A stretch of DNA of 47,541 nt from Bacteroidetes bacterium GWF2_33_38 (GTDB lineage Bacteria; Bacteroidota; Bacteroidia; Bacteroidales; GWF2-33-38): NCBI GenBank assembly GCA_001769505.1, contig MEOF01000068.1:1-47541 (forward strand), written 5' to 3'. Below, piece after piece: positions 1 through 47,541 of the stretch. The position numbers and the translations under genes are program-made. Each line of letters opens with the position of its first letter. Positions within the stretch are counted from its first letter, which is position 1. The notes under the pieces were generated by a model. The model made no database searches, was not told the origin of the DNA, and saw nothing but the letters and a program-made list of their open reading frames with translations.

Positions 1-2365
1 AAGCTCCATGATTCCACTCATATGTATATGGTGCTGTGCCGCCACTTACCGATAAGTCTATCGAACCATCTGAACCTCCGTTACATAAAACATTGGAAAC
101 TGTTGATGACGGAACGATTAAACTTGCCTGGCCAATTGTAATATCCGCATAAGCAATACAACCCTCAGCATCGGTTACAGTTACGCTGTAATAATCTGGA
201 GATAAATTGTTTAAATCCTCAATTGTTTCACCCGACAGCCATGAATAAGAATAAGGAGTCAATCCGTTTGCTACATTTAAGTCAATAGCTCCATTCGAAC
301 CTCCATAACAAGTAACATTTGTTCCAATGATTTCTGTTGTCATTCCACAAATTGAAGCTGCCACTTCATAAGTTCCAATAGCAACACAATCATTTGCATC
401 AGTAATTGTAACAATGTATGTTCCTCCTCCTAAATTTTCAATATCATCTGAATAGGAGCCTGTATTCCAAACATATGAATAAGGATAAGTTCCTCCACTT
501 GTAGTAATATTAATTTCTCCATCAGAAGCTTGATAACCGCCCTCATCTGTAATAACAGCTGTAATTGCTAATACTTCAGGTTGTTCGATTATAACAGTAT
601 CAAGTGTAGTTGCTCCTACATTATCTGAAATAGTAACATAATATGTGCCTGCCACTAAACTGGTAATTGTATCATTTGTTGCTCCATTTGACCATAAATA
701 AGTATATGGAAGCGTTCCTCCTGTTGCGTAAACAATTGCTTCTCCATCAGCAATACCATTACACGAAGTGTTTTCGCGGCTAATGATTGAACTTGTAAGT
801 TCAGCTCCTTGTACATTTACATTCAAACGAATTGCTGGAACCATTGAAATCCAAAAATTGTCAGTTCCAAGCATTAAAAGAGATTCGTCTTCAAAATTAT
901 GATGAATTGTTTGATCTGCACCAACGTATATTTCTCCTAAGCCTTCGAAATAGAACTCTAACATTGCATAAACAATTAATCCATCGGTACCAGCTTCAAT
1001 AATTTCAGATGATCCATCTTTTATAATTGGAACAGTTATCCATGTTCCTAAGTCTGATTCAGCTAAAGTATAAATATCCGTTGTTGCTTTCTCAATCAAA
1101 TTTCCAGCTCCATCGTCAACCAAAAGCTTACCTATAAAAGAAGTTCCTGCTGTACTATATGAACTAATGAACGCAGTAATAGAGTTTATTTCTTCGTTGT
1201 TTGGAAAATAATATACAACCCCAACCTTATCTCCATCAACACCATCGGTATAACTCGATGGACCTGTTCGTGTTGTGATTTCGATATCTCTCGCATAGAT
1301 TGAGTCTGTTACATCAAACCAAACTTGATCAACATTGTTTCCTGGAACATCTTCTACTTCGTCTTGAAGAATCGAAAATGTTGCTTCATAAGATCTAATT
1401 TCCGCAGGCAAGGTAAATGGAGCATCGATTCCAAAAGTATCAACAGCTTCTGATTCAATAGTATCAGTAGCTACAGACGAATCATTGAAATAAACATTCG
1501 AGGAAAAATCACTTGCAACACCATTTAATCTAACATTATGTTGAGCTGCTGTACCAAAGTTCGAAACTGCTGCCGAAAAATAAAAATCTTGAACCTGAGT
1601 AGTTGGAATTTTTGAATAAAAACCAATACCATAAAACTCAGGATATATTTTGGCAAGTTGAATATCGTTTACAGGCGGCTCGCTTAATTCGATATCGTCA
1701 ACCATCCAAAAATAATGGCTTGTTCCTGCTACATACCAACGTAAATAAACCGTTGGTTCATTGGCTGCAACACTTGAAATATTGAATTCCATTTTAACAG
1801 GGTTTGCTGATGAAGCATTTCCTGCCAAGCCTTCTTTTAAGTCGTACGATACCCAATTGGTGTTGTCGTTACTAACTTGAAGTTGCCAAGTTACACTTGT
1901 TTCAAGTCCGTAATATCTAAAATATTGATTAAACAAAATTACGACTCCGTCTCTTTCTGAACAATTAATCGGAGAAGTCTGAAAATAAGCATCCATTTCG
2001 TTTGTTGGGTTTGGCATTGGAGTATTGTAAAAATCTCCGCGTAACTGCATAAAATGCCCACCACTATTCGAACTGATTACAGGAATATTATCTGAATAGG
2101 TTCCTCCGGGAGGTTGATTGGTACAAATCCAAACATAGTTATTTCCTGAGTTATCGACATTTTGCCAACCTGATGGTAAAACACCATCGGTAAAATATTC
2201 TGACCAAAACACTCCTCTATCAGACTGTTCGGCAGTTTGTGCTTTAACTACTTCTGAACTGCTTAATTCTGAAGGAGCTTTTTGCACTGAAATGCTTCTT
2301 TTAATCTGTGCTTGCGTAAAAGCAACAACAAAGACTAAAGCAATAAACAATGTAAATTTTCTCAT
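1..2365 (-). CDS. Secreted adhesin-like protein with SprB-type repeats, 5' part only
   Basis: The reading frame opens with ATG at 2365 and stays open for 788 codons to the window edge, so the C-terminus is missing. Residues 1-20 form a signal peptide ending in AFTQAQ. Residues about 50-220 look like a jelly-roll or MAM-like ectodomain (WSEYFTDG...LPSGW, later WMVDDIELSEP), a module common at the start of Bacteroidota secreted proteins. From about residue 530 there are at least four SprB-type repeats, each with a Cys-x-Gly start, GGTxPYxYxWSNG centre and GxYxVTxTDxxGC end. Such proteins are normally exported by the type IX secretion system and displayed at the surface; the C-terminal sorting domain would lie outside the window. 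A consensus promoter precedes the gene. Family-level call is firm; ligand and function are unknown. Confidence 0.88.
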   Translation of the reverse strand, partial: MRKFTLFIALVFVVAFTQAQIKRSISVQKAPSELSSSEVVKAQTAEQSDRGVFWSEYFTDGVLPSGWQNVDNSGNNYVWICTNQPPGGTYSDNIPVISSNSGGHFMQLRGDFYNTPMPNPTNEMDAYFQTSPINCSERDGVVILFNQYFRYYGLETSVTWQLQVSNDNTNWVSYDLKEGLAGNASSANPVKMEFNISSVAANEPTVYLRWYVAGTSHYFWMVDDIELSEPPVNDIQLAKIYPEFYGIGFYSKIPTTQVQDFYFSAAVSNFGTAAQHNVRLNGVASDFSSNVYFNDSSVATDTIESEAVDTFGIDAPFTLPAEIRSYEATFSILQDEVEDVPGNNVDQVWFDVTDSIYARDIEITTRTGPSSYTDGVDGDKVGVVYYFPNNEEINSITAFISSYSTAGTSFIGKLLVDDGAGNLIEKATTDIYTLAESDLGTWITVPIIKDGSSEIIEAGTDGLIVYAMLEFYFEGLGEIYVGADQTIHHNFEDESLLMLGTDNFWISMVPAIRLNVNVQGAELTSSIISRENTSCNGIADGEAIVYATGGTLPYTYLWSNGATNDTITSLVAGTYYVTISDNVGATTLDTVIIEQPEVLAITAVITDEGGYQASDGEINITTSGGTYPYSYVWNTGSYSDDIENLGGGTYIVTITDANDCVAIGTYEVAASICGMTTEIIGTNVTCYGGSNGAIDLNVANGLTPYSYSWLSGETIEDLNNLSPDYYSVTVTDAEGCIAYADITIGQASLIVPSSTVSNVLCNGGSDGSIDLSVSGGTAPYTYEWNHGA

Positions 2366-2397
2366 ACGTTTTTCTTTTTGAAGTTGGTTTAATATGT

Positions 2398-2429
2398 CAA
2401 AAGTACATTATTGTTAGGAATATTTCAAA
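2398..2429 (-). promoter_or_regulatory. Bacteroidota-type promoter of the left adhesin gene
   Basis: Read on the minus strand, TTTG (2429-2426) is followed by 20 bases and TACTTTTG (2405-2398). This matches the Bacteroidota consensus -33 TTTG and -7 TAnnTTTG. The start codon is about 30 bases downstream. Confidence 0.7.
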
Positions 2430-2486
2430 AAATATGTCTCAAAAATGGAAGTAATTTAGTTTATGCAAAATTTATCCATATTTATT

Positions 2487-2511
2487 AACATTAATATTTC
2501 GGATTAATGTT
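2487..2511. repeat. Perfect 9-bp inverted repeat upstream of dnaE
   Basis: AACATTAAT (2487-2495), a 7-base loop, and ATTAATGTT (2503-2511). It lies 50 bases before the dnaE start, between two divergent genes, so a terminator is not expected. It could be a regulator-binding site or a 5' leader hairpin; no further evidence. Confidence 0.5.
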
Positions 2512-2561
2512 TTAATTAACTTTAAAACCACATTTTTTTAATAGAAATATTTTAGACCAAC

Positions 2562-5500
2562 ATGAACAATTTTACTCATTTACACGTACATACGCAATAT
2601 TCGATTTTAGATGGTTTATCGGCAATTCCTGCTTTAGTAAAAAAAGCAAAAGATAATGGAATGACAGCAATCGCCATCACTGACCATGGCAATATGTTTG
2701 GAGTAAAAGAGTTTCACAATACCGCTCGCAAAAATGGGATAAAACCCATCGTAGGTTGTGAAACTTACGTAGCTGCTCGTAGTCGAAAATTGATGGAATT
2801 AAAAGAAGATCGAAGCGGATTTCATTTAATCTTGCTCGCTAAAAACACCCAAGGATACAAAAACTTAACAAAACTCATTTCCTATTCATGGATTGAAGGA
2901 TTTTACTATCGCCCCAGAATCGATTGGGAGTTATTGGAAAAATATCACGAAGGATTAATTGCTTCGTCAGCTTGTTTGGCAGGCGAAATACCAAGAGCTA
3001 TAAAGAAGAACGATATTCAATTAGCCGAAACAACTATAGAAAGATTTAAATCGTTATTCGGCGACGATTTCTACCTAGAGATACAGCGACACGAGACAAA
3101 CTTACAAGGAGCCGACAAAACCGTATTCGAGCAACAAAAAATTGTAAACCAAAAAATTTTAGAACTTGGAAAAAAGCATAATGTAAAAGTTATTGCATCA
3201 AACGATGTCCATTTTGTAAATTCGGAAGATGCCGAAGCACACGATAGGCTTATTTGCTTAACAACCAATTCCGATTTCAATGCAACCGATAGGCTTCGAT
3301 ATACAAAACAGGAATGGATGAAAAGCAAAGAAGAAATGGGAGTTATTTTTGCTGATGTCCCCGAAGTATTAGAAAATACAATGGAAATTGCAGCCAAAAT
3401 CGAGGATTTCGAATTGGATCATGCTCCAATTATGCCAGACTTTCCGCTACCAGAAGGTTTTTCAAATGAAGACGATTATTTGAAACACTTAACCTATATA
3501 GGTGCAAAAAAACATTATGGCGATGTTGATGATAAAATCAAAGAAAGAATCGATTTTGAGTTAGATACGATAAAAAAAATGGGGTTTCCTGGATACTTTT
3601 TGATTGTATGGGATTTTTTAAAAGCCGCCAGAGAAATGGGCGTTGCTGTTGGACCCGGAAGAGGTTCTGCTGCAGGTTCTGTTGTCGCCTATTGCCTAAG
3701 AATTACCGATATTGACCCATTGAAATACAATTTGCTTTTCGAAAGATTTTTAAATCCCGATAGAGTTTCGATGCCCGATATAGACATTGATTTTGATGAC
3801 GATGGACGAGAAAAAGTATTAAAATGGGTTGAAAAAAAATATGGTCACAATCGAGTTGCCAACATCATTACTTTTGGAACCATGGCTGCAAAATCGTCGA
3901 TTCGTGACGTTGCAAGAATTCAAAACTTACCCTTAAATATAGCCGATAAACTTGCTAAATTGGTTCCCGAAAAGGCAGGAACAAGTTTGCAAGATGCGTT
4001 CAAAGAAGTTCCCGAACTTAAGGAAGCCAAAAATTCATCAAACGAAGAAATTTCTTCAGTATTAAAATATGCTGAAGTTCTAGAAGGTTCAGTTCGGCAT
4101 ACAGGAGTTCATGCCTGCGGAATTATCATCGGACGCGACGATTTAATTGAACATATTCCAGTAGCGACTTCAAAAGATTCGGATTTATTAGTAACACAGT
4201 TCGACGGAAAACATGTTGAATCGGTGGGAATGTTAAAAATGGATTTTTTAGGATTAAAAACTCTTTCCATTATTAAAGATGCTGTCGAAAATATAAAAAT
4301 TGCCAAAGGAATAGATATCGATATTGAAACTATTCCACTTGACGACAAAGCAACTTATGAGTTATATAGTAAGGGCGAAACTACTGGCTTATTCCAATTT
4401 GAATCCGATGGAATGAAAAAGCATTTAAAAGATCTAAAACCCACAAAATTCGAGGATTTAATTGCCATGAATGCCTTATATCGCCCAGGTCCGATAGAGT
4501 ACATTCCTGAATTTATTAAACGAAAACACGGAAAAAGCAAAATCGAATACGATTTAGCTGAAATGGAAGAATATCTTGCAGATACATATGGAATTACTGT
4601 ATATCAGGAGCAAGTAATGCTTTTGTCCCAAAAATTGGCAGGGTTCACGAGAGGAGAAGCCGACACTTTGCGTAAAGCAATGGGAAAGAAAAATCGAGAG
4701 TTACTAGACAAATTAAAAGTGAAATTTGTTGAAGGTTGCTTAAAAAATAATCATCCAACAGAAAAAGTTGAAAAAATTTGGAAAGACTGGGAAGCGTTTG
4801 CCGAATACGCTTTTAACAAATCTCACTCAACATGTTATTCCTTGGTTTCGTACCAAACAGGATATTTAAAGGCACATTATCCAGCGGAGTTTATGTCGGC
4901 TGTTCTTAGTCGAAACTTAAATGACTTGAAAAAAGTTACATTTTTCATGGATGAGTGTAAGCGGATGGGAGTAACTGTTTTGGGTGCAAATGTTAACGAA
5001 AGTTTTTCGCGATTTAATGTCAACAATGAGGGAAATATTCGGTTTGGATTAAACGCAATTAAAGGAGTTGGCGAAAATGCAGTTTTGAATATTATTGAAG
5101 AACGTAAAAAAAACGGAGCTTATAAAAGTATTTTTGATTTTATCGAACGAGTAAATCTTACAGCAGTCAATAAAAGGTGTCTCGAGGCTTTAGCCGCTTC
5201 AGGAGCTTTAGACTGTTTTAAGGAAATCTCAAGATATCAATATTTTATCGAAGAAGCTCAGGGTGCAACTTTTATAGAAACTCTAATTAAATATGGCAAT
5301 AAGTTTACTGAAGATAAATCGTCAACACAAATCTCTTTATTTGGCGATGTAATGGGTGTCGACATTGTAAAACCTGAAATTCCAAAAGGAACAGAATGGT
5401 TGAACCTTGAAAAGCTGAACAAAGAAAAGGACCTGATTGGAATATATCTTTCGGCACATCCATTAGACGATTTCAAACTCGAAATTTCACACTTAACTAA

Positions 5501-6050
5501 TTATATTTTAAGCGACCTGAAAAACAATTTAATTCCGGAAGGAAAAGATGTTGTTGTTGCAGGAATTGTAACCGAAGTAAAAGATTCAACTGGGAAAAAC
5601 GGAAAACCATATGCATCAATAACTATCGACGATTACTCCGATTCATACAAAATAATGCTGTTTTCAAATGATTATGTTTCATTCAAAAACTTTTTTTCGG
5701 TCGGATATTCATTATTAATAAAAGGAAAGGTTCAAAAAAAGCCATATGGAAATACCGAAGAACTTGAATTTAAGATAATTAAAGTAAGCCTATTATCTGA
5801 AGTACGAGAAACAATGTTTAAAACAATTAAGATAAAACTTCCTATAAATTCGATAAATGCAGAACTTATTAACAAAATTGACGCATTAACAGAAACAAAC
5901 AAAGGAAAAACTGCTCTTAACTTCTTGATTTATGAGCCTTTGACAAACATTTATATTGAAATGTTTTCACGTACAAAACGTGTATATCTTTCAAATGAAA
6001 TAATTGATTTTTTAGAAAAAAAATCTGATATTGAATTCAAAATTTTATAA
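2562..6050 (+). CDS. dnaE: DNA polymerase III alpha subunit
   Basis: Replicative DNA polymerase catalytic subunit, 1162 residues, the usual DnaE length. The N-terminal PHP domain keeps metal-ligand positions H8, H10, D17, H42, E67, H88, C138, D215 and H217. The palm carries the catalytic PDIDIDF motif (D406, D408, with D410 nearby). QISLF at 923-927 fits the internal sliding-clamp-binding motif and precedes an OB-fold domain (about 985-1070). An intact PHP site is typical of DnaE proteins that may proofread themselves; this is inference for this protein. The start at 2562 gives the canonical N-terminus with HLHVHTQYSILDG close to the start. Thioredoxin follows 59 bases downstream on the same strand. 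Confidence 0.97.
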   Translation: MNNFTHLHVHTQYSILDGLSAIPALVKKAKDNGMTAIAITDHGNMFGVKEFHNTARKNGIKPIVGCETYVAARSRKLMELKEDRSGFHLILLAKNTQGYKNLTKLISYSWIEGFYYRPRIDWELLEKYHEGLIASSACLAGEIPRAIKKNDIQLAETTIERFKSLFGDDFYLEIQRHETNLQGADKTVFEQQKIVNQKILELGKKHNVKVIASNDVHFVNSEDAEAHDRLICLTTNSDFNATDRLRYTKQEWMKSKEEMGVIFADVPEVLENTMEIAAKIEDFELDHAPIMPDFPLPEGFSNEDDYLKHLTYIGAKKHYGDVDDKIKERIDFELDTIKKMGFPGYFLIVWDFLKAAREMGVAVGPGRGSAAGSVVAYCLRITDIDPLKYNLLFERFLNPDRVSMPDIDIDFDDDGREKVLKWVEKKYGHNRVANIITFGTMAAKSSIRDVARIQNLPLNIADKLAKLVPEKAGTSLQDAFKEVPELKEAKNSSNEEISSVLKYAEVLEGSVRHTGVHACGIIIGRDDLIEHIPVATSKDSDLLVTQFDGKHVESVGMLKMDFLGLKTLSIIKDAVENIKIAKGIDIDIETIPLDDKATYELYSKGETTGLFQFESDGMKKHLKDLKPTKFEDLIAMNALYRPGPIEYIPEFIKRKHGKSKIEYDLAEMEEYLADTYGITVYQEQVMLLSQKLAGFTRGEADTLRKAMGKKNRELLDKLKVKFVEGCLKNNHPTEKVEKIWKDWEAFAEYAFNKSHSTCYSLVSYQTGYLKAHYPAEFMSAVLSRNLNDLKKVTFFMDECKRMGVTVLGANVNESFSRFNVNNEGNIRFGLNAIKGVGENAVLNIIEERKKNGAYKSIFDFIERVNLTAVNKRCLEALAASGALDCFKEISRYQYFIEEAQGATFIETLIKYGNKFTEDKSSTQISLFGDVMGVDIVKPEIPKGTEWLNLEKLNKEKDLIGIYLSAHPLDDFKLEISHLTNYILSDLKNNLIPEGKDVVVAGIVTEVKDSTGKNGKPYASITIDDYSDSYKIMLFSNDYVSFKNFFSVGYSLLIKGKVQKKPYGNTEELEFKIIKVSLLSEVRETMFKTIKIKLPINSINAELINKIDALTETNKGKTALNFLIYEPLTNIYIEMFSRTKRVYLSNEIIDFLEKKSDIEFKIL

Positions 6051-6109
6051 AAATCACCAATAATTAACTGTTTGTATTACAGTTGAATAGAAAGTAAAAT
6101 AAAAATAGT

Positions 6110-6427
6110 ATGGCAGTAGAAATTACAGATGCTAATTTTCAAGAATTAGTAATGAAATCAGAAAAACCGGTAGTAATCGATTTTTGGGCAGAATGGTGTG
6201 GACCTTGCAGAATGATTGGTCCAATTATCGCAGAAATGCACGATGAATATCAAGGAAAAGCAATCATCGGAAAAGTTGATGTTGACAGTAATCCTGGTAT
6301 TTCGGCAAAATTTGGAATTAGAAATATCCCCACTGTGCTATTTATTAAAAATGGCGAAGTTGTTGACAAACAAGTAGGGGCAGTTCCTAAAAGCGTTTTG
6401 GCATCAAAACTCGAGGCAATTATCTAA
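6110..6427 (+). CDS. trxA: Thioredoxin
   Basis: A 105-residue cytoplasmic dithiol-disulfide oxidoreductase of standard thioredoxin length. The active site WCGPC is at residues 29-33, and the cis-proline motif IPT appears in RNIPTVLFIKNG. It donates electrons to ribonucleotide reductase, methionine sulfoxide reductases and similar enzymes, and is kept reduced by thioredoxin reductase (not in this window). It follows dnaE by 59 bases and is closed by a strong intrinsic terminator at 6453-6499, so dnaE-trxA is probably one transcription unit. Confidence 0.96.
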   Translation: MAVEITDANFQELVMKSEKPVVIDFWAEWCGPCRMIGPIIAEMHDEYQGKAIIGKVDVDSNPGISAKFGIRNIPTVLFIKNGEVVDKQVGAVPKSVLASKLEAII

Positions 6428-6452
6428 TTTTACAACAATCTACTTAAAAAAT

Positions 6453-6499
6453 ACGACTTCGTTCAATCAGAAATATTATTGAACGAGGTCGTTGTTTTT
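6453..6499 (+). terminator. Intrinsic terminator after trxA
   Basis: A 15-bp stem, ACGACTTCGTTCAAT (6453-6467) against ATTGAACGAGGTCGT (6478-6492), with one T-G wobble and a 10-base loop, followed by TGTTTTT. It ends only five bases before the ATG of the next gene on the same strand (6505). Confidence 0.85.
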
Positions 6500-6504
6500 A
6501 TAAA

Positions 6505-8406
6505 ATGATACAAGTAAACCTTTTACGCAAGCACACTCCCGGATGGGTTATTTTTTTAATCGACATTATAATCGTTTTTATGTCGATTGTGTTAGCGTAT
6601 TTACTACGGTTTAATTTTCATATTCCAAAATATGAGTTAGAATTATTGTTTTTTGTAATTCCAAGTATAGTTTTAATTCGTGCTATTAGTTTTGTTTTGG
6701 GAAAAACGTATGCAGGAATAGTCCGACACACCAGCATTGAAGATGCCGAACGAATTTTTATTGTAATTTCAGCTGGGAGTGGTATTTTTATCTTTTTTAA
6801 TATCCTGTCGTTTTACTTTATCGATAGTCAGTTCTTAATTCCTTCCTCGGTTGTCGTTATCGAATATATTGCATCAATCTTTCTGTTAACCTCAACGCGT
6901 TTGTTTGTAAAAATTATTTATCATGAATTTACAAATCCTCAAAAAGAACGAGTAAATGTAATCATCTACGGAACCGATCATCTTGGAATTGTTACAAAAA
7001 GAACCCTAGATCAAGATGAAGAAATGAGAAATAAGGTCGTCGCATTTATCGATAATTCAAAACGGAACGAGAAAAAAAAGATTGAGGGTGTTCTTATTTA
7101 CAATAGCGATGACATTGAGATGTTACTAGCAAAATACAAAATTTCGAAGTTAATTTTTGCGAAAAAGCACATTAGTGCTAAGCGAAAGAAAGAAATTATT
7201 GAACTTTGTTTACAACATAATGTTAATGCTTACACCGTTCCTCCTGCCGAAAAATGGATTAATGGAGAATTAAGCTATAACCAGTTTAAAACCGTTAACA
7301 TTGAAGATTTGCTCGACAGGGAGCCTATTCGGTTAGATATAAATAGAATTAAACAAAATATCATCAATAAAAATATATTAGTTACCGGAGCTGCTGGCTC
7401 AATAGGAAGCGAGATTGTTAGGCAGTTGTCGAATTTTAATCCTCAAAATATTATATTGTACGACAAAGCCGAATCACCATTATATGACTTGGAGTTAGAA
7501 TTGAGAGAAAAACTAAAGATTACCAATTTTATTATATGCATAGGCGACATTACTTGTCAAGAAAGGCTAGAAAGTGTTTTTGAAAAGTATGAACCGACCA
7601 TCGTTTTTCATGCAGCTGCATATAAACACGTTCCGATGATGGAACTAAATCCTCATGAAGCTATTCGGACGAATGTAAACGGGACTAAAATGGTTGCCGA
7701 TTTGGCAAATAAATACAAAGCGTTCAAGTTCATTATGATTTCGACTGATAAAGCGGTTCGCCCTACGAATGTAATGGGAGCCTCGAAGCGTATAGCAGAA
7801 ATGTATATTCAATCGCTAAACAAAAAATCGGAAACAAAATATATTACAACTCGATTCGGAAATGTTTTGGGTTCAAATGGTTCGGTTATTTTACGATTTA
7901 AAAATCAAATCGAGAATCGTGAGCCAGTTACCGTAACACATCCCGACATTACTCGTTATTTTATGACTATTCCTGAAGCTTGCCAATTGGTACTCGAAGC
8001 AAGTATAATGGGAGAAGGCGGTGAAATTTTTATTTTCGACATGGGTAAATTGGTAAAGATTGTAGATTTAGCAAAAAAAATGATAAAACTTTACGGATTA
8101 ACCATAGGTAAAGATATTCAGTTGAAATACACTGGATTGCGTCCAGGAGAAAAGCTTTACGAAGAGTTATGGAACGATTCTGAGAACAACATTCCTACCC
8201 ATCATAATAAAATTATGATAGCACAAGTTGCTGAATACGAATACGAACAATTGTCTGTCAAAATTCAATCGCTTTTTGAAACACTCCACAGTGCCGATGA
8301 GTTTAATGTAGTACGAATGATGAAGAATATTGTGCCTGAATTTCTGAGTAAGAACTCCATTTTTGAAGAACTTGACCACAACAATCAAAAAGATTTAAAC
8401 GAATAG
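6505..8406 (+). CDS. Membrane-bound nucleotide-sugar 4,6-dehydratase/epimerase (FlaA1/CapD/PglF type)
   Basis: A 633-residue protein with four hydrophobic segments in the first 130 residues, a CoA-binding-like Rossmann domain (about 145-260) and a short-chain dehydrogenase/epimerase domain. The NAD-binding motif TGAAGSIG is at 294-301, and STDKAVRPTNVMGASKR is the family signature, with the Met/Lys catalytic variant. Relatives convert UDP-GlcNAc to a 4-keto-6-deoxy sugar as the first step to diaminated or deoxy sugars for capsule, O-antigen or protein glycans. Exact substrate cannot be read from sequence. Its ATG lies just after the trxA terminator hairpin. Its 3' end overlaps the convergent hemW by 12 bases. 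Confidence 0.92.
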   Translation: MIQVNLLRKHTPGWVIFLIDIIIVFMSIVLAYLLRFNFHIPKYELELLFFVIPSIVLIRAISFVLGKTYAGIVRHTSIEDAERIFIVISAGSGIFIFFNILSFYFIDSQFLIPSSVVVIEYIASIFLLTSTRLFVKIIYHEFTNPQKERVNVIIYGTDHLGIVTKRTLDQDEEMRNKVVAFIDNSKRNEKKKIEGVLIYNSDDIEMLLAKYKISKLIFAKKHISAKRKKEIIELCLQHNVNAYTVPPAEKWINGELSYNQFKTVNIEDLLDREPIRLDINRIKQNIINKNILVTGAAGSIGSEIVRQLSNFNPQNIILYDKAESPLYDLELELREKLKITNFIICIGDITCQERLESVFEKYEPTIVFHAAAYKHVPMMELNPHEAIRTNVNGTKMVADLANKYKAFKFIMISTDKAVRPTNVMGASKRIAEMYIQSLNKKSETKYITTRFGNVLGSNGSVILRFKNQIENREPVTVTHPDITRYFMTIPEACQLVLEASIMGEGGEIFIFDMGKLVKIVDLAKKMIKLYGLTIGKDIQLKYTGLRPGEKLYEELWNDSENNIPTHHNKIMIAQVAEYEYEQLSVKIQSLFETLHSADEFNVVRMMKNIVPEFLSKNSIFEELDHNNQKDLNE

Positions 8407-9522
8407 TAAGGCTGACATAATACTGTCGGAAATAAAAATTCCTTTTGTCGATAATTTCATTACTGAGCCAGAATTTTGAATTAAATTAGATGGTATAAAC
8501 TTTTCGCTTTGTTTTCGAAAATGATGAAAATATTTTTCTCCAAATTTCTCTCTAATATATTCTAAATCAGCGCCCCAAATCGTTCTCATTGAAGTTAATA
8601 CATAATCGTTGTATTTATCGTTCATAGTAAGTATTTCCTTTTCAAAATATGTTTCGTTTTTGAAAACTCCAACGATATATTTTTCGATATTCGAAATATT
8701 CCATTGTCTCGAGTTTAAATCGTATGAATGTGCTGAAGCTCCCACTCCAAGATATTTCTTTTGTTTCCAGTAATTTGAATTATGAATCGAGAAAAAATTT
8801 TCTTTACCAAAATTTGAAATTTCATAATGAATAAAACCAAACGAAGTAAGTTGTGCTATAAGCAATTCAAATTCAGAAACGCTTAACTCTTCATCAATTT
8901 GATTGATTTTTTTATTTTTCAGTTCCCTATAAATAGGAGTATTTTTCTCATATGTTAAATGATAAGCTGAAATGTGTTGAACGTCAAGTTTGACAGCAAT
9001 ATCAATACTTTGCTTAAATTTCTCAAGCGACGAATTTGGTATTCCGTAAATCAAATCAATCGATATATTTTTAAAACCATTTGCTTGCAATAACTCAACC
9101 GCTTCAATAGCTTTTTTTGAATCATGCCTACGGTTCAAAAAAATTAATTCCTTGTCATTATACGACTGAATACCAAGACTTATTCGGTTTACTTTTGTAT
9201 GTATTAACCTCTCTATATATTTTTTTGTAATATCGTCAGGGTTAGCTTCTAGCGTAATTTCACAGATATCACCTAGCAAAAATGTTTGCCGAATGGTCTC
9301 CAATATTTTGTCAATATGAAAAAAACTTAGCAATGATGGAGTTCCACCGCCAAAGTATATCGATTCTATTGATTCGTGTTGCAGATATTCTTTTCGTTGT
9401 ACTATTTCAGAACATATAGCATCAACATAATTATCAATGCCTTGCAAATCTATTTCAGAATAGAAATCGCAATAAATGCATTTACTTTTACAAAAAGGTA
9501 TATGAATATAGATTCCGGCCAT
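8395..9522 (-). CDS. hemW: Radical SAM heme chaperone HemW
   Basis: A 375-residue radical SAM protein. The cluster motif is CKSKCIYCDF near the N-terminus (C11, C15, C18) and is followed by Phe, not the extra Cys of true coproporphyrinogen dehydrogenase HemN; this favours HemW, which carries heme to respiratory enzymes. FGGGTPS and the HNSNYW...YLGVGASAHSY region are also HemW-like. It is the last gene of an rpsP-rimM-hemW run with an 8-base gap to rimM. Older annotation would call it oxygen-independent coproporphyrinogen III oxidase. Confidence 0.92.
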   Translation of the reverse strand: MAGIYIHIPFCKSKCIYCDFYSEIDLQGIDNYVDAICSEIVQRKEYLQHESIESIYFGGGTPSLLSFFHIDKILETIRQTFLLGDICEITLEANPDDITKKYIERLIHTKVNRISLGIQSYNDKELIFLNRRHDSKKAIEAVELLQANGFKNISIDLIYGIPNSSLEKFKQSIDIAVKLDVQHISAYHLTYEKNTPIYRELKNKKINQIDEELSVSEFELLIAQLTSFGFIHYEISNFGKENFFSIHNSNYWKQKKYLGVGASAHSYDLNSRQWNISNIEKYIVGVFKNETYFEKEILTMNDKYNDYVLTSMRTIWGADLEYIREKFGEKYFHHFRKQSEKFIPSNLIQNSGSVMKLSTKGIFISDSIMSALLFV

Positions 9523-9530
9523 GTGCGACT

Positions 9531-10055
9531 TTACAAATACAAGTCAAGAAGACCTTCGGGAAGATTTGCTAGGATTGTTTTTTTATCAAAGTCGATTTCT
9601 TGAATTATTTCATCAGCATACGGAACAAGAATTTCTCGTCGTCCTTTGAAAACAATCAGAATTACGTTATACGAATAAATGTTAATTTCTTTTACCTTGC
9701 CGATTTCTCCTTTTTCAATATCGAAAAGACTAAATCCAATTAAACTGTTTATATCAAAATCGTCGTTATTGTCGTGTTGAATTATTTCTTCTTCTGAATC
9801 AATTATATATACTTTGCAATCGGCTAGTTTTTCGAGTCTTTTAGGAGTAATAATGTCGTCGAATTTAACAATAGCAGCTGTTCTACTTTTTCTTTTAACT
9901 GACAATAAAAAGAAAGGAACCAATCTATTATCGATTTCGATATAAATTAGTCCCTTTTCTTTAAGTTCGTGGAAAATGTTCTTTTCAAAATTAAGAACAA
10001 ATTCACCCGATAAATTGTAGTTGTTTAATTGTCCTAGATAAAGTTTATCTTGCAT
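9531..10055 (-). CDS. rimM: Ribosome maturation factor RimM
   Basis: A 174-residue 16S rRNA processing protein that acts on the 30S head and binds ribosomal protein S19. It has the N-terminal RimM beta-barrel region and a C-terminal PRC-barrel region with LIGFSLFDIEKGEIGKVKEI and the closing ILVPYADEIIQEIDFDKKTI, the best conserved part of the family. It sits 17 bases after rpsP, the standard partner. The usual trmD is not next to it; hemW takes that place. Confidence 0.95.
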   Translation of the reverse strand: MQDKLYLGQLNNYNLSGEFVLNFEKNIFHELKEKGLIYIEIDNRLVPFFLLSVKRKSRTAAIVKFDDIITPKRLEKLADCKVYIIDSEEEIIQHDNNDDFDINSLIGFSLFDIEKGEIGKVKEINIYSYNVILIVFKGRREILVPYADEIIQEIDFDKKTILANLPEGLLDLYL

Positions 10056-10072
10056 TAAACAACGATTTTTAT

Positions 10073-10615
10073 TTATTCAGCAACTTGTTCTCCGCTTTCT
10101 GCAACAACTTCTTCACTTGTTTCTTCAGCAACAACTTCTTTTGCTTTTAAAGCTTCTGCAGCATTTTTCTTAGCAATTGCTTCAGCTCTTTCGGCTTTCA
10201 CTTTTTCTTCAGCTTTAAATCGCTTCGATACGTCATCTTTTTCCGCTTTTTCTAAGCGAACAATTTTAGCATCAATTTTTCCTTCTTTGGCTTTCAACCA
10301 ATCTTGGAACTTCGCTTCAACTTGATCTTCAGTTAAGGCTCCTTTTGTAACTCCATTTAAAAGGTGGTTTTTGTACATAACACCTTTGTAAGAAAGGATT
10401 GCTCTACAAGTATCTGTAGGCTGAGCTCCTTTTTGTAACCACGATAATGCCCTATCAAAATCTAATTCAATAGTAGCAGGATTGCTATTAGGGTCATAAA
10501 CGCCCAATTGTTGAATAGTTCTCCCATCTCGTGGTGCCCTGCTGTCTGCTATCACAATGTGATAATACGCAAATCTTTTCTTACCTTTTCGTTGTAATCT
10601 AATCTTTACAGGCAT
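10073..10615 (-). CDS. rpsP: 30S ribosomal protein S16
   Basis: A small-subunit ribosomal protein of 180 residues. The first 85 residues are classical S16: [20 protein letters not shown], then [11 protein letters not shown] and the YDPNS region. The remainder is a Lys/Glu/Ala-rich extension that about doubles the usual 80-90 residues; such tails are common on Bacteroidota S16. The gene heads the rpsP-rimM-hemW unit and has a -7 promoter element 35 bases upstream. Confidence 0.97.
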
Positions 10616-10649
10616 GTCAATTAATCGTTTTAATTAAAATTTTAGCTTG

Positions 10650-10657
10650 CAAAGATA
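10650..10657 (-). promoter_or_regulatory. -7 promoter element of the rpsP operon
   Basis: TATCTTTG on the minus strand, the commonest form of the Bacteroidota TAnnTTTG box, 35 bases before the rpsP ATG. About 20 bases further upstream there is only TTTA, a weak -33 match. Confidence 0.55.
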
Positions 10658-10750
10658 GAACTTATTTTTTTATTATTTAAATTTCATCAACAATTTATTT
10701 TTAAGCCGAATTCTTTAGTCCAAAAAGTTTTAATATTCATTTATATATAT

Positions 10751-10758
10751 TACTTTTG
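10751..10758 (+). promoter_or_regulatory. -7 promoter element of the Crp/Fnr gene
   Basis: TACTTTTG fits TAnnTTTG and lies 37 bases before the ATG at 10796. No clear -33 TTTG is found at the right distance, so the promoter may need activation. Confidence 0.45.
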
Positions 10759-10795
10759 AATGTTTTTAAACATAAACACACATAGCTAAATAGTT

Positions 10796-11497
10796 ATGAT
10801 TCAAAAAGATTATACCGCTGAACAGTATTTTGACAACAAGAAATCGTTTTTTTATAATCTTCCTGAGAAGGATAAAGAGATATTAATCAAAAATTCGACG
10901 ATTAATTTATATAAGAAAAACGATATTATTTTCAAAGAAGGAGATAAACCAAACGGATTGTCGTGTTTGGCACAAGGTAAAGTGAAAATTTTCAAAGAAG
11001 GAGTTGGTGGCAGAGAGCAAATAGTTCGAATGGCGAAGCCAATAGGTTTTATCGGTTATAGAGCATTATTTGCTGAAGAAAATTACATTGCTTCTGCTGT
11101 TGCTATCGAAGATTCAATCGTTTGCGTTATCGATAAAGATGGTTTGAACAGAGTGTTGTTGAACAACAATGACCTCGTAATGAAAATTTTGAGGCGAATG
11201 GCTACCGAGCTTGGTTTTTCAAATAGTCGAACTGTTACACTTACTCAAAAACATATTCGAGGAAGACTTGCCGAATCTCTTATTTTTTTAAAAGACACTT
11301 ACGGTTTTGAAGATGACGGTTCAACCTTAAAAGTTTATTTATCGCGAGAAGATATTGCAAACTTGTCGAACATGACAACTTCAAATGCAATAAGAACTTT
11401 ATCATCTTTTGCAAGTGAAAAAGTTATTTCGCTCGACGGAAGAAAAATTAGGGTATTGAATCTTCCAAAGCTTGAACGCATAAGCGATTTAGGGTAA
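10796..11497 (+). CDS. Crp/Fnr-family transcriptional regulator
   Basis: A 233-residue regulator. Residues about 25-140 form the cyclic-nucleotide-type beta-barrel (IIFKEGDKPNGLSCLAQGKV, then the IVRMAKPIGFIGY region). A dimerisation helix follows, then a winged helix-turn-helix at about 170-225 (YLSREDIANLSNMTTSNAIR). There is no N-terminal Cys cluster of the classical FNR kind, so it is probably not an oxygen-sensing Fe-S protein; the effector is unknown. It is transcribed alone, divergently from rpsP, and ends two bases from the convergent MurF-Alr gene. Confidence 0.92.
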   Translation: MIQKDYTAEQYFDNKKSFFYNLPEKDKEILIKNSTINLYKKNDIIFKEGDKPNGLSCLAQGKVKIFKEGVGGREQIVRMAKPIGFIGYRALFAEENYIASAVAIEDSIVCVIDKDGLNRVLLNNNDLVMKILRRMATELGFSNSRTVTLTQKHIRGRLAESLIFLKDTYGFEDDGSTLKVYLSREDIANLSNMTTSNAIRTLSSFASEKVISLDGRKIRVLNLPKLERISDLG

Positions 11498-11499
11498 AC

Positions 11500-13959
11500 T
11501 TATTCTTGAATATAAACTCTCTTTACTCGTCTCGAAATTCCAGTTAGTATTTCGTACGGAATTGTACCAAGGCTTTTTGCGATTGTAGAAATTGTGTGCT
11601 TTTCGTTGAAAATTATAACTTCGTCACCTTCGTTAATATTTTTTAACCCCGAAACATCAATCATACACATATCCATACAAATGTCGCCAACAATCGGCAA
11701 TAGTTTATTTTGAATAAGAACCGAGCCAACTCCGTTGCTCAGTTTTCGATTAAGTCCGTCGGCGTAGCCAATAGGAATGGTTGCAATAATCGAATCGGCG
11801 TTTACTACGTTTGTTCCTCTGTATCCGATGCTTTCGCCTTTTTTAACTTTTTTGAGCTGCGAAATAGTTGTTTTTAACGAACTGATATTCATTAAATTAT
11901 CTTGGTGAGTTGAACTTATTCCATATAAACCTATTCCTAAGCGAACCATGTCGAATTGTGCATCTTCGAATCGTTCAATTCCTGAACTATTCAACGCATG
12001 TCGGATAATCGGATACGTAAAATTTGTCGAAAATTGTTTACAAACTTTCTTAAAAACATTCAGCTGATTCGTTGTGAATTCGTCCATTTGAGGATTATCG
12101 CTAGCGACTAAATGTGTAAAAACAGATTTAATTTGTATTTTTTTACATTTCTTTATTTCCGTAATCAAATCCGATATTTCATCAACCAAAAAGCCAAGTC
12201 GTTTCATTCCTGTATCGATTTTGATATGAATAGGAAAGTCTTCAATATCAGAATGCTGCAAATAATTTAGCAGATGATTCAACATTCTAAAACTAAATAT
12301 TTCGGGTTCAAGTTGATATTTTTCGAGTTGATTAAAGCTTTCCAATTCAGAATTCATAACCATAATCGGCGTTGTAATTCCGGCATTTCGCAATTCGATA
12401 CCTTCATCGGCAAAAGCAACTGCCAAATAATCGACTCGTTGGAATTGCAACAAATTGGCAATTTCGCCAGTTCCGCTACCGTAAGAAAATGCTTTTACCA
12501 TTGCCATAAGTTTAACCGATGGTTTCAACAAGGATTTGAAATAATTCAAATTATGTGTAATGGCATTGAGATTTATCTCAAGAACGGTTTCATGATTTTG
12601 TTGTTGAAGTATGCGAGAAATTTTCTCAAATTCAAAAACTCTCGCACCTTTTATAAGAACAGCTTCGTTGTTAAATTTTTTACTGTCGAAATTGGAAATA
12701 AAGTCAGCTGTACTTAAATGTGTTTCGGTCTCGACGTTGAAAAAAGTTATGTTTTTCGAAATTTCAGTTCCAATCCCGATTAGTCGGTTAACCGACGAAT
12801 TGTTTACAATATCAGCAATTTTTTTATAAAGTATTTTAGCTTCGATGCCCGATTGCAAAATATCGGAAATGATAAGTGTTTGGCTTCCGTTTTGTTTTTG
12901 TTGTTTCAGCAATTCTAAGGCAATTTGCAAGGAGCCAATATCCGAATTATAACTGTCGTTGATAATCGTACAATTGTTAATTCCTTGTTTTAGTTCCAAT
13001 CGCATTTCAATGCTTTGCAGATGCTTAAATCCATCGACAAATATTTTGGGTTCGATGCCTAAATACAAAAGCGTAGCTAGGCAGTGAATGGCATTTTCGA
13101 TTGATGCTTTATCCGTAAACGGAATTTCGATTTTGTATTCTTTGTTTTTAAACTCTCCAATAATTTGCGTTGTTTGTTTTATTGAATTAACTCTTGTAAT
13201 TTGCAAGTCAGCTTTTTCGATAAACGACCACGAAAATCCGCGAATATTTTTTCGCTTTATCTGATTTTCAATTTCCTTAAAATCTTTGCAATAAATTAAT
13301 ATTTCGCTGGTTGAAAACAGGTTTAACTTTTCAATTATTTTTTGTTCGAGACTTTCAAAATTTTCTTGATGTGCTGTGCCAATATTTGTAAAAATACCGA
13401 TGGTTGGGGCAATAATTTTCTCGAGCCGACTCATTTCGCCAACTTTTGATATTCCGGCTTCGAAAATGCCAATTTCGGCAGACTTTTCCATACGCCAAAC
13501 CGATAAAGGAACTCCTACTTGCGAATTGTAACTTTTCGGGTTTTTAACGATTCGCTTAAACGACAACAATTGGCTCAACCATTCTTTTACAATCGTTTTT
13601 CCATTGCTTCCGGTTATTCCGATTACCGGATAAGAAAATTCTTTGCGATGAGCTGTCGAAAGTTTTTGAAGAGCATTTAACGTATTTTCAACAAGCGTGA
13701 AATTTGCATCAATTAAATATTCGCATTTTATTTGAAAATTGGAAGCTACCACAAAATTTCGCAAACCATGTTTGTAAAGCTCATCAACGAATATATGTCC
13801 ATTATTCCGTTCTCCTACTATTGCAAAAAATAAAGAGTCTCTAGGTGAAATAATGTTCCGACTATCGATTATTAGTTGATTGATTTTACAATTTTTATCG
13901 CCATCACCAACAAGTTTTCCATTGATAATTTGTGCGATATGTTTAATTGTATAATCCAT
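11500..13959 (-). CDS. Bifunctional MurF ligase / alanine racemase
   Basis: An 819-residue fusion that supplies and uses D-alanine for peptidoglycan. Residues 1 to about 440 are MurF (UDP-MurNAc-tripeptide:D-Ala-D-Ala ligase), with the ATP loop ITGSNGKT at K121. The rest is a PLP-dependent alanine racemase, with the cofactor lysine K489 in MVKAFSYGSG and the conserved IPIGYADG and DICMDMCMIDVSG regions. This fusion is typical of Bacteroidota. A TTG eight codons upstream (13983) could extend it, but the ATG at 13959 gives the usual MurF start. It converges tightly on the Crp/Fnr gene. Confidence 0.95.
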   Translation of the reverse strand: MDYTIKHIAQIINGKLVGDGDKNCKINQLIIDSRNIISPRDSLFFAIVGERNNGHIFVDELYKHGLRNFVVASNFQIKCEYLIDANFTLVENTLNALQKLSTAHRKEFSYPVIGITGSNGKTIVKEWLSQLLSFKRIVKNPKSYNSQVGVPLSVWRMEKSAEIGIFEAGISKVGEMSRLEKIIAPTIGIFTNIGTAHQENFESLEQKIIEKLNLFSTSEILIYCKDFKEIENQIKRKNIRGFSWSFIEKADLQITRVNSIKQTTQIIGEFKNKEYKIEIPFTDKASIENAIHCLATLLYLGIEPKIFVDGFKHLQSIEMRLELKQGINNCTIINDSYNSDIGSLQIALELLKQQKQNGSQTLIISDILQSGIEAKILYKKIADIVNNSSVNRLIGIGTEISKNITFFNVETETHLSTADFISNFDSKKFNNEAVLIKGARVFEFEKISRILQQQNHETVLEINLNAITHNLNYFKSLLKPSVKLMAMVKAFSYGSGTGEIANLLQFQRVDYLAVAFADEGIELRNAGITTPIMVMNSELESFNQLEKYQLEPEIFSFRMLNHLLNYLQHSDIEDFPIHIKIDTGMKRLGFLVDEISDLITEIKKCKKIQIKSVFTHLVASDNPQMDEFTTNQLNVFKKVCKQFSTNFTYPIIRHALNSSGIERFEDAQFDMVRLGIGLYGISSTHQDNLMNISSLKTTISQLKKVKKGESIGYRGTNVVNADSIIATIPIGYADGLNRKLSNGVGSVLIQNKLLPIVGDICMDMCMIDVSGLKNINEGDEVIIFNEKHTISTIAKSLGTIPYEILTGISRRVKRVYIQE

Positions 13960-14071
13960 GGGGCGTATAATTGTTAATGACAAATTAAAAATTGTAAATT
14001 ATTCGTTCAATATCCCATGTTTCAATGCATAACCCCATTTTCAGTTAGAAAAGAGGATTTCAAAAAAATGA

Positions 14072-14755
14072 TTAAAACAGAACTCCAACCTTAAGCGAAA
14101 CGCAGTTCATAATAACTTTATCGCTCACGTTGGTTGTTTTGTTTCCTTTAGGATTTCGGGTAATATCGAAAAAACCATTTGTGTAAATTATAGCTGCTAA
14201 CAGCGAGGTATTTCCGCTTAAATTATACTCTACTCCTGCTCCAATATGATAAGCTAAATTAAACAAGCTAACCTCTTTTTGAATTTTTTCGTTGTCGATT
14301 AAATCGGGTTTTTCGCTATCGCCTTTTGCACTAATGTTTACCATTGGAGTTAAACCCAACTGTCCAAAATAAGTTAAGTAGCCAATTTCATTGGTTTTGA
14401 ATTTTAATCCGAGAGGGATTTCCAAATACTGTGTTTTGTAAGTTATCGAAACTCCTGTTGGCAATGTATCGATAATATCGCTATGCTCGAAAGAAAATAC
14501 ATTTGTAGTATCGTTGTATTTTAATTTCCCTCCGGCGTTGTTAATAAATACGCCTGTTGTGAAAATAGCATTATCGCTGAACGAAAATTCGAGATTTAAA
14601 CCATAGCTCAAACCCAGCCTAATGCCATCGGTTTCGACCAATTTTACATCTGATTTCAACCATGTTACTTGAGGCGTTCCAACAATTCCAAATCGCATTT
14701 GACCAAAGACCGAAATGCTTGTAAATAAAGCTAAGACAAAAAATATTTTTTTCAT
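14072..14755 (-). CDS. Outer-membrane beta-barrel protein, PorT-like
   Basis: A 227-residue protein with a signal peptide (about 1-18, ending FTSISVFGQ) and alternating hydrophobic strands. Landmarks are FGIVGTPQVTW, LEIPLGLKFKTNEIGYLTYFG, IGAGVEYNLSGNTSLLAAI and a terminal LKVGVLF. This is the pattern of the small eight-stranded OMP_b-brl family seen in PorT-like proteins. The C-terminal Phe fits barrel insertion. Function is unknown; these proteins are often paralogous and are not all secretion components. It is divergent from gldB and has its own promoter element. Confidence 0.85.
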   Translation of the reverse strand: MKKIFFVLALFTSISVFGQMRFGIVGTPQVTWLKSDVKLVETDGIRLGLSYGLNLEFSFSDNAIFTTGVFINNAGGKLKYNDTTNVFSFEHSDIIDTLPTGVSITYKTQYLEIPLGLKFKTNEIGYLTYFGQLGLTPMVNISAKGDSEKPDLIDNEKIQKEVSLFNLAYHIGAGVEYNLSGNTSLLAAIIYTNGFFDITRNPKGNKTTNVSDKVIMNCVSLKVGVLF

Positions 14756-14777
14756 GTAAACGTTTTTAAATTAAGTT

Positions 14778-14805
14778 TTGTGTTAAATCACACAATACAA
14801 AAATA
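14778..14805 (-). promoter_or_regulatory. -7 element with operator-like inverted repeat
   Basis: TATTTTTG on the minus strand (14805-14798) fits TAnnTTTG for the barrel-protein gene. Just downstream, covering the expected transcription start, is the perfect inverted repeat TTGTGT-N6-ACACAA (14778-14795). The position and symmetry suggest a repressor site, possibly for a Crp/Fnr-type protein; this is inference. Confidence 0.45.
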
Positions 14806-14868
14806 TACAATTTTATAAAAATAGGGATTAATTTTCTAATTTTAAACCAAATTTATAAGACTTTTATT

Positions 14869-15879
14869 ATGAAGTTCATTTTAAAAATTTCAGGATTCGT
14901 TTTTGCCATGTGCATTTTTGTGATTTCGTGTAATGAAAATAGGACGAAAACAGATGTTTCGAATATTGATTTAAAACTCAAGCTTTATCGTTTCGAAAAA
15001 GAATTATTCGGATTGAATCTCGACAGCATCGAATATTGTATTCCCGATTTGGAAAAGAAACACGGTGAGTTTTTCGATTTGTTTAATCAAAAAATTATAA
15101 ATATCGGAGGAACAAACGTGAAAGATTATCCAATATATTTGAATCGATTCTTGACCGATTTTTTAATTATCGAGATTCACGAAAAAACAGAAAATCATTT
15201 TGCCGATTTTAACCCGATTGAAGAAGATTTAACCCAAGCGTTTAAATATTACAAATACTATTTTCCCAAAAATGAAATTCCGACTATTTACACGTATATT
15301 TCGGGCTTTAATCAATCGGTTGTTGTTGCCGACGGTATTATCGGAATAGGATTAGATAAGTATTTGGGAGCTGATTGCGATTATTATCAAAAAATGACGA
15401 TTCCGAGTTTTTCAAGATATAAAATGAAAAAAGAAAAAATCGTTCCTGATGTAATTACAGCATTGGCAATCGCCGAATTTCCATATAACGATTCGCTCGA
15501 CAATGTACTCAATCGAATGATTTACAACGGAAAAATTATGTACTTTCTCGACCAAATATTACCAGAAACTCACGATAGCGTAAAAATTTCGTACACACCA
15601 ACACAGCTTGAATGGTGTACGCAAAGCGAAAGCGAAATGTGGACGTTCTTGGTCGAAAATAAAATTTTGTTCAAATCTGATTACATGGAAATAAAACGGT
15701 ATTTCGACGATGGCCCTTTTACAGCTTCGTTTCCTCGACAATCGCCCGCACGAACCGGAATTTGGTTAGGTTGGCAAATCGTTCGATCATATATGAAAAA
15801 CAACACTGTAAGTCTCAACGAATTAATGCTCGATAAAGATTATCAGAAAATTTTAAACTTGTCGAAATATCGACCTTGA
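14869..15879 (+). CDS. gldB: Gliding motility lipoprotein GldB
   Basis: A 336-residue lipoprotein with the lipobox ending VISC at C21. The body matches the GldB family: RFEKELFGLN early, FNQSVVVADGIIGIGLDKYLG in the middle, and the C-terminal PARTGIWLGWQIVRSYM. In Flavobacterium GldB is needed for gliding and for assembly or stability of the type IX secretion machinery, though many non-gliding Bacteroidota keep it. Presence of two SprB-repeat adhesin genes in the same window fits type IX secretion. The usual gldC neighbour is absent. Confidence 0.92.
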   Translation: MKFILKISGFVFAMCIFVISCNENRTKTDVSNIDLKLKLYRFEKELFGLNLDSIEYCIPDLEKKHGEFFDLFNQKIINIGGTNVKDYPIYLNRFLTDFLIIEIHEKTENHFADFNPIEEDLTQAFKYYKYYFPKNEIPTIYTYISGFNQSVVVADGIIGIGLDKYLGADCDYYQKMTIPSFSRYKMKKEKIVPDVITALAIAEFPYNDSLDNVLNRMIYNGKIMYFLDQILPETHDSVKISYTPTQLEWCTQSESEMWTFLVENKILFKSDYMEIKRYFDDGPFTASFPRQSPARTGIWLGWQIVRSYMKNNTVSLNELMLDKDYQKILNLSKYRP

Positions 15880-16084
15880 AAAGGAATCGCACATTCTAAA
15901 TTTTTTCACAAAAACTAATCTGGTACTTGCTACATTGTCAAAAAATGATTAAACGCAATTATGAATTGTTGGAAAGGATTTAAACAATGGAGAGAAAGTA
16001 GTTAATTTTCGTATCCTTTATATTGAGTGGGTGTTTGGGGGCACAAGGCTCTTTATTCCTCGAAACCTAAACTTTTAATTTTCT

Positions 16085-16555
16085 TTAAATTCCTAATTTT
16101 GGAACACGATTTTTAAAAGTGTTGGGGAATGTGCAGGACTCACAAGTGGATGCTTGCGAGAGATAGGGGCCGAGCCCCTCAAATATAGTGTCGTTATATT
16201 CATAATTACAAAAATTACCAAAACCTAAACTATCAAAATCAAGTGTTAAAACATCTTTCTCAAAATAAAAATGTCCATCAATATAAAAATATATGCTTGT
16301 TCCATTTATATAACCTTCTAACCAGCAATCATGACTATTCTCACCTACCATAACAAGTCTAGCAGAGTTACATTTGTCGTTATATAAATATATTGACTCT
16401 TCATTGTTTATTTTCAAATCCCAAACCATCCAATCTCCAGATAATTTATTTTTAGTTGAACTCAAACCTATTCCATCTACAAATCGATCACAACCTGTGC
16501 TGGTAATAAAAAATGCAACGATTATAAATAGAAAAATCTTCTTTATTTGTTTCAT
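16085..16555 (-). CDS. Small lipoprotein, divergent member of a four-gene family
   Basis: A 156-residue lipoprotein with a signal peptide and the lipobox ending STGC near residue 22. After the Cys comes DRFVDGIGLSSTKNKLSGDW, a weaker form of the motif C-x-K-F-E-x-G-P-x-I-S-L-x-S-K shared with the genes at 16594, 21632 and 22232. The central lipocalin-like beta strands are recognisable. The C-terminus differs: it lacks the family ending (RLTxxELW) and has a CESC motif and a short basic tail. It may be truncated or diverged. The upstream paralog is 38 bases away. Role unknown. Confidence 0.8.
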   Translation of the reverse strand: MKQIKKIFLFIIVAFFITSTGCDRFVDGIGLSSTKNKLSGDWMVWDLKINNEESIYLYNDKCNSARLVMVGENSHDCWLEGYINGTSIYFYIDGHFYFEKDVLTLDFDSLGFGNFCNYEYNDTIFEGLGPYLSQASTCESCTFPNTFKNRVPKLGI

Positions 16556-16593
16556 TTTAACTGATTATTTGTGTAGTCAGTGTTTTATATAAA

Positions 16594-17052
16594 TCACTCA
16601 ATAGCCTTAAATTCATAATGTTTATAATCGAAATGGCATTCCATCCATAATTCATCGTTTGTTAGTCTTTTTATCCACCAATTTACGGCTATATTGCGAT
16701 TAAAAGGACCAAATCCTACAAACAAGCTATCATCAAAATCACCCATTACTAGGGTAATTGCCGTTCCTCCAGCATAAAGTCTACCCGAATGATTTGAAAC
16801 TTCGAAACCGTAATATGCTTTATATTCTTTTTTATCAAACCAAAAGTAGATAGGTGTATTCAAACATTTTTCATTAAATTCATCAATGGATTCTACGCCA
16901 TCAACTTTTAAACTCGTAACGTTCCAATTGTTATATAACCTCTTATCCTTCGACCGTAGACTAATTAGAGGTCCATCCTCATATTTTTGGCAGCTATTGG
17001 TAGCCAATAGTAAAATAATAGTTATGAAAAACAATAGCTTTTTTGCAACCAT
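16594..17052 (-). CDS. Small lipoprotein of the FEEGP-ISL family
   Basis: A 152-residue lipoprotein when started at the ATG 17052, which puts a hydrophobic signal directly before the lipobox ATNSC. An in-frame upstream start exists but would add a hydrophilic stretch before the signal. The mature protein begins QKYEDGPLISLRSKDKRL and ends with IKRLTNDELWMECHFD then a Tyr/Phe-rich strand. The pattern of short beta strands around a conserved Trp resembles lipocalin-like Bacteroidota lipoproteins. Paralogs lie at 16085, 21632 and 22232. Ligand and partner are unknown. Confidence 0.85.
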   Translation of the reverse strand: MVAKKLLFFITIILLLATNSCQKYEDGPLISLRSKDKRLYNNWNVTSLKVDGVESIDEFNEKCLNTPIYFWFDKKEYKAYYGFEVSNHSGRLYAGGTAITLVMGDFDDSLFVGFGPFNRNIAVNWWIKRLTNDELWMECHFDYKHYEFKAIE

Positions 17053-17352
17053 ACTTTTTCTTTTATTTGTGTTTTTGGCAACATGTATTATTGCGAAAAT
17101 ACTCAATTATATGTATTTATTCAAGAAAAATGAGTGCGAAATTTCAGTTTTATCGGTTTATAATTTTAATTGTTAGATGGAATACTCAATGAAAATAATC
17201 ATATCGGTTGTTGTTTTATCCTAAATAAGCCCTATTAAACATTCGTTTGTTGAAAATATTCAATCTTTATTCAAAAATTTAACAAATAAGCAGTCTATCT
17301 TCGTAATTGTATTCTATAAGGTTCTGTGTTTTCAAATTATAATAAAAAAAAT

Positions 17353-17934
17353 ATGTTGGAATTTGTACTCGTTGATATTGTTTCGGTTTTTATGGTAATG
17401 TTTGCTGTAATCGATATTCCAGGTTCGATTCCGATTATTATCGATATTAAAGCAAAAAATGGAAATATAAGTGCATTAAAAGTTACGCTTGCGTCTTTTC
17501 TTATTTTTATTCTGTTTTTGTTTGGTGGCGAACGAATTTTGGAATTGTTCGGAGTCGATGTTTCTTCTTTTGCCATTGCCGGTTCGTTTATTATCTTCTT
17601 GATTTCGCTCGAAATGGTGTTAGGAATCGAACTTTTTAAACAAGATACAACCGGAGGTTCGTCTATAGTTCCTATTGCTTTTCCATTGGTTGCCGGAGCT
17701 GGTTCCATCACAACCTTACTTTCGCTGCGAGCGGCTTACAGCACACAAGATATAATTGTTGCCATAGCTCTAAACATGATAATTGTATATTTTGTGTTAC
17801 GATCAACTCGAATTATTGAGAAAGTTTTAGGAAAAACAGGAACGCACATTTTACGAAAAGTATTTGGAATTATTTTACTCGCTATTGCTGTAAAACTTTT
17901 TCTAAGTAACACTGGTATTGTTTTAGGAAAATAA
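17353..17934 (+). CDS. MarC-family integral membrane protein
   Basis: A 193-residue inner-membrane protein with six hydrophobic segments and the MarC landmarks AVIDIPGSIPIIIDI near the N-terminus and IVPIAFPLVAGAGSITTLL in the middle. The start at 17353 (MLEFVLVD) is preferred to one nine codons upstream because the first membrane segment then begins at once. Despite its name the family has no proven role in multidrug resistance; some members move amino acids or other small solutes. Stand-alone gene with no clear operon partner. Confidence 0.9.
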   Translation: MLEFVLVDIVSVFMVMFAVIDIPGSIPIIIDIKAKNGNISALKVTLASFLIFILFLFGGERILELFGVDVSSFAIAGSFIIFLISLEMVLGIELFKQDTTGGSSIVPIAFPLVAGAGSITTLLSLRAAYSTQDIIVAIALNMIIVYFVLRSTRIIEKVLGKTGTHILRKVFGIILLAIAVKLFLSNTGIVLGK

Positions 17935-17953
17935 AAAATATTTACATGAAATA

Positions 17954-18000
17954 GCCATAAGCAATTAATTGCATGCAAAACGCAAATGATTATTTATGGC
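17954..18000. repeat. Inverted repeat between marC and the next gene
   Basis: GCCATAA (17954-17960) and TTATGGC (17994-18000) are exact inverted copies. The palindrome GCAATTAATTGC (17961-17972) lies directly inside the left arm. It could be a terminator remnant of marC or an operator for the gene starting at 18043. No T-run follows. Confidence 0.4.
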
Positions 18001-18042
18001 GTATTCCATCTGACAATAAAAAAATTTAATAAAAATATACAG

Positions 18043-18846
18043 ATGAAAGAAAAGCTTATTATTTTTTTAATCTTGCTCTCAACAATTGTTCATGCTCAAG
18101 ATTTTGATTCAATAAAAGTTGAAACCAAAATTATTGTTGACAAAACCGTGCTTGTAATTCCATTCAACACAAAGGTTTATAACAACGATGCCGACGAGGC
18201 TATTGCCAAAGAGACAGGCAAAACTTTTGAGCAAATTTTAAATTATCTTCGATTGGCTTTCGACCAACATCTTATAAAATCGCTAAGCGACACTTGTCAT
18301 TCAATTAGCATGCTTTCGAGCTACACAGTTTCGGCAAACGAAGATTTACAAATGATATATTCGGTTTCAAATTATGTTTTGTCCGATGCTATGGATTATA
18401 AAGAAGGAAAAACCAGCCTTTACTTGAAAAGTAATTTAGCAAGCGAGAAAAAATCAAAAAAACACGATACTGGAAGTCGAAAAGGCGAAGTTGTTAGTAC
18501 GGTTGCCAACAACGAAGATAAATTTCTTCATGTAAAATTCACTGACGATAATTTTATAAAAAACATTGCTCATCAATATCAAATCGATTATTTATTGTTT
18601 ATCAACGAATTTGAAATACTCGGAAATTACACAAATCCATATGAAGTTGGGAAAAACGAGCATACTATGTTAATAAAAGTTCACTACTCATTGTACAATG
18701 CTTCGGGAAAATATCTTTTCGGAAGTTTTGCTACTACCGAATACAAAGCCTATATAAACGATATAACAAAAATTTCATCTGAATATTTTCCTTTAATAAA
18801 CTCGCAAATCATAAATAATATTCCATTAAAACCTGAAATAAAATAG
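18043..18846 (+). CDS. Secreted protein of unknown function
   Basis: I do not recognise this 267-residue protein. The start at 18043 gives a clean signal peptide (residues 1-19, ending STIVHAQ); an upstream in-frame start would bury it. The mature part begins with a strand-rich segment (KTVLVIPFNTKVYNNDADEAI), has a long helical middle, a Lys/Ser-rich loop around residue 145, and the segment YQIDYLLFINEFEILGNYTNP. The last part contains YNASGKYLFGSFATTEYKAY. It looks like a periplasmic protein. It precedes tatA by 52 bases, but tatA has its own promoter element. Confidence 0.75.
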   Translation: MKEKLIIFLILLSTIVHAQDFDSIKVETKIIVDKTVLVIPFNTKVYNNDADEAIAKETGKTFEQILNYLRLAFDQHLIKSLSDTCHSISMLSSYTVSANEDLQMIYSVSNYVLSDAMDYKEGKTSLYLKSNLASEKKSKKHDTGSRKGEVVSTVANNEDKFLHVKFTDDNFIKNIAHQYQIDYLLFINEFEILGNYTNPYEVGKNEHTMLIKVHYSLYNASGKYLFGSFATTEYKAYINDITKISSEYFPLINSQIINNIPLKPEIK

Positions 18847-18864
18847 ATTTGATAAAAAAATGCT

Positions 18865-18872
18865 TAATTTTG
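18865..18872 (+). promoter_or_regulatory. -7 promoter element of tatA
   Basis: TAATTTTG matches TAnnTTTG and lies 26 bases before the tatA ATG. A TTTG at 18848-18851 is present but only 13 bases upstream, shorter than usual. Confidence 0.45.
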
Positions 18873-18898
18873 TAAACAAATAATTAAACTATATAGAT

Positions 18899-19099
18899 AT
18901 GAATTTATCTGTTTTATTAGGAGTCGTAGGACCATGGCAATTAATTATTGTCCTTATAATTGTTCTTCTTCTATTTGGAGGTAAAAAAATACCCGAACTA
19001 ATGAAAGGTTTAGGTCAAGGAATCAAAGAATTTAAAGATGCGTCGAAAGACACTCCTAAAGAACCCGAAAAAAAGGAAGAAAAGCCAAAAACCGAATAG
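18899..19099 (+). CDS. tatA: Twin-arginine translocase subunit TatA
   Basis: A 66-residue protein of the TatA/E family, which forms the pore-like complex that moves folded proteins across the inner membrane together with TatC. It has one N-terminal membrane helix ([20 protein letters not shown]), the hinge [17 protein letters not shown], an amphipathic helix, and a charged Lys/Glu tail. tatC is not in the window, a common split in Bacteroidota. A short stem (ATCAAC/GTTGAT) about 40 bases after the stop may weakly terminate it. Confidence 0.93.
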
Positions 19100-19185
19100 A
19101 TTCTAATCCGAAACTCCTTATTTTTCTTTCTCTAATAATCAACACACTTGCGTTGATAACTTTCTTTTAATCAATAAAATTGAAT

Positions 19186-19222
19186 TATATATTTTACGAA
19201 ATTCGAATTTGTAAAATATATA
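19186..19222. repeat. 37-base near-perfect palindrome at the mltD start
   Basis: Arms TATATATTTTAC (19186-19197) and GTAAAATATATA (19211-19222) are exact inverted copies. The centre AAATTCGAATTT (19199-19210) is itself a perfect palindrome; one unpaired G (19198) breaks the full symmetry. The element ends three bases before the ATG of the lytic transglycosylase gene. It may be a DNA operator or an mRNA hairpin that controls translation. Confidence 0.75.
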
Positions 19223-19225
19223 GCT

Positions 19226-20524
19226 ATGACTCTTAAAATCGTTCGTCTTTTATCGTTGATTTCTGCATTCTTGCTTATTGTAAGTGCTTCTTTTTCAAAC
19301 AACAACAATCGCGATTCCACTTTGATTGGAGAAAATATTGAAAAAGCGAAACTGTCAACCATTGACAGCATTGAAACTCAAGTGAAAAGCGAAGCTTTTT
19401 ATTTCGAAACCGACAGAAATAAATTGAATAAATACAATTTTGCTATTGACTCGATTCCGATGTATCCCGATTTGATATACGAATATCGACTAGCCGAACT
19501 AAGCAACAAAACGCCAATAGATTTATCGTACAATAAATACGTGAAAAAATATATCGATATGTATGCAACTCAACGACGCGACCAAGTATCGAAAATGTTG
19601 GGTTTAGCACAACTATATTTTCCAATTTTTGAAGAAAAACTCGACAAATATCAATTACCACTTGAAATAAAATATTTAGCGATTGTTGAATCGGCATTAA
19701 ACCCAAATGCACGCTCAAAATCAGGAGCTGTAGGCTTATGGCAATTTTTGTTCAACACTAGTAAAATGTTTGATTTAGATATTACTTCGTACATTGACGA
19801 ACGAAGCGACCCTTATAAATCAACCGAAGCCGCATGTAAATATCTCGAATATTTGTATCGAATTTTCGACGACTGGCAACTTGCATTAGCGGCATATAAT
19901 GGAGGACCCGGAGTTGTCCGAAATGCGATTAGCCGCTCTGGCGGAAAAACTTCTTTTTGGGAAATTCGTCCCTATTTACCAACCGAAACACAAGGTTATG
20001 TTCCAGCATACATTGCAGCAACCTACATTATGAATTATAACATAGAACACAATATTTTTCCTGAAGAACCATTGCTTTACTTTCACGAAATTGACACCGT
20101 TATGGTAAAACATCCGATTTATTTTAACCAAATCAGTGCGTTTACGGGTGTCCCGATTGAAACAATCAAATTTCTAAATCCAACCTATAAACAAAACTAT
20201 ATTCCTTCGGACACCGAACCAATGGCATTAACTTTACCAAACGATAAAATTGATGATTTTTTAAAATATGAAGCTGAAATTTACGGTCTAAAAATGTCAA
20301 AGCCCATATACAATGGGCTAGAAAATGCCGAAAACAAATCAAAAATAATTCATGATGTGAAGAAAGGCGAATATTTTCATAAAATCGCCATGCATTATCG
20401 TTGTACAGTAGAAGAAATTATTGAATGGAACAATTTATCGTCATATAATTTAAACGCAGGTCAACGACTAATCATATACGTAAATCCGACGTATGATATT
20501 TTTAGTAATTCTGCTTTGAATTAG
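19226..20524 (+). CDS. MltD-type lytic transglycosylase with LysM
   Basis: A 432-residue exported murein hydrolase. There is a signal peptide (about 1-24), a helical linker, and an SLT domain at about 130-280 with the catalytic glutamate E155 in AIVESALNP, then SGAVGLWQF and ALAAYNGGPG. A clear LysM domain is at the C-terminus (VKKGEYFHKIAMHYRCTVEE ... NAGQRLIIYV), and a degenerate LysM-like segment is near 300-345. It cleaves glycan strands to 1,6-anhydro-MurNAc ends during wall growth or remodelling. The palindrome at 19186-19222 touches its start. The DUF4837 lipoprotein follows on the same strand. Confidence 0.93.
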   Translation: MTLKIVRLLSLISAFLLIVSASFSNNNNRDSTLIGENIEKAKLSTIDSIETQVKSEAFYFETDRNKLNKYNFAIDSIPMYPDLIYEYRLAELSNKTPIDLSYNKYVKKYIDMYATQRRDQVSKMLGLAQLYFPIFEEKLDKYQLPLEIKYLAIVESALNPNARSKSGAVGLWQFLFNTSKMFDLDITSYIDERSDPYKSTEAACKYLEYLYRIFDDWQLALAAYNGGPGVVRNAISRSGGKTSFWEIRPYLPTETQGYVPAYIAATYIMNYNIEHNIFPEEPLLYFHEIDTVMVKHPIYFNQISAFTGVPIETIKFLNPTYKQNYIPSDTEPMALTLPNDKIDDFLKYEAEIYGLKMSKPIYNGLENAENKSKIIHDVKKGEYFHKIAMHYRCTVEEIIEWNNLSSYNLNAGQRLIIYVNPTYDIFSNSALN

Positions 20525-20581
20525 TAAAACATGGCTTAATTATTGATGTTTTTTTATCCCTTTAACAAAAAAAATCGTAAC

Positions 20582-21562
20582 ATGATAAAACAAGTTTTTA
20601 TTTTTTTGGGATTTCTTGCAACAATTGTTGTTTCTTGCAATAAACAAGATTCATTGCTTCCAAACATAACTGGAAAAGCAGGAGAAGTAGTTGTTGTAAT
20701 CGACGACAATGAATGGAATTCAAATCCAGGAAACAGCCTGCAAACAATTTTAAATCAACATCACGTAGCTCTGCCACAACCAGAACCAATATTCGATTTA
20801 ATAAGAATTCCTCATAAAGCATTTTCAAGTATTTTTAAATCTCATCGAAATATTATTATTGTAGAAAAAGGAAATGGTTTTGAAAAGCCGGCTATAATCG
20901 TTAAGAAAAATGTTTGGGCGAGTCCGCAATTATTTATAAATATTGTAGCAAAAACATCTCAAGAGTTAAACGATTTAATCGAAAAAAACGAAGGTTTAAT
21001 TGTTCGTTATATCGAAGAAGCTGAAAGAGAAAGGATTATTGAAAACTATAAAAAATACGAAGACCTTAAAATACGTAAAGACCTAGAAAAAAAATATAAT
21101 CTTGCCTTGAATATTCCAAAGGGCTACAAACTCGATACCGACACCAATAACTTTGTTTGGATTTCGCACGAAACTCCATTAATTAGTCAGGGAATTTTTG
21201 TTTACTCATACGAATATTCCGACACAAGCATGTTTTCCTTAGATAGCTTAATCAATAAACGAAACAAATATTTGAAACATTATGTTTCGGGGCCTGCTCC
21301 CAATAGCTACATGACAACCGAACGAGATTTTCCAATATCGTACAAGGAATTTATGAAAGACAGCATGTATATTGCCGAAATTCGTGGATTATGGAAATTG
21401 GAAGGCGATTTTATGGGAGGTCCTTTTATCAGTTTTTCGACTGCCGACACAAAACGAAATCGAATTGTAACTGTCGAATGCTATGTTTATGCTCCAAAAT
21501 ACGATAAAAGAAATTATTTACGTCAAGTTGAGGGAATTTTATACACGCTCAAGATTAAATAA
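20582..21562 (+). CDS. DUF4837-family lipoprotein
   Basis: A 326-residue lipoprotein; the start at 20582 gives a short signal with lipobox VVSC. The sequence fits the Bacteroidota DUF4837 family: GKAGEVVVVIDDNEW near the N-terminus, FDLIRIPHKAFSSIFKSHRN, a long charged helix at about 130-175, and WKLEGDFMGGPFISF later. The family is periplasmic or membrane-facing, with no assigned function. It lies 57 bases after the lytic transglycosylase, which suggests cotranscription and an envelope role. Confidence 0.85.
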   Translation: MIKQVFIFLGFLATIVVSCNKQDSLLPNITGKAGEVVVVIDDNEWNSNPGNSLQTILNQHHVALPQPEPIFDLIRIPHKAFSSIFKSHRNIIIVEKGNGFEKPAIIVKKNVWASPQLFINIVAKTSQELNDLIEKNEGLIVRYIEEAERERIIENYKKYEDLKIRKDLEKKYNLALNIPKGYKLDTDTNNFVWISHETPLISQGIFVYSYEYSDTSMFSLDSLINKRNKYLKHYVSGPAPNSYMTTERDFPISYKEFMKDSMYIAEIRGLWKLEGDFMGGPFISFSTADTKRNRIVTVECYVYAPKYDKRNYLRQVEGILYTLKIK

Positions 21563-21631
21563 CTTGATGATTTTTTGGAATTCACATTTAGAAATAGCTT
21601 ATATTTGTATAAATTTTTAATTATTTTAATT

Positions 21632-22171
21632 ATGAAAAGAGTAATCACGCTTTCGACATTGTTTATTTTAGTTGCTTTTACATTTAATAGCTGTTCAAAA
21701 TTTGAAGAAGGACCTGGAATAAGTTTAAAATCTAAAAAAGCAAGACTAACCAATACATGGACAATTGAAACTATAACCGACAAGCAAACTGGAGACGAAA
21801 TCTCGATTATGGAACTTCTAGGCGGTGGCGAAAGTGACTCGTCTGGACTTGGCTTTGAAATCGAGTTGAAATTTGATTTCGTAAAAGATGGAACAATGGA
21901 AATGATTGCCGGAGTTAACATAATGGGTTTTTCATACGAAGTTAAATCTCCTGGAACATGGGAATTTGTTGGAGATACTGGTTTGGAACTAATCATTGAT
22001 TCTAGCGAATTGGGAGATATAAACGGCGAATCAACCAACGACTCGACTGAACCTGAAACAATGGAGTATAACATATTGCGTTTGGCAAGTAACGAACTTT
22101 GGCTCGAATATACCGAAGAAGTAGATGGAGCTGATGTTGAATACGAAATTCATCTAATTCCAGCTGAATAA
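21632..22171 (+). CDS. Small lipoprotein of the FEEGP-ISL family
   Basis: A 179-residue lipoprotein with a signal peptide and Cys in the context FNSCSKFEEGPGISLKSKKA. The start at 21632 is chosen because the signal follows immediately. It has the family Trp (NTWTIETI) and the family ending ILRLASNELWLEY. It is the longest of the four paralogs, with an acidic Ser/Gly-rich insert (GGGESDSSGLG) and a second near residue 135. It is followed by a strong hairpin with a T-run, then by a paralog. Lipocalin-like fold is inferred; function unknown. Confidence 0.85.
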   Translation: MKRVITLSTLFILVAFTFNSCSKFEEGPGISLKSKKARLTNTWTIETITDKQTGDEISIMELLGGGESDSSGLGFEIELKFDFVKDGTMEMIAGVNIMGFSYEVKSPGTWEFVGDTGLELIIDSSELGDINGESTNDSTEPETMEYNILRLASNELWLEYTEEVDGADVEYEIHLIPAE

Positions 22172-22190
22172 TAACACTAGAATATGGAGT

Positions 22191-22230
22191 AAAGGGAACT
22201 CAAAATTCATTTTTTGGCTCCCTTTTTTAT
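22191..22230 (+). terminator. Terminator between tandem lipoprotein paralogs
   Basis: AAAGGGA (22191-22197) pairs with TCCCTTT (22219-22225), with further A/T pairing inside, followed by TTTATT. The next ATG, on the same strand, begins at 22232, one base after the T-run. Confidence 0.75.
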
Positions 22231-22231
22231 T

Positions 22232-22639
22232 ATGTATAAATTTTTGATTAAAATATTGCTTGTTTCTTTCCTCTTCGTAGGTTGTACAAAATTTGAAGAA
22301 GGACCTAAAATTAGCCTTTTTTCAAAAGCCAAAAGAATTATACGAACTTGGGAAATTGAATACGTTCACGACTTAACGGTTGATGAAATTTACACATCTG
22401 ACTACGATGGATGGAGTTTCTCGCCTCAACGAAATAGTGTTTACTCAAAAAAACATCTTTACAACGGAATCGAATCACAAGAAGACGGATTCTGGAAATT
22501 TGAAGATGATATTTTGTTCTTAATTCACGAGGAAGAAGAAATTGAATACGAAGAGCAATACAAAGTGCTTCGCCTAACGACAAAAGAACTTTGGATTAGC
22601 AACGACAAAGAGGAAATTCATTATGTCGTCCAAGATTAA
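22232..22639 (+). CDS. Small lipoprotein of the FEEGP-ISL family
   Basis: A 135-residue lipoprotein with a signal peptide and lipobox FVGC, then TKFEEGPKISLFSKAKRI. The Trp (RTWEIEYV) and the C-terminal VLRLTTKELWIS are conserved with the copies at 16594 and 21632. The start at 22232 is preferred to a TTG six codons upstream that lies in the terminator stem. Its last 17 bases overlap the start of the GT9 gene, so the two are probably translationally coupled. Function unknown. Confidence 0.85.
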   Translation: MYKFLIKILLVSFLFVGCTKFEEGPKISLFSKAKRIIRTWEIEYVHDLTVDEIYTSDYDGWSFSPQRNSVYSKKHLYNGIESQEDGFWKFEDDILFLIHEEEEIEYEEQYKVLRLTTKELWISNDKEEIHYVVQD

Positions 22640-23621
22640 GTTTTTAATTATTCGTTTCAGTTCAATTGGCGATATTGTGCTGACATCACCCGTTGTTCGA
22701 ATCATTAAGGAACAAATCGGAAATTCAGAAGTACATTTTTTAACTAAAACGGAGTACTCATTTATCCTTTCTAACAATCCCAATATAACAAAGGTTCACT
22801 CGTTTGAAAAAAATCTTACTAAATTAATTGCCGAACTGAAATACGAACATTTCGACTATATAATCGATTTGCACAACAATATCAGAACTCGAATCATTAA
22901 AAATAAGTTGCAAGTCCCCTCTTTTTCGTTCAATAAATTGAATTTTAAAAAATGGATGTTTGTAAATTTCAAACAAAACAAATTGCCCAACATTCATATT
23001 GTCGATAGATACATAAACACCTTACACGTCTTCGATGTTACAAACGACAACAAAGGATTGGACTATTACATTCCGAAGGAAGATGAAATTAGCCTTCCGA
23101 ATTTAGATTCAGAATATATTGCCTTTGTCATTGGAGCAAAGCATTTTACTAAGCAAATACCAACCGAAAAAATAGTTGAAATTTGTGAAAAATTGGATTT
23201 TCCAATTGTTTTTTTGGGCGGAAAATCAGATGAGGTAAAATCAAAAAAAATCATTGCATCGTTGCGAGAAAAACGAAGCAATCTTAATATTTTCGATGGA
23301 TGCGGAAAATATAACTTGAATCAGTCGGCTTCGATTATAAAAAATGCGAAAGTTGTAATTACTCCCGATACCGGATTAATGCACATTGCAGCAGCATTTC
23401 ATAAAAAAATAATTTCGGTTTGGGGAAATACTGTACCCGATTTTGGAATGTATCCGTATTTACCAAACGAAAAATCGGTAATTGTCGAAAACAAAAACCT
23501 GAAATGCCGCCCTTGCTCAAAAATTGGCTTTTCAACATGTCCAAAAAAACATTTTAAATGTATGGCAGATCTTGATTCTACTTACATTTCGGATTTGGCA
23601 AACAAATTATTTAAAAATTAA
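22623..23621 (+). CDS. Glycosyltransferase family 9 (heptosyltransferase-like)
   Basis: A 332-residue cytoplasmic or peripheral membrane glycosyltransferase. The N-terminus LIIRFSSIGDIVLTSPVVR and the C-terminal TPDTGLMHIAAAFHKKIISV are GT9 signatures; the second binds the nucleotide-sugar. Relatives add heptose or similar sugars to the lipopolysaccharide inner core. A Cys-rich segment near the end (CRPCSKIGFSTCPKKHFKC) is also common in the family. Sugar donor cannot be read. It overlaps the preceding lipoprotein gene by 17 bases and ends two bases before the U32 gene. Confidence 0.92.
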   Translation: MSSKIKFLIIRFSSIGDIVLTSPVVRIIKEQIGNSEVHFLTKTEYSFILSNNPNITKVHSFEKNLTKLIAELKYEHFDYIIDLHNNIRTRIIKNKLQVPSFSFNKLNFKKWMFVNFKQNKLPNIHIVDRYINTLHVFDVTNDNKGLDYYIPKEDEISLPNLDSEYIAFVIGAKHFTKQIPTEKIVEICEKLDFPIVFLGGKSDEVKSKKIIASLREKRSNLNIFDGCGKYNLNQSASIIKNAKVVITPDTGLMHIAAAFHKKIISVWGNTVPDFGMYPYLPNEKSVIVENKNLKCRPCSKIGFSTCPKKHFKCMADLDSTYISDLANKLFKN

Positions 23622-23622
23622 G

Positions 23623-24888
23623 ATGGTAACAAAACGACAAGATATAGAAATAATGGCTCCGGTAGGTTCTTACGAGTCGCTTATGGCAGCTATTCAAGGC
23701 GGTGCAAATTCGGTTTACTTTGGGATTGAAAAACTGAATATGCGAGCAAAATCGGCAAATAATTTTACCGAAACCGACCTAAAAAACATTGTCGAAATTT
23801 GCGAGCAAAACAATGTCAAAACCTATCTGACGGTTAACACTGTTATTTACGACGAAGACATTAAGCTCATGCAAGAGATTGTTGATGCTGCCAAACGGAA
23901 TAAAATTACAGCAATTATTGCTTCCGACCAATCGGTAATAAATTACGCCAGCAAAATTGGTGTTGAAATTCATCTTTCAACGCAATTAAATATCAGCAAT
24001 ATTGAATCGTTAAAATTTTACGCCAAGTACGCCGAAGTCGCCGTTTTGGCTCGTGAATTAAATCTGAATCAAGTTAAAGCTATTTCAGACCAAATCGAAA
24101 AACAAAATATTACTGGACCAAGCGGTAAAAAAATCAATATCGAAATGTTTGTTCATGGAGCTTTGTGTATGGCAATTTCAGGAAAATGCTATTTGAGTTT
24201 ACACGAGCAAAATTATTCGGCAAACCGAGGACAATGTTTGCAAACTTGTCGAAAATCGTATATTGTAACCGAAAAAGAGTCGGGATACGAACTTGAGATT
24301 GACAATGAATACATTATGTCGCCCAAAGATTTAAAAACCATTCATTTTTTAAATAAAGTTCTTGACGCCGGCGTTACTGTTTTGAAAATAGAAGGCAGAG
24401 CTCGTTCAGCCGAATACGTAAAAACCGTTTGCGAATGCTACAACGAAGCCATAAATGCCTACTTTGAAGGAACATTTAACGAAGAAAAAATTGCTAATTG
24501 GGACGACCGACTAAAAACTGTATTTAATCGCGGTTTTTGGGACGGCTATTATCTTGGTCAAAAACTTGGCGAATGGAGCTACAAATATGGTTCGCGTGCA
24601 ACGAAAAAGAAAATATATATCGGAAAGATGTTGAATTATTTTTCAAATCTTAACGTTGCTGAGTTTGTTGTCGAAACCGGAGAATTGTATGTTGGCGACG
24701 AAATTTTGATTACAGGACCTTCGACCGGAGTTGTTTCAATGACCGTTACCGAAATACGAGTTGATTTGAAATCGGTTGAAAAAACAGTAAAAGGAGAGCG
24801 ATTTTCGATTCCTGTTAACGACTTTTTACGACGCTCCGATAAACTTTATAAATTGGTCGAAAATCTAGATCAAATTGAAATAGAGTAA
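23623..24888 (+). CDS. U32-family protein, probable tRNA uridine hydroxylation enzyme
   Basis: A 421-residue U32 family protein. MAPVGSYESLMAAIQGGANS is the canonical start, so the ATG at 23623 is used. The family signature EMFVHGALCMAISGKCYLS and the downstream GQCLQTCR carry the Cys residues that bind an Fe-S cluster in the TrhP/YegQ branch. Those proteins make 5-hydroxyuridine in tRNA from prephenate. The historical name collagenase-like peptidase is probably wrong here. It follows the GT9 gene by one base and is likely in the same transcript. Confidence 0.9.
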   Translation: MVTKRQDIEIMAPVGSYESLMAAIQGGANSVYFGIEKLNMRAKSANNFTETDLKNIVEICEQNNVKTYLTVNTVIYDEDIKLMQEIVDAAKRNKITAIIASDQSVINYASKIGVEIHLSTQLNISNIESLKFYAKYAEVAVLARELNLNQVKAISDQIEKQNITGPSGKKINIEMFVHGALCMAISGKCYLSLHEQNYSANRGQCLQTCRKSYIVTEKESGYELEIDNEYIMSPKDLKTIHFLNKVLDAGVTVLKIEGRARSAEYVKTVCECYNEAINAYFEGTFNEEKIANWDDRLKTVFNRGFWDGYYLGQKLGEWSYKYGSRATKKKIYIGKMLNYFSNLNVAEFVVETGELYVGDEILITGPSTGVVSMTVTEIRVDLKSVEKTVKGERFSIPVNDFLRRSDKLYKLVENLDQIEIE

Positions 24889-24926
24889 CGTAAAACAGAT
24901 TGAATTGATTTTCCAACCTCTTTAAA

Positions 24927-25160
24927 CTAAACCGAAACAACTTCTTTTATTTCAGGAATTTCTCTTTTTAAAGCATGCTCAACACCATTTTTCAATGTTT
25001 GAAGACTATATGGGCAGGCTCCGCAAGCTCCTAATAACTTAACTTTCACAATCATGTCGTCGGTTACTTCAACAAGCGTAATATCTCCACCATCGGCTTG
25101 TAGATATGGACGAACCTTTTCTAAAGCGTCTTTTACTTTTTTAAAAAAATCTGCATTCAT
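24927..25160 (-). CDS. NifU-like C-terminal domain protein
   Basis: A 77-residue Fe-S scaffold-type protein consisting only of the NifU C-terminal domain. The cluster-binding CxxC is in LLGACGACPYSLQTLKNGVE, and LRPYLQADGGDITLV-like sequence (VRPYLQADGGDITLVEV) precedes it. It likely holds or transfers Fe-S clusters to target proteins. It lies 12 bases after mrp in the same direction, so the two are very probably one operon. Confidence 0.93.
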   Translation of the reverse strand: MNADFFKKVKDALEKVRPYLQADGGDITLVEVTDDMIVKVKLLGACGACPYSLQTLKNGVEHALKREIPEIKEVVSV

Positions 25161-25172
25161 ATAATTATATTT

Positions 25173-26234
25173 TTATTTTTCTGATAACTTATGTACAATT
25201 TTTTCGCTCAATTCTGAGAATACTTTCCCGAGCAATGATTTTTCGTTTATAGCAATAGGTTCTCCTGAATCACTCGATTCTTGTAAACCCTGAACAAGAG
25301 GCACCTGACCTAAAAAATCAAGATTTTCGCTCGACGCTAATTTTTTACACCCTTCTTTTCCAAAAATATAATATTTTTCGTCGGGATGATTTTCTGGTGT
25401 GAACCATGCCATATTTTCAACTAAGCCCAAAATCGGAACATTTATGTCTTTATTTCTAAACATATTTATTCCTTTTAAGGCATCGGACAAGGCAACATTT
25501 TGAGGCGTACTTACAATTACAGCACCCGAAATTTTTAAGGTTTGAACCAAGGTTAAATGCACATCGCTAGTTCCCGGAGGAAAGTCAATAACCAAATAGT
25601 CCAACTCGCCCCACTCGGCTTCAGTTGTTAATTGTTTAATCACGCTTGTAGCCATTGGGCCTCGCCACACAACCGGGTCGGTAGGATTTACAAAAAAACC
25701 GATTGATAAAATTTTGAGCCCGAATTTCTCAATTGGAACAATAATATTTTTAGTGCCTTCTTGAATAGCATTTGGGCGAGCATTTTCTAATGCAGTCATT
25801 TTCGGAATCGATGGACCGTAAACATCGGCATCGAGCAAGCCAACTTTGTAACCCTTGAGAGCTAAAGCAACGGCTAAATTTACGGCAATAGTCGATTTTC
25901 CTACACCGCCTTTTCCAGAATAAACTGCAATAATTTTATTGATTCCCGAAAGTTTATCTGTATTGGTAACTTTACTTTCCTTTTTTACAGGAGTTCTGAA
26001 TTTTACAACAATATTCAGTTTGTCGGAAACCAAAGTTTGTATTGTTTTAATCGCTGCTTTTTCAATCGACGTTTTAAACGGATCGTTTATTTTTGGTAAG
26101 TGAATAGTAATAAAAACATCGTTTTCTTCGACTTTTAACCCTTCTAAATATCCAAGTTCTACAATATTTTTGCCATGCTCAGGATGAATTACTTTTTCTA
26201 AGGCAATTCTGATTTCTTCTTTTGAAAAAGACAT
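25173..26234 (-). CDS. Mrp/NBP35-type Fe-S carrier ATPase
   Basis: A 353-residue P-loop ATPase. Residues 1-95 form a MIP18/DUF59-like domain; the ATPase follows with the deviant Walker A VYSGKGGVGKSTIAVNLA, LLDADVYGPSIP and DYLVIDFPPGTSD. Family members load Fe-S clusters onto apo-proteins. The CPxC pair found in many Mrp proteins after VENM is missing; here the segment reads ENMAWFTPENHPDEKYYIFG, as in other Bacteroidota. It is cotranscribed with the NifU-like gene, which does have CxxC. A consensus promoter lies at 26269-26301. Confidence 0.93.
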   Translation of the reverse strand: MSFSKEEIRIALEKVIHPEHGKNIVELGYLEGLKVEENDVFITIHLPKINDPFKTSIEKAAIKTIQTLVSDKLNIVVKFRTPVKKESKVTNTDKLSGINKIIAVYSGKGGVGKSTIAVNLAVALALKGYKVGLLDADVYGPSIPKMTALENARPNAIQEGTKNIIVPIEKFGLKILSIGFFVNPTDPVVWRGPMATSVIKQLTTEAEWGELDYLVIDFPPGTSDVHLTLVQTLKISGAVIVSTPQNVALSDALKGINMFRNKDINVPILGLVENMAWFTPENHPDEKYYIFGKEGCKKLASSENLDFLGQVPLVQGLQESSDSGEPIAINEKSLLGKVFSELSEKIVHKLSEK

Positions 26235-26268
26235 GATTCTTATTTTTATTTAATTCAAATTAACATTA

Positions 26269-26301
26269 CAAAAATACAAATAGTTTTGCGATAATACAAA
26301 A
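26269..26301 (-). promoter_or_regulatory. Bacteroidota-type promoter of mrp-nifU
   Basis: On the minus strand TTTTG (26301-26297), 20 bases, TATTTTTG (26276-26269). Both boxes and the spacing match the Bacteroidota consensus. The mrp ATG is about 35 bases downstream. Confidence 0.7.
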
Positions 26302-26488
26302 ACTAAAACAAGACAGAAATGAATAAATGATACTTTTATTCTGAATAATTTGGCAGAAAAAAGAAATAAATCTGTATCGACGTCATATTTTGACGTGATT
26401 GGAAAATATTTTTGCTAAAAAAAACAAACGTAAATTCTGCTCACAAAATTATTTCGTTTTAGGAAATACTTAAAACAGAGTGAAAAGT

Positions 26489-27916
26489 TTACAAATAAGT
26501 AACTTTCAGCATATTGGTTTGCCCACGTTTGTTCATTGGCATACTTCCAACGTGAACAACAATATCATCTTCTTTTATTTCTTGTTTTTCTTTAAGTTTT
26601 AGAAGTGTATTGTTTATTGCTTCATCAATTTGCTCTGAGCCTTCGTAATAAAAAGCCTGAACGCCCCAAAACAGCGAAAGCTTATTTACTAATTCTTTGT
26701 TAGCAGTAAATACAAAAACATTGGCTTTTGGTCTGTAACCTGAAATTTTAAAAGCCGTGTGTCCCGAATGTGTAAAAGTAACAATTGCTTTTGCATTAGT
26801 TTGTTTAGCCATCAATGTAGCATTGTAACAGATAGAATCGGCTAAAAATTTTGGAGTAAACTCCTTTGGTGCTTCAGAACTGTTAAATTTATAAGCGTTT
26901 TCCTCTGTATATGAAATAATTCGCTGCATACTTTGAATGGTTTCAACAGGATATTTTCCAACTGAAGTTTCACCACTCAACATTAAAGCATCTGCTCCAT
27001 CAATAACAGCATTTGCGACATCATTGGCTTCGGCTCGTGTTGGACGGAAATTTGTGATCATACTTTCCATCATTTGAGTTGCAACAATTACAGGTTTTCC
27101 GGCAAGTTGGCAACGTTTTATAATATCTTTTTGAACCAAGGGAACTTTATCGAATGGAGTTTCAACTCCTAAATCGCCACGAGCAATCATAATTCCGTGG
27201 GTCATATCAATAATATTATCAATTTCGATTAAGGCTTCGGGTTTTTCGATTTTTGCAATAATCCAAGTATGTTTTTTATGTTTTTTAATTAATTCGTGCA
27301 AATCGACAATATCTGTAGCCGAACGAACAAACGAAAGGGCCAACCAATCAACATCTTGTGCAATAGCAAATTCAGCATCGGCTCTATCTTTTTCGGTTAA
27401 ACTTGGTAAAGAAATTTTTGTATTTGGGAGATTTACTCCTTTTTTTGATGATAAAATTCCACCATTTAAAACTCGAGCTTTTACGTTGTCAATTCTGTTA
27501 GTTTCAGTAACTTCCATACGAAGTTTGCCATCGTCAAGCAAAATATATTCGCCAACTTGAACATCTTGTGGAAATGTTTGGTATGAAATATACAGTCCCC
27601 TTTTTGTCCCCATACATTTTGTTGTAGTGAAAACAATTTCTTCTCCTGCAATTAAATCAATTCCATTATTTTCAACTTCACCAACGCGGATTTTGGGACC
27701 TTGCAAATCGGCCAAAATTGCGACATTTGTGTTCAACGTTTGGTTAACTTTTTTAATTCGATTTATTACTTCGAGGTGTTGGTCGTATGTTCCGTGCGAA
27801 AAATTTACTCTAAAAACATCAACTCCTTCTAAAATGAGTTTTGCCAGCACTTCTTCTGAAGAACAAGCCGGGCCTATAGTTGCAACTATTTTTGTGCGTG
27901 AAATATTTTTTCCCAT
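26489..27916 (-). CDS. pyk: Pyruvate kinase
   Basis: The glycolytic enzyme that turns phosphoenolpyruvate and ADP into pyruvate and ATP; 475 residues, the normal bacterial length. Landmarks are KIVATIGPACSS, ADLQGPKIRVGE, the active-site IIAKIEKPEALIEIDNI, IMIARGDLGVE and MLSGETSVGKYPV. A C-terminal regulatory domain is present (residues about 355-475). It is a single gene with about 250 bases of AT-rich sequence on its 3' side and 235 on its 5' side. Confidence 0.97.
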   Translation of the reverse strand: MGKNISRTKIVATIGPACSSEEVLAKLILEGVDVFRVNFSHGTYDQHLEVINRIKKVNQTLNTNVAILADLQGPKIRVGEVENNGIDLIAGEEIVFTTTKCMGTKRGLYISYQTFPQDVQVGEYILLDDGKLRMEVTETNRIDNVKARVLNGGILSSKKGVNLPNTKISLPSLTEKDRADAEFAIAQDVDWLALSFVRSATDIVDLHELIKKHKKHTWIIAKIEKPEALIEIDNIIDMTHGIMIARGDLGVETPFDKVPLVQKDIIKRCQLAGKPVIVATQMMESMITNFRPTRAEANDVANAVIDGADALMLSGETSVGKYPVETIQSMQRIISYTEENAYKFNSSEAPKEFTPKFLADSICYNATLMAKQTNAKAIVTFTHSGHTAFKISGYRPKANVFVFTANKELVNKLSLFWGVQAFYYEGSEQIDEAINNTLLKLKEKQEIKEDDIVVHVGSMPMNKRGQTNMLKVTYL

Positions 27917-28027
27917 AGTAATTAATTTGCTAATGTGATGATTAGATTGCGTGCTAATTTAAACAAAAAATATTTCATTAAAAATTACTTGTCGATTTTT
28001 ATTATAAATCCGTTCGGTCATATTTTT

Positions 28028-28109
28028 GATTTCTCCCATCGTCGAAATGACAATATGTTGATTTTTAGCTATTTATTATTCCTATGCGAAGCGAAGAATC
28101 TTGCTAATA
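28028..28109. repeat. Possible remnant of a dispersed intergenic repeat
   Basis: The segment from 28028 (GATTTCTCCCATCGTCGAAA, then TGACAA) to 28082-28109 (CTATGCGAAGCGAAGAATCT...) resembles intergenic elements with paired TTTCTC...TCGAAATGACA and GAAGAATCTT motifs that I recall as frequent in Bacteroidota genomes. No second copy is visible in this window. It fills the pyk upstream region between 27917 and 28151, where I see no convincing gene. Confidence 0.35.
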
Positions 28110-28151
28110 ACCAACACATTGTAAAAATTAATCGAATCAAAGTATTAGAGA

Positions 28152-28967
28152 TTAATCTTTTTTGTAAAAATTAGTGCTTTCGAAAATTTTATTTGCCGAC
28201 TTTGCGATAAAGCCCGAAAAAAGTTTTCCGGTGCTGTCTGTGTATCTTTTGGCAAATTCGTAAAAGCATGAAGGAACTTCGTGTTTTCCGTCGGTAAATT
28301 CGAGTTTAATTTTTCCCGACATAATGCTCGATTGTTCGAGTAATTCTTCGGGGCTTCCCTTAACTTCGCCTCCTGCATTATTTACCATAAAACCTTTTTC
28401 TTTCAAAAATGAATTTAATTTTTGAATTGTATTGTATTTTTTAAGAGCGTTGATATTTACGGTAAAATGATTGGCACAAAATCCGAAAACATAAACCCAT
28501 GCTGCATATTCCGATTCTTCTCGTAATTTATTATAGGTTACAAAAGAGGGTTTTCCCCATGCGTTTCCTGCAAATATAATATCTTCTGAATTTAATAAAT
28601 TGGTGAGGATTTTATCGATTTCTGCTCCAATAATTTTTTGAAGTTCGTCGCTAAATTCTTCGAGTTTTAGTTCACTGATAAATACTCTTGGAGCATTTTT
28701 ATCGGTTTTATGCTCAAAGTGTTTTGCAAATAATTTTTTTTCTTCGAAATGATATTCCTGCACAAATTTATATCCTGCACTTATAAATGCTTGCGATATT
28801 TTATCGACATTTATTCTTGGGTCGTTAAAGGTTCTGTATGCAATATGGTCGTTTGTTACATTTTCGCCTTCCTTGGTTAAAAGTGTGTACACTTTATGTA
28901 CATCGGGATTTTGGCTGATGTAAATATCCCATAATTTATTGAAAATGAACGACTTTTTATTTTCCAT
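28152..28967 (-). CDS. DUF1338 protein, 2-oxoadipate dioxygenase/decarboxylase-like
   Basis: A 271-residue protein of the DUF1338 (HglS/YdcJ) family: non-heme iron dioxygenases with a VOC-like fold. The best-studied member converts 2-oxoadipate to 2-hydroxyglutarate in lysine breakdown. H41 in NDHIAYRTF, a later His in CANHFTVNINAL and a Glu in CFYEFAKRY fit the His-His-Glu iron site. ATG 28967 is preferred to the TTG at 28976. It is shorter than HglS, so the substrate may differ. No lysine-catabolism neighbour is seen. Confidence 0.85.
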   Translation of the reverse strand: MENKKSFIFNKLWDIYISQNPDVHKVYTLLTKEGENVTNDHIAYRTFNDPRINVDKISQAFISAGYKFVQEYHFEEKKLFAKHFEHKTDKNAPRVFISELKLEEFSDELQKIIGAEIDKILTNLLNSEDIIFAGNAWGKPSFVTYNKLREESEYAAWVYVFGFCANHFTVNINALKKYNTIQKLNSFLKEKGFMVNNAGGEVKGSPEELLEQSSIMSGKIKLEFTDGKHEVPSCFYEFAKRYTDSTGKLFSGFIAKSANKIFESTNFYKKD

Positions 28968-29059
28968 AATTCGCAAATTATAATTTATAGATACAAAAAT
29001 AATTAGTTTCGGTATTATAATACTTATTTAATGAAATATTTTGATGAAGCAATGCGATT

Positions 29060-30400
29060 TTATTTTTTCCCCGACCAGAATTTTAAGTAAAGATTTATTC
29101 CGCCAGTTGTGTATAAAATGTTATCGGTAGCAAGTTTTCGAAGTGGAAATTTGAAATAAGGTTCTATATGAAGTTTCATTTTTGAACTTAAATTGTATGC
29201 AACTCCGCCTGATAAATTGAGTTGTCCCGCAAAATCGAATTTATTCATTCCACTTATTTCGACATTTTCTTTTTGGTCGTACGAAATTTCTTGTTCCACA
29301 GCTTGAATTCCATCAGCGGTAACTTGATATGATGTTTCGGTTGTGGTAACTTGATAATTGTATTCGTAATTTTCGTTGATATATCCGATAGAAGAAACTC
29401 CGGCAGAAACAAAAATTTCTCGAGTGGGTTTTTCACTAATATTATATTTCAAATTACAAGGAATCGTAAAGCTAAGAAATTGTAAATTGCTCTCTTCTGG
29501 AGTCTTGAAATTTGATTGGAGCGATTCGTTTATAAAATTTACCGACTGTTTTGAAACAATCATTCCAACTTGTAAATCGGCTTTTTTAACTAAGGCTAAA
29601 TCTGTTAAAACTCCGCCTCCTAAGTTTACTTCAGGATTGTTGATGGTTTTTGAATTGTTTACCTGAGAACTTAGCAATACAGAAAGGTTCAGCTTGTTTG
29701 CTTTGTTCTCATCTTCCGAATCTTCGTAGAAGATTTCATCTTTTTCGGCAATTTCGATTTTGGGAGCTTCAATTGTATTTGGTGTAATGATAGAGTCAAT
29801 AATTGTTTTTTCTTCAACAAAAGTCAACTCAGAAGTAATTTCACTAGAAGAATTTAATGGTTCGACAATTCTAATTTCTGACGAATCTAAATTTACTGTA
29901 AACTTATCAATTGATTCTTGTTTGGCAATTTGCGTTACGATGGAATTTGTATTTGATAATTGATTTTGCTTCGGTAAGGGAATTGAATTTTTAGAATTTA
30001 TTTTTTGAATCAATACCGTTTTTTGATTTTTTGATTTTTGATCTAAACCTGTTTTTTCTTGAATGTTTTTCTCAGTTAAGGTTGAGGTGATTTCGGTTTT
30101 ATGAATAGGGTTATGTATTTTTTTTGCAGTTGTATCAAGTAGGATTTTTGTGTTTTCGTTTGCAAACTGATTTGTTTGGGTGTAATAAAATTTCGACGAA
30201 AAAATAATTCCGAAAACAAGAACAGCGGCTGCACCTGAAATGATATAAAGCAAAATTTTTCTTCGCTTCTTTTTTGCCAATTTTGCTTTCAATAAATCCC
30301 AATTTGCAGGACTATAGTCTGGCGAATATTCGTCGAAACTTTGTTTGATTTTATTGGCTAATATTTTATCGAAATCGTTTGTCATTGGTTGATATTTCAT
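29060..30400 (-). CDS. Putative anti-sigma factor fused to a beta-barrel-like domain
   Basis: A 446-residue protein encoded nine bases after the ECF sigma gene. Residues 1-48 are charged and probably cytoplasmic, with the motif YSPANWDLLKAKL that recurs in Bacteroidota sigma-linked membrane proteins. One membrane helix follows (about 49-69). Residues 75-225 are a Lys/Ser/Thr/Glu-rich low-complexity linker. The last 220 residues have alternating strands like the small outer-membrane barrel family (VNLGGGVLTDLALVKKADLQ, then LSFTIPCNLKYNI, IFVSAGVSSIGYI, MKLHIEPYFKFPL, GGINLYLKFW). Anti-sigma activity is inferred from position and topology. The barrel could instead stay as a periplasmic beta domain. 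Confidence 0.75.
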   Translation of the reverse strand: MKYQPMTNDFDKILANKIKQSFDEYSPDYSPANWDLLKAKLAKKKRRKILLYIISGAAAVLVFGIIFSSKFYYTQTNQFANENTKILLDTTAKKIHNPIHKTEITSTLTEKNIQEKTGLDQKSKNQKTVLIQKINSKNSIPLPKQNQLSNTNSIVTQIAKQESIDKFTVNLDSSEIRIVEPLNSSSEITSELTFVEEKTIIDSIITPNTIEAPKIEIAEKDEIFYEDSEDENKANKLNLSVLLSSQVNNSKTINNPEVNLGGGVLTDLALVKKADLQVGMIVSKQSVNFINESLQSNFKTPEESNLQFLSFTIPCNLKYNISEKPTREIFVSAGVSSIGYINENYEYNYQVTTTETSYQVTADGIQAVEQEISYDQKENVEISGMNKFDFAGQLNLSGGVAYNLSSKMKLHIEPYFKFPLRKLATDNILYTTGGINLYLKFWSGKK

Positions 30401-30409
30401 TTTTAAAGT

Positions 30410-30988
30410 CTAAACTACGGCATGCTCTTTTTTAAAAACTTTTTGCTCGATATGTTCATTATAAAGCTGTCGCAATTTTTCTTTTGCTCTTTTTAAATAT
30501 GATCTTGAGGTTGCTTCGGTAATTTTCATCATTTCGGCAATTTCGTTATGTTTATAGCCCTCAATCTCGTAAAGGTTAAAAACCATTCTGTATTGGTCGG
30601 GGAGTTCTCTAATCAACATCATAATGTCTTCTACCGATAAATTTTCGAGAATTTCTTGATTAAAATCAGAATGTTCGATTTCCGAAATGTCAACCAATAA
30701 ATTGTGCTTTGAGTTTGCCCTATAATAATCGATTGAAGTATTTACAACAATTCGTCGAAGCCAATGCTTAAATGGAACTTCGTGCTTGTAATTTTTAATA
30801 TTATTAAAAACCTTTAAAAAACTATCATTCAGAATTTCTTCAGCTATTTCGCGAGCTCCCGAATACGATAAACAAATACTCATAGCGTAAGCATAAAAAT
30901 GTTTATAAAGTAATTCTTGGTGCTTGATATTGCCTTTTTTGCATTCGTCGATTAACCGCTCTTCAGCTCCTAAGAATAAGGTCTTCAC
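30410..30988 (-). CDS. ECF RNA polymerase sigma factor
   Basis: A 192-residue sigma-70 family, extracytoplasmic-function factor. Region 2 (about 10-80) includes LYKHFYAYAMSICLSYSG and FKHWLRRIVVNTSIDYYR. Region 4 (about 125-180) includes LPDQYRMVFNLYEIEGYKHN then EIAEMMKITEATSRSYLKRA. The start is GTG at 30988: an in-frame stop lies three codons upstream, and no other start leaves region 2 intact. It is followed at nine bases by a membrane-anchored putative anti-sigma factor. An inverted and direct repeat array (30994-31068) lies immediately upstream, so autoregulation is likely. Confidence 0.93.
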   Translation of the reverse strand: MKTLFLGAEERLIDECKKGNIKHQELLYKHFYAYAMSICLSYSGAREIAEEILNDSFLKVFNNIKNYKHEVPFKHWLRRIVVNTSIDYYRANSKHNLLVDISEIEHSDFNQEILENLSVEDIMMLIRELPDQYRMVFNLYEIEGYKHNEIAEMMKITEATSRSYLKRAKEKLRQLYNEHIEQKVFKKEHAVV

Positions 30989-30993
30989 TCGTT

Positions 30994-31068
30994 AGTTTAT
31001 AAAGTTGAAAGTTTGTAAAGTTTAAGAAAAATAGCTTGAGTCATCTTCCGTTCAACTTTACAAACTTT
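30994..31068. repeat. Inverted and direct repeat array upstream of the ECF sigma gene
   Basis: AAAGTTTGTAAAGTT (31008-31022) and AACTTTACAAACTTT (31054-31068) are a perfect 15-bp inverted repeat with a 31-base spacer. AGTTTATAAAGTT (30994-31006) is a third, direct copy with one mismatch, 16 bases from the second. On the plus strand a T-run follows the right arm, so a terminator against antisense reading is an alternative to an operator. Confidence 0.75.
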
Positions 31069-31078
31069 GTAATCTTTT

Positions 31079-31915
31079 TTACTCAATTTCAGTTATACAC
31101 ATTATTTTTACCGGAATCGATGGTCCGACATAAGCCATACAAATAACATCGTCGTAGTATTCAGGATATTCTGTTGGGTCGGCAGTTACAACTCCGATTG
31201 AATATTTTTTACCAGCAATAGGAGTAAATCCTTGTAAACTTTCGTCAAGACCGAGTGGTTGCAAGTAATAATTAAACGTGTAAACATTTGAGGAATCATC
31301 AACCACAGTTTCTCCATTTTCGATAGCAAACCACATGTTTTCCCATAAACCATTTCCGCAAATAACATTTTCTGCTACAACGGTCATGTTGCAAGTTTCG
31401 CTTTCTGTTATTTCAAATGGGACATAAGGGTCGCAGCCTCCGCCATAATATAGAGAATCGTCAGACGAACCTCCATTGTAAATGTCAATATTGATGTCGG
31501 GATAATAAATTGAGTCGCTCAAATCGGTCAAATCGATAATGATAACTTCGGTAATCCAAGCTTCGCATGCGTCACCGTTTGCGTTGTGCTGAATAATAAA
31601 ATTTACTTCGGGAGAATTATCTTCTGAATTTGTAACCACGCCATCCCAAATAAAATCAAACGTATGCTCCTCACAACCACCGCTGTACGAAACTGTAATA
31701 TTTAAAAGATTTCCATTTTGAACAATTCCGTCTAACACAAATGGGTCGCTTGATTCTGACGAACGGTTTTCGTAAGCATCGTTATACTCCGATTCGCCAA
31801 TAGCATATTTCACACTCGAAATTCGATCGGAAGGTGCTAAAATATTTTCTTCTTTACAAGACGAAAACGCACTAATTATCGCAAGTGCAGCAACAAAAAT
31901 GATTGATTTTTTCAT
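31079..31915 (-). CDS. Lipoprotein of unknown function
   Basis: A 278-residue lipoprotein with a signal peptide and lipobox FSSC at about residue 20. The mature protein has SYSGGCEEHTFDFIWDG and then NGDACEAWITEVIIIDLTDL, a pattern I associate with Bacteroidota lipoproteins of unassigned role, plus a Gly/Asp/Tyr-rich loop and several Cys (GGCDP, ETCNMTV, VICGNG, DVICMA) that could form disulfides. It lies about 90 bases upstream of the ECF sigma gene on the same strand. It may be a target or a sensor partner; this is only inferred from position. Confidence 0.8.
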   Translation of the reverse strand: MKKSIIFVAALAIISAFSSCKEENILAPSDRISSVKYAIGESEYNDAYENRSSESSDPFVLDGIVQNGNLLNITVSYSGGCEEHTFDFIWDGVVTNSEDNSPEVNFIIQHNANGDACEAWITEVIIIDLTDLSDSIYYPDINIDIYNGGSSDDSLYYGGGCDPYVPFEITESETCNMTVVAENVICGNGLWENMWFAIENGETVVDDSSNVYTFNYYLQPLGLDESLQGFTPIAGKKYSIGVVTADPTEYPEYYDDVICMAYVGPSIPVKIMCITEIE

Positions 31916-31971
31916 AATCTTTTTAATTTAAAATTAATAATTTGATTTTGTTATTTGACTCTATAACGCAA

Positions 31972-32003
31972 CAAATTATCAAAACGTGGCAGATGGTCAA
32001 AAA
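31972..32003 (-). promoter_or_regulatory. Possible promoter of the 31079-31915 lipoprotein
   Basis: On the minus strand TTTTTG (32003-31998), 19 bases, TAATTTG (31978-31972). The -7 box has one base fewer than TAnnTTTG, so the match is imperfect. Confidence 0.3.
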
Positions 32004-32047
32004 TATTTTTAAATTTACAAAAAAGAAAATGATACGAGAATAAAAAA

Positions 32048-33454
32048 ATGAAAAACTCGACTTTTAAATTATTTTTGCTTGGCATTGTTAGCTTGCTTGT
32101 GTTCTTGCTAATTTTTTCATTGCTTCAAAACGAATTGTTTTACAAAGCGACGCTTGGTAAAATTTCGCAAAATTACGAACGAGTTGGAAGTTGGAACGAC
32201 TTTCAAATTCGAATGGTGTCGAAACCCTATGTAGAAATAACAAGCGAAAATTTCGAGCAATGGGATGCTGACATCTATCGTTGCATCAAAGAACGAATGT
32301 ATTCAACCGACGAGGGTTGTTATCATAAGGTGCGAGGGGCGTTTTTCCCTTTATTTCCGTTGGTTTGGAAAATAAGTTGTGTAAATAGTTTAGGAATATC
32401 AATCATTAATTATTTAATTTTTATTTTATCTATATCGCTATTAATAAGCTATTTATTGCCAAGAAAAGATTTCGAAAAAATGATAATATTCGCTGTATTA
32501 ATTACTTTTCCATCAACCGTAATTTATTACATTCCCTATACCGAAGCCTTGTTTTTACTTACCACAAGCCTTATTGTAATTGGAATTATAAAACAAAAAT
32601 ATTGGGTGTATTTCATAGCGACTATTCTTCTCGCAATGGTTCGTCCTGCAACTATATTTGTGTTATTTTCGTTTTTGGCAGTCGATTTTATGAGGCTTTT
32701 TGTACATAAAAGTTTCTTGCTTTTTCTACTCGAAGCAGCAAAAAAAACGATTCCTTTTGGTATTGGATATTTTTTGAGCATCGGAATTCAATATCTTTAT
32801 ACTTCATCGTGGACTACTTTGTTTGATGCACAAGCTTTTTGGTTGCAAAGCGACTTGACTTCGGTCGATAAAATTACGGATTGGTCGGGACAAGGGTTTG
32901 GTCTTTCAAGTTTTGCAATATTTTTTATTTGCATCCCCGCTTTGATTTATGTCGTTTATACTTTGTTTAATAAAAATCTTTTTTTATCGGTTTACAAAAC
33001 AACCAGTAAACAAGAAAATAATTATTCCTTGTATCTCTTTTCGATTTCCTTGTTTTATTTTATTGGTATTTTTGTATTTATTTTGTTGACATCAAAAGGC
33101 AATTTCCATAGCTTCTTCCGATTTATTATGGCGAGTCCATTTTTTTACATTGCAGCAATAATTGCAATTCGATATTTCGAGAAACTAAAAGCAAAATTCT
33201 TGTTGAGTTCGATTATTATTCCGATGATTATGCTTGGAGTATTTTTGTATTTGGTCGATTTTGGCGGAAGTCGGTTCGATTTTAAATTTGTAGGCTTGTA
33301 TCTTTCGATTGTAAGCCTTGTATTTCTTCTATTGCAAACAAAATTAAACAAGCAAACACAAACGATTATTGCTTCGTGCATTGTTCTTTTTAACCTTGTT
33401 TGGACAAGTTATTTGTTAAATATTTTCTTTTGTAACGGGTGGATATTTACGTAG
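32048..33454 (+). CDS. PIG-V-like integral membrane glycosyltransferase
   Basis: A 468-residue polytopic membrane protein with about ten hydrophobic segments. The first extracytoplasmic loop has QWDADIY (about residues 74-80) and, after the first 90 residues, GAFFPLFPLVWK. These match the WD-x-x-Y and FFPLYPL features of the PIG-V family of lipid-phosphate-sugar mannosyltransferases, best known from eukaryotic GPI synthesis. The bacterial role is unclear; a polyprenyl-phosphate-linked sugar donor is the likely substrate. It is a single gene, flanked by the ECF cluster and purH. Confidence 0.75.
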   Translation: MKNSTFKLFLLGIVSLLVFLLIFSLLQNELFYKATLGKISQNYERVGSWNDFQIRMVSKPYVEITSENFEQWDADIYRCIKERMYSTDEGCYHKVRGAFFPLFPLVWKISCVNSLGISIINYLIFILSISLLISYLLPRKDFEKMIIFAVLITFPSTVIYYIPYTEALFLLTTSLIVIGIIKQKYWVYFIATILLAMVRPATIFVLFSFLAVDFMRLFVHKSFLLFLLEAAKKTIPFGIGYFLSIGIQYLYTSSWTTLFDAQAFWLQSDLTSVDKITDWSGQGFGLSSFAIFFICIPALIYVVYTLFNKNLFLSVYKTTSKQENNYSLYLFSISLFYFIGIFVFILLTSKGNFHSFFRFIMASPFFYIAAIIAIRYFEKLKAKFLLSSIIIPMIMLGVFLYLVDFGGSRFDFKFVGLYLSIVSLVFLLLQTKLNKQTQTIIASCIVLFNLVWTSYLLNIFFCNGWIFT

Positions 33455-33614
33455 AATTTGAATTTTAAAAAGATATGGGATTTTTACCTTGTTCATTTTT
33501 TTCGTCAACCAGAGGAACAACACTTTGTTTAATGAACTTCAAAATTTCTTATTTTGCGGTTATAAACAATTCATGATATTTATCAACAATTGAAAAAACA
33601 AATGAATAAGCACA

Positions 33615-33644
33615 TTGCAAACTAATGCGATTTTAATATTTTTG
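33615..33644 (+). promoter_or_regulatory. Bacteroidota-type promoter of the purH-mre operon
   Basis: TTG (33615-33617), 19 bases, TATTTTTG (33637-33644), ending 28 bases before the purH GTG. Boxes and spacing fit the consensus. It is the only clear promoter before rodA. Confidence 0.65.
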
Positions 33645-33672
33645 TGAGAATCAATACTATAATATTCTGTAC

Positions 33673-35193
33673 GTGAGCGGATTAAAAAAAATCAAAAGTG
33701 CGTTAATATCTGTATATCACAAAGATAAACTCGACGAGATACTTAAAAAGCTCAATGAGTTTGGAGTGAAAATATACTCAACCGGAGGAACAAAAACTTT
33801 TATCGAAAGCTTAGGTTATGCTGTTACAGCGGTCGAAGACTTAACAACGTATCCATCAATTTTAGGAGGAAGGGTTAAAACCTTGCATCCAAAAGTTTTC
33901 GGAGGAATTCTTTCTCGTCGAGATAAAGATTCTGATGTACAAGAAATCATTAAATACGAAATACCCGAAATCGATTTGGTTATTGTTGATTTATACCCTT
34001 TTGAAGAAACTATTGCTACAGGTGGTACAGATGAAGAAATTATCGAAAAAATTGATATAGGGGGAATCTCATTGATTCGTGCAGCTGCTAAAAATTTTAA
34101 CGATGTTGTCATTATTCCAAGTCAAAAATACTACGATTCGCTTTTAAATATTTTAGTTGAAAAAAAATCTGAAACCGATATTGAAACAAGAAAAGCGTTT
34201 GCAAAAGCTGCTTTTGATGTCTCGTCTCATTACGACTCAGCAATTTATAAATATTTTAGCCAAACCGAAGACTCTTTAAAAATCAGCATTCAGCATAAAG
34301 ATAGTCTTCGATATGGTGAAAATCCACATCAAATGGGTGTATTTTTCGGAGATATGAGCGCCATTTTTGAAAAAATTGCAGGCAAAGAAATTTCGTACAA
34401 TAATTTACTTGATATTGATGCTGCAATTAACTTGATTGCTGATTTTACAGAAACAACTTTTGCGGTAATAAAACACAATAATGCTTGCGGACTAGCTTCA
34501 AGGAACACTGCCGTAGAAGCATGGAAAGATGCACTTGCTGGAGACACTATTTCTGCATTTGGAGGAATAATTATTACCAACAAATTGATAGATGCGGAAA
34601 CAGCTCAAGAAATTGACAAGATATTTTTCGAAGTTGTGATTGCTCCCGATTATTCGAAACAGGCTTTAGAATTATTATCGAAAAAGAAAAATCGCATTAT
34701 TTTAAAACAAAAATCTAAGCTTAACGACACAAAAACCTATCGTTCGGCATTAAACGGAATGTTGGTGCAGGAAAAAGATTTGAAAGTTGAGGTTGTTGAA
34801 GATTTAAAAGTTGTTACGAAACTTTCACCTTCGAAGCATGAAATCGAAGATTTGTTATTTGCAAACAAGTTGGTAAAACACACTAAATCGAATACAATTG
34901 TATTGACTAAAAATAAACAATTGCTAGGCAGCGGAACAGGTCAAACATCAAGAATTGATGCTTTGAAACAAGCAATTGTTAAAGCCGAAGTTTTTGGATT
35001 CGATTTGCATGGCTCAGTTATGGCTTCAGATGCGTTTTTCCCTTTTGCTGACTCGGTAGAAATAGCACATAAAGCTGGGATTACCGCTATAATTCAGCCA
35101 GGAGGCTCGATTAAAGATCATGATAGTATCGACTATTGCAATCTGAATGGAGTTGCAATGGTATTTACAGGAATAAGACATTTTAAACATTAA
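33673..35193 (+). CDS. purH: Bifunctional AICAR formyltransferase / IMP cyclohydrolase
   Basis: A 506-residue enzyme for the last two steps of IMP synthesis. The N-terminal cyclohydrolase has STGGTKTFIESLG and LHPKVFGGIL. The C-terminal transformylase carries the catalytic KHNNACG motif (K267, H268). The start is GTG at 33673, giving MSGLKKIKSALISVYHK, the standard N-terminus; no ATG is suitably placed. It leads the operon and is only 20 bases before mreB, an arrangement seen in other Bacteroidota that may tie purine supply to growth. Confidence 0.96.
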   Translation: MSGLKKIKSALISVYHKDKLDEILKKLNEFGVKIYSTGGTKTFIESLGYAVTAVEDLTTYPSILGGRVKTLHPKVFGGILSRRDKDSDVQEIIKYEIPEIDLVIVDLYPFEETIATGGTDEEIIEKIDIGGISLIRAAAKNFNDVVIIPSQKYYDSLLNILVEKKSETDIETRKAFAKAAFDVSSHYDSAIYKYFSQTEDSLKISIQHKDSLRYGENPHQMGVFFGDMSAIFEKIAGKEISYNNLLDIDAAINLIADFTETTFAVIKHNNACGLASRNTAVEAWKDALAGDTISAFGGIIITNKLIDAETAQEIDKIFFEVVIAPDYSKQALELLSKKKNRIILKQKSKLNDTKTYRSALNGMLVQEKDLKVEVVEDLKVVTKLSPSKHEIEDLLFANKLVKHTKSNTIVLTKNKQLLGSGTGQTSRIDALKQAIVKAEVFGFDLHGSVMASDAFFPFADSVEIAHKAGITAIIQPGGSIKDHDSIDYCNLNGVAMVFTGIRHFKH

Positions 35194-35213
35194 CATTATA
35201 TAAGGGATAGAAT

Positions 35214-36236
35214 ATGGGATTATTTTCTTTTTTGACTCAAGAAATTGCCATTGACTTGGGTACAGCAAATACGATTATCATTCATAACGATAAAATTGTT
35301 GTAGATGAACCTTCGATAGTTGCCGTTGACCGAAATACAGGAAAACTTATTGCTATTGGCGAGAAAGCTAGACAAATGCATGGTAAAACACACGAAAACA
35401 TTAGAACAATCAGACCAATGAGAGATGGCGTTATTGCCGACTTTAATGCAGCCGAGCTAATGATTCGTGGGTTGATAAAAATGATTAACCCTCGTCCGAA
35501 ATTATTTAATCCATCACTCAAAATAGTTATTTGCATTCCATCAGGAAGTACCGAAGTAGAGCTTAGAGCTGTACGTGACTCATCGGAACATGCAGGAGCA
35601 AGAGAAGTTTATATGATACATGAACCAATGGCTGCTGCACTTGGAATTGGAATTGACGTAGAAGCTCCAATGGGAAATATGATTGTTGATATCGGAGGAG
35701 GAACCACAGAGATTGCCGTCATTGCATTAGGAGGAATAGTATGTAATCGTTCAATCCGTATTGCGGGAGATGAATTTACCGATGACATTCAAGAATACAT
35801 GAGGCATCAACACAATATTAGAATCGGAGAACGAACAGCCGAAGAAATAAAGATACAAGTTGGAGCTGCTATCCCAGATATCGATGAACCTCCTATCGAC
35901 TTTATTGTTAGAGGACCTCACCAAATGACTTCGTTGCCATTGGAAATTCCTGTCTCTTATCAAGAGATTGCACATTGTCTCGATAAATCTATTAACAAGA
36001 TTGAAACCGCAATTTTAAACGCCTTAGAGCAAACGCCACCAGAATTGTACGCCGATATATACAATCGAGGCATATTTTTAACTGGAGGAGGCGCCTTGTT
36101 GCGAGGGTTAGATAAGAGATTAGCTGCAAAACACAATATTCCAGTTCATGTGGCAGAAGATCCTTTACATGCAGTTGCCAGAGGAACTGGTATCGCTCTT
36201 AAGAATGTAGATAAATTCCAATTTTTGATTCGTTAA
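35214..36236 (+). CDS. mreB: Rod shape-determining protein MreB
   Basis: A 340-residue bacterial actin that forms filaments under the inner membrane and guides lateral wall synthesis. It has the phosphate-1 motif DLGTANT (14-20), the second phosphate loop VDIGGGTTEIAVIALGG and the adenosine motif LTGGGALLRGLDKRLA. The N-terminal MGLFSFL is hydrophobic and may help membrane contact. It is first of the mreBCD-mrdA-rodA set with 21 bases to mreC. Confidence 0.97.
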   Translation: MGLFSFLTQEIAIDLGTANTIIIHNDKIVVDEPSIVAVDRNTGKLIAIGEKARQMHGKTHENIRTIRPMRDGVIADFNAAELMIRGLIKMINPRPKLFNPSLKIVICIPSGSTEVELRAVRDSSEHAGAREVYMIHEPMAAALGIGIDVEAPMGNMIVDIGGGTTEIAVIALGGIVCNRSIRIAGDEFTDDIQEYMRHQHNIRIGERTAEEIKIQVGAAIPDIDEPPIDFIVRGPHQMTSLPLEIPVSYQEIAHCLDKSINKIETAILNALEQTPPELYADIYNRGIFLTGGGALLRGLDKRLAAKHNIPVHVAEDPLHAVARGTGIALKNVDKFQFLIR

Positions 36237-36257
36237 AATTTTTAATTTCAGAAACGA

Positions 36258-37094
36258 ATGAGGAGTTTATTACGATTAATATTGCGTTATCATAATATCC
36301 TTATATTTTTAATTTTAGAAATTTTTGCTTTTATATTAATCGTTCAAAATAACAAGTATCAACGAGCTAGTTTTTTTAATTCATCAAACTATGCTATTGG
36401 AGTTATGTACGGTGCTTTAAATTCGATTTCTGAATATTTTAATTTGAAAGAAATAAACAATCAGTTGGCAATTGAAAATGCTGCATACAAAAATATGCTC
36501 GCCAATTCGTTTATTTTTTATAATGAAAATTTTCAACTTGAAAACGATACGTTAACAAAGCGAAAATATAGCTATTTAAACGCAAAAATTATAAACAACT
36601 CTGTTAATCGACAAACAAATTTTCTTACTATTGACAAAGGTTACAAAAATGGCGTAGAACCAGATATGGGTGTGGTTTCCCCAAATGGTGTTGTGGGAGT
36701 TGTGAAAAATGTTTCAGAAAATTTTTCTACGGTTATTTCTGTGTTAAACATTAATTTACGAATTAGTGCAAAAATCAAAAAAAATAATTATTTCGGTTCG
36801 CTTCAATGGGACGGTTCTAATTGGCAAAAAGCAATGCTGAATGAAATTCCGTCGCATGTTGATGTAAAAAAAGGCGATACATTAGTAACAAGTGAATTCT
36901 CAGGGGTTTTTCCTTCTGATATCCTCGTTGGGATTGTAGATGAAGTTAATTCTGTTGATGGTAGTAATTTTTTCGAAATATCGATTAATTTATCTACAGA
37001 TTTTAAAAATGTTTCGCAGGTTTATGTTGTGAATAATTTGTTGCATAAAGAAATTAAAGAATTAGAAAAAGAAAAGGAAGAAGTCAATGATTAG
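36258..37094 (+). CDS. mreC: Rod shape-determining protein MreC
   Basis: A 278-residue periplasmic scaffold anchored by one N-terminal membrane helix (about 12-31). A coiled-coil segment follows around residues 55-80. The two beta-barrel domains show the family landmarks LTIDKGYKNGVEPDMGVVSP, GVVGVVKNVS and GDTLVTSEFSGVFPSDILVG. It links MreB and MreD to PBP2. The Lys/Glu-rich tail overlaps mreD by eight bases, so translation is likely coupled. Confidence 0.95.
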   Translation: MRSLLRLILRYHNILIFLILEIFAFILIVQNNKYQRASFFNSSNYAIGVMYGALNSISEYFNLKEINNQLAIENAAYKNMLANSFIFYNENFQLENDTLTKRKYSYLNAKIINNSVNRQTNFLTIDKGYKNGVEPDMGVVSPNGVVGVVKNVSENFSTVISVLNINLRISAKIKKNNYFGSLQWDGSNWQKAMLNEIPSHVDVKKGDTLVTSEFSGVFPSDILVGIVDEVNSVDGSNFFEISINLSTDFKNVSQVYVVNNLLHKEIKELEKEKEEVND

Positions 37095-37593
37095 TCTTTT
37101 ATCACAAAATATTTTTCGTTTCATAGGTCTTGTCCTTTTACAAGTCTTTATACTTAATAATATCCAGTTTAGTGGCTATTTTAACCCTTTTTTATATACC
37201 CTTTTTATTTTATTATTACCTTTTGAGATTCCAACTTGGTTTTTACTAATTTTGTCATTCATTCTTGGTGTTACGGTCGATGTTTTTTCAAATACCTTGG
37301 GACTTCATACTGCAGCTACTGTTTTTATGGGATTTTTGCGTCCATATGTTTTGAAAGTATTATCTCCAAGAGATGGTTATGAGCCAGGAACATTGCCTAA
37401 AATTGGAAATTTTGGATTATCTTGGTTTTTAAAATATTCGATTGCTTTAGTTTTTGCACATCATTTTATGTTATTCTTCTTAGAGGTTTTTGGATTCGAC
37501 AATTTCTTTTCCACAATATTCAGAATAATTGCAAGTTCGATATTTACTATCAGTTTAATTATTTTGAGCCAATACATAACGTATCGTAAATAA
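37087..37593 (+). CDS. mreD: Rod shape-determining protein MreD
   Basis: A 168-residue inner-membrane protein with five or six hydrophobic segments, the usual size for MreD. Sequence conservation in this family is low; the call rests on membrane pattern, VLLQVFILNNIQFSGYFNPF near the start, the ILGVTVDVFSNTLGLHTAA region, and the position between mreC and PBP2. It overlaps mreC by eight bases and its stop directly precedes the PBP2 ATG. Confidence 0.92.
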   Translation: MISLLSQNIFRFIGLVLLQVFILNNIQFSGYFNPFLYTLFILLLPFEIPTWFLLILSFILGVTVDVFSNTLGLHTAATVFMGFLRPYVLKVLSPRDGYEPGTLPKIGNFGLSWFLKYSIALVFAHHFMLFFLEVFGFDNFFSTIFRIIASSIFTISLIILSQYITYRK

Positions 37594-39387
37594 ATGAAAT
37601 CTTTTATCGAAAAGAAAATAGTAATCGGTGCAATTATCGTTTTAATTGCATTTATCTATATTTTACGACTATTCTATCTTCAAGTAATCGATACAAAATA
37701 TAAATATTCTGCAGATAACAATGTTCTAAGATACGAAACACAGTATCCTGCTCGTGGCTTAATTTACGATAGATACGGAGAGCTTATGGTATTTAACGAA
37801 GCGGCATACGATTTGATGGTTATTCCCCGTCAAATCAACAATTTGGATACATTGGATTTGTGCAATGTGCTGAAAATTTCGATACAAGATTTTCGCGAAA
37901 AACTATACAAAGCAAAGGTATATTCTAGATATAAGCCTTCGCTTTTTGTAAAACAATTATCGAATGAAGATTATGCGATTTTGCAAGAAAAATTACACAA
38001 GTATTCTGGTTTTTTCGTCCAAACAAGAACATTAAGAGCATACCTCCAAAAAACAGCAGCACATGTACTCGGTTATGTTGGCGAGGTTGATGATAAAATT
38101 GTGAGCGAGAAGCCATATTATAAATCAGGCGACTACATTGGAATTAGTGGAATCGAGAAAAGCTATGAGGAAATTCTACGAGGACAAAAAGGAGTGAAAA
38201 TATTTATGGTAGATGTTCATAATCGTATTAAAGGCAGTTTTGCAAACGGCGAATTAGATACGATACCAATTGTGGGGAAAAATATTCATTTAACAATTTC
38301 GGCAAAACTTCAATTGCTTGGAGAAAAATTAATGAATAAAAAAACCGGAAGTATTGTTGCAATAGAACCTTCAACAGGCGAAATTTTAGCTCTTGTCAGT
38401 TCCCCATCTTATGATCCGAATCTTTTAGTTGGTCGTGTACGTTCAGAAAATTATTCAAAACTTAATAAGGATTCCATTAAACCATTGTTTAACAGAGCTT
38501 TGATGGCTAAATATCCTCCTGGGTCAATTTTTAAAATTGTGGAATCTTTAATCGGATTAGAATATGGTGTTATTAACCCGAATACTGGATTTGCCTGCAA
38601 TAAGTCGCTAGTTAATTGTCATAATCATCCTACGGCAACGAATTTAACAATGGCAATTCAACATTCTTGTAATCCATATTATTTTATGGTTTACAATAGA
38701 ATTATCCAACAAGGAGTTTCTACTAATCGATTTAAAGATAGCGAAATAGGAGTTGCACGTTGGAGCAAAAGTGTTAAAGAATTTGGACTAGGGCAATTAT
38801 TAGATATTGATTTGCCTGGAATGAAAAAAGGTCGAATTCCTGATGTCGATTTTTATAACCGATGGTATGGAGAAGGTAGATGGGCTTTTAGCACAATTTA
38901 TTCAAATGGAATCGGTCAAGGAGAAGTTGAGATTGTACCTTTACAAATGGCAAATTTCACATCTGTTATTGCAAACAAAGGGTATTATTATACCCCGCAT
39001 TTGATAAAGAAAATAGAAAATACAGACACAATTCCATCAAAATATCTTAAAAAAAATAAAGTTAATGTTAAACCCGAGTATTTTGATTTAGTTACAAATG
39101 CAATGGAACTAGTTGTTGAAGCAGGAACAGCACGACGAGCAAAAATAAAAGACATCCCCGTATGCGGAAAAACAGGAACAGCCGAAAATCCACAAGGAGA
39201 AGATCACTCAGTGTTTATTGCTTTTGCTCCTAGAGAAAATCCCAAAATTGCGATTGCCGTTTATGTTGAAAATGCTGGTTTTGGTGGAACTTGGGCTGCC
39301 CCAATTGCCAGCCTTATGATAGAACAATATTTAACCGATTCTATTTCAAGACCTGATTTGGAAAAATATGTAATTGATTACAAATAA
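37594..39387 (+). CDS. mrdA: Penicillin-binding protein 2, elongasome transpeptidase
   Basis: A 597-residue class B penicillin-binding protein that cross-links peptidoglycan in lateral growth. There is one N-terminal membrane helix (about 10-27), then a pedestal domain with YPARGLIYDRYGELM. The transpeptidase has SxxK at S311/K314 (PPGSIFK), SCN at 358-360 and KTG at 526-528. A Cys/His-rich stretch (GFACNKSLVNCHNHPTA) just after the active serine is unusual relative to E. coli PBP2. It begins directly after the mreD stop and pairs with RodA downstream. Confidence 0.96.
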   Translation: MKSFIEKKIVIGAIIVLIAFIYILRLFYLQVIDTKYKYSADNNVLRYETQYPARGLIYDRYGELMVFNEAAYDLMVIPRQINNLDTLDLCNVLKISIQDFREKLYKAKVYSRYKPSLFVKQLSNEDYAILQEKLHKYSGFFVQTRTLRAYLQKTAAHVLGYVGEVDDKIVSEKPYYKSGDYIGISGIEKSYEEILRGQKGVKIFMVDVHNRIKGSFANGELDTIPIVGKNIHLTISAKLQLLGEKLMNKKTGSIVAIEPSTGEILALVSSPSYDPNLLVGRVRSENYSKLNKDSIKPLFNRALMAKYPPGSIFKIVESLIGLEYGVINPNTGFACNKSLVNCHNHPTATNLTMAIQHSCNPYYFMVYNRIIQQGVSTNRFKDSEIGVARWSKSVKEFGLGQLLDIDLPGMKKGRIPDVDFYNRWYGEGRWAFSTIYSNGIGQGEVEIVPLQMANFTSVIANKGYYYTPHLIKKIENTDTIPSKYLKKNKVNVKPEYFDLVTNAMELVVEAGTARRAKIKDIPVCGKTGTAENPQGEDHSVFIAFAPRENPKIAIAVYVENAGFGGTWAAPIASLMIEQYLTDSISRPDLEKYVIDYK

Positions 39388-39401
39388 CAAAATTTTGCTA
39401 A

Positions 39402-40826
39402 ATGCAAAGAAAAGTAAATGTTTGGACAAGTATTGATTGGTTGACGGTTACTATTTACCTTATCTTGGTTATTGCCGGATGGCTTAATATCTATGCTGCC
39501 GTTTTTGACGAAGAACATAAAAGTATTTTAGATATTTCTCAAAGTTATGGAAAACAGCTAATTTGGATTTTTGCAGCCTTTGCAATAGCAATCATTATTT
39601 TAATTATTGATTCGGAGTTTTATTCTTTTTTTGCGTATGTAGTTTATGGATTGCTGATTTTGCTGTTAATATCTGTGCTGACAATGGGAAAAGAAGTTAA
39701 TGGAGCTAGATCGTGGTTCGAAATAGGTAGTTTACGACTTCAGCCGGCCGAGTTTACGAAGTTTGCGACGAATCTTGCCGTAGCAAAATATTTGAGCACA
39801 TTTCATCTAAAAACCTATCGAATTAGAACATTAATTGTTGTCGGAATTTTAATGATTGTTCCTGTTGGGCTAATTATATTGCAAAACGATACAGGTTCCG
39901 CTTTAGTTTATGCTGCATTTATATTTGTATTATACAGAGAAGGATTAAGTGTGGGAGTTCTAATAGTCGGATTTTTGTTGGCTGTTTTGTTTGTTTTAAC
40001 TCTTATTGCAAGTAAAATATCGGTATTAATAGGTTTATTAATTCTAGGTTTTTTACTTTTCGGAATTTTTCGCCAACGCCTACGCGAATTTATTGTAGCA
40101 ATCTCAATTTATGTTGGGTTAACAATTGTTTTGTGGATTTTAAACGAAATATTTAACTACAAAACCTCAATGTATAATATCTATGTTGCATCAATAGTAT
40201 TATCAAGCATTGTATATATTGTTCATATTTATAAAAAGAAAATCGCTATTGGCTTTTGGATATTGGGGACGTTGTTTATTTCAATCGGATTTACCTTTTC
40301 GGTCGATTATTTTTTTAATAATGTTTTAGAACAACACCAACAAGAGAGAATTAGTGAGCTTTTGGGAGTGCAGTCAGATCCATTAGGAGCTGGGTATAAT
40401 GTAAACCAGTCGAAAATTGCCATTGGGTCGGGCGGTTTTTTTGGCAAAGGTTTTCTTCAAGGAACACAAACAAAATATAATTTTGTTCCCGAACAAAGCA
40501 CCGATTTTATTTTTTGTACTGTTGGAGAAGAATGGGGATTTTTAGGAACCACTTTTGTCATAATTCTATTTGTCTTTTTTCTGCTTCGATTAATTATGCT
40601 TGCCGAAAGGCAACGTTCTACATTTAGCCGTGTTTATGGATATGGAGTAGTTGCTATATTCTTTTTTCATATAGTAATCAACATTGGGATGACCATTGGA
40701 CTTGCCCCTGTAATCGGAATACCATTACCTTTTTTTAGCTATGGAGGTTCGTCGCTTTGGGCTTTCACATTTTTACTTTTTATATTCCTACGACTCGATG
40801 CAAGTCGATTGGAGCTATTAAGATAA
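39402..40826 (+). CDS. rodA: RodA, SEDS peptidoglycan glycosyltransferase
   Basis: A 474-residue polytopic SEDS protein that polymerises lipid II into glycan strands with PBP2. Landmarks are GARSWFEIGSLRLQPAEFTK, LQNDTGSALVYAAFIFVLYR, the FVPEQSTDFIFCTVGEEWGF segment and the C-terminal GIPLPFFSYGGSSLW. It is about 100 residues longer than E. coli RodA because of extra hydrophobic segments at about 200-305, found in other Bacteroidota. It ends the purH-mre operon, 14 bases after mrdA. Confidence 0.95.
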   Translation: MQRKVNVWTSIDWLTVTIYLILVIAGWLNIYAAVFDEEHKSILDISQSYGKQLIWIFAAFAIAIIILIIDSEFYSFFAYVVYGLLILLLISVLTMGKEVNGARSWFEIGSLRLQPAEFTKFATNLAVAKYLSTFHLKTYRIRTLIVVGILMIVPVGLIILQNDTGSALVYAAFIFVLYREGLSVGVLIVGFLLAVLFVLTLIASKISVLIGLLILGFLLFGIFRQRLREFIVAISIYVGLTIVLWILNEIFNYKTSMYNIYVASIVLSSIVYIVHIYKKKIAIGFWILGTLFISIGFTFSVDYFFNNVLEQHQQERISELLGVQSDPLGAGYNVNQSKIAIGSGGFFGKGFLQGTQTKYNFVPEQSTDFIFCTVGEEWGFLGTTFVIILFVFFLLRLIMLAERQRSTFSRVYGYGVVAIFFFHIVINIGMTIGLAPVIGIPLPFFSYGGSSLWAFTFLLFIFLRLDASRLELLR

Positions 40827-40940
40827 TTCAGCTGATTCCCGCCCTTGCTGGAATCCTTTCCTGTAAAAAAAGTAGAGTTCGTAGAATTTCCCTTTTCTTG
40901 AAGATTTTGTGAATTTTTGATTAGATTCGTTTAGTGGGCA

Positions 40941-40960
40941 TGTTGGTAATATCACCAACA
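40941..40960. repeat. Short inverted repeat downstream of rodA
   Basis: TGTTGGT (40941-40947), six bases, ACCAACA (40954-40960): a perfect 7-bp stem. TGTTGGT recurs at 40977-40983. No T-run follows on either strand, so it is not a typical terminator. It lies in the gap where the mre operon and the lipoprotein genes converge. Confidence 0.4.
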
Positions 40961-41001
40961 AGGGTAAACAAATTAATGTTGGTTTTAATAGATTTTCGAA
41001 T

Positions 41002-41508
41002 TTATTGAAAGAGGTATTTATCGACAAATGTTAGCCGCTTTAGAGTTTTGCGATTTGGATATAATGTAATCGTATCAGATTCTAGGTTCATTATAATCTT
41101 GTGATTTGGAAATTTGCAAATATCTTTAAACTGAGAATATTTGATTGTTGAAGTATACCTCGAAATATTTTTGACTTTATCGGCATACAAAAGCGAAATA
41201 TTTTCAAATTTTATGGGGATTGATGTGTAATAGTTAATCAAGTTTGGCTGAACAGTCCCTTGTATCGTAAAATTTACGATAATTTTTGACTCGCTTTTCG
41301 ACGAATCTCTAAATGTAATATCAGGTATTAAAAAGTTACTTTTATCCTTATATTTCAATGGATTCACAAAATATTGAAATATCCCCTTATCGACAAAATA
41401 AGATTCAAAAACTTTATTTGTATCAGGCGAACCAGAATTGACTCTCACTCCGCAACTTGTTGCAAAAATCAATACAATACCGAGAAGAATATTATTTAAG
41501 CTTTTCAT
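41002..41508 (-). CDS. Small lipoprotein of unknown function
   Basis: A 168-residue lipoprotein with signal peptide and lipobox FATSC at residue 19. I do not recognise the family. The mature protein has IFQYFVNPLKYKDKSNFLIP and ITFRDSSKSESKIIVNFTIQ, suggesting a beta-rich fold. The N-terminus overlaps the upstream lipoprotein gene by 17 bases, a sign of translational coupling and joint function. Confidence 0.75.
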   Translation of the reverse strand: MKSLNNILLGIVLIFATSCGVRVNSGSPDTNKVFESYFVDKGIFQYFVNPLKYKDKSNFLIPDITFRDSSKSESKIIVNFTIQGTVQPNLINYYTSIPIKFENISLLYADKVKNISRYTSTIKYSQFKDICKFPNHKIIMNLESDTITLYPNRKTLKRLTFVDKYLFQ

Positions 41509-41980
41509 TAATAAATTCAGAATTATTATAAAGATTTAAAATATCCAATGAATCTTGCGACGAAAAAGTTAATATCATTGGATAAAGATTTTGCCCATCG
41601 GCGTAAATGTATCGGTAACAAAATAAACGTTGGTTTCTATTGCGAAAAAAAACTTTGCAATGGTTTTTTGTGCATTTTTCTAAATAGTTTACCGTAAGTG
41701 AATCGTTTTGTAATTTTTGATTTAAAACATCAACATTATTTTCTAAAGCAAGCGAAATATAGAGTAAATACTTTTTCGATTTAATAACCTTATTGAGAGG
41801 GACTTGAGCAGAATCAGTATTGTAAATATTTTGGTAGTCCGACAATATTTTTTGTGTAATGTTAATTTCTTGTTCGTCGGGACTTAAATTGTAGTGTTCC
41901 GAAATCCCAATATTCAATTTGTTGCTATTACAAGAAACAGCAAGCAATGCAACAATAAAAAATATAACACATCTGAGCAT
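41492..41980 (-). CDS. Small lipoprotein of unknown function
   Basis: A 162-residue lipoprotein with lipobox AVSC at residue 17. Not recognised. The mature protein is rich in Asn, Gln and Lys, is helical at about 35-95, and ends in strands; CTKNHCKVFFRNRNQRLFCY contains three Cys and many basic residues. It starts 14 bases after a terminator that closes the gene at 42042 and overlaps the next lipoprotein gene by 17 bases. Confidence 0.75.
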   Translation of the reverse strand: MLRCVIFFIVALLAVSCNSNKLNIGISEHYNLSPDEQEINITQKILSDYQNIYNTDSAQVPLNKVIKSKKYLLYISLALENNVDVLNQKLQNDSLTVNYLEKCTKNHCKVFFRNRNQRLFCYRYIYADGQNLYPMILTFSSQDSLDILNLYNNSEFINEKLK

Positions 41981-41993
41981 AATTAGAGAAATG

Positions 41994-42021
41994 AAAAAAA
42001 GGAACGAAATCGCTCCTTTTT
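41994..42021 (-). terminator. Intrinsic terminator after the TRL-like gene
   Basis: AAAAAGGA (41996-42003) pairs with TCCTTTTT (42014-42021) over a 10-base loop. On the minus strand a run of seven T follows. It separates the gene at 42042 from the next start codon at 41980, only 14-15 bases away. Confidence 0.7.
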
Positions 42022-42041
42022 CAATGATTTTAAAAACCGAA

Positions 42042-42323
42042 TTATTCGCCAGTTACAATCGTTTTGTATGTAACTACAATTCCTAAAATACTTGATTGTT
42101 TAATGTCAACAGTAGAAATTTTAGTGATACCACCATTTTTAGCTGCAGTTTGAATACTAGCGTCGCCACCAAAAAATAATACGTATAAAAATCCTGTTGC
42201 AGATGCTTCTCCAACTTTGCTTCCAACTGGATTGCTAGTTGCACATACTGGCAAAGTCAATGAACATGAAGTCAACATTGCAGAAACTGCCAAACTTGCG
42301 AATAAAAGTTTTAATGCTTTCAT
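42042..42323 (-). CDS. TRL-like small lipoprotein
   Basis: A 93-residue lipoprotein with signal peptide and lipobox LTSC at residue 20. The mature sequence (VCATSNPVGSKVGEASATGF then LYVLFFGGDASIQTAAKNGG, with ITKISTVDIK later) matches the TRL/TRL-like family, a group of short glycine-rich proteins with a repeating hydrophobic core, function unknown. It has its own consensus-like promoter and terminator, so it is a monocistronic unit. Confidence 0.8.
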   Translation of the reverse strand: MKALKLLFASLAVSAMLTSCSLTLPVCATSNPVGSKVGEASATGFLYVLFFGGDASIQTAAKNGGITKISTVDIKQSSILGIVVTYKTIVTGE

Positions 42324-42351
42324 AAAAATATTTTTTAGGTTAATAATGTAA

Positions 42352-42380
42352 CAAATTTATCTTTTTTTTATTAATAACAA
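42352..42380 (-). promoter_or_regulatory. Promoter of the TRL-like gene
   Basis: On the minus strand TTTG (42380-42377), 17 bases, TAAATTTG (42359-42352). The -7 box is exact; the spacing is slightly short for this phylum. Confidence 0.5.
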
Positions 42381-42451
42381 ACATTTTGCGTACTTAAATT
42401 ATTCTATATATCAATGCAAAATGTTAAAATTTCACCATTCAAGAAGCATCT

Positions 42452-45097
42452 TTAGGTCGAAAATCCGATTACCAAAATATCGTCGATTTGACTAAGGTCG
42501 CCCCTCCATGCTTCAATTCTTGAATTCAATTCCTCTTTTTGTTTTTCCATCGGCAACTCTTGAGTTTCTAACAAAATTTCTTTGAATTGAAGATACTTAA
42601 ATTTTTTGCCTTTTGGTCCGCCGAATTGATCGGCAAAACCATCGGAGAATATATAAATAGCATTGTTTTCTTCCAGTTTAATAATATTGTTTGTAAACGG
42701 TCTTATTTCTGTACCATAAATTCCGATTGGCATTTTGTCTGGCTTAATTTCCAACAGTTCGTATTTATCGGTTTCAACAATTTTAATTTTCGATTCCACG
42801 TCACCTTGTTCAAACGAAATTATTTCAGCAATATTTTTGGTTTGTGATTTTGGACGCACGAAATATGCTGGATTATTTGCTCCTGCAAACTGACATTCGT
42901 ATGTATTTTTATCGAAAATACAAATGGTCATATCCATACCATCTTTTTGCTCGCCTTCTTTTCCGGTTTGGTGCAATGAGTGAATGATGTTTTCGCGTAA
43001 TTTATTCAATACTTCATTTGCAGCAATATGTTCATTTTTGTTAACAATTTCGTTTAACGATGCAATTCCTAACATGCTCATAAATGCTCCTGGCACACCA
43101 TGTCCAGTACAATCAGCCGCAGCAATAATTGCCTGACCATTTCTGTATGTCAGCCAATAAAAGTCTCCACTAACAATATCGCGAGGTTTATTCAAAATGA
43201 AATAATCGCGTAAAGCTTTTTTCAATAAATCGTCAGGAGGAAGAATCGCATTTTGAATTCTACGAGCATATAAAATACTATCGGTAATTTCTTGGTTTTG
43301 TTCGGTAATTTTGTCGCGTTGCCTCATAATTTCTTCTTCTGCAAGCTTCACTTTAGTAATGTCAGAATCAATTGCAACCAATTTTGTTAGTTTGCCTTCT
43401 GAATCCATAATAGGCGTTAAGGTTGTTTGCAACCAAATTGATTCTCCTGACTTAGTCTTAGTTTGCGAAGAATATACGGCAGAATTTCCTTCTTTAATGC
43501 TATCGTTTATTGCTTCTTCAATATGCGGATTTGTGCTGTTAATAAATAGATTTCGTCCTTTTGCTTCAATAAATTCATCAAATGTATAGCCGAGTAATCG
43601 AGTAAATCCTTCGTTAACCCACTCAAAATCTCCATTTGAATCAGCAATAACAACCGAATTATCGGTTTCACTTGCTACAATTGATAATTTTTCGAGTTCC
43701 GAGTTTATGTATCGGAGTTGTTCTGCTTGTGCTTGTATTTCTTCTTTTTGTTGAAGAATTTCTTCGTTTTGCAACTCAAGTTTTATGTTTGCTTTTTTCT
43801 TTTGAGTAAACAATCGAATTAACAAAATCAAGAAAATCAGAATTATTATAGAAACGACTATAAAGAAGATGATTAAAATTCGTTGTTGCCTTATTTCTTT
43901 GTCTTTAATTTCCTTGTCTTTATTTGAAAGTTCGAGTTCTTTTGCAATTTTATCGGTTTCGTACTTTGTTTGCATATCAGCAATTTGTTGATGTACTTTA
44001 CCAGTAAACAATGAGTCTTTTAATGTAAAAAACTTCTTATAATAATTGAGTGAAACTTTGTAATCATTTTTTCCTGCATATATATCCGATAGTGCAACAT
44101 AATTATCGATAATTATATCGTTTAAGTCCATTTCTTGCGCAATTTTGATACTTCGGTGAATATATTCTAGGGCATAATCGTAACGTTCGAGTTCTTCGTA
44201 AATCACACCAATATTTCCTAACGTTTGAGCAAGTCCGGCTTTATCGTTTATTTGTTCGTAAAGATCTTCAGCTCTCTTATAATAACTTATAGCTTCTTCT
44301 AATTTATGCTGATTTTTGTATATAACTCCAATATTGTTTATCGCTAAAGCGACTTTTGGGATAAAGTTAATTTCCTGATAATAAATAAGAGCCTTTTCGT
44401 AATAAAAAACAGCTGAGTCGTATCTAGAAGAATCTATTTGGTCGTTTTTTTGAAAAGTTGTTCCAATATTCAAATAAGCATCTGCAATTCCTGCTTTATT
44501 TCCCAGTTCTTCATTTATTTTTAAAGACTTTCTATAGTAATCAATCGCGATATCAAAGTTTTTTAAATTCATGTAAATTACACCTATCACATTTATCGCC
44601 CGAGCTATATTTTGCTTATTACCAATTTTTTCTTCAATGTCCAATGATTTTTGATAATATTCCAATGCCGTTTCCAGCTTACCTCGCATATGGTAAATCA
44701 TTCCAATATTATAAAGCAAACCGGCTTCGGCGGGTTTTTCGCTGAGTTGTTTTTTTAAGATTAAAGCTTGTTCATAACTTTCAACCGATTTATCGAAATC
44801 TCGCTGATAATAATAACAACGACCCAAATTATAATAGGCTTCACTTTTCCCAAAAATATCGTCAATTTGGTCTGCGATTTTTAATGCCTTTTGTGCATAA
44901 ACAATGGCATTGTCAGGGTTTTCAGATTTTAATTCGTTTGCTAATTCGTTTAAAATTGGAACAGCGTCATTGTCGTGCTTCTTTTTCAATACATTGATTA
45001 AACTATCTGAACGCTCTGAAGAAAAAACATCAGAACCAAATAAGATTAAAAAGCCAAGTATGGTTAATAATAAATTTTTATACTTAAACATATTCAT
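42452..45097 (-). CDS. TPR-PAS-SpoIIE membrane sensor phosphatase
   Basis: An 881-residue signalling protein. There is a signal peptide (about 1-27), then about eight tetratricopeptide repeats (30-370) in the periplasm, one membrane helix (406-430), a coiled coil (435-470), a PAS domain (about 475-595) and a SpoIIE/PP2C-type serine phosphatase (635-880). Metal-binding motifs are present: SGDFYWLTY, ADCTGHGVPGAFMSMLG, DGMDMTICIFD and FSDGFADQFGG. The usual partner would be an anti-sigma or STAS protein or a response regulator; none is adjacent. ATG 45097 is preferred to TTG 45100. Architecture is common in Bacteroidota; substrate unknown. Confidence 0.92.
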   Translation of the reverse strand: MNMFKYKNLLLTILGFLILFGSDVFSSERSDSLINVLKKKHDNDAVPILNELANELKSENPDNAIVYAQKALKIADQIDDIFGKSEAYYNLGRCYYYQRDFDKSVESYEQALILKKQLSEKPAEAGLLYNIGMIYHMRGKLETALEYYQKSLDIEEKIGNKQNIARAINVIGVIYMNLKNFDIAIDYYRKSLKINEELGNKAGIADAYLNIGTTFQKNDQIDSSRYDSAVFYYEKALIYYQEINFIPKVALAINNIGVIYKNQHKLEEAISYYKRAEDLYEQINDKAGLAQTLGNIGVIYEELERYDYALEYIHRSIKIAQEMDLNDIIIDNYVALSDIYAGKNDYKVSLNYYKKFFTLKDSLFTGKVHQQIADMQTKYETDKIAKELELSNKDKEIKDKEIRQQRILIIFFIVVSIIILIFLILLIRLFTQKKKANIKLELQNEEILQQKEEIQAQAEQLRYINSELEKLSIVASETDNSVVIADSNGDFEWVNEGFTRLLGYTFDEFIEAKGRNLFINSTNPHIEEAINDSIKEGNSAVYSSQTKTKSGESIWLQTTLTPIMDSEGKLTKLVAIDSDITKVKLAEEEIMRQRDKITEQNQEITDSILYARRIQNAILPPDDLLKKALRDYFILNKPRDIVSGDFYWLTYRNGQAIIAAADCTGHGVPGAFMSMLGIASLNEIVNKNEHIAANEVLNKLRENIIHSLHQTGKEGEQKDGMDMTICIFDKNTYECQFAGANNPAYFVRPKSQTKNIAEIISFEQGDVESKIKIVETDKYELLEIKPDKMPIGIYGTEIRPFTNNIIKLEENNAIYIFSDGFADQFGGPKGKKFKYLQFKEILLETQELPMEKQKEELNSRIEAWRGDLSQIDDILVIGFST

Positions 45098-45286
45098 CAA
45101 AATAAGGCTTGAAAGTTACAAATTATCTTATTCTAATCCAATATTTTTTTCAAACATGATATTTTGGATATTAATAATTCAAATCTTTCTAAAAAAATAT
45201 ATTCGTCTAATTAAAATATGTTTTAGTCAATATTTTAGCTGTGAATTAATTGAAATTATTTATTTTTAAGCAAAACAAATACTCAT

Positions 45287-47541
45287 ATGAGACGCAACAT
45301 ATTTATTTTAATCTCCTTTTTATTTTTATTTAGTTTTAATTCGTTTTCTCAATGCACAAACTGTGATGATGATGTGTTGGAAATCGATTTAGACTTACGT
45401 GATGCAATTGATACCGTTTGGTCGAATACCGATTTTCAAATCCTCAGAAATGCACATTGTTGCGGGGCAACAGGTGCTTCAACCTGTGTAAAATTTAATA
45501 TTAAACTTAATGAACAAACAGAACAATTAAAATTTGAAATGGCAAATCCTGCTCCTAATGGAGCAGCAGCTAGATATTGGATTGATTGTGATTTGCCAAA
45601 ATACGACCTCGCTACCGATGTTTGTATCGCAGGAAAAACGGAGTTTTGTTTAGTATATTGTAAAAACGGAAACGACCCAAATGCATCTTATACAATATCA
45701 GTTGGTCGGACAACAAAAGCATCCTCTGACATTTCTCTTGTAGCTGGCTGTATTGACTCAATGTTCGTTCAAGGAATGTCTGCTGGAACAATTCACTGGA
45801 CAGCAGTTGCATCAACTCCAGAGTTAGTAACTCTTTACAACAGCTACTTAAGCAGTACTACAAATGATACAATTTGGGTAGAAGCTCCCACTCCAATTCC
45901 TGATGGACTTACATATATCGATTATGCTGTTTCTGGTCAAGCAGCTGGATGCTCTTCTGGTTTATCTCGCGATACAGTTCGTGTAAATTTTATTGCCAAT
46001 TCATTACAGGTACAAATTGCACCTGATAATCCTGCAATATGCTCCGATGGAGTACCAATTTTAATTGAGGCAAATGGAAGCGGAGGAACTCCTCCTTATT
46101 CATTTCTTTGGAGCACAGGAAGTATTGATTCAATTTTGCTTGTCCGAACCTCTGATATTGTTGGAGACGGAGATTTTTGGGTCGAAATTAGCGATACATC
46201 TGATTGTGGAATTTCACGAGATACGGTTAATGTTGCCGAATTTTCACTTCCAATTGTAGCCAATGCAGGATCAGACCAAACAGTTTGTATCTCTAGTCCA
46301 ACCATAATTTTGGAAGGAAGCATCGAAGTCGCATCAGGCGGAACTTGGACAGGTGGTTCTGAACTAGGATTTGTTCCTGATAGAAATGATACCATTGCAG
46401 AGTACACATTGTCTGCGTCCGAAATTGATGCAGACAGTCTAACGCTGACATTAACAACAACCGGAAATAGAGGCTGCCCTGCTGATTCCGATGAAATGAA
46501 AATTTATATTTCCCAACTGCCTGTTTTAAACATGACGATGAGTACCGTAAGTTGTTTTGGCGAAAATAATGGTTCTGCAAATGTTTCTGTGTCAGGAGGT
46601 GAGCCAAATTACGATTATCAATGGTCTAATGGAAGTTCAACCATAAACACGTCATCTACAAGCAATGCAATCAACAGTTTAGAAAATGGAGATTATTGTG
46701 TAACCGTTACCGATGATATTTCGTGTTCTACGAATTCTTGTATTACTGTAACTGAGCCGTTGACTGCTCTAAGTGCCAGCATTACAGCTCAAACAAACGT
46801 GCTTTGTAGAGGAAACGCTACCGGTTCAGCAACCGTTACTCCTGCAGGAGGAACTTCTCCGTATACATTTTTATGGAACGATTCCGCTCCGGCTCAAACC
46901 ACAGCAACTGCTTCGGGTTTATCGGCAGGAAATTATACGGTTACCATAACCGATCATAATGGTTGTACAACAACGGTTTCATGCGAAATAACACAACCTG
47001 CAGTAGCATTGAGTGCAAGTATTACAGCCCAAACAAATGTATTATGTACAGGAAACTCAACGGGTTCGGCAACTGTAACTCCGGCTGGAGGTGCAGGCGG
47101 ATATATTTTTTTATGGAATGACCCGGCTCCGGCTCAAACGAATGCTACTGCAACAGGATTATCGGTAGGAAATATCGTCGTGACTGTTACCGATGCAAAT
47201 TCGTGTACTACTACTGCTACTACAAATATTACCGAACCTGCTGCTACCTTATCGGCAAATATTACAGCACAAACAAATGTGCTTTGCAGAGGAAATAGTA
47301 CCGGAAATATTACCCTTACAACTACCGGTGGAACTTCTCCATATTCGTTTCTTTGGACAGGTGGACAAACCGTAAATCCTGCTATAAACTTAGCTGCGGG
47401 AGAATATACTGTTACCGTTACCGATGCAAACGGCTGTACAGCTAACGACAACACTTCGATTACTCAACCCGCTGAGGTTCTGAGTGCAAACATTACTGCT
47501 CAAACAAATGTGCTTTGCAGAGGAAACAGTACTGGAAATAT
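45287..47541 (+). CDS. SprB-repeat adhesin, 5' part only
   Basis: Opens with ATG at 45287 and stays open for 751 codons to the window edge. A signal peptide (1-22, ending SFNSFSQ) precedes a Cys-rich N-terminal domain (residues 23-150; CTNCDDD, AHCCGATGASTC). Next come Ig-like modules at about 240-330 (GGTPPYSFLWSTGS) and a segment with GGTWTGGSE and SLTLTLTTTG, then tandem SprB repeats from about residue 415 onward. Such proteins are large type IX secretion substrates that move along or coat the surface; SprB itself is the gliding adhesin of Flavobacterium. The repeat number and sorting domain are beyond the window. Confidence 0.88.
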   Translation, partial: MRRNIFILISFLFLFSFNSFSQCTNCDDDVLEIDLDLRDAIDTVWSNTDFQILRNAHCCGATGASTCVKFNIKLNEQTEQLKFEMANPAPNGAAARYWIDCDLPKYDLATDVCIAGKTEFCLVYCKNGNDPNASYTISVGRTTKASSDISLVAGCIDSMFVQGMSAGTIHWTAVASTPELVTLYNSYLSSTTNDTIWVEAPTPIPDGLTYIDYAVSGQAAGCSSGLSRDTVRVNFIANSLQVQIAPDNPAICSDGVPILIEANGSGGTPPYSFLWSTGSIDSILLVRTSDIVGDGDFWVEISDTSDCGISRDTVNVAEFSLPIVANAGSDQTVCISSPTIILEGSIEVASGGTWTGGSELGFVPDRNDTIAEYTLSASEIDADSLTLTLTTTGNRGCPADSDEMKIYISQLPVLNMTMSTVSCFGENNGSANVSVSGGEPNYDYQWSNGSSTINTSSTSNAINSLENGDYCVTVTDDISCSTNSCITVTEPLTALSASITAQTNVLCRGNATGSATVTPAGGTSPYTFLWNDSAPAQTTATASGLSAGNYTVTITDHNGCTTTVSCEITQPAVALSASITAQTNVLCTGNSTGSATVTPAGGAGGYIFLWNDPAPAQTNATATGLSVGNIVVTVTDANSCTTTATTNITEPAATLSANITAQTNVLCRGNSTGNITLTTTGGTSPYSFLWTGGQTVNPAINLAAGEYTVTVTDANGCTANDNTSITQPAEVLSANITAQTNVLCRGNSTGN
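46781..47541 (+). repeat. Tandem SprB coding repeats, 240/240/231 bases
   Basis: The phrase ATTACAGC(T/C)CAAACAAA recurs at 46781, 47021, 47261 and, as ATTACTGCTCAAACAAA, at 47492, giving periods of 240, 240 and 231 bases (80, 80, 77 residues). Each unit encodes SITAQTNVLC-x-GN(S/A)TG, a GGTSPYxFLW core, and NYTVTxTDxNGC. Flanks near TGTGCTTTGCAGAGGAAA are almost identical between copies, which suggests recent duplication or gene conversion. Confidence 0.85.

Follow-up and report, generated by a model that had tools for sequence, protein, structure and literature searches.

A probable Das–Dma/EcfO–Reo-type sigma/anti-sigma pair with a predicted outer-membrane barrel in Bacteroidetes bacterium GWF2_33_38

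The sigma factor locus and the predicted anatomy of P0001

The window, that is, the whole stretch of DNA analysed here, comprises 47,541 nucleotides of Bacteroidetes bacterium GWF2_33_38 (contig MEOF01000068.1, assembly GCA_001769505.1). Read in the direction of transcription, its minus strand carries three successive genes: one for a lipoprotein of 278 aa (31079–31915), one for an ECF sigma factor (30410–30988) and one for a protein of 446 aa (29060–30400). The sigma gene's stop codon extends to 30410 and the following ATG is at 30400, leaving a gap of 9 bases; both ORFs and this spacing are as the original prediction had placed them. The features of the locus and of its protein P0001 are as follows.

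31079–31915, minus strand: P0003, NigD-like lipoprotein, 278 aa, a possible regulon or operon gene (profiles, weak model, neighbourhood)
30994–31068, no strand: AT-rich inverted repeats in the gap separating the NigD-like and sigma genes
30410–30988, minus strand: P0002, ECF sigma factor, Das/EcfO-like, 192 aa, GTG start (Pfam)
29060–30400, minus strand: P0001, probable Dma/Reo-type anti-sigma protein, 446 aa (ORF, OMP_b-brl_2, AlphaFold model, relatives)
30257–30400, minus strand: N-terminal cytoplasmic module of P0001, residues 1–48, presumed to bind the sigma factor (conservation, profile matches)
30200–30256, minus strand: single predicted membrane helix, residues 49–67, N-terminus inside (hydropathy, charge)
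29693–30199, minus strand: predicted periplasmic tether, residues 68–236, mostly disordered (pLDDT, length conservation)
29075–29692, minus strand: predicted outer-membrane beta-barrel, residues 237–442, read as 8 strands (predicted model, structure matches)
29246–29368, minus strand: tip of the longest hairpin, residues 345–385, presumed to lie outside the cell (strands, low identity)

P0002 matches the Pfam families Sigma70_r2 (4.4e-11) and Sigma70_r4_2 (3.6e-16), both over their cut-offs; among the 25 NCBIfam matches listed, only the general ECF superfamily model exceeds its own. The AT-rich stretch upstream of the sigma gene contains two arms of 18 nt (31008–31025 and 31051–31068, 94% complementary) and a second pairing (30994–31009 with 31051–31066), and the repeat at 31008–31068 is possibly an attenuator or a mobile remnant. 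Scans for Sigma-70 promoters and for terminators gave matches no more frequent than in shuffled sequence. Elsewhere in the window, three small lipoprotein genes (16594–17106, 21575–22171 and 22214–22639) have by eye a common start, E/DGP.ISL.SK..R, and a fourth (16085–16555) is, also by eye, more distantly similar to the gene at 16594–17106.

Residues 49–67 are the sole hydrophobic stretch over the cut-off along the whole of P0001, and are preceded by KKKRRK. An AlphaFold model of the protein was calculated from a 75-sequence alignment, with a whole-chain mean pLDDT of 74.4 and a pTM of 0.55. The model contains helices at residues 8–24 and 31–82, the membrane helix thus continuing to 82, followed by low confidence up to about residue 236; all 118 residues with pLDDT below 50 lie within 95–229. 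Strands then occupy residues 237–442, most of them with pLDDT above 90. The longest hairpin is formed by strands 327–361 and 364–383/388–403, the return arm being listed by DSSP as two pieces, and the predicted barrel has eight strands if these pieces are read as one kinked strand.

Pfam analysis of P0001 revealed a match to OMP_b-brl_2 at residues 246–421 (E 6.6e-7; score 30 bits, cut-off 27) and one other match, FAD_binding-like, below its cut-off, while a sequence search of the PDB found no relative. Structural comparison using VIA-align returned NspA (1p4t; Z 16.9, rmsd 2.7, 153 residues), OprF (4rlc; Z 16.7, rmsd 2.0, 131 residues) and OmpA (9fzc, 9fzd, 1bxw and 1qjp; Z 16.0–16.5, with OmpA NMR entries at 13.3–13.8). 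For the C-terminal domain, the prediction is therefore a closed barrel of the OmpA class, at high confidence, and an artefactual barrel was rejected in view of the high pLDDT and the Z scores of about 16–17. The original prediction had named a C-terminal fold other than a closed barrel as refuting it; the predicted fold does not refute it, and the one-helix, linker and barrel anatomy put forward from the sequence was retained, with corrected boundaries: the barrel begins at about residue 237 instead of 225, and the tether measures 169 residues instead of 150.

FecR pairs usually consist of an ECF sigma gene and, after it, a gene whose product has a single helix. In FecR/TonB signalling, a separate receptor forms the outer part, and an inner-membrane anti-sigma factor relays the signal to the ECF sigma factor. 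The window pair could accordingly be read as a standard case of cell-surface signalling through a TonB receptor and FecR, with which it would share the passage of an outer-membrane signal to an ECF sigma factor. However, P0001 carries the outer and the inner part on one chain and its C-terminus is a predicted small barrel; no FecR domain was found among its Pfam and NCBIfam matches at E <= 1 (HMMER filters drop most weak matches), and no gene for a SusC/TonB receptor was recognised by eye in the first 60 residues of the neighbouring proteins, an inspection rather than a search. A FecR-type pair is thus extremely improbable, and was set aside on the lack of a FecR match in Pfam or NCBIfam.

Conservation of the pair and its genomic neighbours

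Genome contigs were scanned with a sigma alignment, and the best 80 of 384 relatives were kept, similarity of the sigma factor being the sole basis for choosing the loci. In every one of the 80, a partner gene encoding 230 aa or more starts between −128 and +68 bases relative to the stop codon of the sigma gene (start codons chosen mechanically). Many of the loci come from close genera and are not independent cases, and two are apparently the contigs G038 and G012. The same two-gene order, which the original prediction had suggested looking for across Bacteroidota, thus recurs in 80 of 80 loci, and a chance neighbourhood was rejected. Relatives of the sigma lineage that carry the pair include Belliella, Cyclobacterium, Echinicola, Lutibacter and several Bacteroidales.

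The anatomy of the partners is similarly maintained. A helix-like stretch at hydropathy 1.6 was found in 77 of the 80, with a weaker one in the other three, and only L118 has more than one. Complete partners (74 of 80) measure 319–548 aa, with a median of 446. In a 75-row alignment excluding six of the 80 partners, which are cut by contig ends, the net charge is more positive on the N side of the helix in 72 rows, indicating by the charge rule an N-terminus inside the cell, and OMP_b-brl_2 and OMP_b-brl were detected in 61 and 8 rows, respectively (E <= 0.01). Whole-protein identity between P0001 and its 74 aligned relatives is 15–27%; mean identity is 34% over residues 1–48, where W34 is nearly invariant, 11% over residues 83–232, 11% over the hairpin tip (345–385) and 32% over residues 386–446.

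In the same 75 rows the tether measures 104–229 residues (median 162, quartiles 153 and 173), so that its length is kept and its sequence is not. An extended chain covers 0.34 nm per residue, and even a tether of 104 residues then reaches 35 nm. A disordered tether would be accessible to proteases, and anti-sigma factors are commonly subject to regulated proteolysis; P0001 might thus be cut in the periplasm, leaving an ordinary outer-membrane protein in the barrel and a simple inner-membrane anti-sigma factor in the N-terminal part. The tether is nevertheless held at 153–173 residues in the middle half of the 75 proteins, a length that would be needless were the protein always cut, and we consider this reading quite unlikely.

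Within the family, P0002 falls in a clade of five rows (SH-aLRT 99, quick tree). The partners L077, L078 and L080 of this clade align with the C-terminal region of P0001, and that of L080 also matches OMP_b-brl_2; the partners of L077, L078 and L079 gave no Pfam match, the last being counted as a barrel by eye only. The window's own genome contains two further pairs of a sigma factor and a long partner, on contigs G000:C31 (L076, 513 aa) and G000:C64 (L074, 587 aa). Both partners have barrel-like ends by local profile, and neither matched a Pfam family at E <= 0.1 along its full length; in a genome search the C31 partner scored 18.3 bits, under the cut-off. A pair on contig C58 has a 251-aa partner with no barrel match.

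The upstream protein P0003 matches the NigD models NF051862 (E 2.4e-7, 30.8 of 60 bits) and PF17415 (E 0.0023, 18.4 of 22.6 bits) below their curated cut-offs, and is therefore labelled NigD-like rather than NigD. Its structural model is weak (mean pLDDT 55.7), with the C-terminal part (about residues 157–278) unresolved; the eight best PDB matches of the model are all chains of the NigD-like 3qwn (best E 8.8e-4, 20% identity), and a PDB sequence search with P0003 gave nothing meaningful. Among 2094 ORFs of 100 sigma-centred loci, seven homologues of P0003 were found, all directly upstream of the sigma gene and two apparently on the same contig. P0003 homologues occupy this position in G058, G038, L122, L135, L158 and L156. 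Sixty relative genomes contain ten P0003-like places outside the window's genome, of which the best two (G058 and G038) lie directly upstream of a sigma gene and the other eight on contigs without a listed sigma match. In the window's genome, a P0003-like copy adjoins another sigma/anti-sigma pair (G000:C33, about 20600–23000; L031, L175), whose 451-aa partner has a different, cysteine-rich N-terminus.

Approached from the NigD side, 30 loci matching NF051862 in genomes of the same order include eight in which the NigD gene adjoins a homologue of the ECF sigma gene (four on the same strand, four divergent), one of these having a short partner; by manual reading, another two carry a long ORF with a single helix immediately upstream, and the remaining 20 show neither kind of neighbour. 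A census of the genes upstream of the sigma gene in 80 loci gave five NigD-like genes, 14 other lipoprotein-like genes, a class defined by a crude lipobox pattern, 20 copies of one shared gene, about 134 aa long, 16 other genes, 23 loci with none and two at contig edges. The NigD neighbour is thus not general.

Two of these upstream genes stand out in their own right. The shared gene, of 134–136 aa and conserved 65–193 bases upstream of sigma in the 20 loci, mostly from Belliella, Echinicola, Mongoliibacter and similar genera, is one that we take to be OsmC-like. A serpin lipoprotein gene lies upstream of the pair in L098 (2704–3972; PF00079, E 4.5e-112), and genes similar to it in length and start occur in L096, L102 and L133; the four loci are from environmental Bacteroidales and a Bacteroidetes MAG.

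Partners with a CHU_C-like end

The C-termini of the partners were surveyed at 80 sigma places in genomes of the same order, namely, by our count, rows 2–80 of the list of sigma matches without G002:C192 and with G058:C78 and G000:C64 added. Two of the 80 lack a downstream gene, and with L092, L229 and L246 left out of the Pfam scan, 75 proteins were compared. Matches were to OMP_b-brl_2 (24) and OMP_b-brl (10), two counts that may overlap, to CHU_C (23, at E <= 0.01), and to PKD_4 (17) and PKD (17). Local profiles, the barrel profile made from 13 tails chosen as barrels and the CHU_C profile from five, divided 78 partners into 37 barrel-like, 23 CHU_C-like, none with both and 18 with neither. 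The five-sequence CHU_C profile recovers the 23, of which 22 have E 1.3e-15 or better. The CHU_C-ended partners are listed below.

CHU_C-ended partners: L081, L083, L084, L085, L090, L219, L222, L230, L235, L237, L238, L240, L241, L242, L247, L248, L250, L254, L258, L259, L264, L265, L267

They often carry PKD as well and are spread, by manual listing, over 22 genomes, with two in the window's own family. Of 12 CHU_C matches examined singly, six exceed the Pfam cut-off (L081, L083, L222, L248, L265 and L267) and six fall short of it, with E values of at most 6.4e-4. Three of the CHU_C-type pairs (L083, L084 and L090) are followed by M16-like genes, which also precede two of them; judging from the start of their sequences, we take these flanking genes to encode M16-family peptidases.

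The N-termini of the two forms proved mutually recognisable. A profile of barrel-type N-termini found all 23 of the CHU_C type (shuffled, 3/460), and the reciprocal profile found 41 of 43 of the barrel type (shuffled, 8/860); for this test and for the tree, six of the 18 partners with neither end were counted as barrels by eye, two of which match OMP_b-brl_2 over the cut-off, one below it and three not at all (L079, L224 and L251). The N-terminus of P0001 itself matches both the barrel-type (8.6e-11) and the CHU_C-type (2.8e-8) profile, and in a profile comparison with the CHU_C set P0001 aligned at residues 12–56 only (E 1.3e-4, probability 54%). An N-terminal helix-like stretch is present in all 23 CHU_C partners at a hydropathy cut of 1.2, in several of them weakly. 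On a quick sigma tree, made unsure by its long branches, the CHU_C label requires at least eight changes, while the well-supported branches alone are compatible with one origin.

CHU_C is a type-B signal domain of the type IX secretion system (T9SS), and type-B signals bind PorP-like outer-membrane proteins (PMC9143113, abstract). The CHU_C-ended anti-sigmas, too, could therefore bridge both membranes. SprA was found in 59 of 60 genomes, so that the presence of a T9SS cannot discriminate carriers of the CHU_C form. The nearest precedent found is PorA–PorXY–SigP of Porphyromonas gingivalis, in which, according to the cited passages, an ECF sigma factor is influenced by a surface protein whose C-terminal domain is of the T9SS type (PMC7712824). 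PorA differs from the CHU_C-ended relatives in having a signal sequence and a proposed two-component route rather than being a membrane-anchored anti-sigma factor (PMC7712824). The literature searched on anti-sigma factors with T9SS, CHU_C, CTD or PKD yielded no description of a CHU_C-ended anti-sigma factor, and in two papers covering BAM in Bacteroidota a term search gave nothing on sigma factors; the TamL paper cites the Dma paper and no more.

Published counterparts and the proposed switch

The domain order of P0001 has published counterparts, described here from the cited passages of each source. Dma proteins consist of a sigma-binding N-terminus, a helix, a disordered tether and a barrel, and Dma1, Dma2 and Dma3 of Bacteroides thetaiotaomicron occur with the ECF21 sigma factors Das1 and Das2 (PMC13088901). 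Deletion of dma2 leads to more vesicle production, and a dma2–das2 double deletion restores a wild-type gel profile; Dma1/Das1 act through NigD1, and the signal of Dma2 is hypothesised to be a surface glycan (PMC13088901). In Phocaeicola vulgatus, an unusual anti-sigma factor is predicted to span the periplasm and to end in a C-terminal barrel, and loss of its gene gives sigma-dependent protection (PMC9308784). Reo of the EcfO–Reo pair is described as reaching across all five compartments, and production of one NigD in P. vulgatus requires EcfO–Reo, as judged by immunoblot (PMC13114119). The P. vulgatus locus tags (nigD 03762, sigma 03761, anti-sigma 03760; PMC9308784, PMC13114119) suggest the same order of nigD, sigma and anti-sigma genes as in the window.

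The window pair resembles the Dma systems, by description rather than by alignment, in its adjacent ECF sigma and anti-sigma genes and in the order of domains. P0001 adjoins its sigma gene, as do the partners in all 80 related loci, and a single membrane helix with the N-terminus inside, a long disordered tether and a C-terminal beta-barrel are each predicted for it. EcfO–Reo of P. vulgatus and B. fragilis likewise has a sigma factor followed by an envelope-spanning barrel anti-sigma factor, with a nigD of adjacent locus tag; in contrast, the upstream gene of the window is NigD-like only, and encodes the C-terminal part noted above as not resolved in the P0003 model.

The original prediction that a single polypeptide would connect the outer membrane to a cytoplasmic sigma factor is supported by the predicted closed barrel, the N-in charge, the conserved pairing and the published Dma1/2 and Reo. 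Its view that no mechanism is known for such pairs is not supported: Dma1/2 and Reo have been published with genetic evidence of sigma control. The one-polypeptide idea was thus in all probability right and already in print, the window pair being a probable further case of the Dma/Reo type.

We therefore read P0001/P0002, with good confidence, as an envelope-sensing switch of the Das–Dma/EcfO–Reo type. In this pathway, the N-terminal module of P0001 would hold P0002 at the inner membrane, where the helix anchors P0001, and the tether would cross the periplasm to a barrel seated in the outer membrane, with the long hairpin outside. If outer-membrane stress or a surface ligand disturbed the barrel or its surroundings, the N-terminal hold would be loosened or destroyed; the freed P0002 would then transcribe its own operon, probably including the upstream gene for the NigD-like surface lipoprotein. 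Against this reading stand the low identity of P0001 to its aligned relatives (15–27%), the weak model and below-cut-off profile matches of P0003, the few NigD-like neighbours in the upstream census (5 of 80) and the P0003-like copies on contigs without a listed sigma gene (8 of 10), these scattered copies having lowered our confidence slightly.

For the signal itself, two readings both fit. The barrel may bind a specific surface ligand, such as a glycan, through its hairpin, with the signal passing down the tether. This is somewhat doubtful, though possible: the hairpin is long and variable, and a surface glycan is hypothesised for Dma2 (PMC13088901), yet the cited passages name no ligand for any family member, and a disordered tether would be a poor conformational relay. 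Alternatively, the signal may be the assembly of the protein itself. The barrel would be a client of BAM, and the tether would be protected and the sigma factor held only when the barrel is folded in the outer membrane; failed or disturbed assembly would expose the tether to proteases and free the sigma factor, and relatives with a T9SS signal would report on the T9SS likewise.

Assembly sensing is held tentatively and is rather doubtful. The genes ecfO–reo reportedly show the strongest upregulation in P. vulgatus under BcpT or bacteroidetocin A (PMC13114119), and bacteroidetocin A binds and inhibits BamA (PMC9308784). One N-terminal module is joined to a client of either machine, barrel or CHU_C, and neither the tether nor the hairpin tip is conserved in sequence. 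General envelope stress, however, explains the inducers as well, and the authors of the Dma2 work hypothesise a surface glycan (PMC13088901).

Since the outer part comes in two alternative forms, assembly sensing is worth testing. More speculatively, and on balance unlikely, the family could be a modular sensor, common throughout its order, in which an anti-sigma module and helix are joined either to a BAM-made barrel or to a T9SS-addressed PKD/CHU_C tail, each reporting its own assembly or export. If true, the sigma factor would read the state of the BAM or the T9SS machine, and the T9SS form would represent a type of trans-envelope regulator undescribed in the literature searched. Comparison of barrel-ended with T9SS-signal-ended members would be a direct way to ask whether a ligand or the protein's own assembly is sensed. 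For the switch of the Das–Dma/EcfO–Reo type, our results suggest that a design known from work on gut Bacteroides and Phocaeicola serves relatives of the sigma lineage in many other Bacteroidota, in part with a NigD-like neighbour.
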